Source: Pedosphaera sp. | Lineage (GTDB): Bacteria; Verrucomicrobiota; Verrucomicrobiia; Limisphaerales; F1-12-MAGs170 | Direction of reading: 5' to 3' | Length of the DNA: 46,130 nucleotides | NCBI GenBank assembly: GCA_009695275.1 | Contig: SIBF01000009.1 | Coordinates: forward strand, 1 to 46,130 | Shown here: one piece after another, positions 1-46,130 of the stretch | Numbering within the stretch: position 1 is the stretch's first letter | Layout: every line of letters begins with the position of its first letter | Notes under the pieces: generated by a model | What the model saw: only the letters and a program-made list of their open reading frames with translations | Databases searched by the model: none | What the model was told of the DNA's origin: nothing | Translations under genes and position numbers: made by a program

Positions 1-1
1 C

Positions 2-124
2 ATGGAGGGACTGAACAGCGTTTTTAGCGCGACCAAACGCAAAGCTCGCGGCTACCGCTCCACGACCTACCTAACCACCATGCTTTATTTTGTAGCCGGC
101 AAGCTCAGGCTACCCCAATTCTGA
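2..124 (+). CDS. ISL3-like transposase, C-terminal end (cut by window edge)
   Basis: The reading frame is open from the left edge and ends at TGA 122-124. It gives about 40 residues including EGLNSVFSATKRKARGYRS and FVAGKLRLP. From memory this matches the extreme C-terminus of ISL3-family (IS204/IS1001/IS1165) DDE transposases, where an E-G-x-N-S motif with the catalytic Glu is followed by K-x-x-A-R-G-[FY]-[RK]. Only the tail is inside the window, so completeness, start and the left end of the element cannot be judged. The 3' end converges on a reverse-strand remnant ending at 110. The position directly beside a truncated helicase suggests the element caused that break. Confidence 0.65.
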   Translation: MEGLNSVFSATKRKARGYRSTTYLTTMLYFVAGKLRLPQF

Positions 125-295
125 TTCCACCGAAAACAGCGGGGAACCGGGTGGATTCTTGACGGTCTCGAACAGAACCCTGCGGCTTAAACGCTGCATC
201 TCTTTGAGAGTCGCCTGCATGGCTCTCCAGTTCTCGATGGCCACCTTCAACCATTCGTATTGTTCCTTGGATAGGGCCACACGCGGGATTTGCTG
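110..295 (-). pseudogene. C-terminal remnant of an unidentified protein, N-terminus lost at the junction
   Basis: Read on the minus strand, the frame ends at TAG 112-110 and gives about 60 residues that look like a real helical protein tail (KEQYEWLKVAIENW, LKEMQRLSRRVLFETVKNPP). Upstream of about 295 the same frame continues only as the antisense of the helicase, so the true N-terminal part is missing. The style (basic stretch, then a long helix of K/R/E/L) recalls small IS-associated proteins of the DUF6788 type, but this is a memory-based guess. The exact junction lies within about 275-300 and cannot be resolved by eye because both frames are plausible there. Confidence 0.45.
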
Positions 296-2336
296 TTTCT
301 CTCCGCGACCCCGCATCAGGGCGACAATTTCCAGTTTTGGTCGCTCGTCAACTTGCTCGACAATCACCTGTTCGATTCCCCGGAGGCGATGGTTTCCCAT
401 CGCAGCCTCCTCAACCGCGTCATGGTGCGTCGCACCAAGCGCGAAGTGGTGGACGCGAACGGCAAAGCGCTTTTCGTCCGTCGTCAGGTTCACACCGAGA
501 CGTTTGTTCCCGCGTTGCGCGAGCAGCGTTTCTACGAACAACTGACCGGCTACCTCCGCACTGGCTACGAAGCCGCCGGCGTTTTTCGCGCTGGTCGGAC
601 GACCAGCGCCCAGCGAGCCATCGGCTTCGTGATGACGGCGTTTCAGAAAATGATGTCGTCGAGCCCGCGCGCCATCAAACAAGCGTTGCGCCGCCGCCTG
701 CTGGTCTTGCTCGTGCGTGAACAAATCGACGTTGAACGAAAGCGCCGAACCAATTTTGAGCCGGAGTTGGCGTCTCACATCGTCAGACTTCAGGACGAAA
801 TGCGCGTTCTCGCCCGCGAAATCATGCTCACTCGCGGCACGACCATCCACGATGCCGAAGCTGATACTTACATTGCCCAAGTGCGGCAACGCATTGTTCG
901 CAAGCTCGCCGACATGGAGGAAACAACCGAATGGTCACTCGACTCCGATGAAGAAGGCGACGAGGGAGTCTATGGCGACGCTGAGATTCCCGATGAATCC
1001 TCACGTGTGCGCGAACTCGTCAGCCTCGTCCCGGAGGGAACAGATCGCAAATTTGACCGTCTGCTCTCCGTGATTTCAGGTTTGCGCAGTGTGAACGAGG
1101 TCGAACGGTTCATCATCTTTACCCAGTACCGCGAGACCTTGGAATTCCTGCGCATCGAACTGGCGAAGATTTACGGGGCGGACAAGATCGCGACGATCAA
1201 AGGTGGACCGTTGGACGACAAGATCGAAGCCGCTGAGCGGTTTTGGGATGAGAACGGCGCAAAATTTCTGATTTCCACGTCCGCTGGCGGCGAAGGCATA
1301 AACCTTCAATGCGCCCGCGTGTTGTTCAATTACGACCTGCCGTGGAACCCGAGGGCTGTTGAGCAGCGCATCGGCCGCATCCATCGCTACGGCCAAAAGG
1401 AGGTCGCCCAGGTTTACAACCTCATTGCGGAGGACACGGTGGAAGAACGCATTTACGCTTTGCTCACCGAAAAGTTGCAGTCGGTCGCCAAGGCCATCGG
1501 CAAGACCGATCGCGAAACCGGCGAGCCGCTCGAAGATTTCCGTCTCGACATCTTGGGCTTCCTTGGCTCGAACCCAAACTACCAGCAGCTGTTTCAAACA
1601 GGCGCTTCTGGACAAGGACTACCAGCGCACCGCCCGCCAGATTGAAGACATGATGCAGCAGGCGCAGGACGCCCGGACCGCCTTGATGGCCCTGTCGCAG
1701 GATTTGACCTATTTCAACCTGGAGCATTATCGGCGGATTTCCGGTCGATTCAGTCTGCGGCAGTTGGGTGTTTGGTGTCGTGATGCGGTCATTCGGCTTG
1801 GTGGCACGGTGCTTCCCGTTGGCGAGTTCTGGCAGATTCTGACGCCCGATTGTTTGAAGACATTTTCGCAAGTTGCCCCGAGGTATGAGTTCGTCACCTT
1901 CGACCGCGAACTCGCGATGCGCAAAAAGAAATGCGAATTGCTGGGCGTCGGCCATCCGTTGATTGACGCGCTGGTCGCCTACCTGCAAAACGCGCCGTTC
2001 AGTGGTGACGCAACCATCCTTCCCGCCGACGGTGTCAAATCAGGCGTCGTCGAAGCCCGCTACCGCGTGACTTGGGATCGCGCCGATCAAGGCTCATCCT
2101 CGTCCGTGGTCCGCGTCTCCGTCAACGGCGAGTGCAACGTGGACGAAGGCGGCTTCGACGCTGAGCGGTTGGAGAGAGATCAGGCCGCGCCGGTCACCGC
2201 TCCATTAAAGCTGCCGCTGGAGGCCGAAGCGCGCACCGAAGAAGCCATCCGCCTCTGGACGGCCTCCCGTCGCACCGAAATGCCAGAGGGCACGATCGTC
2301 CGCTGTGAGCTTCTCGGCGTGTCCGTCGTTGTCTAA
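275..2336 (+). pseudogene. SNF2-family helicase, C-terminal two thirds, 5'-truncated and frameshifted (DrmD-like)
   Basis: The frame begins abruptly at helicase motif III (LLFLSATPHQGD) after a stop at 272-274; the ATPase lobe with Walker A and DEAH is absent. The second RecA lobe is present: motif IV region FIIFTQYRETLEFL, motif V TSAGGEGINLQ, and motif VI QRIGRIHRYGQ, the SNF2/RapA signature. At CTG TTT CAA (1589-1597) the frame is broken: dropping one T of the TTT gives LFKQALLDKDYQ and joins the continuation, which runs to 2336. The long C-terminal extension (FNLEHYRRISGRFSLRQL, VTFDRELAMRKKKCELLG, GHPLIDAL) resembles, from memory, the DrmD helicase of DISARM phage-defence systems. No drmA, drmB, drmC or methylase is visible beside it. 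It is almost certainly inactive. TTG 290 could serve as a start but would give half a helicase. Confidence 0.8.
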
Positions 2337-2544
2337 CCTCTTGCCCATATTCAGAAACCCAATCTCCGTTGGGGAAACTCGAAAAGAAACGCTGCCAAAC
2401 GGACATCAAGAAGGTGGGGGAGGGGTGCCTTGCTTTGGTTGGCGGGGAAAGGCTGCGGCTCATGCCGTTTTTTTTAGCATCTTTCCAAGATTCAACAAGT
2501 TGCGGTTTGACTTCCAATAGATGTATCCCGTGTTGCTGCTTTGC

Positions 2545-4224
2545 CTATGCCTCTGTGTGAATCGCCCGTCTCGCCACTTTCAATCCCAGTTGAATAGCTG
2601 CTGCTGCCATCGAAACCGTCGTGCTTGAATGCAGGTGCTTCCTGTGTGATTCGATAATTTCGAGCTGGTCATTCAGTGGACACAAGCGCGTGATTTTGTC
2701 CGTACCGAGTGAATCAGGCGAGGCCGGAACAGATTTGGCCCCATCTGCCCGCCAATACTCGAAATTGAATTTGAGAGGAGCTTCGTCTTGTCTGCCCTCG
2801 TGCTCGAACCAGTTTTGATCGCGAATGAGTAACAAAGCGCAAATGTCAGCCCGCAAATTCATAAGGTTGACTCCAAGGCCGGTGAAATAAAGTCGCGCTC
2901 CGAATCGCGGGTTGTCACTGTTTAACATCTCAAGGATTCGTTTTACAGGACGTTTTTCATAGAAATGTTCAGGGTTTGGATACCCCCCATCTCTTTCCAC
3001 ATCTTTTGCATCGTAAAGTTCCTCATAAAACTCACGAAGGAATACGTGTTTAATACTGAATTCACGCTGAGGTTCAGCGGGTAAGTATTGTGGCTGGAAC
3101 ATACCGGAAGGAATCACGTGGAAAAGATCATGATAGGTTTGGACGGCCCGCGAGCGAGCATGCACAAAACAGCAATAGTGTTTGTTTTGATCGAGAAACA
3201 CGGTCAACGCGGTAAGTCCGACCGCCGAGGATCGACAAGCACCGGCGCAGACAGGATCGTGTCCTGCGATGCGATCGTGGAGCCATTTCCGATGCGAAAG
3301 CTGTTCTAGCGTTACCGGGCTGTCTGGATTGCTGGACAATGCCGTGACAAGCTCATCTTCGAGAGTGTCACTCGTGGAAACAGACAGAAAATATCTACCC
3401 ATTTTGCACGACAACTTGGGCCCTCGTTTGGTTTGTACGATACTATCCATGTCGTATGTGGCACCGTTCCATGATCCTTGAGGGTGGCTGTTTTCTTGCG
3501 AACGGAGCCGACGAAACTCGTGTTCTAAGCCCGGGTCAAAGTCCTTGTCGTAATCGTCGTATCCTGGAACGCAGACGCTTGTCAGCTCGTTCACTAGCGG
3601 GGCTTCTACATTCTTCAGCTGTGATCCGTGCGCAGGGAAGACTGCAACCGGAACCGTTGTTCCGTTAAAAGTGAGCAAGGGATACGATGGGTAAAGGTCT
3701 TCCAGAGTTCTGTAGAGGCCCTTTCCTTTGAGCACTTTGGTCAACAATATCGTTTTCGTGGGCGACCCCTCCGAAGCCCCTTGAGTGCTCTCGTGTTTCC
3801 ATCCTGGGTTGTTCAATCTGCCACCAAAAGTGTCGATCTCCTCACCAAGCTTGCCTGTTTGCCTGCTGGTTCCGGCTGGAGCCTGCGACCCGATTGAATT
3901 CGCCGTCCGAGGAGCAATGGCGGCGAGGTGCTCCGAAAACTCGGCTGCGCACTTGAGGTTGCAGAGTTGCCGAGTCAGCCAGTCAAAAAGGTGTTGAGCA
4001 CGATATGGCCGTGGTGAACTTGATCGTCCTCCAGATTTCGGATCTGTTTCCCAATACTGGGTTGCTCGCACATGATAGGTGCATTTAGGCATCTTGGTAG
4101 CCTTTGCATCCTCGTTGAGGTTGTCCACCAACCCGGAACGACTCAAGCGTCTTTTATTTTGTATCAGGGCAAATAAATCCCGGTAGGCCTCCCAAGCAGA
4201 AATCGGCGAAGCGGCACTCTTCAT
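2545..4224 (-). CDS. Uncharacterised 559-residue protein with a Nudix-like motif
   Basis: ATG 4224-4222 begins MKSAASPISAWEAY. No signal peptide or membrane segment is visible. Residues near 390-425 (FHVIPSGMFQP, then LREFYEELYDAKD) resemble the core of a Nudix fold: REFYEEL fits the R-E-U-x-E-E part of the Nudix box, but the spacing of the upstream Glu to the Arg is one residue too long, so catalysis is doubtful. A similar PAGxFQP...REYSEEL pattern occurs, from memory, in C-terminal domains of some actinobacterial XRE regulators. The N-terminal 150 residues have a WEAYRDLFALIQNKRRLSRSG start and a cysteine-containing helix, unassigned. The gene stands alone, convergent with the broken helicase and divergent from the toxin gene, in an accessory region. 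A defence or signalling role is only suggested by location. Confidence 0.7.
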   Translation of the reverse strand: MKSAASPISAWEAYRDLFALIQNKRRLSRSGLVDNLNEDAKATKMPKCTYHVRATQYWETDPKSGGRSSSPRPYRAQHLFDWLTRQLCNLKCAAEFSEHLAAIAPRTANSIGSQAPAGTSRQTGKLGEEIDTFGGRLNNPGWKHESTQGASEGSPTKTILLTKVLKGKGLYRTLEDLYPSYPLLTFNGTTVPVAVFPAHGSQLKNVEAPLVNELTSVCVPGYDDYDKDFDPGLEHEFRRLRSQENSHPQGSWNGATYDMDSIVQTKRGPKLSCKMGRYFLSVSTSDTLEDELVTALSSNPDSPVTLEQLSHRKWLHDRIAGHDPVCAGACRSSAVGLTALTVFLDQNKHYCCFVHARSRAVQTYHDLFHVIPSGMFQPQYLPAEPQREFSIKHVFLREFYEELYDAKDVERDGGYPNPEHFYEKRPVKRILEMLNSDNPRFGARLYFTGLGVNLMNLRADICALLLIRDQNWFEHEGRQDEAPLKFNFEYWRADGAKSVPASPDSLGTDKITRLCPLNDQLEIIESHRKHLHSSTTVSMAAAAIQLGLKVARRAIHTEA

Positions 4225-4443
4225 TGCTGTTGTTCTACGAACATTATGAACATTTGGCGAGCGTTCAGTTGTGCGGAAAGTCCAGTTGGTCTCGAAGCCT
4301 TTCGTGAGTGACTATTAGTGTCGCTCGGGAAGCCGTTTCGAGCATGGGCTAACCGAGTTGGAAGAAACGCATATGGTTAAAGCCCGCGACGTGTGTTGCG
4401 GGCCGCCGGGTACGAACCGACTTACCAGACCGAAGATCAGCTT

Positions 4444-4944
4444 ATGAGAACAGAATCCTCGAACCGGGCTGTGATCAATTCTACAGCATTGGATCTCACT
4501 TTGCCAAAGCCTCTATCCTTTGGGACACGCCCGCTTCAGAAAGTCAACTTCTATAGCCAGATTTGCAGCCCTGAGTGCGAGGCTGCGTTACCAACGCGAA
4601 AAGATCTGCGAATTCTTCAGCCGACCCGTGGTGACATTTACCTTGCCGAAATCGTTTTCACAGACGGAAGTGGCTCCAAAGTCCGGCCCACCCTTGTGCT
4701 CGCCAAAGATGGTTCCGACCTCATCGTTGCTCCTCTCACGAGACATGCGCCGCGTACCGGATCTGACGTTGAACTGTCCGCCTGGGCCGAATCTGGTCTG
4801 AGCGGCCCAAGCACAGTACGCTGCTCAAAGATCGGCCCCTTGTCCCGTGATTCGTTTCGGAGACGCATTGGACGTCTTCCACCGGAAGACTTGTGCCGTG
4901 TCTCGAACGCCGCGAGCCGCTGGTTCCATGCGGTCGTAGCCTGA
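4444..4944 (+). CDS. MazF/PemK-type toxin (endoribonuclease fold) with N-terminal extension
   Basis: The C-terminal 105 residues carry the MazF/PemK pattern: PTRGDIYLAEIVF (usual start RGDIxxxxF), SKVRPTLVLAKDG (KxRPxLVL), IVAPLTRH (usually xxPITS), then a Ser-rich strand and RIGRLPPEDLCRV, equivalent to the usual IGxLs..dm..v tail. Family members cleave mRNA as part of type II toxin-antitoxin pairs. The homologous part begins near 4624, but no in-frame ATG lies close before it; the nearest is ATG 4444, with GTG 4393 further out, giving about 60 extra residues of unknown nature. No MazE-like antitoxin is seen upstream. The next gene starts 32 nt after the stop on the same strand and is the only co-transcribed candidate partner. 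Confidence 0.7.
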   Translation: MRTESSNRAVINSTALDLTLPKPLSFGTRPLQKVNFYSQICSPECEAALPTRKDLRILQPTRGDIYLAEIVFTDGSGSKVRPTLVLAKDGSDLIVAPLTRHAPRTGSDVELSAWAESGLSGPSTVRCSKIGPLSRDSFRRRIGRLPPEDLCRVSNAASRWFHAVVA

Positions 4945-4976
4945 ACTTCGCCGGACCCATCCAGAATCACTTTCCT

Positions 4977-5408
4977 ATGGACACCAAACCGAACCTTTCC
5001 CCGAACCTTACGAATAGCATTAGCTCGATTTACCATGTGCCGCTCGCTAAATGGCTGAATGAAGCCGGAATGACGGCACCTCCCGCGTTTTTCGTCCCTC
5101 CCGACGAAGCCGCCGAGCAATTCGTGAAGTCCGTGCTGGATGGAGAGGAAGGCAAGAAACGTGTCAGAGAATGGTCAGTGAGTGACTACGGTGCTCGGTT
5201 CACTGGTGTGCTCGAGCGAGAATTGAAGAACCGTGCGATAGCGGAAGACGGCGAAGCGGATTGCGTAAGGAGGATGGAACAAGAACGGGCGGCTCGGGAC
5301 AGACTGGATCAAGATCTGATCATCACGACGACCCAATACTACGTTCCCGAAGGCGTTCGAAATTTCGTCGGTCTATTATCAATCGGCCTGAAAAAACAAA
5401 CGCAGTAA
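4977..5408 (+). CDS. Hypothetical 143-residue protein downstream of the MazF-like toxin
   Basis: I do not recognise this family. ATG 4977 (MDTKPNLSPNLTNSISSIYHVPLAKWLNEAG) is preferred over the upstream GTG at 4893, which overlaps the toxin gene. The product is soluble-looking and charged: a Pro/Asn-rich start, a middle segment with AKWLNEAGMTAPPAFFVPP, then an acidic/basic helix (residues about 85-115: LERELKNRAIAEDGEADCVRRMEQERAARD) and the tail YYVPEGVRNFVGLLSIGLKK. It follows the toxin by 32 nt on the same strand, so co-transcription is likely. A role as an atypical antitoxin is possible but unsupported by any motif. A hairpin follows the stop codon directly. Confidence 0.6.
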   Translation: MDTKPNLSPNLTNSISSIYHVPLAKWLNEAGMTAPPAFFVPPDEAAEQFVKSVLDGEEGKKRVREWSVSDYGARFTGVLERELKNRAIAEDGEADCVRRMEQERAARDRLDQDLIITTTQYYVPEGVRNFVGLLSIGLKKQTQ

Positions 5409-5410
5409 AC

Positions 5411-5433
5411 CCCCATCCGTTTCCGGATGAGGG
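5411..5433 (+). terminator. Stem-loop after the 4977-5408 gene
   Basis: CATCCG-TTTC-CGGATG, extended by CCC/GGG across one bulged A, begins three bases after the stop codon at 5408. There is no T-run after it, so it is a weak or rho-type terminator or an mRNA end stabiliser. A second nested hairpin (GCTCG...CGAGC around GGCG...CGCC) follows at about 5435-5463. Confidence 0.45.
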
Positions 5434-5561
5434 CTGCTCGTTGGCGTTGTAGCGCCGGGCGAGCGGAGTTAGCAGCAGACTTATGGAACTGTCAACCGTT
5501 GAATACTTTACCACTGTCTTTCTGAGAATTACAGTGGGTGTTCGCATTCCGACACACCGAC

Positions 5562-5575
5562 TTGAGCTTTGTCAA
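5562..5575. promoter_or_regulatory. Weak FNR-like palindrome TTGAGCTTTGTCAA
   Basis: It has the TTGA-N6-TCAA form of the sites in the right half of the window, but position 5 is not self-complementary and it lies about 360 bp before the nearest gene start (5935). It is listed for completeness; a chance match is quite possible. Confidence 0.25.
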
Positions 5576-5827
5576 GTTGGCGCATCGGCGGGCTCTCCGC
5601 CCGTCCTCCTCGAGAGAAATCCCCGTTTTCAGTTCTTCAAAAGGTCTCGCTACCAATTTCCGACTCGCCAGACCAAGCGCTTCGGGAATCGCATTTTTCA
5701 ACGAATTGGGGCCGTCGCCCCGATAGAATCCGCCCTTTTTTCCCTCAAGTGCGGACTTGTTCTAAATCCGAGGGAACAAGAAGTCCTAAATACTATGAAA
5801 CTGATTAAAAAAATTAGGGCTATCCAG

Positions 5828-5912
5828 TTGACTCTTGTGGCCTGCAAATTGCCCCAACCGGTGGGGTGTTTAAGGGCAAACTGGCTACCAGCCGTTGCGT
5901 CACAAGAGTCAA
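5828..5912 (+). other. Structured palindromic element or leader RNA before the carbonic anhydrase gene
   Basis: A perfect 12-bp inverted repeat (TTGACTCTTGTG at 5828-5839, CACAAGAGTCAA at 5901-5912) encloses 61 bases that can form two further hairpins: CCCCA...TGGGG around 5851-5865 and CTGG-CTA-CCAG around 5881-5891. A long closing stem with two inner hairpins has the architecture of a structured leader. It ends 22 bp before ATG 5935, well placed to control that gene in cis. It does not match any riboswitch consensus I could recall. A small mobile palindrome is the alternative. Confidence 0.5.
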
Positions 5913-5934
5913 GTGCATAGGCCTATAAAAAATT

Positions 5935-6687
5935 ATGAAACTCAATGCAAAGATCCTGACCGGAGCCGCCATCGCAGTCCTTGTGACGACGGTTGCGTCT
6001 ATTCCCACCGTTGCGGCCACCACTCCTGCGGCCACCACCTCTGCGCCGGCCAACGTGGCGGTCAGTGCGGCCAAACCTGCCGCTCTCACCGCCGATCAGG
6101 CGTTGCAACGTTTGCTCGAAGGCAACGCGCGCTACGTGGCCGGCAAAGCCACTCACCCCGATCAGACGGCGGAGCGCCGCGCGGAACTGGCCCAGGGGCA
6201 GTTCCCCTTCGCCATCGTGCTGACCTGCGCCGATTCGCGCGTGGCCCCGGAACTCTTCCTGGATCAAGGCTTGGGCGACCTGTTCGTCATTCGCAATGCC
6301 GGCAACATCCTGGACGACCACGTGATCGGGAGCATGGAGTACGCCGTGGAGCACCTGCATGTGCCGCTGGTTCTCGTCGTCGGCCACGAGAAATGCGGCG
6401 CCGTTTCCGCCGCCGTGGCGGGCGGGGAGGCGCCCGGCCACATCCGCAGCATCGTGGAAGCCATTAAGCCGGCGGTGGAGCAGGCGAAGAACCTGCCGGG
6501 TGACAAGGTGGACAACGTCGTTCGCGCCAATGCTCAACGAGCCGCCGGGATTCTGACTCACGTCGAGCCCATCCTCAAAGAAGCAATCCACAACACCAAG
6601 TTGATGGTGGTCGCCGCCCGCTACGATCTGGCGACGGGCCGTCTCGAAATCCTCAAAGAACCAAACCAAACCGCATCTTCACACTAA
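5935..6687 (+). CDS. Exported beta-class carbonic anhydrase
   Basis: It interconverts CO2 and bicarbonate. Residues 1-28 form a signal peptide ([21 protein letters not shown]... cleavage near TVAA), followed by an Ala/Thr/Pro linker to about 50, so the enzyme should act in the periplasm, which is unusual for the mostly cytoplasmic beta class. The catalytic set is complete: C98-x-D100-x-R102 (TCADSR) and H151-x-x-C154 (GHEKCG), giving the Cys-His-Cys zinc site and the Asp/Arg dyad, plus the IRNAGN motif at 119-124. Length (250) fits the family plus leader. It lies 74 bp before the chemotaxis receptor gene on the same strand and directly after the 5828-5912 palindrome. No Shine-Dalgarno is evident at ATG 5935. 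Confidence 0.92.
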
Positions 6688-6761
6688 CCGAAACGCCAAA
6701 CGAAACGCTCACCCCTGCAAACCTGCCACAGACCACAAACGAAAAAATTAAACAGACAATT

Positions 6762-8771
6762 ATGAAAAATATGACCATCGGAAATAAAATCACCCTCGGC
6801 TTCGGCACATTGATCCTCATTGCCACCCTGCTGGGCGGCTTGGCGATCGTGAACATGAAGTCAGTCCAAACCCAGTCCAAGAAGCTGGCCACCGAGTACG
6901 TCCCGGAGACGCAGATCGCCACCGACTTGGGCAATGCGCTCGCCGACGTGCAACTCGGCGTGCGCAGCTATGGGTTGACGGCGGACAACGCGTACCTGGA
7001 TGCCGCGCGCAAGAGCTTGGTGGACCTGCACAAGCAGCAGCAGGCTGCCCAGAAACTGGCCGACGAACACCCCAATCTGATCAAACTGCGCGAACACCTG
7101 AAAGACCTGGAGCCGGCGCTCAAGAGCTACGAGGACTTCATCACCCAGACCGAGGCCAAGAACAAGGAGATCGTCACCGACCGTGACAAGCTCAACAAGA
7201 TGGCAGCGGACTTCATCCTCAATATTGACAAGCTGATTGACGGGCAGGTCGAGAAGGCGGAAAAGGAAATCAAGGCCTTCACCGAAGCCGGCAAACTGCA
7301 ACAGCGCCTCCACAAGCTGATGCTGGCCACGGAAATTCGCGGCGAAGGCAACGCCGCGCGCATCGCGGTCTTCAAGTCGCAGGCCCTGCGGGATCCCAAG
7401 GTGATTGAGGACGGACTCAAGAACTTCGAGGTGATGGACAAGAATTTCGAGGAACTGTTCGCGATGCTGACGGTCCAGGAAGACATTGCCGAATTGAACA
7501 AGGTCAAAGAAGACGCGCACGTCTACCGTGATACGATGAAGGAAATCATGGCGGATAACCTCGCTCTGGTTGACTTGGGCAAGAAGCGTCTGGAAGCGGC
7601 GACGCGCGTGGAAACCCTGGCGCACGAGACGCGCACGGCCGGCATGACACGGACGGTGGAAGCCGCCAACGCCTCGAACCAGACGCTGGCGTCATCCTCC
7701 TGGATCTTGATCGCTGGCCTCATCGTGGCGCTGGTGGTCGGGGTGGGCGTGGCCTACATGATCGTCCGTGGCACCAACAAGGTTCTGACGAATATCTCCG
7801 CCACCCTGGACGACGGCGCCAATCAGTTGGCCACCGCCGCCGGCCAGGTGTCCTCCGCCAGCCAGACCCTGGCCGAAGGGGCGAGCGAACAGGCCGCGTC
7901 ACTTGAGGAGACCAGTGCCTCGCTCGAAGAGATGACCAGCATGGTCAAGCGCAACGCCGAGGCCGCCGGCAAGGCCAAGATCCTCGCCGGTGAGACGCGC
8001 ACCGCCGCCGACGCCGGCACCACCGACATGGCCGAGATGAAAACCGCCATGAGCGAGATCAAGGTCTCCAGCAGCGAGGTCGCCAAGATCGTCAAGGACA
8101 TCGACGAGATCGCATTCCAGACGAACATCCTGGCGTTGAACGCCGCCGTCGAGGCCGCCCGTGCGGGTGAAGCCGGGGCGGGGTTCGCCGTGGTGGCCGA
8201 TGAAGTGCGCAACCTGGCCCAGCGCAGCGCCGCCAGCGCCAAGCAAACGGCCGCCAAGATCGAGGACGCCATCGCCAAGAGCGAACGCGGCGTGCAGATC
8301 AGCAACAAGGTCGCGGTGAGCTTCGAGCAGATCGCCACCAAAACGCGCGAAGTGGATCAATACGTGGCCGAGATCGCCAATGCCTCCAATGAACAGGCGC
8401 AAGGTGTCAGCCAGGTCAACATCGCCATCACGCAAATGGACAAGGTCACCCAATCCAACGCCGCCACCGCCGAGGAAAGCGCCGCCGCCGCCGAGGAACT
8501 CAAAGCCCAGGCCGAGTCCGTCAAAGAATCGGTGCTCACGCTCCAGCAACTGGTGGGCGGCACTTCGGGCGCGGCCACCACGGAACGCGCGGCCACACCG
8601 GGGGGTCGAACGATCCGCCACAAACCCGCCGTGGGCCGCAATCCCGCACCCGTTTCTGTGAAAGGCAACGGAGCCAGTCATCGAGGCAACGGTGTAAAAC
8701 AGCTCATCACCACCGGACCCGCCTCCAAGGGAGAAGAGATCCCGATGGATGGGGATTTTAAGAACTTCTAA
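6762..8771 (+). CDS. Methyl-accepting chemotaxis protein
   Basis: This is a transmembrane chemoreceptor of 669 residues. TM1 is about residues 11-31, a long all-helical sensor follows at 35-305 (heptad-like, probably a helical bimodular-type ligand domain), and TM2 is about 312-335. I see no clear HAMP domain; TM2 runs nearly directly into the helical signalling domain. The kinase-control tip [23 protein letters not shown] (near 448-470, here split for length: [13 protein letters not shown] then [12 protein letters not shown]) is canonical and precedes [15 protein letters not shown]. No CheR-tethering pentapeptide is present at the C-terminus. It is followed by kinases and CheX, suggesting a dedicated sensory cluster; no cheA or cheW is in the window. 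The preceding carbonic anhydrase hints at a CO2/bicarbonate-related stimulus, which is inference only. Confidence 0.95.
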
Positions 8772-8806
8772 CCGCCCCTCAAAAAACGCCCCTCAAAAAA
8801 ACCTCA

Positions 8807-8844
8807 GCCCGCCAGCAGAGCGCACAACACGCCTGCTGGCGGGC
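8807..8844. terminator. Strong 12-bp stem-loop after the chemoreceptor gene
   Basis: GCCCGCCAGCAG (8807-8818) pairs perfectly with CTGCTGGCGGGC (8833-8844) around a 14-base loop, 35 bp after the stop at 8771. The plus strand has only a short pyrimidine stretch after it. Just upstream is a 14-bp tandem duplication (CGCCCCTCAAAAAA, 8773-8800), which makes a T-run on the minus-strand side, so the hairpin may work better in that direction. Confidence 0.6.
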
Positions 8845-8939
8845 CTTCTCCAAACCAGCTCATACAGTTTGACCGACTTGTGAAACCAATCGCCAAAACC
8901 ATGCTCCCCGCCGGCTGCGGGATTCGAGGAGGAGGCGCC

Positions 8940-11375
8940 ATGAACCGCAGCGCAAAATGGTTCCGGATCTACATCGCGGTGGCCGCCTTCAATCTGCTCA
9001 CCATTTCGGGAAGCCTGTTCCTCAACCATCGGTTCATGAACATCCAGGTGGATTCGATCGGGGTGAATGAGGAGTGGGCCAAATGGCTCGAACGCTTTGC
9101 GCAACTGGCCGTGCTCGGCGGCGCGGTCAATGCGCCCGGCAACGACGTGTTCGATTCGCAGGACGTGGCCGGTGAGTCGGCCCGCCTGGCCACGGCGTTG
9201 GCCCGATTCGAAGAGGCTTGTGCCGACGCGGAGTCCACACTCGCCGCCAATGTTCCGGTGGCGTCCGCCCGGCTGCTTGGCCAGGACCTCACCGCGGTGC
9301 GCTGGGCAATGAAGGAGATGACCGGCGAAGCGGAGATGATCTTCTCCTCCTTTCGCCAGAAACAGCCGACCGAGGCGGGAAAGCGGATGGCCAACATGGA
9401 CCGGAAATATGCCCATCTCAACGCGAGCTTGGAGCAACTCCGCGCTCACGTGCGCCATATCCACGCGGAGGATTTTAACGAGCAGCATTCCAAGGCGGCG
9501 GGTTTGCGTCGTTACGGACTCGCCATTGCTTCCGCCGTGATCTTGATGGTGCTGGTCTTCTCAATCCATGCCCACCGGATGGCCCGCGCGATGCGTCAGA
9601 CCGATACGGAATTGCAGCTGGAAGTGGCCGAGCGCCGACGTTCCGAACACTCCGTGTTGGAGTCCAGGCGATTCCTCCAATCCACGCTCGATGCGCTCTC
9701 CGCGCACATCGCCATCCTCGACGAGTCCGGGGTCATCGTTTCCGTGAACGCCGCTTGGGACCGTTTCGCCAGTGATAACGAGCACGCCGTCACCGGACTG
9801 GGTGCGGGCCGGAACTATCTGGAAATGTGCGACCAGAGCCGGGGCGAATGCGCCGAGGAAGCGCCCGCCGTGGCGCGCGGCATTCGCGCCGTGATGGCGG
9901 GCGAACTGGAGGAGTTCCGCCTCGAATACCCCTGCCACAGGCCGAAGGAAAAGCGCTGGTTCATCGTCCGCGTCACCCGCTTCGGTGCGGAGGGCGCGCG
10001 GCGCATTGTCATCGCGCACGAGAACATCACCGAACGAAAGCAGGCCGAGGAGCGTCTGCGCGCGGCGCTTCACGAAGTTGAGAGCCAACAATTCGCCCTC
10101 AATGAATCGTCCATCGTCGGGATCACTGATCGCCGGGGCCACCTGACCTACGTCAACGACAAATTCTGCGCCATCAGCAAGTATCCTCGCGAGGAGTTGA
10201 TGGGCCAGGATCATCGAATCATCAACTCCGGCCATCACTCGAAGGACTTTTTCAAGAAGCTCTGGACCACCATAAACCACGGGGAGGTCTGGCGCGGGCG
10301 GCTCTGCAATCGCGCCAAAGACGGCTCGCTCTACTGGGTGGACACGACCATCGTGCCGTTCAAGGATGAGTCCGGCACCATTATGCAGCATGTGGTCATC
10401 CGCTCCGATGTCACCGACCAGGTGCGGGCCGAGTGCGAATTGGACAAGGCGCACAAGAAACTGCTTGATGTCTCCCGGCAGGCGGGGATGGCGGAGATTG
10501 CGACGGGGGTGCTGCACAACGTGGGCAACGTGCTCAACAGCGTGAACGTCTCGGCCCACCTGGTTTCGGACCAGGCCCGCAAGACGCCCGTGGCGGATCT
10601 CGGGCGCGTGGTCGCGCTGCTGCGCGAGCAGGGCGCGAACCTCGGCGCGTTCTTCACCAGCGATGCGCGCGGGCCGAAGGTACCCGACTTCCTCGCCCAA
10701 CTGGCCGACAAGTTCACGCGCCTGCAAGAGTCGCAGTTGATCGAGGTCGCCGCGCTCCAGAAGAACGTCGAGCACATCAAGGACATCGTGGCCATGCAGC
10801 AGAGCTACGCCAGGGTCTCCGGCCTCACCGAGAACCTCAGCCCCGTCGAGCTGATCGAGGACGCCCTGCGCATGAACGCCGGGTCGTTCCAGAAGCACGA
10901 GGTCGAGCTGGTGCGCGAACTGCCCGCCGACCTGCCGCTCGTGTGCGCGGACAAACACAAGGTGCTGCAAATCCTCGTCAACTTCCTGCGCAACGCCAAG
11001 CACGCCTGCGACGACTCGGGCCGCCCGGACAAGCGCATCACCGTGAGCGCGGTGAGCGAGAACGACCGCGTCCGCATCACCATCGTGGACAATGGCGTGG
11101 GCATTCCGGCGGAGAACCTGAACCGCATCTTCAACCACGGTTTCACCACCAAGAAGACCGGGCACGGCTTCGGCCTGCACAGCGCGGCCAACGCCGTGAA
11201 AGAAATGGGCGGGAGCATCACCGTCCACAGCGATGGACCCGGCCACGGCGCGAGGTTCACGCTGGAACTGCCAATTGAACAGCTTGAAGGGCTAATAGGG
11301 CCGAGCGGCTTGGACGACAGCCGCAGTTACCTGAAATCAAATACCCAAGACTCTAAACTCATTTCCCAAGCATGA
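8940..11375 (+). CDS. Membrane PAS-PAS sensor histidine kinase
   Basis: ATG 8940 is chosen because a GGAGGAGG ribosome site lies just before it; the GTG at 8880 adds an unlikely Gly-rich leader. The order over 811 residues is: TM1 (about 8-28), a helical extracytoplasmic sensor (30-185), TM2 (190-212), coiled coil, PAS 1 (about 245-365), PAS 2 (about 375-490, with GRxxxxSGxH-like and [14 protein letters not shown]), a dimerisation helix with the phospho-acceptor His in [15 protein letters not shown], and a HATPase domain with N-box [12 protein letters not shown]1 VDNGVGIP and G2 [10 protein letters not shown]. It is a complete kinase. The stop overlaps the next gene's start by 4 nt (ATGA), so the two are translationally coupled partners. 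Confidence 0.93.
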
Positions 11376-13231
11376 CACCTGACTTAAAAAACAACCGCAT
11401 TCTCCTGATTGACGACAATCCGTCCATCCACGAGGACTACAAAAAGATCTTCGCGGGCGAAAACGATCACGGGCTAAACTCCGCGCGCGCCGACCTGTTC
11501 GGTGACGCCGGGGCCGCGTCGAAACCGGAGGGGTTCATCCTTGAGTCGGCCTTTCAAGGCCAGGAAGGATTGAAGCGCGTGGAGCAGGCGTGCGCGGCCG
11601 GACGCCCCTATGCGATGGCATTCGTCGATATGCGGATGCCGCCGGGCTGGGACGGAGTCGAAACCATCTCCAGGATTTGGGCCGTCTATCCCGACCTGCA
11701 GGTGGTCATCTGCACGGCCTACTCGGATTACACGCTGGATGACATGATCGCCAAACTGGGCCGGACTGATCGCTTCGTGCTGCTAAAGAAGCCGTTCGAC
11801 AACGCGGAGGTGTTGCAACTGGCCAACTCGCTGACGGAGAAGTGGCGTCTCGCCCACGAACTCCGCCAGCAACTCGCCCACCTCGAACGGCTCGTCCAGG
11901 AACGCACCGCCGAACTCTGCGCCAGCAATGAGGCGTTGGCTGCGGAGGCGCATCGTTCACACGTCCTGGCCCGTGAAGCGCAGGCTGCCAGCAAGGCCAA
12001 GAGTGAATTCCTGGCCATGATGAGCCACGAAATCCGCACGCCGATGAGCGGCATTCTGGGCATGGCCGGACTGCTGCTCGACACCGAGCTGACCGCCGAA
12101 CAGCGCGACTTTGCCTCGACCGTGCACGGCAGCGGCGAGTTGTTGCTGGACATCCTCAACGACATTCTCGATTTCTCGAAACTTGAAGCCGACCGCGTGG
12201 AGCTGGAAAAGGTCGAGTTCGATTTGCACGAGACGGTTGAAGGCATCGTCAAGCTGCTCGCCCTCCGCGCGCAGGAAAAGAATCTCACCACCGCCTTTCA
12301 CATCGCCTCGAGGCTGCCGTCCCGCGTGCTCGGAGATTCTCACCGCCTTCGCCAGGTGCTGCTCAATCTCTTCAGCAACGCGATCAAGTTCACCGCTCAG
12401 GGCGGAGTCACGCTCGAAGTCACAGCTTCCGGCGAGTCACCCACAAAAGTGGATTTGCGCTTCGAAGTCCGCGACACCGGCATTGGCATCAGCGAGGAAA
12501 CCCAACGCACACTTTTCCAGCCATTCGTGCAGGCGGATCTTTCAACCTCTCGCCGCTTCGGGGGCACCGGGCTGGGCCTGGCGATCTGCCGCAAGGTCGT
12601 CGGTTTGTTGGGCGGCGAAATCGGAGTCCAAAGTCAACAGGGCTCCGGCTCCACCTTCTGGTTCACCACGCAGATGGAGAAGGTCTTGACGCAGGAATCC
12701 ACCGCCCCCGGCGTGGCGTTGTCAACGCTCACGGCGGCGGTTGCGGATCACACCACGCTCTTCCACTGCGCTGCTTCCGAGCGGGCGCCCCGGGTTCTCC
12801 TGGCCGAGGACAACGTCGTGAATCGAAAGCTTGCTACAATGCTGCTGCGCAAGCGGGGCATCGAAGTGGATTCCGCCGTCAACGGCCTCGAGGCGCTGGC
12901 TCAATGGGAGCGCGGCGGCCACGCGCTCATTCTCATGGATTGTCACATGCCCGAGATGGACGGCTATGAGGCCACCCGCCGGATTCGCGCCCGTGAAGTG
13001 AGTGAAGGCCGCGCGCGCATCCCGATCATCGCGCTCACCGCGAGCGTCCTCGATCAGGATCGAGAGCTGTGCCTGAGCGCGGGCATGGATAGCTTCCTGA
13101 CCAAGCCCATCGAGATTCCACGGCTGGACCAACTGCTCCAGAGCGTGCTTGGCCGTTCGCCGGCCCACTCCGAGACCGCTTCTCCGGACGGTTCACCAAT
13201 CGCAATCCAATCCTTCCTTCACGCCGCATGA
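11372..13231 (+). CDS. Hybrid histidine kinase with N- and C-terminal receiver domains
   Basis: The protein has 619 residues. An N-terminal receiver (about 8-150) has the acidic pair DD14-15, phospho-acceptor D86 ([11 protein letters not shown]) and K140 (LLKKPFD). A coiled coil leads to HisKA with H219 ([12 protein letters not shown]), then a HATPase domain (N-box [12 protein letters not shown]1 DTGIGI, G2 GGTGLGLAI), and a C-terminal receiver with D523 ([15 protein letters not shown]) and K near TKPIEIP. There is no membrane segment, so it is cytosolic, and the N-terminal receiver is the obvious target of the upstream membrane kinase, with which it overlaps by ATGA. No DNA-binding output domain is present; the pair probably feeds a chemotaxis-like or phosphorelay output. 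Confidence 0.93.
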
Positions 13232-13348
13232 ACACATTGGCGGGTGCCTGAAAAACTCGCCGTCAACCACTCTCCCAGTGCTGCCCGCGGGGCGTGACCG
13301 TACAAGCTCCATGATTTTGACGTGCCAACCTCAACATCAAGCCACCTC

Positions 13349-13849
13349 ATGAACTTGACTTTACCCATGCAACAAACACCGAACGAGGCCGTCGATGCAT
13401 TCACCCGCAACGCCGTGCGTGACGTGTTCAAAAAGATGCTCGCCATCGAAGTGAAGGACGACAAACCGGCACCACTCGCTGAAGACGCCGGCGGACAGAT
13501 TGTCGGATCCGTGGGCTTCACCGGCAAGGCCACGGGGATCATCTATCTCTCCGCCACCGCCAGCATGGGCCAGTTCGTGACCCGCAAGATGCTCGGACTT
13601 TCCGAAGCCGAGGTGGATGACGATATGATCAATGATGCTTTTGGCGAGCTGTGCAACATGGTGGTCGGCTCGGTAAAATCCCATCTCTGCGACTGCGGCT
13701 GGTCTTGCGTGTTGACGGTGCCCTCCATTGTGCGCGGCAAAGGGCTGAGCATCAAAACCATCGCCGACGTGAAAAGAACCTCGCTGGGTTTCCTCGCGGG
13801 CGAACAACGATTGCTGGTGGAAGTGACCGTCAAGAATCTTCCATTCTGA
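13349..13849 (+). CDS. CheX-family chemotaxis phosphatase
   Basis: The protein fits the CheX/CheC family, which dephosphorylates CheY-P. The catalytic helix signature E-x-x-N is present once (FGELCNMVVGSVKS), following DDDMINDAFGEL, as in single-helix CheX proteins. Other matching parts are FVTRKMLG and the terminal strands. Starts at ATG 13349 or 13367 are possible; the GTG at 13322 adds nine residues without support. No clear Shine-Dalgarno is seen. It sits after the hybrid kinase and directly before a damaged cheY start, so an intact CheX-CheY pair probably existed here. Confidence 0.85.
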   Translation: MNLTLPMQQTPNEAVDAFTRNAVRDVFKKMLAIEVKDDKPAPLAEDAGGQIVGSVGFTGKATGIIYLSATASMGQFVTRKMLGLSEAEVDDDMINDAFGELCNMVVGSVKSHLCDCGWSCVLTVPSIVRGKGLSIKTIADVKRTSLGFLAGEQRLLVEVTVKNLPF

Positions 13850-13857
13850 ACGTATTT

Positions 13858-13984
13858 ATGAGCATCAAAATACTGACCGTGATGACAGCAAAAGTGTCCG
13901 GATGATCGTGGCCGACGCGGGCCGCAGGCGGCAGCGCCTGCTGAATCTGGTGGACAATTCCCTCAAGTTCATCGGGCAGACCCG
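13858..13984 (+). pseudogene. Scar: frameshifted cheY start fused to a histidine-kinase N-box fragment
   Basis: ATG 13858, 8 bp after the cheX stop, reads MSIKILTV. If one base is added at 13880/13881 the next codons read DDSKSVRMIV, the classic CheY N-terminus with the metal-binding DD pair. From about residue 20 the sequence switches to ADAGRRRQRLLNLVDNSLKFIGQT, which is the N-box of a HisKA/HATPase kinase (compare [15 protein letters not shown] in the upstream hybrid kinase). The remnant runs out a few bases before the converging EF-G-like gene. An internal deletion that joined cheY to a downstream kinase gene, plus a one-base loss, explains it. Confidence 0.75.
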
Positions 13985-13988
13985 CCGG

Positions 13989-16085
13989 TTACCTTCCGTT
14001 TGCCTCCAGGCTGGCACGTCGTTTCTTTGCTTCCTCGATTGTCTTTTGTTCGAGTTCGCGCGGCATTTCCTCGTAATGATTGAATTCTTCGCCATGCACT
14101 CCGCTGCCGCCCGTGAGCGAACGGAGTGTGCTGGAGTAGCGGTAGAGTTCGCGCGCAGGAACCTGCGCCTTGATGATCTGGAAGTGGCCATCGACTTCGA
14201 TGCCCTGGATCTTGCCGCGCCGGCTGGAAAGATCTCCCATCACCTTTCCCATGTAATCATCGGGGATCCGGATTTCCACCAACTGGATCGGTTCGAGCAG
14301 GCAGGCATGTGCCGTGGCGAACGCTTCTTTGAAGGCGAAGTAGCCGGCGATCTGGAATGCGATGTCCTTCGAGTCCACAGGGTGCATCTTGCCGTCGTAG
14401 AAATCGATCTTCAAATCCACCACGCGGTATCCGGCCAGGATGCCTTCCGTGCAGGCTTGTTGAACGCCCTTTTCGACCGAGGGCACAAAGGCACGGTCCA
14501 CATTCTGGCCGGCCAGGGATTGTGAAAATTCAACGCCGGTGTCTCGCGGCCTGGGCTCGATGCGCATCCACACTTCGGCGAATTGTCCGGAGCCGCCGGT
14601 CTGTTTCTTGTGGCGGTACTTCGATTCACCCCGGCCTTTGATGGTCTCACGGTAGGCGATGCGCGGCTCGCCCAGTTCGACATGGACATTGTGGCGGCGG
14701 CGCAGCCGGTCCGCGATCAACTCCAGGTGGAGCTCGCCTTGAGCTGAAATCACCGTCTGGTGCAGTTCCCCGTCCACATGCCACAGGAAGGTCGGATCCT
14801 CCTCGTGAAGCGCGTTCAAGCCGGAGGCGGTCTTATCCTCCTCGCCTTTGACCTTCGCGATGAGTGACGCGTTGATGTTCGGCTTTGGATAAACCACTTT
14901 CGAGAGCGTGACCGGGTGCTTCGGATTGCACAGCGTGTTGCCCGTGTGCGTGTCCTTCAACTTCACCACCGCTCCGATGTCACCGGGGCCGATGTCATCC
15001 GTGATGGTGCGCTGCTGGCCGACGAGCTGGTAAATCTGACCGATGCGCTCATTGACCTTGCGGTCGCTGTTGAAAAGGTCCGTGCCCGCATGGATATGGC
15101 CGGAGTAAACACGGAAAAAGGAGAGTTCTCCAAAATGCGCCTCGGACATCGTCTTGAAAATATAGCAAACCGGCTCCTGGCCGTTGAGCTTCACTTCAAC
15201 CTCAGCGCCGCTTGCATCGATGGCTTTCACAGTGGCGCGGTCCACCGGGGAGGAGCCGTACTTGGCGATAAAGTCCATGAGCCGGGCGACGCCGATGTTG
15301 CGCTCGGCGGAAATGCAGAAGATGGGGATGAACAGTTCCCTTTGCACCGCGGCGTGGATGCCCTTGCGGAATTCCTCCTCCGACAGGCCGCCTTCCTCGA
15401 AATACCTGGTCATGAGAGTGTCGTCAGATTCGGCAATGTGTTCGATGAGTTCGCGATGGAGTTCCTTGACCCTGGCTTCCCAGTTACCGGTGGCGGGAAC
15501 TTCCTGGTACTTGCCGCTGTCGTCCGTGGCGTAGGTGACGACCTCATTGCGCAGGACATCCAGCACCTGGTTGAACTTCTGTCCTGGATTGACGGGCAGA
15601 TTAAGCGGGAAGACATGACGACCGAATCGCTCCTGAGCCTGCTTCAGCACTTTGTCGAAGTCCGCATTCTCCCGGTCCATGCCGTTTACGACTATTATCT
15701 TCGGGATTTCGTACTGGGTGGCGTAATTCCAGACACGGTCCGTTCCCACGCCCATGCCGTCCACCGCATCCATGACCACCAGGGCAAAATCTCCCACGCG
15801 CAGGGCACTCAGCCCCTCGCTGATGAAATCCAGGTAACCCGGAGTGTCGATGATGTTGAACTTCTTTCCCTGCCATTCGAGATGCATCAACGAGGCGGAA
15901 ACCGAGATCTGCCGCTGTTTCTCGCTCACGTGGTAGTCTGAAACGGTCGAGCCACTGGCGATGCGCCCCATGCGGGAGGTCGCCCTGGCACAATGAAGCA
16001 TCGCTTCGCTCAACATGGTCTTGCCGCACGAGGCGTGGCCAACGATGGCGAAGTTGCGAATATCCGCTGGGAGGCAGGCTTTCAT
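13989..16085 (-). CDS. Elongation factor G-like translational GTPase (EF-G paralogue)
   Basis: The protein has 698 residues from ATG 16085 (MKACLPADIRNFAIVGHASCGKT); the upstream in-frame extension to 16190 has no homology. G1 is GHASCGKT (16-23), G3 DTPGYLDF (80-87), G4 NGMD (134-137). Domains II to V follow, with RGESKYRHKKQTGGSGQFAE (domain IV start) and the C-terminal GDLSSRRGKIQG typical of EF-G. G4 normally reads NKxD; loss of the Lys and the lack of ribosomal-protein or tuf neighbours mark it as the auxiliary EF-G-like group rather than the housekeeping fusA. It converges with the cheX operon. Confidence 0.88.
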   Translation of the reverse strand: MKACLPADIRNFAIVGHASCGKTMLSEAMLHCARATSRMGRIASGSTVSDYHVSEKQRQISVSASLMHLEWQGKKFNIIDTPGYLDFISEGLSALRVGDFALVVMDAVDGMGVGTDRVWNYATQYEIPKIIVVNGMDRENADFDKVLKQAQERFGRHVFPLNLPVNPGQKFNQVLDVLRNEVVTYATDDSGKYQEVPATGNWEARVKELHRELIEHIAESDDTLMTRYFEEGGLSEEEFRKGIHAAVQRELFIPIFCISAERNIGVARLMDFIAKYGSSPVDRATVKAIDASGAEVEVKLNGQEPVCYIFKTMSEAHFGELSFFRVYSGHIHAGTDLFNSDRKVNERIGQIYQLVGQQRTITDDIGPGDIGAVVKLKDTHTGNTLCNPKHPVTLSKVVYPKPNINASLIAKVKGEEDKTASGLNALHEEDPTFLWHVDGELHQTVISAQGELHLELIADRLRRRHNVHVELGEPRIAYRETIKGRGESKYRHKKQTGGSGQFAEVWMRIEPRPRDTGVEFSQSLAGQNVDRAFVPSVEKGVQQACTEGILAGYRVVDLKIDFYDGKMHPVDSKDIAFQIAGYFAFKEAFATAHACLLEPIQLVEIRIPDDYMGKVMGDLSSRRGKIQGIEVDGHFQIIKAQVPARELYRYSSTLRSLTGGSGVHGEEFNHYEEMPRELEQKTIEEAKKRRASLEANGR

Positions 16086-16376
16086 ATCATCAAGTGTGCT
16101 GTCATCCGGAAGCGCATCAGGACAACCGTATTGATTTCCGCGCCGGACGGTTTTCGAGACAGGATGGACCGCTCGCCAAAACACCTGCAACCACTCTTAG
16201 GGAATCTGCGGTCGTCATTTGTTCAAAAAGGCACTCCTGCCACTCGATCCGCCGCGTGATGGGCATAATCTGTCCCCGGAGGCCGGAGGCAGGCAAGCGC
16301 AAAGGTTTCGCGAAGCGGCGAAATCGGGAGAGTCATGTTGCATCATGGCGTCGTCTTTGCTTCATTCTTCAGAACT

Positions 16377-16730
16377 ATGCCGACTTACGAGTACAGTTGT
16401 CAGAAATGTGGGAAGCAATTTGACCTTTTCCAATCGATGACGGAGAAGGCGATCACCTCCTGTCCGAAGAACCTTTGCACGAGAAAGCCCTGGGCCAAGG
16501 GCAAGGTTCAGCGCGTCATCGGGGGTGGTGCCGGGTTGATCTTCAAGGGCTCCGGCTTTTACATCACAGATTACCGGAGCGACAAGTACAAGGAGGCGGC
16601 GAAGAAGGATGCGGGCGGCGGCGACGGGAAGCCCGCGGCAGCCAAGACGGAATCGAAATCCGAATCGAAGTCGGAGTCGAAGTCGGAGTCGAAGCCCGCG
16701 AAGACAGGCAGTGCTTCGACCTCCAAGTAA
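16377..16730 (+). CDS. FmdB-type zinc-ribbon protein with Ser/Glu/Lys repeat tail
   Basis: ATG 16377 starts MPTYEYSCQKCGKQFDLFQ, the standard FmdB regulatory-protein start. Zinc ligands are C8 and C11, then C29 and C34 (CPKNLC, a C-x4-C instead of the usual C-x2-C). GGGAGLIFKGSGFYITDYR is the usual end of the conserved part. From about residue 75 the tail is low complexity, with a 4-residue unit SESK repeated, encoded by a 12-bp tandem repeat. The family is widespread and its function is unclear. The next gene begins directly after its stop. Confidence 0.88.
   Translation: MPTYEYSCQKCGKQFDLFQSMTEKAITSCPKNLCTRKPWAKGKVQRVIGGGAGLIFKGSGFYITDYRSDKYKEAAKKDAGGGDGKPAAAKTESKSESKSESKSESKPAKTGSASTSK
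16650..16697 (+). repeat. Four 12-bp tandem units inside the FmdB-like gene
   Basis: The units are GAATCGAAATCC, GAATCGAAGTCG, GAGTCGAAGTCG and GAGTCGAAGCCC, coding for repeated (E/S)SKS. Unit length is a multiple of three, so copy-number slippage would keep the frame. Confidence 0.85.
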
Positions 16731-16736
16731 GTGCTC

Positions 16737-18128
16737 ATGCTCATCCCGCTGACACAATGGCTGACTGCTCTCCGCAGTACGAGGGGCGGAAGTTCCCTGG
16801 CGCTGCTGGCAGTCCTGGCGGCCTTGTGCATCGGGGTTTCTCCCGTGGAAGGTGCGACGTCGCTCTTGAACGGCGGGAAAATCCGACGCTCCGAACAATT
16901 CGTCGTCCAGGACACGAGGCCATTCGGCCGCTCGTTGAGCGCGACGTGGGATGAACAGAACCCGGAAATGGTGCAATTGGAGCCGGGACCGCTTCTCTTT
17001 TGCGCCGAACGGGTCAAGGAGGGCGTGGCCCGGCAGCTTGGAATATCTTCTCGCGGCGGCTCTGAGATCGAACTCCAGATCTACGCGCCCAGGCGGAATG
17101 ATGAAAACATTCTCATCCACTCGACGCTCTACGCGAACGGCTGGCGCTACAAGCTGCGAGTGCCGGATGACCTCCAACGGTCCCGCTTGGTGCGGGGCCT
17201 TGTGCAGGTGCTGTTGCTCGAACACGCCAATCGCGGAACCACTGGGAAGTCCGCGGAAATCCCGAGCTGGCTTCTCGAAGGGTTGACCCGGCAGGTCCTG
17301 GTCGATGTGGGCCCCACGCTGATCGTGGATGGAGTGCCGCGCAATTCCGTCAGACGCTCAATGCGGATCATTCATGGGGCCGACGCCCTTGCCGGGGTGC
17401 GTGAATTTGTGCGCCGGCAGCAGCCGCTCACGTTCACCGAGCTTTCCGAGCCGCTCTGGACCGAGCCGCCTCCAGATCAACTCATGCGGTACCAAATGTC
17501 GGCCCAGTTATTCCTGGCGCGGTTAATCGAGGCGCCGGATGGGCAGGCACGGCTGGCGCGGATGTTGCGCGCCCTGCCTGATTGCTGGAACTGGCAGACC
17601 GCCCTGCTGCGCACGTTCGATTTCCCTCGGTTGGTGGATGTGGAAAAGTGGTGGTCGGTCCAGATTGCGGCCTTTCGCGGCAACGATCCCGACGTGATAC
17701 TCTCGCTTGACCGGGGCTTGGCACGGCTGGCGGATGTGCTTGCGGTGATCTCTCAAGTTCAACTGGACACCAACGCTTTGCCCATTCGCGCCAAGGTCAC
17801 GGTGAGCCAGATCCTTTCTGAATGGGAATATGCCCAGCAACGGCCGGTCCTGCTCCGAAAACTTACCTTGCTCATGGCGATGCGCGGATCAGCGCCACGC
17901 CAGTTGGTGCCGCTCCTCGATGGCTATGCCGTCTGCATTCAAAGCTATGTTCAGCGCCGCGATCGTTCAGGGTATGACCCGGTCAGCAGGGTGCAGACGA
18001 ACAAACCAGGCCCGATGCTCGCAAGGGAAGCCGCCCGGCAACTCGCGGAACTGGACAAGCAACGCGCGTCATTTCAGCGCCTGGCAATGGGGAATGACGG
18101 CGGTGCCAATCAATTGGCCCGGCCTTGA
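16737..18128 (+). CDS. Hypothetical exported protein, 463 residues
   Basis: I do not recognise a family. ATG 16737 (or GTG 16731, which abuts the previous stop) starts a long leader with a hydrophobic segment at about residues 20-40 (SLALLAVLAALCIGVSP), consistent with a signal peptide or anchor. The remainder is mixed alpha/beta and rich in Arg, with PSWLLEGLTRQVLVDVG near residue 180, which has the spacing of a peptidase-like WLxEG segment (as in gluzincin-like secreted proteins) but lacks the HExxH motif; HANRGTTG precedes it. The helical C-terminal third has no clear feature. It is likely co-transcribed with the FmdB-like gene. Confidence 0.7.
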   Translation: MLIPLTQWLTALRSTRGGSSLALLAVLAALCIGVSPVEGATSLLNGGKIRRSEQFVVQDTRPFGRSLSATWDEQNPEMVQLEPGPLLFCAERVKEGVARQLGISSRGGSEIELQIYAPRRNDENILIHSTLYANGWRYKLRVPDDLQRSRLVRGLVQVLLLEHANRGTTGKSAEIPSWLLEGLTRQVLVDVGPTLIVDGVPRNSVRRSMRIIHGADALAGVREFVRRQQPLTFTELSEPLWTEPPPDQLMRYQMSAQLFLARLIEAPDGQARLARMLRALPDCWNWQTALLRTFDFPRLVDVEKWWSVQIAAFRGNDPDVILSLDRGLARLADVLAVISQVQLDTNALPIRAKVTVSQILSEWEYAQQRPVLLRKLTLLMAMRGSAPRQLVPLLDGYAVCIQSYVQRRDRSGYDPVSRVQTNKPGPMLAREAARQLAELDKQRASFQRLAMGNDGGANQLARP

Positions 18129-18199
18129 AAGCGCGGTTCAGTTCGATTGCCATTGAACCGATTCGCGATCGATCAAGCCATCAGCAGTTTTAATTTTGG

Positions 18200-18285
18200 G
18201 GAGCGCGACTGCGTGCGCAGCACCAGCCACCGCACGCTCGAACATGAGGGCTTGCTGCGGCTGGTTTCCGACGCAGCCGCACTCC
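18200..18285. repeat. REP-like imperfect palindrome, 86 bp
   Basis: The ends GGAGCGCGACTGCGT and ACGCAGCCGCACTCC are imperfect inverted repeats, with further pairing of CAGCACCAGCC against GGCTGG/GCTGCGG inside. It lies in the 245-bp gap between 18128 and 18374. Similar palindromes are, from memory, dispersed in Pedosphaera-like genomes. The remainder of that gap shows nothing else. Confidence 0.6.
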
Positions 18286-18373
18286 GCCGCCGCATTCGCC
18301 GACACCTTTAGTCACACCTTCGCCGTTTGCGGGCATTGACAGAACCCCGCCCAAAACTTTTACTGCATTCGTT

Positions 18374-19420
18374 ATGAAGATGAACCAGCGGTTGGCGATG
18401 CTCTTGATTGTTGCGGGTCTGAACACATTTGCCGTGGCGGCGGAGCAGACTGTCACAATCAAAGAGCCGACGGTGAACGTCCGGGGAAAACCGTCCTTCC
18501 TGGGCGAGGTGATCACCCAGCTCAAGAAAGGCGAGAAGGTGGTGGTTCTGGAGGAAATTGCCGTGGCCAAACCGAAGAAGGATGAGCCGGCGGCATGGCT
18601 GAAGATTCAGATGCCAGCCAATACCCCGGTCTGGGTCAACCATGGCTTTATTGATCCGACATCCAAGGCGGTCAGGGCTCCTAAACTCAATCTACGCGCG
18701 GGTCCAGGCGAAAACTTCAGCGTGATTGGCCGGCTGTTGCAGGGAGATGTGGTGAAGGAGATTCGGATCGTGGACGCCTGGATGGAAATCGACACACCGC
18801 CGGGCACCTATGCTTTCATCGCCTCGGAATTGGTCTCGAAGGAACCGGCCTCAGCGGCACCCGTGCCGGAAACGATCCCCGCAACTCTGCTTGTCGCCGC
18901 ATCAGTAATTCCCAAGCCCGCAGACGTCGCAGTTCCCGCCACGCCACCGCCAGCACCCGTCACCGAGAAATCAGTGGCCGCTGAGCCGCCCCCGGTGGTC
19001 ATCGTCGAGACGCCAGCAGTCGTGCCGGCCACGCCGAAGCCGGAGGTTCCGCAACCTGCACCCATCATTCCCGTCATAACTCCGGCTCCTGTCGTGGCGA
19101 CGCCCGGGGTCAAGCCCGCAACGGAGCCTCCCGCGGAATCCAAGCCCGCGCCGAAGCGCATTGCGCAGCGTCAAGGAAGAGTGAAAAGCACTTTGAGCAT
19201 TCAGGCTCCAACCTATTTCGAGCTCGTCGGCCAGGAAAGCGGCCGACTCATCAATTACATTCATCTGAACGACGAGGCCCTCTCCAAATTGGAAACGACG
19301 ATCAAAGGCTTCAGGGATTACATCGGTCGCATTGTTATTGTGTCGGGCGAAGAAGCTGTTGATCCGCGATGGCCCAACACCCCGGTCATCGAAGTGGAAA
19401 GTCTGAAACTTGCCCTCTGA
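18374..19420 (+). CDS. Exported protein with two SH3b domains and a Pro/Ala-rich linker
   Basis: The N-terminus (MKMNQRLAMLLIVAGLNTFAVAAEQ) is a signal peptide. Two bacterial SH3-like segments follow: residues about 24-95 (VTIKEPTVNVRGKPSFLGEVITQLKKGEKV split here for length as VNVRGKPSFLGEV and LKKGEKVVVLE) and about 98-155 (LNLRAGPGENFSVIGRL, DVVKEI). Residues 155-260 are a Pro/Ala/Val-rich low-complexity linker, probably extended through the envelope. The C-terminal 85 residues (RVKSTLSIQAPTYFELVGQ, then IGRIVIVSGEEAVDPRWPN) form a compact basic domain of unknown fold. SH3b domains usually bind peptidoglycan or proteins. Its TGA overlaps the folD start (TGATG). Confidence 0.75.
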   Translation: MKMNQRLAMLLIVAGLNTFAVAAEQTVTIKEPTVNVRGKPSFLGEVITQLKKGEKVVVLEEIAVAKPKKDEPAAWLKIQMPANTPVWVNHGFIDPTSKAVRAPKLNLRAGPGENFSVIGRLLQGDVVKEIRIVDAWMEIDTPPGTYAFIASELVSKEPASAAPVPETIPATLLVAASVIPKPADVAVPATPPPAPVTEKSVAAEPPPVVIVETPAVVPATPKPEVPQPAPIIPVITPAPVVATPGVKPATEPPAESKPAPKRIAQRQGRVKSTLSIQAPTYFELVGQESGRLINYIHLNDEALSKLETTIKGFRDYIGRIVIVSGEEAVDPRWPNTPVIEVESLKLAL

Positions 19421-20307
19421 TGTCGTCCGGTAACCTTATCGACGGACGCGCGATCGCCGAGCAAATCCACCGGGAAACCAGCACGCGAATTGCCGCTTTG
19501 AAGGCTCGGGGCGTGCAACCGGGCCTGGCATTTGTGCGCGTGGGAGAAGATCCCGCCTCCCAGGTTTATGTCGGGATGAAGGAGCGCACGAGCCAGCGTC
19601 TGGGGATTTATTCATTCACACGGGTGCTCCCGGAAACCGCCACGCAGGCGGAACTCCTCCAGCTCATCGGGGAACTCAACGGGGATTCCCGCATTCACGG
19701 CATCCTGGTTCAAGCGCCCATTCCCCGGCAGATCGATTCGACGTTGATCTACTCTTCTGTGCGGCCTGAGAAGGACGTGGATGGTTTCCATCCCGTCAAC
19801 GCTGGCAAATTGCTGCTGGGTGACACGACCGGCTTTGTTCCATGCACGCCGGCTGGAGTTCATGAGCTTCTCATCCGAAGCGGAGTGAAGATCGAGGGCG
19901 CTGAAGTTGTCGTTCTGGGACGCGGCAACATCGTCGGAAAACCAATGGCTGCGTTGCTGGTGCAGAAGGCCCGGAATGCCAGTGCGACCGTGACCGTATG
20001 CCATTCCCAGAGCCGCAACATTGCGGAACATTGCCGGCGCGCGGACATCATCATTGCCGCGATGGGTGTTGCCCATTTTGTCAAAGTGGAGATGGTGCGT
20101 CCCGGCGCTGTCATCATGGATGTGGGTGTCAACCGGATCGCCGACCCTGCATCGAAGAGCGGCACCCGCCTGGTCGGTGATGTGGACTTTGCTGCAGTCC
20201 AGCCGATAGCCGGACGAATTACGCCAAATCCCGGCGGTGTCGGACCAATGACCATCGCCATGCTCATGGCGAACACAGTCCGCGCGGCGGAGATGGTGGC
20301 CACCTGA
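19420..20307 (+). CDS. folD: Bifunctional methylenetetrahydrofolate dehydrogenase / methenyl-THF cyclohydrolase
   Basis: FolD oxidises 5,10-methylene-THF to methenyl-THF and hydrolyses it to 10-formyl-THF in the cytosol. ATG 19420 overlaps the previous stop (TGATG) and gives 295 residues, the normal family length. Signatures are Y-V-x-x-K (YVGMKE, catalytic Lys), VQAPIP (usually VQLPLP), PEKDVDGFHPVN, PCTPAGV, the NADP-loop GRGNIVGKP (Ser of the usual GRSxxVG replaced by Gly), DVGVNR, GDVDF and PGGVGPMT. Translational coupling to an SH3 protein has no obvious functional meaning. Confidence 0.95.
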   Translation: MSSGNLIDGRAIAEQIHRETSTRIAALKARGVQPGLAFVRVGEDPASQVYVGMKERTSQRLGIYSFTRVLPETATQAELLQLIGELNGDSRIHGILVQAPIPRQIDSTLIYSSVRPEKDVDGFHPVNAGKLLLGDTTGFVPCTPAGVHELLIRSGVKIEGAEVVVLGRGNIVGKPMAALLVQKARNASATVTVCHSQSRNIAEHCRRADIIIAAMGVAHFVKVEMVRPGAVIMDVGVNRIADPASKSGTRLVGDVDFAAVQPIAGRITPNPGGVGPMTIAMLMANTVRAAEMVAT

Positions 20308-20355
20308 AGAAGCACACTCTATCAACCTCGGAACCTCGAACTGAACCAAACCAAC

Positions 20356-20781
20356 ATGCAACCGACTCGTATTCTGCCCGATCTCCAATGCTCTCTGCTC
20401 TGTGAAGAAGTGCGCCAGGAAATGACCGGCAACTTCATTCTTGTGGGCATCATCGGCTACATCCAGGTGCCGCAGCTTCCCGTCACCGCGCTCAAACTCT
20501 GCGTCTTCAACCGCTGGACCGCAGGCTTGGGGCAGTTCACGGAAAGCGTGCGTCTCATGGCTCCCGACGGAACGACGGTGCTTCGGCAGAGCCAGGTGAA
20601 ATTTGCGCTCCAGGACGCCGCTCACAACGCCACCAACTGCACCGTTTTTACGCAGCTCAAATTCGAGACCGCCGGGGTCTATACCGTCGAAGTGCTGGTG
20701 GAAGACGTCATGAAACTCCGCTATCCCGTGCCGGTGGCGGTTGTGCAGCGGCCCGATCAGCAGCAGAAGTCGCCGGCTTGA
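20356..20781 (+). CDS. Small conserved protein resembling DUF6941
   Basis: The protein has 141 residues and no leader or membrane segment. CEEVRQEMTGNFILVGIIG near the start, followed by strands (LKLCVFNRW, ESVRLMAPDG, AGVYTVEVLVEDVMKLRYPV), suggests a single beta-sandwich domain. From memory this resembles the DUF6941 family (pattern C-D-x-V-R-x-E-x-x-G-K-x-x-L-x-G). No function is known to me. It follows folD by 48 nt on the same strand and is followed by a membrane-protein gene. Confidence 0.65.
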   Translation: MQPTRILPDLQCSLLCEEVRQEMTGNFILVGIIGYIQVPQLPVTALKLCVFNRWTAGLGQFTESVRLMAPDGTTVLRQSQVKFALQDAAHNATNCTVFTQLKFETAGVYTVEVLVEDVMKLRYPVPVAVVQRPDQQQKSPA

Positions 20782-20840
20782 AGCAAGACGCCGGGCACCC
20801 TGCACTTCCTACAGCTTACAAAATTCGACCGCAGCGGCAC

Positions 20841-21725
20841 ATGGTTGATATGCACGCTGAAGAAAAGACCGCTCCGGACGCCTGGCAGCCGTTCACCTTT
20901 GCAGGTGTGGCTGCGTTCGCAACAGCGCGAACCAGCAGGTTGCTGCTCGTTCAGGGCATCGTCTCGCTGGCCTGCGCCGCCTGCATGGCCGTGTTCTTCC
21001 ATGCGGCATGGAGCAATTCCATCAGCGCGGCGATCGAGCAATTGCCCGACGAGGGCGGGATTCGCAACAGGGAATTGACCTGGGGCGGACGCGGACCTCA
21101 ACGGTTGGGCGCTGGTACGTTTCTCTCGTTCGTCATTGATCCTGATGGTTCTGGCGAATTGGGTGAAGCAGCGGATGTCGAGTTCAACCTCACGCGCCAT
21201 GAACTTCGAATTCGATCCTTATTTGGTTACGCGGCCTTGAAGTATCCCGGCGGCGTTGTAATCCCGCTGACTCGCGCGGAGCTTCAGCCTTGGTGGGGAG
21301 CGCGACGTCCGATCATCCTCGGGTTGGTCGCGCTGGGAAGCGTTTTCTGGCTTCTGACGATGTGGTGTCTCCTGGCGCTGATCTACTCGATTCCGCTGCG
21401 CCTCATCGCATTCTATCGCGACCGCAAGTTGTTGTTCTCCGAGGCGTGGCGGCTCGGCGGAGCCGCGGTTCTGCCGGCGGCGCTGTTCATGAGCATGGCG
21501 TTGATGGGCTATTTGATTCACCGGCTCAATTTTCTTCAGCTTCTAGCCGCAGGCGTGGCTCATGTTCTCATCGGGTGGCTGCTCGCTTTTGTAGCCATCA
21601 GCCATTTGAAACCGCTCAGCGTTGCGCCAGCTTCTCCGGGCCATCTCAGCAATCCATTTGCGGACGCGTCCTCAGCTCAGACTACCGAACCTCCGGATGA
21701 GTCCGGCACGGGCAACAAGGATTGA
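20841..21725 (+). CDS. Hypothetical integral membrane protein
   Basis: The start is uncertain: ATG 20841 or 20850; TTG 20778 would overlap the previous stop. Hydrophobic segments are at about residues 32-52 (LLLVQGIVSLACAACMAVFF), 155-185 (IILGLVALGSVFWLLTMW and LLALIYSIPLRLI), 205-225 (AAVLPAALFMSMALMGYL) and 232-255 (LLAAGVAHVLIGWLLAFVAI), so four or five TM helices. Between the first and second lies an approximately 100-residue soluble domain containing FLSFVIDPDGSGELGEAADVE split as FLSFVIDPDG and GELGEAADVEF. The layout recalls DUF1189-like membrane proteins, but I cannot assign it. Confidence 0.65.
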   Translation: MVDMHAEEKTAPDAWQPFTFAGVAAFATARTSRLLLVQGIVSLACAACMAVFFHAAWSNSISAAIEQLPDEGGIRNRELTWGGRGPQRLGAGTFLSFVIDPDGSGELGEAADVEFNLTRHELRIRSLFGYAALKYPGGVVIPLTRAELQPWWGARRPIILGLVALGSVFWLLTMWCLLALIYSIPLRLIAFYRDRKLLFSEAWRLGGAAVLPAALFMSMALMGYLIHRLNFLQLLAAGVAHVLIGWLLAFVAISHLKPLSVAPASPGHLSNPFADASSAQTTEPPDESGTGNKD

Positions 21726-21726
21726 A

Positions 21727-23817
21727 TCAAGGGACTAATTGAGTCCGGTAAAACTGCGTGGAGGGATCGTTGGGAAGAAAATCAAGGTGGATCAGTGTGC
21801 CGGTATCGTCGTTGAGATCCAACGTCGGCCCCTCTGTCCAATGGAGAAGATCGACGCTGCGATCCAATCGAAAACGCTGGTCGGGCTCGCCTGCGAACAC
21901 AAACCCCGAATCCGAACTCATGACTGGATGTCTCACGAATTTCGGCGGGTTCTTCAGTACGGGACTGATTCGAGTGCGTAGAATCACGCCTTCGACGCCG
22001 GCAACGACAAGCTGGCCTTCGGATGAGGCGGCTCCGAAAAGGGATTTGCCGGTAATGGTGCCGATGTTTTCCCAGGAATCAAGATTCGTACTCGTCAGGA
22101 CTGTTCCTTGCGTGCCGGTGACAAAAAGTTTTCCACCGACCTTTTCCACATCTGTCAGCCAGGCGGTGACGCCGCTCTTTCGGGAAGCCCATTGAACAGC
22201 ATTGGAGCTCGTGAGGATGGTTCCATTTTGCCCCACCGCCACGAGTGTGCCGTCAAAATGACGAATCCGGTAAATCCAGTTGGTGGTCGAGGCGGAGAGA
22301 AGAGTCCAGAGCGATCCGTCAGGACTGGTGAGGATGGTTCCATTTTTGCCGACGGCCACAAGACCGCCGTCAAACGGCGCCACGGACGAAAGCAGTGAGG
22401 TGGTTGGCGTCTTCTGGCGGCTCCAGTTCACGCCATCCTTGCTCGTCAGGATGGTGCCCGCCCCTCCGCTGGCGACGAAGGAGTTGTTGAAGAACGTCAC
22501 GCCTTGAAGATCGTTTGTGACGGGCTTCGGCTCGATCGCCGTCCAGACCAGGCCGAAAGTACTGACAGAGTTCGTGATGGTAATGCCCACGGCATTAGTT
22601 GAGGCCACGAACTCGTAGGAATTGGTGCTGATGGCGATGGTCCCACCGCTGCCGACGGCCACTGCAAGATTGGTGGAACCGCCTATTCCCAGATATACAG
22701 ATGAGAATTGGCTTGCTGGCGGCAGCTCCTGGCTCCAGCGCCGCCCATCCTCGCTGGTGAGAATGGAGCCAAGGTCACCCACGGCGAAGTAAAAATCTCC
22801 GAGCCTTTTCACATCCCAGAGCCACTCCCGAGATGGTTCAGAAATCGGAAGCCAGGCTGTGGGATTTTGTGCATTCGTCTTGAACCCTTCAACCACAACT
22901 CCGGTGCGACCCGCCAGCACGATGCTGGTGCCATCCCAAATGGCGGCGGTGTAAGTCGCCGGCGGCGGTGGGAAGGCGACCGAGACACCTAGCTGATCGG
23001 TCCAAACGGATCCTTCCTTCAAGCGCGCTTCATTTTCTCCTGCCACCAATAGCGAACCGGAGGCGGCAGCCGTGGCAGCGTAGAGTGAATTCGTGGCACC
23101 TGTCGGAAGCCTGGTCCAGACGCGCCCGTTTGCGCTGGAGTAAGCGGTTCCCGCGTCTCCCACTGCAAGGAATTGTCCATCCACCCACGTTACTCGATTC
23201 AAATGCGATTTCGTCGGGCGTGCCGCCGCCTGCCACGTCGAGCCGTCCGGACTAGTTGCGAGGAATCCGTTCTCGCCCGCCACGACGAACAGTCCGGTTC
23301 CACCCGGAGTGCCGAAGGCGACCGAACGGAGCCACTCGCTGGTCCCGCTATTATGCCGCTGCCATTGATCGCCATTCGCGCTCGTATAAATGGCGCCGTT
23401 ATCGCCGACGGCGACCAATGTCGCCGACGAAGCTGTCACGCCCTCCAGCCAGTCGTCTGTGGCGAGTGAGATTGCCGTGAGCCGATCAGGCGAGTCTCCG
23501 AAGACGACTGTTCCACGCTCACCAACAATGATGATGCGCTGGCCCTGGAGGACAACCGCGCGAAGGGCATTGGTTGTGTGGCTCGCGCGCGGGATCCAGT
23601 TCAGAACATCCTCCGAGGTGTAAACCTGTCCGTGATCAGCCACCTGGACATAAAAGCTGTTGGCACCTGCAAGATCAGCGATGTTGTTCCCATGAGGCGT
23701 CGGGTTGGACCACCGCCACAGCGGGGGCATCTGACTTCCTTGAGCAGCCGCGAACAGGACTGCCGCTCCGGCCAGAATCCCGATACGAAAACTGGAGACG
23801 ACGGAAATGAAGGTCAT
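21727..23817 (-). CDS. Exported beta-propeller protein with Ycf48-like repeats
   Basis: ATG 23817 has an AGGAAG ribosome site and starts a clear signal peptide (MTFISVVSSFRIGILAGAA...AAAQGSQ); the frame is open further upstream but that part overlaps the preceding gene. The 696-residue product is built of at least ten repeats of the pattern LVAVGDNGAIYTS-(A/P)-(D/N)-G-x-x-W (for example near residues 80, 120, 165, 210 and several in the C-terminal half), typical of Ycf48/BNR-type propellers. The C-terminal 60 residues (FAGEPDQRFRLDRSVDLLHW, TEGPTLDL) resemble the immunoglobulin-like end found in exported verrucomicrobial proteins. It is 25 nt behind the kinase-like gene and probably in one operon with it. 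Function unknown; likely a surface or periplasmic binding scaffold. Confidence 0.75.
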   Translation of the reverse strand: MTFISVVSSFRIGILAGAAVLFAAAQGSQMPPLWRWSNPTPHGNNIADLAGANSFYVQVADHGQVYTSEDVLNWIPRASHTTNALRAVVLQGQRIIIVGERGTVVFGDSPDRLTAISLATDDWLEGVTASSATLVAVGDNGAIYTSANGDQWQRHNSGTSEWLRSVAFGTPGGTGLFVVAGENGFLATSPDGSTWQAAARPTKSHLNRVTWVDGQFLAVGDAGTAYSSANGRVWTRLPTGATNSLYAATAAASGSLLVAGENEARLKEGSVWTDQLGVSVAFPPPPATYTAAIWDGTSIVLAGRTGVVVEGFKTNAQNPTAWLPISEPSREWLWDVKRLGDFYFAVGDLGSILTSEDGRRWSQELPPASQFSSVYLGIGGSTNLAVAVGSGGTIAISTNSYEFVASTNAVGITITNSVSTFGLVWTAIEPKPVTNDLQGVTFFNNSFVASGGAGTILTSKDGVNWSRQKTPTTSLLSSVAPFDGGLVAVGKNGTILTSPDGSLWTLLSASTTNWIYRIRHFDGTLVAVGQNGTILTSSNAVQWASRKSGVTAWLTDVEKVGGKLFVTGTQGTVLTSTNLDSWENIGTITGKSLFGAASSEGQLVVAGVEGVILRTRISPVLKNPPKFVRHPVMSSDSGFVFAGEPDQRFRLDRSVDLLHWTEGPTLDLNDDTGTLIHLDFLPNDPSTQFYRTQLVP

Positions 23818-23842
23818 GCGTTCTTCCTGAAGAGTATCTTTG

Positions 23843-25315
23843 CTAGGCGGCGGCGAAGGTTCCAGAAACAAGCTCATCGGCCTTGCTGTCAACTTTCGCA
23901 TTCTGAAGGATCCCGCGCCTCCAGGGCATCGAAAGAATGAATGCAGATCTGTCCTCGGCGGCGCATCGAACTTCGATGCGAGCGCCCATTTCCCGCGCCA
24001 GATCCTCTGATATGGCCATGCGGCAATCGGCTGGTGAAGGAACAATCGAGGCGTCGATGTCTGAGGAGGCGCCTGATAGGAATCGGTTTCGACTGCGCCA
24101 GCCGAGAACTTCGATTGCCACGCCACTTTCATGCACCTGAAGAGCCAGTTCCAAATGATCTTTCCCGGCTTCACAAGTCTCCGCCGCCATCTCTATGAAA
24201 TTCCCAAAAATCAGCCCGGCCAATTCGGCATGGGTTGCGATGAGCAAGGCGTCTCCGTCGATACGGGTGTCGAGTTCGATGCCTTGTTCGCGCAGAGAGG
24301 GCACATTCTTGATGGCCGTCAACTCCACGAAATCCGCGAGCGCCACTTTGTAACTGGACTTGTCATGGAAGCGTTCAAAGGTGCGGCGGGCGCCAACAAG
24401 AGTCAGACGCATTTTGCGGAGGTACTTTGCCGCGCGGCTGCAAACGACTCCTTGTTCCACGGGCGCATAGGCATTTGTCAGGCAGGCCTCCAGTTCCGCA
24501 ACCGACTTTTGCATCGAGATAATCATGTTGCCAGCCACAGCGCCAACGGCGGTCAACTTCGCCGCCCGGCAGTTGTGGCGTTCGGACTCCATCAGCAGAC
24601 CGGTGCGTGCCGCCAGCTCGGCGTGCGACTTCTTCAGCCAATGAAAACTAACGCCCACCAGCCCAGACAATAAGGCTCCACAGATCAACAGCACGAAAGC
24701 CGATTGATTCCACAGTTGCCGGTCCAAGGCTGCATACTGCCTGGCAAGATTTTCACCATCCAGGACGAGTTGGGCAACTCCCATAAAATCTGACTTCTCG
24801 CTTGAACTCAATGGCGCTGACACTTCCAAGATCGGAGCAAACGCCCTTTTGTTCTGCGGGGAAGAGCCAAGAAACAAATCTTCCAATCGAGCTTGCTCGG
24901 TATATCGGCTGACTGGCTCCAAAATTCTGAGTGATTTCCAGTCTTGCCCTGAGATCTGGGTGTCCGCGAGGTTCGCAGGGATGGCTGCGGACAATGCGCC
25001 CGAGGCATCAAAGAGCCGCACTCCGAGGAATCCTTTGGCTGCAATCATCTGACTCGCCTCGATCACCGCTGCAAGCTGGTCGGCGGGACGATCACTCTGC
25101 CAGTTGGAAGGCTCGGACTCCTTCGCCGCCCAGTGCCCTTGTAGGAGAGCGGCGAACGCCTGGCCGTCGCGGAGTGCGAGTTGGTGTCGCAGGTGCCCGC
25201 GCAGCCACCTCTGGCTGCTCAAGACCGCCGCACCGAGGATCGTCATCGCCAGCGCGATCACAAGAACCGGCAGATGCCGCAGTGCAAGTTGCTTGAATGA
25301 AGGACCATCGCTCAT
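23843..25315 (-). CDS. Membrane histidine-kinase-like protein lacking the phospho-acceptor His
   Basis: The product has 490 residues from ATG 25315 (MSDGPSFKQLALRHLPVLVI). TM1 is about 15-35, an extracytoplasmic domain spans 36-225, and TM2 is about 232-252 (SAFVLLICGALLSGLVGVS). The cytosolic part follows the HisKA layout (AAKLTAVGAVAGNMIISMQKS corresponds to LxxVGxxAxGIAHEINNPL, split: LTAVGAVAGN and MIISMQKSV), but the His position is Ile. The ATPase-like region is also degenerate: N-box equivalent AGLIFGNFIEMAAETCE lacks the second Asn, and no G1 DxGxG is visible. It is probably a pseudokinase or adaptor. It is followed by the beta-propeller gene after 25 nt. Confidence 0.7.
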   Translation of the reverse strand: MSDGPSFKQLALRHLPVLVIALAMTILGAAVLSSQRWLRGHLRHQLALRDGQAFAALLQGHWAAKESEPSNWQSDRPADQLAAVIEASQMIAAKGFLGVRLFDASGALSAAIPANLADTQISGQDWKSLRILEPVSRYTEQARLEDLFLGSSPQNKRAFAPILEVSAPLSSSEKSDFMGVAQLVLDGENLARQYAALDRQLWNQSAFVLLICGALLSGLVGVSFHWLKKSHAELAARTGLLMESERHNCRAAKLTAVGAVAGNMIISMQKSVAELEACLTNAYAPVEQGVVCSRAAKYLRKMRLTLVGARRTFERFHDKSSYKVALADFVELTAIKNVPSLREQGIELDTRIDGDALLIATHAELAGLIFGNFIEMAAETCEAGKDHLELALQVHESGVAIEVLGWRSRNRFLSGASSDIDASIVPSPADCRMAISEDLAREMGARIEVRCAAEDRSAFILSMPWRRGILQNAKVDSKADELVSGTFAAA

Positions 25316-25360
25316 ACTGGAGTCTCTTTCCTGAAATTTGCTTGAGGTCTTTGTGGAGGA

Positions 25361-25389
25361 CACCCTGGGCGGTTGGACCACCCAGGGTG
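25361..25389 (-). terminator. 9-bp stem-loop between two minus-strand genes
   Basis: CACCCTGGG (25361-25369) pairs with CCCAGGGTG (25381-25389) around 11 bases, 17 bp after the stop of the Pro-rich gene. No T-run follows on the minus strand, so it may be a partial terminator or mRNA-processing hairpin that lowers expression of the downstream kinase-like gene. Confidence 0.45.
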
Positions 25390-25406
25390 CTGGAACTTTC
25401 GTCGGG

Positions 25407-26063
25407 CTAGTCGCCACTCTTGCGGGATTTCGTTTGGGCGACCTCTTTGGCATTATCGACGGCATCTTTGTGCTCCGCCACCTTGTCCTTCAGCTCCTGA
25501 ATCTTGGCTTTGAGTTCAGCACGGTTTTCGCGCTGTTGAGCGAGGAATTGTTCGCGCTGTTCCTTCAGCTTGCCCCGGAGTTCTTCACGAGACCTGGCAT
25601 CTCCGTCCTTCATGCCCTTGAGCAATTCCGCCTTGGCGGCGAGGTAATCCGCCCGTTGCTGCTCGGCGATCGCCTGGGCCTTCTTGACCTCCGCAGAGAA
25701 CTCAGGATGAGTGGCGTTGTTTGAGGCTTCAGGGCGTGACGGCCGCACGGGTGGCTGAGGCTTGCCCGCGGTTTCGGGCTGGCGGGGTGTGCTAGGTTTG
25801 TCGGGCGTGCCGGGTTGGGCAGGGGTCGCCGGTTGAGCAGGCGTTGCAGGTTGTGTTGCCTGATCCGCAGCGGTCGCTGGTTGAGCCGGGGTCGCGGGCG
25901 CTTCAGGCTGAGTCGGAGTCTCAGGCTGGGCAGGTGTTTCCGGTTTGGTCGGTGTTTCCGGAGTGGTTGGTTTTGCCGGCTTCTCGGCGGCGTAGGCAGT
26001 ATTGGACGCTACCAACACTACAGCAAGGAATGCGAGAGTTAGAACGGATTTGGAGTTCTTCAT
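25407..26063 (-). CDS. Exported Pro/Thr/Ala-repeat protein with C-terminal coiled coil
   Basis: ATG 26063 starts a signal peptide (MKNSKSVLTLAFLAVVLVASNTAYAAE, cleavage near AYA-A; quoted in part: LTLAFLAVVLVASNTAYA). Residues 28-110 are a repeat of (T/A)P-(E/A)-(T/K/Q)-P units (PETPTKPETPAQPETPTQP style), an extended spacer. Residues 120-215 are strongly charged and helical (KAQAIAEQQRADYLAAKAEL, REELRGKLKEQREQ), a predicted coiled coil. It is probably an envelope or cell-wall spacer protein; no enzymatic motif. A 7-bp inverted repeat lies about 80-100 bp before the start. Confidence 0.75.
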   Translation of the reverse strand: MKNSKSVLTLAFLAVVLVASNTAYAAEKPAKPTTPETPTKPETPAQPETPTQPEAPATPAQPATAADQATQPATPAQPATPAQPGTPDKPSTPRQPETAGKPQPPVRPSRPEASNNATHPEFSAEVKKAQAIAEQQRADYLAAKAELLKGMKDGDARSREELRGKLKEQREQFLAQQRENRAELKAKIQELKDKVAEHKDAVDNAKEVAQTKSRKSGD

Positions 26064-26139
26064 AACATTACTTCTTTCTTTATTTGTTAGTGTGACCTTT
26101 GGCCACTTGCTAAAGCGTCATGCAATTGTTGTGCCCTCA

Positions 26140-26161
26140 GTGACATCACGTGCAATGTCAC
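26140..26161. promoter_or_regulatory. Operator-like inverted repeat GTGACAT-N8-ATGTCAC
   Basis: Two perfect 7-bp arms (26140-26146 and 26155-26161) lie 77-98 bp upstream of the minus-strand start at 26063. The spacing puts the arm centres 15 bp apart. No cognate regulator can be named. Confidence 0.4.
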
Positions 26162-26395
26162 AAAACATTACAAACTTGTCGCGAAACTTTACACCGCGCA
26201 AACATCAGAAACTTGCTCGTGGGTAATCACCCCCAACATTTGCTGGAGTTTTCCTTGGATCTCCAAACGCATTGTTTCCTGCTGAACGAAAAAGAAACTG
26301 TCCAAGGCACCAGCCACGCATCCGCCCCTCGATGCGACAAGTTCACCCACTGGGAAAGCCAGTTCGCCACATAATTTCAGCAATCACGGCCTCCT

Positions 26396-26409
26396 TTGAC
26401 GCGGGTCAA
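26396..26409. promoter_or_regulatory. FNR/DNR-type box TTGACGCGGGTCAA before the multihaem cytochrome gene
   Basis: A perfect 5-4-5 palindrome (TTGAC, GTCAA) centred 82 bp before ATG 26485, a typical distance for an activator site. The identical 14-mer occurs at 45898-45911. Confidence 0.75.
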
Positions 26410-26484
26410 GCCTCCCTCGGGCAAAGCTGATAAGGTCCGCGCATTCTGTGGTGACCGCTCAACCCGGTTCCATGAAGTCTCATT

Positions 26485-28652
<2,168 letters not shown>

Positions 28653-28656
<4 letters not shown>

Positions 28657-31493
28657 GCGACGGCCGGCCTGGCGATGAACCGGAGCGCCGATTTCCAAAT
28701 CGGCACGATGAGCAAGTGAAGGAGAACACGCCGATTGGGAAATCGGCGCTCCAATCTCCATCCGCCTCCAAAACTTCCCTCAGCCCCCGCCGTCGCCGTT
28801 TGCGCCTCACGATGGCGGCGTTGTCCGTGGTCGCGGTTCTCAGCTCGTCGCTCGGCGCGCTGATCTATTTCACGAGCCGTCCCGCGCAGTATCGTCCCGA
28901 CGAGCAGAGCGCCGACATCACCAGCGACCTCGCGCGCAACCTGCCGCCCGAGACGCCGAAGCCGCGCTTCACCGACGTCACGCGCGCCGCGGGCCTGGGC
29001 GAGTTTCGCAACTTTACCGGCGTGCGCACGGGAGAGATGCCCGAGGACATCGCCCCCGGCCTGGCGTGGGGCGACTTCGACAACGACGGTGATGACGACC
29101 TCTTCCTCGTGAGCGCGGGTGGCGCGTTGAACGTGCCGGAGAATCAACTCCAGCCCTGCGCGCTCTTCGAGAACCTCGGCGACGGCACGTTCCGCCGCGT
29201 CGCGACATTTCCCGACACGCGCATCCATGGCAACGGCGCGGCCTGGGCTGATTACGATGGCGACGGATTTCTCGATCTGGTCGTGAGCGGCTTCAACGCG
29301 CTGCTGCTGTTTCACAACGAAGCGGCCGAGGGTGGCGGACGGAAATTTGTGTGCGACCTGCGCTTTCTGAATCCACCCGGCTTCTGGACGGGCGTGTCGT
29401 GGGGCGACTTCGACAACGACCGCGCGCCCGACCTCTACGTCTGCGGTTACATCGATTACGTGGTCACGGCTGAGGACCGCCAGAAGACTTCGACCCAGAT
29501 TGGCTCGATGGTGCCGTTCACGCTGAACCCGGCATCCTTCAAGGGCGGAACCAATCTGCTCCTTCACAACAACCGCGACGGTACGTTCACTGATGTCGCG
29601 TCCGCGCTGAAGGTAACCAATCCCGAGGGCCGCAGCCTCGGCGCTCTCTGGCACGACTTCGATGAGGATGGCTGGCTCGACCTCTACGTGGCGAACGACA
29701 TCTCGGATAATGTTTTTTTCCACAACACCGGCGGGAAGTTCGAGGACATCAGCCATCCGGCACTCGTGGCCGATTACCGGAGCGCGATGGGACTGGCGGT
29801 GGGCGATTACAACCGCGACGGAGATGACGACCTTTTCGTGTCGCACTGGGTCGCGCAGGAAAACGCGCTCTACGACAATACCTGGGCGGATTTCAATTAC
29901 CCACGAGTAGCAGCCGACGTGAGGAGGCTCACGAATGAAGTCCGAAATGCGACATCCGGAACCCGCAATGAACAGAGCCTCGTCACCTCGGCTGCCACGA
30001 ACAAATATCCCCTCCGCTTCATGGACATCGCCGACCAGAAGGGCCTCGGCCAGATCGCGCTGCCCTATGTCGGCTGGGGCACGGAGTTCGTGGACTTCGA
30101 CGGCGACGGCTGGCTCGACCTTGTCGTGGCCAACGGCAGCACACTGGAGGAAGACGGTCTGCCGCCGAAGAAGCTCAAGCCGCAGGACACGCTGCTCTTC
30201 TGGAATCGGCGGGCGGAATACTTCCACAACATCGCGCCGCTCCACGCCGGTCTCAGCGAGAAACACGTCAGCCGCGGCCTCGCCGTCGCCGACTTCGACA
30301 ACGACGGTGACATGGACTTCATCATCGCCGACCTCGGCGAAGGCGTGCGGCTTTTCCGCAACGACATGCAGACCGGCCACTGGCTGAAGATCCGCCTGCG
30401 CAGCCGGAATCATCTCGGTAAACCGGTCGGTTTCGGCGACGGCTCGAAAGTGATCGCCCATTTCGGCGGCGTGGCGCTGCGCCGGAGCGTGACGGGCGTG
30501 AGCTACCTTTCACAGAGCAGCCGCACGTTGCACTTCGGCCTGGGCGCGGCAACAAAAGTGGACCGCCTCGAAGTCCGCTGGCACGCCGGCGGGACGAACT
30601 TCTTCGAGAGCCTCGATGCCGACGCGAGCTACGACATCACGGAAGGTGAAGGCGCGCCGCGCAAACTTGCCCCGGCGCGCGGCGTTCACGCCGCTTCATC
30701 GCACTCAAGTTCGAGCACGGCGGAATTTGCAATAACGCCCCCAGAGAGTTCCACGCCGAAGCTGCCTGAAGGCCGCGCTCCCAACGACAAACAGCGCACG
30801 CTCGACTTCTGGTCCAAGCAACGTGCCGCAATGAACGCCATGAAGGTCGAGAAGGACAACGCCAAGGCCATCCCGCTTTTCCGGGAGGCCCTGGCCTTGA
30901 ATCCCGCGCATGAAGATTCGCTCTATTACCTCGCGTCCTGTCTGGCTGGCCAGGGCGACACGGACGGCGCGCTCGCGCAGCTCGCCGAACTCAAGCGCCT
31001 CAACTCACAAAGCCAGCGCGGGTTCGCCCAATGGGGAACCCTGCGTGCCCTCTCTGCGACGTCATCAGCCGACCTGCAAGCCGCCGAGGAATCGCTCGCC
31101 CACGCCCACGCCATCAATCCCGAGGAGACGGGCGCGCTCCTGGTGCTCGGCGAAGTTGCGTTGCTCCGCGGCGGAACAAAGCTGGCCGACGAACGACTTG
31201 CCGCCGCCTGCCGCACGAATCCCAAAGCCGTTGGCGGTTTCTTTGTGCGCGGCTACCTCGCTTGGAAACGCGGCGACGACACGGGCGCGAAGAAATTTCT
31301 CGAAGACACCCGCGCCGCGCTCGGCAAGGAATGGCAGCCCAAGGGCGCAACCAGCGAAGGCGACGTGAAGCAGAAGCAGCACGTCGAGAAGACTCCTCTC
31401 ACGCAGTTCTGGGAAGGCTGGGATGGTACCGCAGAACCGGGCCTTGCTTTCGTGAAACTCGACAGGCACCTCCAATCGAGCGTTCGCAAATGA
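28653..31493 (+). CDS. Membrane-anchored FG-GAP/VCBS, ASPIC/UnbV and TPR protein
   Basis: The protein has 946 residues. A basic cytosolic N-terminus (1-50) is followed by one TM (about 52-73). The exported part has at least seven Ca-binding FG-GAP/VCBS motifs (GDFDNDGDDDLFLV, ADYDGDGFLDLVV, GDFDNDRAPDLYV, HDFDEDGWLDLYV, GDYNRDGDDDLFV, VDFDGDGWLDLVV, ADFDNDGDMDFII), then the ASPIC/UnbV domain (about 580-665: DGSKVIAHFGG, SQSSRTLHFGLG), and TPR-like helices (about 710-900). ATG 28653 overlaps the cytochrome stop, so the two are coupled and probably interact. Two REP-like palindromes are absorbed in frame: residues about 10-34 and 418-449. Such proteins often accompany multihaem cytochromes in Planctomycetota/Verrucomicrobiota; their task is unknown. 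Confidence 0.85.
28682..28752. repeat. REP-like palindrome within the 5' coding region of the UnbV-TPR gene
   Basis: GGAGCGCCGATTTCCAAATC at the left and the inverse of GGAGCGCCGATTTCCCAATC at the right enclose a 30-bp centre. The 71-bp element encodes residues about 10-34 in the cytosolic tail ahead of the TM segment. Its two ends are both palindromic in themselves (CCGATTT...AAATCGG). Confidence 0.75.
29904..29999. repeat. REP-like palindrome (GTAGCAGCCGA family) within the UnbV-TPR gene
   Basis: The left arm (GTAGCAGCCGACGTGAGGAG) and right arm (GAGCCTCGTCACCTCGGCTG) are near-complementary over 25 bp. The element codes for residues about 418-449, VAADVRRLTNEV...NEQSLVTSAAT, between two propeller repeats. 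The same element family is inside the kinase gene at 40408-40483, read in the same frame. Confidence 0.8.
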
Positions 31494-31534
31494 ACAGCTG
31501 GACCGACCCTGGTTTGCGCTGACCGGCCCCATGC

Positions 31535-31548
31535 TTGATTAACGTCAA
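31535..31548. promoter_or_regulatory. FNR/DNR-type box TTGATTAACGTCAA (distal) before the DUF2249 gene
   Basis: A 5-4-5 palindrome with TTGAT and GTCAA half-sites, centred about 127 bp before ATG 31669. Confidence 0.65.
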
Positions 31549-31622
31549 GGCCGCGCCACTCATGCGTGAGCGACGCTTCAAACATGAACGAACCGCCACT
31601 CGTCGATGCAGACGAGCCGGGT

Positions 31623-31636
31623 TTGAGCCGGGTCAA
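31623..31636. promoter_or_regulatory. FNR/DNR-type box TTGAGCCGGGTCAA (proximal) before the DUF2249 gene
   Basis: Second site before the same gene, centred about 40 bp before ATG 31669; the fifth position (G/G) is not symmetrical. It could act as a second activator site or, by overlapping the promoter, as a repressor site. Confidence 0.5.
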
Positions 31637-31668
31637 GGCAGTTGCGCGGACGGCGAAGCAGAGTGGCT

Positions 31669-31902
31669 ATGATGAATACGAATGAGACTCCGGTGATTTT
31701 GGACGCGCGGGGACTGGAACCACCCCAGCCGCTGGTCGTCATCCTCGAAGCCCTGGAGCGCCTGCCCAAAAGTGCGGAGATGCGCGCCTGCACGGATCGT
31801 CGGCCTCTGCATCTATACGCGCTGTTGGAGCAACGTGGCTTCACTGCTGAAACAGAGCAACAGAATGACGGAAGTTTTGTCACCACCATCCGCCATGCCT
31901 GA
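31669..31902 (+). CDS. DUF2249 domain protein
   Basis: A small 78-residue protein from ATG 31669 (or 31672), with the DUF2249 pattern: ILDARGLEPPQPLVVILEAL (L-D-x-R-G-L-x-P-P-x-P), a polar turn CTDRRPLHLYALLEQRGF (usually D-x-x-P-x-P-L) and a final strand SFVTTIRHA. The fold is TusA-like. From memory, DUF2249 genes cluster with nitric-oxide reductase, hybrid-cluster and DUF59 genes. Two FNR-type boxes precede it. It overlaps the following membrane-protein gene by 8 nt if that starts at 31895. Confidence 0.8.
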   Translation: MMNTNETPVILDARGLEPPQPLVVILEALERLPKSAEMRACTDRRPLHLYALLEQRGFTAETEQQNDGSFVTTIRHA

Positions 31903-33256
31903 TGCATCTCGGGTGGGAAGGCCCGGTCCCATGTCGGCGAAGGCCAGCGTCGGCACGGATGTCCGTGCTCCGTCGGTGGCCCTGCCGCTGCGGTTCATTT
32001 TGACGGGCATTGGCGCGCTTCTGACCGGGTGCGCGTGGCTGGTGCTGCGTCCAGACTTGCTGGCCACCTACCACTACAACCAATACGTTATTGCCGCCAC
32101 GCACCTGTTCGTGCTCGGTTGGATTTGTTCCGCCATCATGGGTTCGATGTATCAGCTTGTGCCGGTCGCGCTGGAGGCGCGGCTCCATAGCGAGAAGCTG
32201 GCCCGCTGGCATTTTGCGCTGCACGTCACTGGCTTCGTCGGAATGGTCGTGATGTTTCAGAATTGGAATCTTAAATACGTGGGAAGTTTCGGTTCCATCC
32301 TTGCGCTCGGCGTCGGGCTGTTCATCTACAATCTGGTGCGCACGCTGGCGCGAATCCCGCGCTGGAATGTGGTGGCATTCGGGATCGCGTCATCACTTGC
32401 CTGGCTGGCGCTGGCGATTTTCGCGGGCCTTTACCTTGCCGCGGCGAAATGCTGGAGCTTCAGTCCGTTCGAGCCGCTGGCGCAAATGCACGCGCACGCG
32501 CACCTCGGCGGGCTGGGCTTCTTCGTGATGCTGATCGTGGCGGTTGGGTACAAACTCGTGCCAATGTTCGCGCTCAGCGAAGTGCAAAGCGCACGGCGCG
32601 CCGGCTGGTCAATCGTGCTGCTCAATGCGGGCCTTGCTGGAGTGTTCGCCACCATCCTGTTTTCCAGCCAGTGGAAGATCGTCTTCGGGTGCGTCGTCGT
32701 CGTCGGGCTGGCCTTCTACTGGTTGGAAATCCTGGCAATCCTGCGTGCTCGCAAGCGTCGCAACCTCGATTGGGGCCTGAAGTATTTTCTCACGGCCGTC
32801 GCACTGCTTGTTCCCGTCTCAGCACTGGGAGCCGTGCTCGCCTGGCCACAACTGCCGCTGACGCCGCTGACGGCGCAGATGGAAAATGTTTATGGATTCC
32901 TCGCGTTCATCGGCGTCGTCACGTTCGCCATCCTTGGAATGCTCTATAAAGTGGTGCCGTTCCTCGTTTGGTACGCCAGCTACAGCAAGGCCATTGGGCG
33001 GGGCAAAGTTCCATCCCTGGCCGGCCTTTATTCACCCACGCTGCAGGCCACCGGCTACTGGCTCTTCATCTCTGGCCTTCTGTTGACGAGCGTGGCGACG
33101 GCGCTTGCTCATGAATCCTGTGTGCGGGCTGGCTGCGTTGTGCTGCTGGCGAGCGTCATCGTCTTTGCTGTGAACATCGGAAAAGTGCTCATTCATCTCG
33201 TTCGGCCACGCATCGAACCGCTCGTGTTGAAACCCACTTTGCAAGGGGTCGCATGA
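31895..33256 (+). CDS. 12-TM haem-copper-oxidase subunit I-like membrane protein
   Basis: About 12 hydrophobic helices over 453 residues. The start is uncertain (ATG 31895 overlaps the DUF2249 stop; 31865 and 31931 are alternatives). Potential metal-ligand His residues are in helix 2 (NQYVIAATHLFVLGW), near ARWHFALHVTGFVGM, in the cluster MHAHAHLGGLGFF (helix 6) and in AHESC. The pattern resembles NorB/cbb3-type subunit I proteins, but I cannot place all six canonical His residues (the double-His of helix 7 and paired His of helix 10), so it may be a haem-b protein or NO-binding relative rather than a full oxidase. NnrS-like function is an alternative. Neighbours (DUF2249, DUF59, Crp/Fnr) fit a nitric-oxide-related role. 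Confidence 0.65.
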   Translation: MPDASRVGRPGPMSAKASVGTDVRAPSVALPLRFILTGIGALLTGCAWLVLRPDLLATYHYNQYVIAATHLFVLGWICSAIMGSMYQLVPVALEARLHSEKLARWHFALHVTGFVGMVVMFQNWNLKYVGSFGSILALGVGLFIYNLVRTLARIPRWNVVAFGIASSLAWLALAIFAGLYLAAAKCWSFSPFEPLAQMHAHAHLGGLGFFVMLIVAVGYKLVPMFALSEVQSARRAGWSIVLLNAGLAGVFATILFSSQWKIVFGCVVVVGLAFYWLEILAILRARKRRNLDWGLKYFLTAVALLVPVSALGAVLAWPQLPLTPLTAQMENVYGFLAFIGVVTFAILGMLYKVVPFLVWYASYSKAIGRGKVPSLAGLYSPTLQATGYWLFISGLLLTSVATALAHESCVRAGCVVLLASVIVFAVNIGKVLIHLVRPRIEPLVLKPTLQGVA

Positions 33257-33281
33257 CGGTTGCGAACGCGAGTGGCAGTCA

Positions 33282-33312
33282 CTGTGGGTCAGGCTGGAAG
33301 CCTGACCCACAG
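33282..33312. repeat. REP-like perfect hairpin, 14-bp arms
   Basis: CTGTGGGTCAGGCT and AGCCTGACCCACAG enclose GGA. It lies between the membrane-protein stop (33256) and ATG 33344, and may also act as a transcription attenuator. A second, less perfect copy is at 45960-45984. Confidence 0.75.
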
Positions 33313-33343
33313 CCGTTGGACGCCGCTTTCCATCACCCCACGT

Positions 33344-33664
33344 ATGAACATTACCAAGATTGACGAAGCCGCCATCTGGGAGGCTTTGCGCCAGGTCGTG
33401 GACCCCGAACTCGATTGCAACATCGTGGACCTCGGTCTCGTTTACGGCATCGCCATCAATGGAGTCACAATTTCCGTCACCATGACACTCACGACGCCCG
33501 GCTGCCCGATGCACGAGAGCATCGCCTGGGGCGTTCAATCAGCACTGCTGAATCTCGAAGGCGTGGAAGATGTTGAGGTGAACATCGTGTGGAGCCCACC
33601 GTGGACGCCCTCGCGCATGAGCGAATATGGACGCTCACACACGGGTGTTTCCGACAGTAGATGA
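33344..33664 (+). CDS. DUF59/MIP18-family metal-sulfur cluster assembly protein
   Basis: ATG 33344 (MNITKIDEAAIWEALRQV) gives 106 residues; the frame upstream only translates the REP element. Family marks are VVDPELDCNIVDLGLVY, ISVTMTLTTPGCPMHES (the conserved Cys in TTPGCPM) and LEGVEDVEVNIVWSPPWTP. Relatives (SufT, PaaD, Cia2) help mature Fe-S proteins. Its C-terminal WSPPWTPSRMSE is typical. In this setting it could serve Fe-S or haem proteins damaged by NO. It follows the membrane protein after an 87-bp gap containing a strong hairpin. Confidence 0.88.
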   Translation: MNITKIDEAAIWEALRQVVDPELDCNIVDLGLVYGIAINGVTISVTMTLTTPGCPMHESIAWGVQSALLNLEGVEDVEVNIVWSPPWTPSRMSEYGRSHTGVSDSR

Positions 33665-33804
33665 GGCGGGATCATTACAAAATAGGTTGCTCTCATGAGC
33701 CCGTTCTTCGTTCGCGGAATGTGCGCGCGCGCGACAGGAAGTAAGTTTCCGCGATTATCGATCAGCAGCAGGGAGCAGTTGGTACGTTTACTTCTGCCGC
33801 AAGA

Positions 33805-34545
33805 ATGCTTATGCCTGTGGTCGGCATGACCACCACACTGGCTGAACTCAAGCTCATCGGGATAGTCAACGCGCTCCGAAGTTGCCAGCTCTTCGCCGGG
33901 ATTCCATCGCCGGAGCTGAACGCCATTGCTGAGATCACCTTTGTCAAAGCGATCAGCAAGGGCAGCTACCTTTTCCATGAGGGCGATCCGTCGCTCGGAT
34001 TTTACATAGTGCAGATCGGCGCGATTAATGTGCATCGCGTTAACGGCGCTGGGAAGGAGCAGGTCATCCATGTGTTCCGCGCGGGTGAATCTTTCGCGGA
34101 AGGCACGCTCGCCACAGACAAGGGTTATCCCGCAGACGCACGGGCGGTGGACGCCTCGCAAGTTCTGCTTGTGCAAAAATCTGGCATTCTCGCTCTGTTG
34201 CGGAGGCAGCCGGAGCTGGCGCTGCGGATGCTCGGCTCGATGAGCGCCCACTTGCGCATTCTCGTCGGACAACTCGAAGACCTGACGCTCAAGGATGTCG
34301 AGACACGCCTGGCGAACTGGCTGGTCAAGCGCTGCCCCAATCCCTTGAATGACAAGCCAGCCAAGGTGGAGCTGCTCATGACCAAGCGTGTCCTCGCGGC
34401 GGAATTGGGCACGGTGAGCGAAACTTTTTCCCGGACGCTGGCGAAGTTTCGCGAACAGAGGCTCGTCACCGTCAAAGGCAAAACCATCCTGATCTTGAAT
34501 CCACTCAAACTGGCCGACCTGCTGCGCCGTCATCTAGGCGAATAG
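33805..34545 (+). CDS. Crp/Fnr-family transcription regulator, DNR-like (no Fe-S cysteines)
   Basis: A 246-residue regulator. The N-terminal cyclic-nucleotide-binding fold (about 25-140: LRSCQLFAGIPSPELNAIAE, FHEGDPSLGFYIVQIGAINV, FRAGESFAEGTL) is followed by a long dimer helix (MLGSMSAHLRILVGQLEDLT) and a winged HTH (190-240). The recognition helix reads SETFSRTLAKF, with E206, S209 and R210 matching the E-x-x-S-R of E. coli FNR that reads TTGAT. Only two cysteines exist (C27, C177), so it lacks FNR's 4Fe-4S cluster and looks more like DNR/NNR haem-type NO sensors. Seven TTGA-N6-TCAA sites surround it, none directly before its own start. It likely controls the neighbouring redox genes. Confidence 0.88.
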   Translation: MLMPVVGMTTTLAELKLIGIVNALRSCQLFAGIPSPELNAIAEITFVKAISKGSYLFHEGDPSLGFYIVQIGAINVHRVNGAGKEQVIHVFRAGESFAEGTLATDKGYPADARAVDASQVLLVQKSGILALLRRQPELALRMLGSMSAHLRILVGQLEDLTLKDVETRLANWLVKRCPNPLNDKPAKVELLMTKRVLAAELGTVSETFSRTLAKFREQRLVTVKGKTILILNPLKLADLLRRHLGE

Positions 34546-34588
34546 CGGAATTCGGGAGATTTCAGAGTGCTGGCTGGTGGTCGCGGCC

Positions 34589-34602
34589 TTGATGGAAGTC
34601 AA
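34589..34602. promoter_or_regulatory. FNR/DNR-type box TTGATGGAAGTCAA before the HzsA-related gene
   Basis: A 5-4-5 palindrome centred about 186 bp before ATG 34782, in the 236-bp gap after the Crp/Fnr gene. The distance implies a long leader or a more distal activator role. Confidence 0.6.
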
Positions 34603-34781
34603 GGTCTGCATGGCAATTCTCGGCAAATCTCCATCAGATCGGCAAACCTGACACGGCGGGCGTGCCGGAGCCTTCTTTACCACAATTCGGGCCCGTGCCG
34701 GGCATGTGTTCCAGAACGAAGGCTCGATCGAGAAGGCTCCGCAGCCGTCGTTGATGCCGCGTAAACAATGGAAAGTGACGT

Positions 34782-37769
34782 ATGAAAACGTTCTCACTCG
34801 CCGGGCTGGAATGGCTCATCGGCATCACACTTTGCATAGTGACTGCCATGGCAGCAGACAAGACGGTGATGGTTAAGATCACCGCAGATGGTGAACAACC
34901 GGGCTACGAGGCGCGCAACGCGATGGACGGAAACCCCGATACTCTTTGGCACACTCCATTTGGTTCCAGCAATCCATCGCCTCCCCACCACATCGAAGTG
35001 GATCTCGGCGCCGCGTTTGAGATCTCTGGATTCGCCTGCCTTCCGCGAAAGGGCGGTGGCAACGGAACGATCAGGGATTACGCCTTCTTCGTCAGTGACG
35101 ACGGGAAAAAGTTCAATCAGCCCGCCGCGACAGGTGCTTTCGCCAGCAGCAACAACTGGAATGAAATCAATCTCGCGATTCCGGTGAAGGGCCGGTACGT
35201 GCGGTTGCGCGTCTTGTCCGAGATCGGCGGACATCCGTGGAGTTCCATCGCCGAGCTGAGAATCCTGTCGCCTGGCGTGGAGTTTCTCTCCGGCCCGGTA
35301 TGGGCGCTGAACATCCCCGGCCGTGACAGCCAGCCGCGAACGGAACTGGAATGGCAATACGCCTCGTTGCTCAACGAGCTGCGCGAACGAGACAAGATCA
35401 GCGCCTTGTCCAATCAAACTTTTCGTACCGAAGCGCTCATCCTGCCGGCCGACCGGGATCCGGCCGATGTCGTGGCGCGGCGTGTAGCGGCGTTGCTGGC
35501 AGACTTGAAGCGCAGTTTGGTGGCGCGTGATGTGGTTGCCTGGGAGGAACAACTCAATGCGTTGCGGATCGAGTTGACTGGCGTCACCACCGAGGACATC
35601 GAGAGGCGTTTCGGCCTGTTCAAACGATTGTGCGGACTGCGGCGAGAAATCGCTTTCGCCAATCCGCTCCTGGACTTTCACGAAATCGTTTTCGTCAAAC
35701 GACACCGGTCGCTCTTCAACCACATGTGCGACCAGTATTACGGCATCACGGCACAACCCGGCGGTGGACTCCATGTCCTGGCTGATCCGTTCAGCTCGAA
35801 CCCGACCGTTCGCGATGTGCTCGCCGATCCGGTCGTGACGAATGGTCGGCTCGCGGGAAAGAAACTGTCGGGTGTGCCGAGCAAGAGGTATCAGCTTCAC
35901 TTCGACGGCGAGGGCAATCTGAGCGGCGATGAAACTGACGGCGGCGCGTTCCTGTCACCCGAGGTTTCCTATGACGGCAAGAGCATCCTGTTTGCCTACG
36001 TCGAATGCACGGGGGAACGCCAGCACCGGCATCACACTGACCCGACGCGGGGGCATTGGGCCGAGGGACGCTGTTACCATATTTTCCAGGTGAATGCGGA
36101 TGGGTCTGGTTTGCGGCAATTGACCGATGGTACATGGAATGATTTCTCACCTTGCTGGCTTCCCAACGGGCGAATCGCATTCATCAGCGAACGGCGAGGT
36201 GGCTACCTGCGATGTGGACGCATGTGCCCGACCTACACGCTGTTCGACATGGCTGCCGATGGCAGCGATATCAATTGCCTGAGCGTTCACGAAACGAACG
36301 AATGGGATCCCAGCGTCACCAATGACGGACGCATTCTCTGGACGCGCTGGGATTACGTGGACCGGCACGGTTGCACCGCGCACATGCCTTGGATCACGAC
36401 ACTGGATGGTCGGGATCCGCGGCCAGTCCATGGAAATTATGCGCCACGCAAAGTCCGGCCCGACATGGAACTGAACGTGCGCGCCATCCCTGGTTCCCGA
36501 AAAATGGTCGCCACCGCAGCGCCCCATCACGGTCAGGCCTTCGGCTCGCTCATCATGATTGATCCCGAAGTGGCCGACAATGACGGCATGGCTCCGGTGA
36601 AACGGCTGACACCAGAAGTCGGGTTTCCGGAAAGCCAGGGCGGGGCCGAGGCTTTTGGAACCGCGTGGCCATTGAGCGAAAACTATTTCCTCTGCGTCTA
36701 TGATTTGCGGATGCCTTCCGGTGACCATGTTGGGAAGCACCTCACGCAATATCCGAACAACTACGGCATCTATCTCGTGGACAGCTTCGGGAACAAGGAA
36801 CTGATTTACCGTGATCCGGAAATCTCCTGCATGTCACCGATCCCGCTGCTACCGCGGCCCGGGCAACCGCTGGCTGCGCTGGCCACCGCGTCGGCCCGCG
36901 TCAATCCCGCCGCCCCAGTAACGGAAGCCGCCCGTCCGGCGGAAGCCACGGTGTCCGTGCTCAATGTCTATGACAGTCTGCTGCCGTGGCCCGACGGGAC
37001 GAAAATCAAGGCGCTTCGAGTGCTACAGGTGCTGCCAATGACGGTTCCGTCCGGCACGCCTCCGCACGACACCGGACTGCGCGTTGCTGGAGCCGGCGAT
37101 TCGGTGGTGCCCGTCCGGCACGTCCTGGGCACCGCGCCCGTCGAGGAAGATGGCAGCGCTCATTTGATCGTGCCGGCCAATCGGGAATTATTCTTCCAGG
37201 CACTGGACGAGCGCGGGCTGGCGGTGCAGTCGATGCGATCGGCCACCGCCTTGCGCGCCGGAGAACACCTGACCTGTCAGGGTTGCCATGCGTCCACCCA
37301 GCGCAGCCCACAAATGCCAGCGGAGACACCCCTGGCAATGCGACGCCCACCCTCGCACCTGAAACCGGACGTCGATGGCTCGAATCCGTTCAGCTATCCG
37401 CGCCTGGTGCAGTCAGTGCTCGACCGCAATTGCGTGTCCTGCCATGAGGATAATTGTGGCAAGGCACCCAATCTCGGACGCGAACCCCTGCACAAAAAGT
37501 GGTATGCGTCCTATTCCAGCCTGACCCCGCGATTCGGTTTTTACGATTACGGCGACAATTATCGCACCACCCCCGGTCGATTCGGCGCTCACGCGTCGAA
37601 GCTGCTCGCGTTGCTCGACAAGGGTCACTACGACGTCAAGCTCACCGAGGACGATTTCCACCGGTTGGCGTTGTGGCTCGATTGCAGTTCGATGTTCTAC
37701 GGTGTTTACGAAAAGGAAGGTGGCGAAGCACAACTGCGCGGCGAGGTCGCCCGGCCCACGCTGGAGTGA
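34782..37769 (+). CDS. HzsA-related exported dihaem protein with N-terminal discoidin domain
   Basis: The product has 995 residues. A signal peptide (SLAGLEWLIGITLCIVTAMA) is followed by an F5/8 type C (discoidin) domain at about 30-165 (ARNAMDGNPDTLWHTPF, HHIEVDLGAAFEISGFACLP), a helical part (180-300), PD40/TolB-like propeller blades (SPEVSYDGKSILFAYVE, FQVNADGSGLRQLTDGTW, FSPCWLPNGRIAFISERRGG) and a C-terminal domain with two haem c sites, C832-QG-CH836 and C884-VS-CH888. This is the layout of the HzsA-related family, named after the alpha subunit of anammox hydrazine synthase; the discoidin domain suggests surface carbohydrate binding. There are no HzsB/C genes, so hydrazine synthesis is not implied. 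An FNR-type box lies upstream. Confidence 0.85.
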   Translation: MKTFSLAGLEWLIGITLCIVTAMAADKTVMVKITADGEQPGYEARNAMDGNPDTLWHTPFGSSNPSPPHHIEVDLGAAFEISGFACLPRKGGGNGTIRDYAFFVSDDGKKFNQPAATGAFASSNNWNEINLAIPVKGRYVRLRVLSEIGGHPWSSIAELRILSPGVEFLSGPVWALNIPGRDSQPRTELEWQYASLLNELRERDKISALSNQTFRTEALILPADRDPADVVARRVAALLADLKRSLVARDVVAWEEQLNALRIELTGVTTEDIERRFGLFKRLCGLRREIAFANPLLDFHEIVFVKRHRSLFNHMCDQYYGITAQPGGGLHVLADPFSSNPTVRDVLADPVVTNGRLAGKKLSGVPSKRYQLHFDGEGNLSGDETDGGAFLSPEVSYDGKSILFAYVECTGERQHRHHTDPTRGHWAEGRCYHIFQVNADGSGLRQLTDGTWNDFSPCWLPNGRIAFISERRGGYLRCGRMCPTYTLFDMAADGSDINCLSVHETNEWDPSVTNDGRILWTRWDYVDRHGCTAHMPWITTLDGRDPRPVHGNYAPRKVRPDMELNVRAIPGSRKMVATAAPHHGQAFGSLIMIDPEVADNDGMAPVKRLTPEVGFPESQGGAEAFGTAWPLSENYFLCVYDLRMPSGDHVGKHLTQYPNNYGIYLVDSFGNKELIYRDPEISCMSPIPLLPRPGQPLAALATASARVNPAAPVTEAARPAEATVSVLNVYDSLLPWPDGTKIKALRVLQVLPMTVPSGTPPHDTGLRVAGAGDSVVPVRHVLGTAPVEEDGSAHLIVPANRELFFQALDERGLAVQSMRSATALRAGEHLTCQGCHASTQRSPQMPAETPLAMRRPPSHLKPDVDGSNPFSYPRLVQSVLDRNCVSCHEDNCGKAPNLGREPLHKKWYASYSSLTPRFGFYDYGDNYRTTPGRFGAHASKLLALLDKGHYDVKLTEDDFHRLALWLDCSSMFYGVYEKEGGEAQLRGEVARPTLE

Positions 37770-37802
37770 TTGGCTGAACTCCGCGAGGATCGCTGGTCCG
37801 GC

Positions 37803-38210
37803 TTATTTGGCCGCCGGTGCTCTCAATAATCCCGAGGTAATCTTCTCCAGATGCCAAATCTCCTTCTTCAACAGCGCCGAGACCCGGTGCTTGGTGAGAT
37901 AAACGCGGGCGACGCTGATGCCGAGTGTCTGCGCCACCTCCGCCGGGCGCCAACCCTTGGTCACATGGAGATCGAACACCTGGAATTGCCGCTCCTCGAT
38001 TCGTTCACGTACACGTTCCATGGCTTGCGCGAGAAGGTTCTTTTCCCAGGCGGTGTCCCATTCGACGCCGAACTCGGGAAGCGAAGGGTCCGGAATGCGC
38101 TCAATCGTCGCCGTGCTGCCAGCGTCGTCCTTGGGTAGTGCGTGCGACTCGCCGGCAATTCCTCCATCCCACTTCCGTTTCCTGATTTGATCCTGAATCC
38201 TCCAACGCAC
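37803..38210 (-). pseudogene. ECF RNA polymerase sigma factor, C-terminal remnant
   Basis: The frame starts within sigma region 2.4 (RWRIQDQIRKRKW, corresponding to TRxRIxDxLRKR) and runs through region 4 with the HTH (FQVFDLHVTKGWRPAEVAQTL, SVARVYLTKHRVSALLKKE). A stop lies in frame two codons upstream of GTG 38210, and neither other minus-strand frame upstream shows region 2, so the core-binding part is gone. This sigma subgroup is, from memory, the one that accompanies PEGPGTPQAD-type kinases in Verrucomicrobiota. The 121 bp upstream of it holds nothing recognisable. Confidence 0.75.
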
Positions 38211-38331
38211 AAGTTACCACGCCGGATTTTCCAGGTATCACTTTTGCCGACACCGCCGCTGGTACTCAAGACACAGCGTTTTATCGAGTGAGGATGGATC
38301 CATGAACTCTCGTTACGTAGGCACGAAAGAA

Positions 38332-39261
38332 TCACTTCGGCCACACGTCCAATCCAATCTTCTTGAGCAAAGCTTGGAATCGCGGTTCATCGCGCAGTCC
38401 ATCCCAGGCGGGGTCTCTCCGCAGGCCACCCCCGCCAAAGTGTGGATTCACGAGCGCTTCTGCCTTCTTATCGAATGCACGTTCCAGGTATGTTAGGGCT
38501 TCGGCGCGATTGCCCAAGGCCGCGTGAACACGGGCCACGAAGTATGGCTGCACGTAGCGATTGCTCTTTTGTCGCTCCAGTTCCCGCAAGGTGTCTGCTG
38601 CTTTCTCACGTTCCCCCATGAGCGCATAGGTGTATCCTTCCAGGGCAAGGAACTCCGGTGCATTGAACAGGTCCCGCGTCTTTCGGATTTCTTCCAAGGC
38701 AAGGCGGAAATCCTTCTTCGCGATCGCGCACTGGGCGGCAAAGCAGTGCTGCCCGTATTGTTTTGCATCCAATGCGTCCGCGCGGTGCCCTTCACGAATG
38801 CCGTCGTCATAGCGTCCTTCCGCGAACGCTCCGATCGCTACGTACAGGCGGTGGAGCCAATCCGTGGGGTCCTCCGCCTCCAGTTTCCGCTGTTCGAGGC
38901 GTGACTCGTTTGTGCGCCCGATGGTCAGGTAGTACACAGCCCAAGAGATATGATCCTCGGGGTGCCAGCGGATCAGTCTTTCAAAGACTTGCTTTGCCTC
39001 CTGCCAGTTCCACTCGTAGGAGAGTTTGTAGAAAGCCAGCCAGTACTGAGCTTCGAAACTCGTATCGTCCAGCTTGAGGATCTCGAGCGCATGGGTCATA
39101 ATCTCAGGCCAGACGTCATCCGCCGCCAACTCTCCAATGGCATAATCACGGATTGCCACGATCATCGTGTGGTAGGCGCGAATGCAGTCCCGATCAATCT
39201 GGATAGCGCGGTTGAGCGTCTTTCTGGACTTCGTGACTTCCTCCCGCGTGTTCATCGCCAT
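38332..39261 (-). CDS. TPR-repeat protein, probably the detached C-terminal part of a kinase-TPR protein
   Basis: The 309 residues from ATG 39261 (GGGCGGAG before it) are TPR-type helices throughout (AIQIDRDCIRAYHTMIVAIR, ALEILKLDDTSFEAQYWLAF, ALGNRAEALTYLERAFDKKA). The ending GLRDEPRFQALLKKIGLDVW is the standard C-terminus of verrucomicrobial kinase- or adenylate-cyclase-linked TPR proteins (LRxDPRFQxLLxxxGL). The kinase gene ends only 15 nt upstream, at the point where such proteins normally enter their TPR part. Either a stop split one gene into two cistrons, or they were always coupled genes. Confidence 0.8.
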   Translation of the reverse strand: MAMNTREEVTKSRKTLNRAIQIDRDCIRAYHTMIVAIRDYAIGELAADDVWPEIMTHALEILKLDDTSFEAQYWLAFYKLSYEWNWQEAKQVFERLIRWHPEDHISWAVYYLTIGRTNESRLEQRKLEAEDPTDWLHRLYVAIGAFAEGRYDDGIREGHRADALDAKQYGQHCFAAQCAIAKKDFRLALEEIRKTRDLFNAPEFLALEGYTYALMGEREKAADTLRELERQKSNRYVQPYFVARVHAALGNRAEALTYLERAFDKKAEALVNPHFGGGGLRRDPAWDGLRDEPRFQALLKKIGLDVWPK

Positions 39262-39276
39262 CTCCGCCCATCCCTG

Positions 39277-40866
39277 TTAGGTCAGTCTAAGTGTTTCGAT
39301 TTTGTTCAGGAGTTTCTGATCGATTTGTTGTGCAGCTCCCTCGGTAATTCTCAAGCCCAGCTTGTCTGCGATGCGTTCAATGGAATCTCGTTCCAGAGCG
39401 ATCAAGTCATTGGTTTTGCCGGCGAAAGTCTCCTTCAACAGCGGCTGGTCGTTGCGCGCTTCATAGAGGCAAACCGTGAGGCTGATCGTGTCGTTCGTGG
39501 TTGAGATTTGGCCCGTCAGGATGTGGCTTGCGGTGTTCGTCTTCGCCAACGAACGCCGAAGTTCGTCCTCGTTCAACGAAACCCACCCGGATTTGCGCGG
39601 GCCCGTCTTCACACCGTGGATCAACGGCAGGGCGTCGATAAACGCATCAGTCAAATCGCCTCTTAAGTCGTCAATATACGCCGTGGCGTTCTGCCAGGGG
39701 CGGTCGTTCTCGACGGCATTCGTCCCCGTGTTGCGGAACGGCAGGACGAAAATGGAGACCCTCTCCTTCACAGCGGACACAGGGATCTGCCCTTGCTTCT
39801 GTCGCGGGTTGATGAACACCAGCGTGAGCAATGCCAGCAGCGCGGCGATCGGGATCGCGCGTTTCGTCAGGTTGAGCGCTTGTTCAAAGTTGCGCCGGGT
39901 TCGCACCGATTTTCCCCGCTGCAGCCGCTCAAGGTCTTTGCCCAATTCCACGGCTGATTGATAACGCCGTTCCGGGTCTTTGGCGCAAGCTTTAAGCAGG
40001 ATTTCGTTGAACTCGACGACGGCGCGGCGATCCGGCCACTCGCGCAGGTCTTCGGGCAGCTCAGGAAACCGTCGGCGGTCCAGGCCGGTGCTGATTTCGT
40101 AGAGCAGTTTGCCCAGGCTGAAGATGTCGGCCTGAGGCGTACCGGGGCCTTCCGGCGGAAGGTAGCCTTCCGTCCCTACGATCGAGTGCGTGTCGCCCGC
40201 CTCGGTCACCAACCCGATGTCACCGAGCTTGGGCACATCGTTCACAAAAATCACGTTGGAGGGCTTTATATCCCGGTGAACGAGGCCGTGCTGATGCAAG
40301 TGCGCGAGGGCCGTCGTCAGCGAGAGACCGATTTGGATGCAGTCTGGGATGGGGAGGCGCGTGTGCTGTTCGAGGTCGGAGCGGAGAGTTCGTGGGATGT
40401 ATTCCTTCGTAGCAGCCGAGGTGACGAGGCTCTGATTGATTCCCCGTTCATTTGAAGTGAGCCTCGTTACCTCGGCTGCTACGGGAGGAGTAGCGTCGTC
40501 CGCCAATTCCATCACATAATAGAAGCATCCGGCCGCGTCGTTCTTCCCCACGTGCAGAATCGCAAGCTGGCTGGGATGGGAGCGGGAGATCGGCTCGAAA
40601 CGTTGAATGCCTTCGAACTCGCGTTCGCACGGGCGTGCGTCGCTGAAGCGGCTGCGGTGAATGATCTTCACCGCCCGGAATTCGCCAAGGACGTTGCGCG
40701 CGAGCCAGACTTCGCCATAGGCCCCGGCACCGATACGCCTCAACAGCTCGTAATCGGGAACCGTGATCCTTGCTGGTTCAACGCCGTCGGGACGTGAAGA
40801 ACTTCCCCCGGTCGAAACGAATGGCCCGGCAGCATTCCACTTGGGGATTTCGCCGGACGGTTGCAC
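39277..40866 (-). CDS. Membrane Ser/Thr protein kinase
   Basis: Starts at GTG 40866 (529 residues; no ATG precedes the kinase domain). Hanks-type elements are IGAGAYGEVW (about 43-52), FRAVKII with the ATP-binding Lys, HRDIKPSN (catalytic Asp), GDIGLV (DFG replaced by DIG, common in this subfamily), and GTEGYLPPEGPGTPQADIFS (activation loop and APE equivalent). A single TM lies at about 338-354 (AIPIAALLALLTLVFI), followed by an extracytoplasmic part with FVLPFRNTGTNAVEN and a FlgO/TolB-like strand-helix pattern. A REP-like element is inserted in frame at residues about 129-153, after the hinge (YYVMELADDATPP). A perfect FNR box lies 69 bp before the start. Confidence 0.88.
   Translation of the reverse strand: MQPSGEIPKWNAAGPFVSTGGSSSRPDGVEPARITVPDYELLRRIGAGAYGEVWLARNVLGEFRAVKIIHRSRFSDARPCEREFEGIQRFEPISRSHPSQLAILHVGKNDAAGCFYYVMELADDATPPVAAEVTRLTSNERGINQSLVTSAATKEYIPRTLRSDLEQHTRLPIPDCIQIGLSLTTALAHLHQHGLVHRDIKPSNVIFVNDVPKLGDIGLVTEAGDTHSIVGTEGYLPPEGPGTPQADIFSLGKLLYEISTGLDRRRFPELPEDLREWPDRRAVVEFNEILLKACAKDPERRYQSAVELGKDLERLQRGKSVRTRRNFEQALNLTKRAIPIAALLALLTLVFINPRQKQGQIPVSAVKERVSIFVLPFRNTGTNAVENDRPWQNATAYIDDLRGDLTDAFIDALPLIHGVKTGPRKSGWVSLNEDELRRSLAKTNTASHILTGQISTTNDTISLTVCLYEARNDQPLLKETFAGKTNDLIALERDSIERIADKLGLRITEGAAQQIDQKLLNKIETLRLT
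40408..40483. repeat. REP-like palindrome (GTAGCAGCCGA family) within the kinase gene
   Basis: Arms CGTAGCAGCCGAGGTGACGA... (40408-40432) and ...CTCGGCTGCTACG (40459-40483) are 25 bp with one mismatch, loop 26 bp. On the minus strand it codes for VAAEVTRLTSNERGI then NQSLVTSAAT, the same reading frame as the copy at 29904-29999 in another gene. Confidence 0.85.
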
Positions 40867-41252
40867 AGCGGTTGCAGAGTAGTGTCAACCTTCCACGACT
40901 GCGATAGCGGAATTTGCTTTGAAGCACCTTGATCCAAATCAACGCGCACCGTCTTACGACCGGCAAAAATGACGCATGGCTAGCGAACACTGCCAAACAC
41001 TGGACGTGAATCGAGGCCATGAACTCCGGAGGGACGAGTTTCACGAGTCCCCAACTGGAATGGGGTGTTGTCAGAGTGGGCCTCTTGGAACTCGGCCCTC
41101 CGGGGCAGGGAGATTCAAGGAGAGAGCGGAGCGATTCCGTGGCGGAGATCTTCCGGGCGCGGTCGGCAGGCTCGATTGGATTCTCTATCTGCCTGGCGCG
41201 GAGCTTGGAAGTTCTTCACATCGACTTCCGACCCATTGAAATCTGAATTGTT
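40867..41252. other. 386-bp divergent intergenic region
   Basis: It lies between the kinase (minus) and the enolase-superfamily gene (plus). The only signal I see is the perfect FNR box at 40929-40942. Short open frames on both strands have no recognisable content. Confidence 0.6.
40929..40942. promoter_or_regulatory. Perfect FNR consensus box TTGATCCAAATCAA
   Basis: It matches TTGAT-N4-ATCAA exactly. Its centre is 69 bp before the kinase start (GTG 40866) and 317 bp before ATG 41253, so the kinase is the likely target. Confidence 0.75.
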
Positions 41253-42461
41253 ATGAAGATCACCGAGGTCGAAACCATCTTGATCGATGAATTCCCGAAC
41301 CTTGTTTACGTCCGCCTGCACACGGATGAAGGGATCATCGGGCTGGGCGAAACTTTTTTCACGGCCGAAGCCGTCAAGGCTTGGATTCATTCCATGGCCG
41401 CGCCATATCTGCTGGGCAAAGACCCGTTGCGGATCGAACAACATTGGCACGGTCTCAACGGATTCGTTGGATTCAATAGCACTGGGGTTGAAATGAGGGC
41501 GCGCTCCGCGATCGACGTGGCGCTCTGGGACATCCTGGGCCAGGTCTGCCGCCAACCGCTTTATCAACTCCTGGGTGGAATCGTGCGTGAACGGGTGCCG
41601 GTTTACAACACGTGCGCCGGTTACGGCTACGTCCGGAAAAGCCTGGAGCGTTACATCGAGAAAAATTCCACCCCTGGTCCGCACGCGGCAGAAAACATCG
41701 GGCCTTACGAGGATCTCGAAGCCTTCACGCATCGCGCGGGCGAACTGGCACAAAGCCTCCTCGCGGAAGGTATTCGCGGGATGAAAATCTGGCCGTTTGA
41801 TCCTTTCGCGGAAACTTCCGGAGGCCACTCGATTTCAGCGCAAGATCTCAAAACGGCTCTGCAACCCTTTGAGAAAATACGCGCGGCCGTAGGCGATCAG
41901 ATCGAGATCATGGTCGAGCTTCATTCCATGTGGGATCTGCCAACGGCCATGAAGATCGCCCGCGCTTTGGAACCTTACGAGCCGGCATGGTATGAAGATC
42001 CAGTCAAGATGGATGACCTTGGCGCGCTTGTAAGATTTTCCGAAGCCACCCGGATTCCGACTGCCGCCAGCGAGACCCTGGCCACACGATGGTCCTTCCG
42101 CGAACTGTTGGAGCGGCGCGCTGCTGGAATGATCATTTACGACCCGACCTGGGTGGGTGGAATTTCTGAGGGCAAGAAGATCGCTGCGATGGCAGAAGCT
42201 TACCAGCTTCCCGCAACGCCGCACGATTGTGTTGGCCCGGTCTCCTTTGCTGTGGCCGTGCATATCTCAGTGAGCACGCCCAACACACCGATTCAAGAGT
42301 TTGTCCGGGCATTTTACACAAGTTGGTATCGCGAGCTCGTCACCGAACTGCCCAAAGTGTCCAACGGCTTTGTCGAACCGCTGACGGCTCCCGGATTGGG
42401 CACTCAATTACTTCCCGGGTTGCTCGATCGTGCGGATGTTCGTCGCCGGTGCAGTCGATGA
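41253..42461 (+). CDS. Enolase-superfamily (mandelate racemase/muconate lactonising) sugar-acid dehydratase
   Basis: The 402 residues have an N-terminal capping domain (1-115; FFTAEAVKAWIHSMAAPYLL, SAIDVALWDILGQ) and a TIM barrel. Metal ligands are E222 (MVELHSMWDL), E248 (WYEDP) and E274 (ASETL); candidate acid/base residues are K178 (MKIWPFD) and H324-D325 (TPHDCVGP). The pattern matches GalD/ManD-like dehydratases acting on hexonates, but the substrate cannot be told. It precedes a DUF6807 protein and a sugar isomerase on the same strand, forming a probable carbohydrate-acid catabolic group. Confidence 0.88.
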   Translation: MKITEVETILIDEFPNLVYVRLHTDEGIIGLGETFFTAEAVKAWIHSMAAPYLLGKDPLRIEQHWHGLNGFVGFNSTGVEMRARSAIDVALWDILGQVCRQPLYQLLGGIVRERVPVYNTCAGYGYVRKSLERYIEKNSTPGPHAAENIGPYEDLEAFTHRAGELAQSLLAEGIRGMKIWPFDPFAETSGGHSISAQDLKTALQPFEKIRAAVGDQIEIMVELHSMWDLPTAMKIARALEPYEPAWYEDPVKMDDLGALVRFSEATRIPTAASETLATRWSFRELLERRAAGMIIYDPTWVGGISEGKKIAAMAEAYQLPATPHDCVGPVSFAVAVHISVSTPNTPIQEFVRAFYTSWYRELVTELPKVSNGFVEPLTAPGLGTQLLPGLLDRADVRRRCSR

Positions 42462-42476
42462 CGAAGGTGGTTTCGT

Positions 42477-42490
42477 TTGACCCTGGTCAA
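42477..42490. promoter_or_regulatory. FNR/DNR-type box TTGACCCTGGTCAA before the DUF6807 gene
   Basis: A perfect 5-4-5 palindrome centred about 41 bp before the preferred start GTG 42525. If it activates from -41.5, transcription would begin at about the start codon. Confidence 0.65.
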
Positions 42491-42524
42491 GGGGGGGCGC
42501 ACTTCATTGGGCTAGGATTTGATC

Positions 42525-43535
42525 GTGAGTATTTCTTCGCCAGCCTGGGTCTGCGCGCTTGCTGCTTTCTTGGCACTTGTCGGCCAGCGAACTGGCGCAG
42601 CCCCTCCAGCAAGCAAGTCCAATGCATCGATGACGGCCATCGTGCAACCTGAACGCGGCTTGCTAGAATGGCACCTGAAAGGGCGCAAGCTGCTCGCCTA
42701 CACCTTCGCAACAAATCAGTTCAAGCCCTACGTCCGTGAACTCTGCTCGCTCGCCGGCGACAATGTGCTTCGCGACGCGCCTGCTGATCATCTCCATCAC
42801 CACGGATTGATGTATGCCATCCGGGTGAACGGCGTGAATTTTTGGGAAGAAGTCAACAAGCCCGGCCACGAATGCCACGTGAAGCTGCTTGCGCACGACA
42901 CCGGCCACAGCCCCAATGGACTACCGCAGGCCAGCTTCACCGAACTCGTCCACTGGGTGCCGCATGGCGACCACGCGCTGGCGGACACAACGCCCTTTGC
43001 ATCACTTGTCGAAAGACGAACACTCAGGCTGACGGTGGATGAGGCCAACGAAGAAGTCATGCTGGCGTGGCACGCGGAGTTTGAAGTTGGCGCGCGCACG
43101 AACCGAGTGACGCTTCACGGTTCTGATTACAACGGCCTCGGAATACGTCTTCCCGCCGCATGGGACCACGTCGCGCGCCATGAGAATTCGGAGGAAACAC
43201 CTTACCCGGCAGGAGGCAAGCCAGGAGCGGTGCCGGCCCGCTGGGGCGCCGTGTCGCACACGGTTGACGGGCGCACGATGCAAGTCGTGCTCTTCGCCCG
43301 GCCGCGCGAGCACGCAGGCACGAACTCGTTCTTCGCGATGACCGAGCCGTTCACCTATTTGTCGGCGACCCAGGGTCTCGACAAAGCACCGCTCGAATAC
43401 CGCGCCGGCGATCGTTTCGCCATCGATTATCTAGTGCTTGTTTACCCCACCGCCCGCACTGCGTCCCAAATGGAGGCGCGTTACTTGGCCTGGGCGCGCG
43501 AGCTCGACGACAAAAAACCAACAACACAGAGGTGA
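42525..43535 (+). CDS. DUF6807 (PmoA-like) exported protein
   Basis: GTG 42525 is preferred because AGGA lies 7 nt ahead; TTG 42519 is too close to it. A leader (SISSPAWVCALAAFLALVGQ...GAA) is likely cleaved. The core has DAPADHLHHHGLMYAIRVNGVNFW (quoted in part: DHLHHHGLMYAI), then FWEEVNKPGHECH and GLGIRLPAAWDH, the pattern of DUF6807, annotated as 'methane oxygenase PmoA family' although unrelated to methane oxidation. The His-rich centre suggests metal or sugar binding. It ends 3 nt before the next start, with the Shine-Dalgarno overlapping its stop, so it is coupled to the isomerase-like gene. Confidence 0.85.
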   Translation: MSISSPAWVCALAAFLALVGQRTGAAPPASKSNASMTAIVQPERGLLEWHLKGRKLLAYTFATNQFKPYVRELCSLAGDNVLRDAPADHLHHHGLMYAIRVNGVNFWEEVNKPGHECHVKLLAHDTGHSPNGLPQASFTELVHWVPHGDHALADTTPFASLVERRTLRLTVDEANEEVMLAWHAEFEVGARTNRVTLHGSDYNGLGIRLPAAWDHVARHENSEETPYPAGGKPGAVPARWGAVSHTVDGRTMQVVLFARPREHAGTNSFFAMTEPFTYLSATQGLDKAPLEYRAGDRFAIDYLVLVYPTARTASQMEARYLAWARELDDKKPTTQR

Positions 43536-43538
43536 CCT

Positions 43539-44375
43539 ATGGGAGAAATTTATTTCGGCATCAACCTGGAGTTCGTCCGCCATCACGACAAGCCGTTCGA
43601 ATGGGGCGTCGAGAAGGCCGCGCAGCTCGGCTATACGCACGTCGAGCCGATGGTGCATTGGGGCCGCGAGTTGTTGAGCGAGGCTGGCTACTTCCACAGC
43701 GTCTCGATGCTCGACGACCCGCTGCGCATCAAGCGCGCGTGCGACAAGGCGGGCGTTAAACTCTCCGGCCTCTCCGCTCACACGCCGCTCTGCAAACCGG
43801 AGATCAGTGTCGAGTATCTCAAGCAGGCCATCCGCTTCGCCGCCGAATGCGGCGCACCCGTGGTGAACACTGATGAAGGCCCCAAGCCGCCGTGGACCAC
43901 CGAGGTCGAGGATTTCACTCTCATGCGCTACACGCTCATGGAAGCCGCGAAGGTCGCGGAGCCGCGTGGCATCCTCATAGGCCTTGAGCCGCACCAGCAA
44001 TACAGCAAACACCCCGACGGCCTCGACCGCATCTACTCGCTGGTGAACAGCCCGGCCATCGGCATCAACTTCGATACGGGCAACAGCTACCTCTGCGGCC
44101 ACGATCCGCTGAAGTGGCTCGCTCGCGTCGTGGACCGCCTCGTGCATCTGCATGCCAAGGACATCTCTGACGAGCAATCGAGCGCCGAGCGCGGCAAGGT
44201 CACCGGCACACCCGTCGGCTGCGCCTGTGGTGATGGGGTCATTGACTGGCTGTCAGTCAGCGAGATTTGCCGGAAAGCGAAACGCGACATTGTGCTCTCC
44301 GTCGAGTGCGGCACCGTTGAACAAGCGGAGCGCTCAATCAAGCACCTGAAAAATCTCGTGCAGCGTCGTCAGTGA
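43539..44375 (+). CDS. Sugar phosphate isomerase/epimerase-like TIM-barrel protein
   Basis: The 278-residue AP-endonuclease-2/xylose-isomerase-like barrel has strands with NLEFVRHHDKPFEWGVEKAA, AQLGYTHVEPMVHWG, VVNTDEGPKP, GILIGLEPHQQY (metal Glu), IGINFDTGNSYLCGHDP (Asp/Asn ligands), VHLHAKDIS (His) and VLSVECGT (Glu). The metal-site pattern E...D...H...E is complete. AGAGGTGA precedes ATG 43539. With the upstream enolase-superfamily and DUF6807 genes it suggests degradation of a sugar or sugar acid. Confidence 0.88.
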   Translation: MGEIYFGINLEFVRHHDKPFEWGVEKAAQLGYTHVEPMVHWGRELLSEAGYFHSVSMLDDPLRIKRACDKAGVKLSGLSAHTPLCKPEISVEYLKQAIRFAAECGAPVVNTDEGPKPPWTTEVEDFTLMRYTLMEAAKVAEPRGILIGLEPHQQYSKHPDGLDRIYSLVNSPAIGINFDTGNSYLCGHDPLKWLARVVDRLVHLHAKDISDEQSSAERGKVTGTPVGCACGDGVIDWLSVSEICRKAKRDIVLSVECGTVEQAERSIKHLKNLVQRRQ

Positions 44376-44409
44376 TTGGCATTCGCGGCGATTGGCGTCG
44401 CCCGAACGA

Positions 44410-45849
44410 CTAATGTTCGGCCGCCGTTCCCGACTCCTCGAGCAAATGCCGGATCACATCCGCAGCGGAGTAACTATCGCGGTTCGGCGAGAGAAAACGA
44501 GAGATGTCCGCCACTTCATCGCCGGCGGTGAGGAGCGCTGGCTCACGATAGCCCCCTGGCTGAATCTGGCCCAGACCGATGGTGGACAACAGCCCGTTGC
44601 AGACGCACTTGCGGCCGTTGATATCGGCCAGGTCTCCGCCTTTGGCTACGTAATGGTCTTCGGGTTCGCCTGGACAACGGTAGCCGAGAGTCCCTTCTGG
44701 TTTGCGATAGGCGCGGCGCAAGTATCCAAGATCGCAAACTCGCTCACGCGCCAGATAGATTTCTGACTCGGAGAGCGTGTCGGCCAAACGCGCGACCTTG
44801 AATGGAAAGCCGGTGGGGGACGCCACTGGATCGGTGAAAACTTCCATGCCCCCGTCACGGCTGGAGCGCAGAACCTGTGCTTTCAATCCGGCCTCGATGC
44901 CGGACTCCTCGCAGAAAGCGAATGCTGTTCCTACTTGCACGCCGGCTGCTCCGATGCGCAACGCTTCGGCCAGGCGCGCCGGGGTGGCATACGAACCTGC
45001 CATCCAAAACGGCAACCCCAGGGCGCGGATCTTTTCGAGGTCCGGGACATCCCGCGACCCGTAAATCGGCTCGCCCCGTTCATTGAGTTGCGCAACACCC
45101 CGCGGCGGCGCGTTGTGCCCGCCGGCGGTGGGGCCTTCCACCACGAAGCCATCGACGCGCCCGCTGGCTTTGCGAGCGAGGGTCAGGGCGAGCACGGTGG
45201 AGGAAATGATGGCGAGAAAGTGAGGACGTTTCAGTTCGGGCGGAGTCGTTCCGCAGAAGGCCGCAGGATCAAAAGCGCAATAAAACTCGTCGCTCGGTCC
45301 AGCGCCTTCGACTTCGAGATTCAACCTTACCGTCTGACCTCGCGCCAGTTGATCCAGAAGGCCGGGAATGGCCATTGGAATGCCCGCGCCCATGAGCACG
45401 TAATCCACTCCCGCGAGCATCGCGCCAAAGAGCGAGGGCAGGGTGGGGAGCTGGATCTTTTGCAGGTAGTTGATGCCGACGAGCCCGGTGTGCCCTTCCT
45501 TGGCCAGGAAGACTTCAGCGAAATTGGCCAGCACGATGAGTTCGACCAGCGCCGGGGCGGGCTGTTGCGAAAGGATGGGGGTCGGTTTGAAAGGCTGGCC
45601 GGTTGGCTTGCCGCCAGGAATGAAGTAACGATCCAGTGCGCGTTGCGCCATCTCAGGAAAGGGAAACTGCGCGAGCGCCCGGCGCATATCCCCGTCCGGA
45701 TCGCCCTCCTGCAATCGTCGTGCGAGAATTACGTCCAGCGCCGTGCCTGAGACAACCCCGAGCTGGCCCAGTTGGGAAACCGCGCGTGCCAGACGCCAGT
45801 TGGAGACACCAGCGCCCATGCCGCCCTGGATGATTAACGGATCAGACAT
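44410..45849 (-). CDS. Nitronate monooxygenase-like FMN enzyme, long form
   Basis: ATG 45849 (MSDPLIIQGGMGAGVSNWRLARAVS; quoted in part: IIQGGMGAGVSNWRLA) gives 479 residues; the longer open frame upstream runs through the FNR-type box and is not used. The TIM barrel has QGGMGAGVS (FMN), GINYLQKIQ, VEGPTAGGHNAPP (catalytic His in AGGH), WMAGSYATP and GAAGVQVGTAFAFCEES. It is longer than typical nitronate monooxygenase (about 350) owing to an insert and a Cys-rich C-terminus (YRCPGEPEDHYV, GRKCVCNGLLSTIGLGQ), similar to the PfaD/2-nitropropane-dioxygenase-like group. The reaction may be oxidation of nitronates or a reductase step. An FNR-type box lies about 55 bp before the start. Confidence 0.8.
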   Translation of the reverse strand: MSDPLIIQGGMGAGVSNWRLARAVSQLGQLGVVSGTALDVILARRLQEGDPDGDMRRALAQFPFPEMAQRALDRYFIPGGKPTGQPFKPTPILSQQPAPALVELIVLANFAEVFLAKEGHTGLVGINYLQKIQLPTLPSLFGAMLAGVDYVLMGAGIPMAIPGLLDQLARGQTVRLNLEVEGAGPSDEFYCAFDPAAFCGTTPPELKRPHFLAIISSTVLALTLARKASGRVDGFVVEGPTAGGHNAPPRGVAQLNERGEPIYGSRDVPDLEKIRALGLPFWMAGSYATPARLAEALRIGAAGVQVGTAFAFCEESGIEAGLKAQVLRSSRDGGMEVFTDPVASPTGFPFKVARLADTLSESEIYLARERVCDLGYLRRAYRKPEGTLGYRCPGEPEDHYVAKGGDLADINGRKCVCNGLLSTIGLGQIQPGGYREPALLTAGDEVADISRFLSPNRDSYSAADVIRHLLEESGTAAEH

Positions 45850-45897
45850 AATGCTTTCAATCGGCGTAACGATAGCTGCGGGGGAGAATGAATACAT

Positions 45898-45911
45898 TTG
45901 ACGCGGGTCAA
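45898..45911. promoter_or_regulatory. FNR/DNR-type box TTGACGCGGGTCAA before the flavoenzyme gene
   Basis: Identical 14-mer to 26396-26409, flanked in both places by an extra T on the left. It is centred about 55 bp before ATG 45849 on the minus strand. Confidence 0.75.
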
Positions 45912-45959
45912 ACCTACAGAGAGTTGGGAGGGGTCGATTGAAAGTGGCGGGCAAACCGC

Positions 45960-45984
45960 GTGGGTCAGGCTTCCAGCCTGACAC
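45960..45984. repeat. REP-like palindrome, second copy
   Basis: GTGGGTCAGGCT-TCC-AGCCTGACACT: same family as 33282-33312, with two mismatches at the outer end of the stem. Confidence 0.65.
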
Positions 45985-46043
45985 TGGAGTTTGGACATTT
46001 CCTGAAGTCCTCGGTGAACATTTCGAAGTCGCGCAGCTCGCTG

Positions 46044-46123
46044 TCTCCCGAAGGGAGATTTGAGAATAACCCAGCCTTTCAAGGCTGGGATGTCCATGGA
46101 GAAATCCAAGTCCCGAACGGGAC
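46044..46123. repeat. Cluster of three short palindromes at the right window edge
   Basis: TCTCCC-GAA-GGGAGA (46044-46058), CCCAGCCTT-TC-AAGGCTGGG (46070-46089) and GTCCCG-AA-CGGGAC (46110-46123) lie in series. They look like one composite REP element that may continue past the window. No gene is visible in 45912-46130. Confidence 0.65.
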
Positions 46124-46130
46124 GGTTGAA

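Follow-up and report, generated by a model that had tools for sequence, protein, structure and literature searches.

A 46,130-nt stretch of DNA (the window) carries two copies of one palindromic element, each lying in frame inside an unrelated protein gene, as the first-pass annotation had proposed; a repeat search of the window linked the two copies. Judged by its sequence and covariation, the element is a GTAG-type REP that most often consists of two 24-nt hairpin arms set head to head and separated by a variable spacer. Overall, we consider it likely that a non-autonomous GTAG REP is read through in frame and kept in protein loops. The kind of element is known; the new point is that its reading frame in genes shows a bias beyond what stop codons account for by themselves, with a real excess on the right arm that deserves a larger test.

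Anatomy and distribution of the element

Copy A measures 92 nt from arm to arm (29907-29998) and lies within a forward-strand gene (28653..31493) for an FG-GAP/UnbV_ASPIC/TPR protein, assigned from Pfam. The left arm (29907..29930, forward) consists of GTAG and the hairpin and matches the arm pattern exactly. It is followed on the forward strand by a 44-nt spacer (29931..29974) and by an inverted right arm (29975..29998, reverse) that has one mismatch to the pattern and GTGG in place of GTAG. Copy B measures 74 nt (40409-40482) and lies within a Ser/Thr protein kinase gene on the reverse strand (39277..40866; Pfam PF00069, 29 aligned relatives, AlphaFold). Its arms, at 40409..40432 (forward) and 40459..40482 (inverted, reverse), both match the pattern exactly and enclose a 26-nt spacer (40433..40458). 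The limits first given for the copies, 29904-29999 and 40408-40483, located the element correctly but misplaced its ends: position 29904 takes in the flanking codon CGA, outside the repeat, and 40408 and 40483 are the C and G adjoining copy B.

Each copy, on the strand of its own gene, encodes the matching peptide ends that had been described, VAA(D/E)V(R/T)RLT ... QSLVTSAAT. In copy A the right arm reads QSLVTSAAT, and in copy B the arm at 40459..40482 comes first on the gene strand and reads VAAEVTRL. The first G of GTAG occupies codon position 1 in both copies and both lengths are 2 mod 3, which yields the VAA...TSAAT reading. A second palindromic repeat, GGTCAGGCTGGAAGCCTGACC, also occurs twice in the window (33287-33307 and 45963-45983; 0 expected), and its latter copy touches the start of an ORF at 44410-45984.

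The arm has the layout GTAGC, then AGCC-GA-S-GTNA-S-GA-GGCT, then C. Among 383 arms, the outer stem was AGCC/GGCT in 323, and compensatory stems were found as AGTC/GACT (12 arms), CGCC/GGCG (6) and GGCC/GGCC (4). The tandem GA/GA was retained in 363 arms, the loop was GTGA, GTAA or GTCA in 365, and the loop-closing pair was C-G in 253 and G-C in 112. The element thus has GTAG at its outer end, a covarying hairpin with compensatory changes, and many dispersed copies that often form inverted, head-to-head pairs, so that the original label 'REP-like' was apt. The 262 elements of our first set comprised 162 dimers and 100 single arms, and dimer length in the first survey was 50-175 nt, mostly 65-99 nt. 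Under a DNA energy model, the whole window dimers fold strongly (z -5.2 and -9.8). Under the same model, the four window arms taken singly did not fold above shuffles, nor are usual single arms more stable than shuffles; the exception is a perfect copy in the same genome (L176; 7-bp stem, GTGA loop, z -4.0).

The element is scattered over many sites and genomes of the order. The genome that contains the window (4.83 Mb, 66% complete) gave 30 arm matches at 21 places, against 0 for a backward-pattern control. A search of 1.04 Mb of loci gave 254 arms against 0 on the reversed sequence; these loci were mostly picked for holding an arm, and only the zero is informative there. Of 196 genomes of the order, 81 contained the family, compared with 0 for the control, with up to 111 forward and 108 reverse exact arms per genome. 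These zero controls rule out chance similarity. In named genomes the arm pattern was found in at least 120 stretches, most titled Verrucomicrobia or a subgroup; a few of the matches listed were titled otherwise (for example Klebsiella, Proteobacteria or Acidobacteria). Copies from genomes G017 and G110 were identical to those of named Verrucomicrobia MAGs (L399 and L425 to L047 and L126; L456 to L077), which assigns the order to this phylum.

Insertion sites in the two host proteins

In the UnbV protein, the insert occupies a hypervariable loop flanked by NALYDNTWADFN and YPLRFMDIADQ, which varies in length and sequence among the 15 relatives that cover the site. The orthologue from genome G166 carries the same element but lacks 21 nt of the spacer, that from G114 carries an ungapped, apparently decayed version that keeps 13 of the 24 insert residues, and other relatives have unrelated loops. 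The AlphaFold model of the UnbV fragment has a mean pLDDT of 83, and residues 367-397, which form the insert, fall below 50. In the kinase model, strand E84-89 and helix H131-138 bound the loop that holds the insert. The stretch from YYVMELADD to YxPRTLR encloses a variable loop in each of the 29 aligned relatives, with apparent remnants of the element in two (L334 and L339). The mean pLDDT of the kinase fragment is 85, with low values at residues 101-112, 114-116 and 118-120, within the insert (99-123). Both the orthologue loops and the low-confidence segments bear out the suggestion that the copies sit in tolerant loops. It had also been predicted that the peptide would be absent where the DNA element is absent, and this held for the UnbV and kinase orthologues.

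It should be noted that the annotated UnbV ORF contains a 23-nt inverted repeat (GGAGCGCCGATTTC..., 28682-28752) within its first codons. Alignments with UnbV orthologues begin only near residue 37, which probably puts the true start downstream of the annotated one.

The inserted peptide could itself be a useful module, such as a binding or regulated loop, with its amino acids under selection. Between the window and G166, 23 of 24 insert residues are identical, compared with 707 of 888 in the rest of the UnbV protein, and three kinases (L081, L169 and L195) carry an insert at what is apparently the same turn, both of which would fit such a role. However, changes at fourfold sites do not differ clearly between insert (3/15) and remainder (131/364), the hosts are unrelated proteins, and AlphaFold gives the inserts no confident fold. 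The G114 orthologue has kept only 13 residues, and genome G045, which is closer to the window than G166 (758/892 residues identical, 114/406 fourfold differences), has another repeat at the site. We therefore regard a useful module as very unlikely. Of the proposal that the element was domesticated as a peptide insert, in-frame retention stands and a useful role is conjectural, given hypervariable loops of low model confidence and one apparently decayed copy. All three kinases at the shared turn are in the rarer GCY right-arm frame described below.

Because G045 is nearer to the window and yet is without the REP, the shared UnbV insert was probably lost or replaced there. The G045 loop (L291:3065-3215) holds an unrelated inverted repeat, CCCTCACCCCGGCCCTCTCCC, read as FPLTPALSPGERE...LPLPEGEGRGEGE, and the motif of this repeat is present in 13 of 469 loci. 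The UnbV gene shows how the peptide drifts after insertion, through whole-codon changes of the spacer and apparent decay of the arms, and how other repeats can take over the same loop.

Copies within genes and the bias in reading frame

To place the elements relative to genes, we called the frame of the flanks, without looking at the element, using a codon model trained on 300 long ORFs; the true frame was ranked best in 1062 of 1224 windows. Elements with flanks <150 nt were excluded (15/262 in set 1, 4/89 in set 2). In set 1, 51 of 247 classifiable elements were in frame and open within a gene (40 dimers and 11 single arms); in set 2 (genomes G017, G038 and G110; 89 elements) the figure was 25 of 85 (22 dimers and three single arms). 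Three of the 22 set 2 dimers repeat set 1, and the total is 73 in-frame copies. The codon model is simple and most genomes are incomplete MAGs; some in-frame calls may be neighbouring genes that share a phase. In the genome of the window, 11 of the 21 places were in frame inside genes.

The element is retained in frame in genes that appear functional. A Pfam scan of 47 host ORFs (46 from set 1 plus L353, a chance find; L226, L241 and the second copy in L170 were excluded, and the window pair was scanned separately) assigned a family to 46, many of them housekeeping and seven of them Ser/Thr-type kinases. By hand count, the insert lay within one continuous Pfam match in 21 of the 47. Predicted hosts include valyl-tRNA synthetase (L110), carbamoyl-phosphate synthase CarB (L045), GatB (L139), a UvrA-type protein (L221), the exonuclease VII large subunit (L063, L234), GcvT (L094), lipoyl ligase (L227) and a NuoF-type protein (L209). 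The inserts add roughly 25 to 30 amino acids, and where inserts share a site their lengths differ by a whole number of codons (21 nt in UnbV, 36 nt in UvrA and 21 nt in ExoVII). A polyketide-synthase-like ORF of the same genome as the window (L170:2913-3810) apparently contains two in-frame copies ~0.8 kb apart, of which the second consists of one arm only, and in genome G125 an in-frame copy in a FAD-dependent oxidoreductase (DAO) gene (L353:2351-2423) lies beside a Y1 transposase gene.

The stops of the forward arm (TAG, and TGA or TAA) all fall in one frame, leaving only two of the three left-arm phases open, and the reverse arm has none; a dimer with an open spacer is consequently readable within a gene. 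The frame shared by the two window copies, to which attention had been drawn, is real but means little by itself, with two of three left-arm phases open. A dimer length bias was tried as a sign of coding selection and rejected, since lengths of 1 mod 3 are also dominant in noncoding dimers (24/39).

We tested for frame bias by listing, for each in-gene dimer, which of the six frames were actually open, and drawing uniformly among these (20,000 draws). The test covered 54 dimers. It excluded L226, L241 and L234, which are same-site inserts to L221 and L063; L081 and L195, at the same kinase turn as L169; and the set 2 loci already in set 1 (L390, L399, L425, L439 and L456, among which L399, L439 and L456 are in-frame dimers). 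The simplest expectation, that stop avoidance is all that matters and any open frame is as good as another, accounts for the left arm, where phases 1 and 0 numbered 38:16 against 35.4:18.3 expected (P=0.24), in keeping with the confinement of forward-arm stops to one frame; nine of the 54 dimers had a single open frame. It does not account for the right arm, which was read as SLxTSAAT in 46 dimers, GCY in eight and SSPRLL in none, against 33.1, 11.3 and 9.6 expected, a skew that no draw of the 20,000 equalled. The TSAAT excess recurred in set 2 alone (16, 3 and 0 of 19 for TSAAT, GCY and SSPRLL, against 11.0, 6.2 and 1.8; P=0.005), in which the lack of SSPRLL was not significant (P=0.10). We judge stop avoidance as the sole cause to be unlikely.

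With nothing dropped, the same three readings numbered 33, 7 and 0 of 40 in set 1 (25.0, 6.7 and 8.2 expected) and 19, 3 and 0 of 22 in set 2 (13.1, 6.7 and 2.2 expected), and the 27 strong calls gave 21, 6 and 0 against 17.3, 5.3 and 4.4 (TSAAT P=0.04). The left arm of set 1, with nothing dropped, was 30:10 against 25.3:14.5 (P=0.045). Among single arms in genes, right arms comprised eight TSAAT and one SSPRLL-like, and left arms five SSR and no VAA. The preference for a frame claimed at first pass is therefore upheld on the right arm, as an excess of SLxTSAAT, and falls away on the left, where stops explain it. Claims of a 'same frame' need testing against stop filtering; in the present case, one arm retains a real excess after such a test.

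The bias could alternatively arise at insertion, if the transposase preferred flanking bases that occupy particular codon positions. The flanks are indeed non-random: of 146 ends outside the in-frame set, 73 had C at -1 and 102 had a pyrimidine (T or C) at -2. Nevertheless, weighting the phases by these flank preferences and by the codon-position composition of the hosts moved the expected TSAAT count only from 33.1 to 34.1-34.3 of 54, and we find an origin in insertion preference quite improbable.

Read-through and retention of a non-autonomous REP would instead proceed as follows. A dimer whose spacer is open and whose net insertion length is a multiple of 3 could insert into a gene and still be translated through; copies that disrupt a required gene would be lost, and copies in loops would persist as flexible inserts. 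Loop position is shown for the two window genes and frame retention for 73 copies, whereas the selection itself is inferred. Copies whose second arm reads SLxTSAAT are kept more often than SSPRLL ones, the likeliest cause being that this small, polar reading is less harmful to the protein. We further put forward, as a tentative and somewhat doubtful generalization, that the REP may be a translatable selfish insert whose SLxTSAAT arm is passed by protein-level selection, that it may feed flexible loops into essential proteins across the order, and that repeat families may alternate at a given loop. The 73 in-frame copies, several shared by descent, are a sizeable comparative sample in which repeat DNA turned protein can be traced as it inserts, changes length by whole codons, decays and is replaced.

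Mobilization and comparison with known systems

The element is presumably spread by an HUH/Y1 transposase of the REP-associated kind, which would act on the GTAG hairpin in trans. We found seven Y1 transposase matches in the genome of the window and 74 in seven element-rich genomes. Of these 81, 55 were examined, and none had an arm within 500 bp that would mark a RAYT flanked by this REP; the flanks of some of the transposase genes are cut by contig ends. In four of the 55 an arm lay at 0.5-1.6 kb, about as the density of the element predicts. Five Y1 transposase genes of G110 and G099 (L371, L372, L374, L379 and L387) have other GTAG hairpins on both sides, for example GTAG-CGCAGGCG; going by their arrangement, these are other REP families with their own putative RAYTs. 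An autonomous parent was also sought, as adjacent forward and reverse arms 160-3500 nt apart, and rejected: in the loci searched, no such pair occurred except in L064 (273 nt) and L068 (223 nt), neither of which leaves room for a transposase gene.

GTAG REPs inside ORFs are known. According to the accessible portion of Di Nocera, De Gregorio and Rocco 2013 (PMC3733652), intragenic GTAG copies are most numerous in the verrucomicrobial Opitutus terrae, dimers within ORFs encode 20-30 residues, flexible loops are proposed as tolerant sites, and uvrA is among the hosts. The O. terrae families resemble our element in described anatomy, with a GTAG end followed by a hairpin and arms paired head to head across spacers of 20-100 bp, and also in their presence within ORFs of Verrucomicrobia and in a uvrA host. 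A RAYT flanked by the same REP is reported, in the text available, for most but not all species; for our element, no flanking RAYT was found among the 55 of 81 Y1 matches examined. The available part of the O. terrae work contains no stop-corrected frame test, and our literature search, in which subscription journals were poorly covered, returned neither such a test nor any other report of intragenic REPs in Verrucomicrobia.

The palindromic elements of Rickettsia (RPE; Ogata 2000, 2002), as described in the accessible parts of PMC10969869 and PMC3733652, likewise lie in frame in unrelated genes, and compatibility with protein structure has been proposed for them. They differ in length, about 150 bp (PMC10969869) against 50-175 nt here, and those of R. 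conorii end in CGTC (PMC3733652) whereas our element ends in GTAG; in-frame insertion in genes is thus shared with RPE, and the CGTC end and the length of about 150 bp are not. The REP/BIME sequences of enterobacteria and pseudomonads, which are associated with RAYTs, share GTAG and a hairpin, inverted pairs and many copies per genome. They are mostly extragenic according to the portion of PMC3733652 available, whereas 51/247 and 25/85 of the classifiable copies described here lie in frame within genes.
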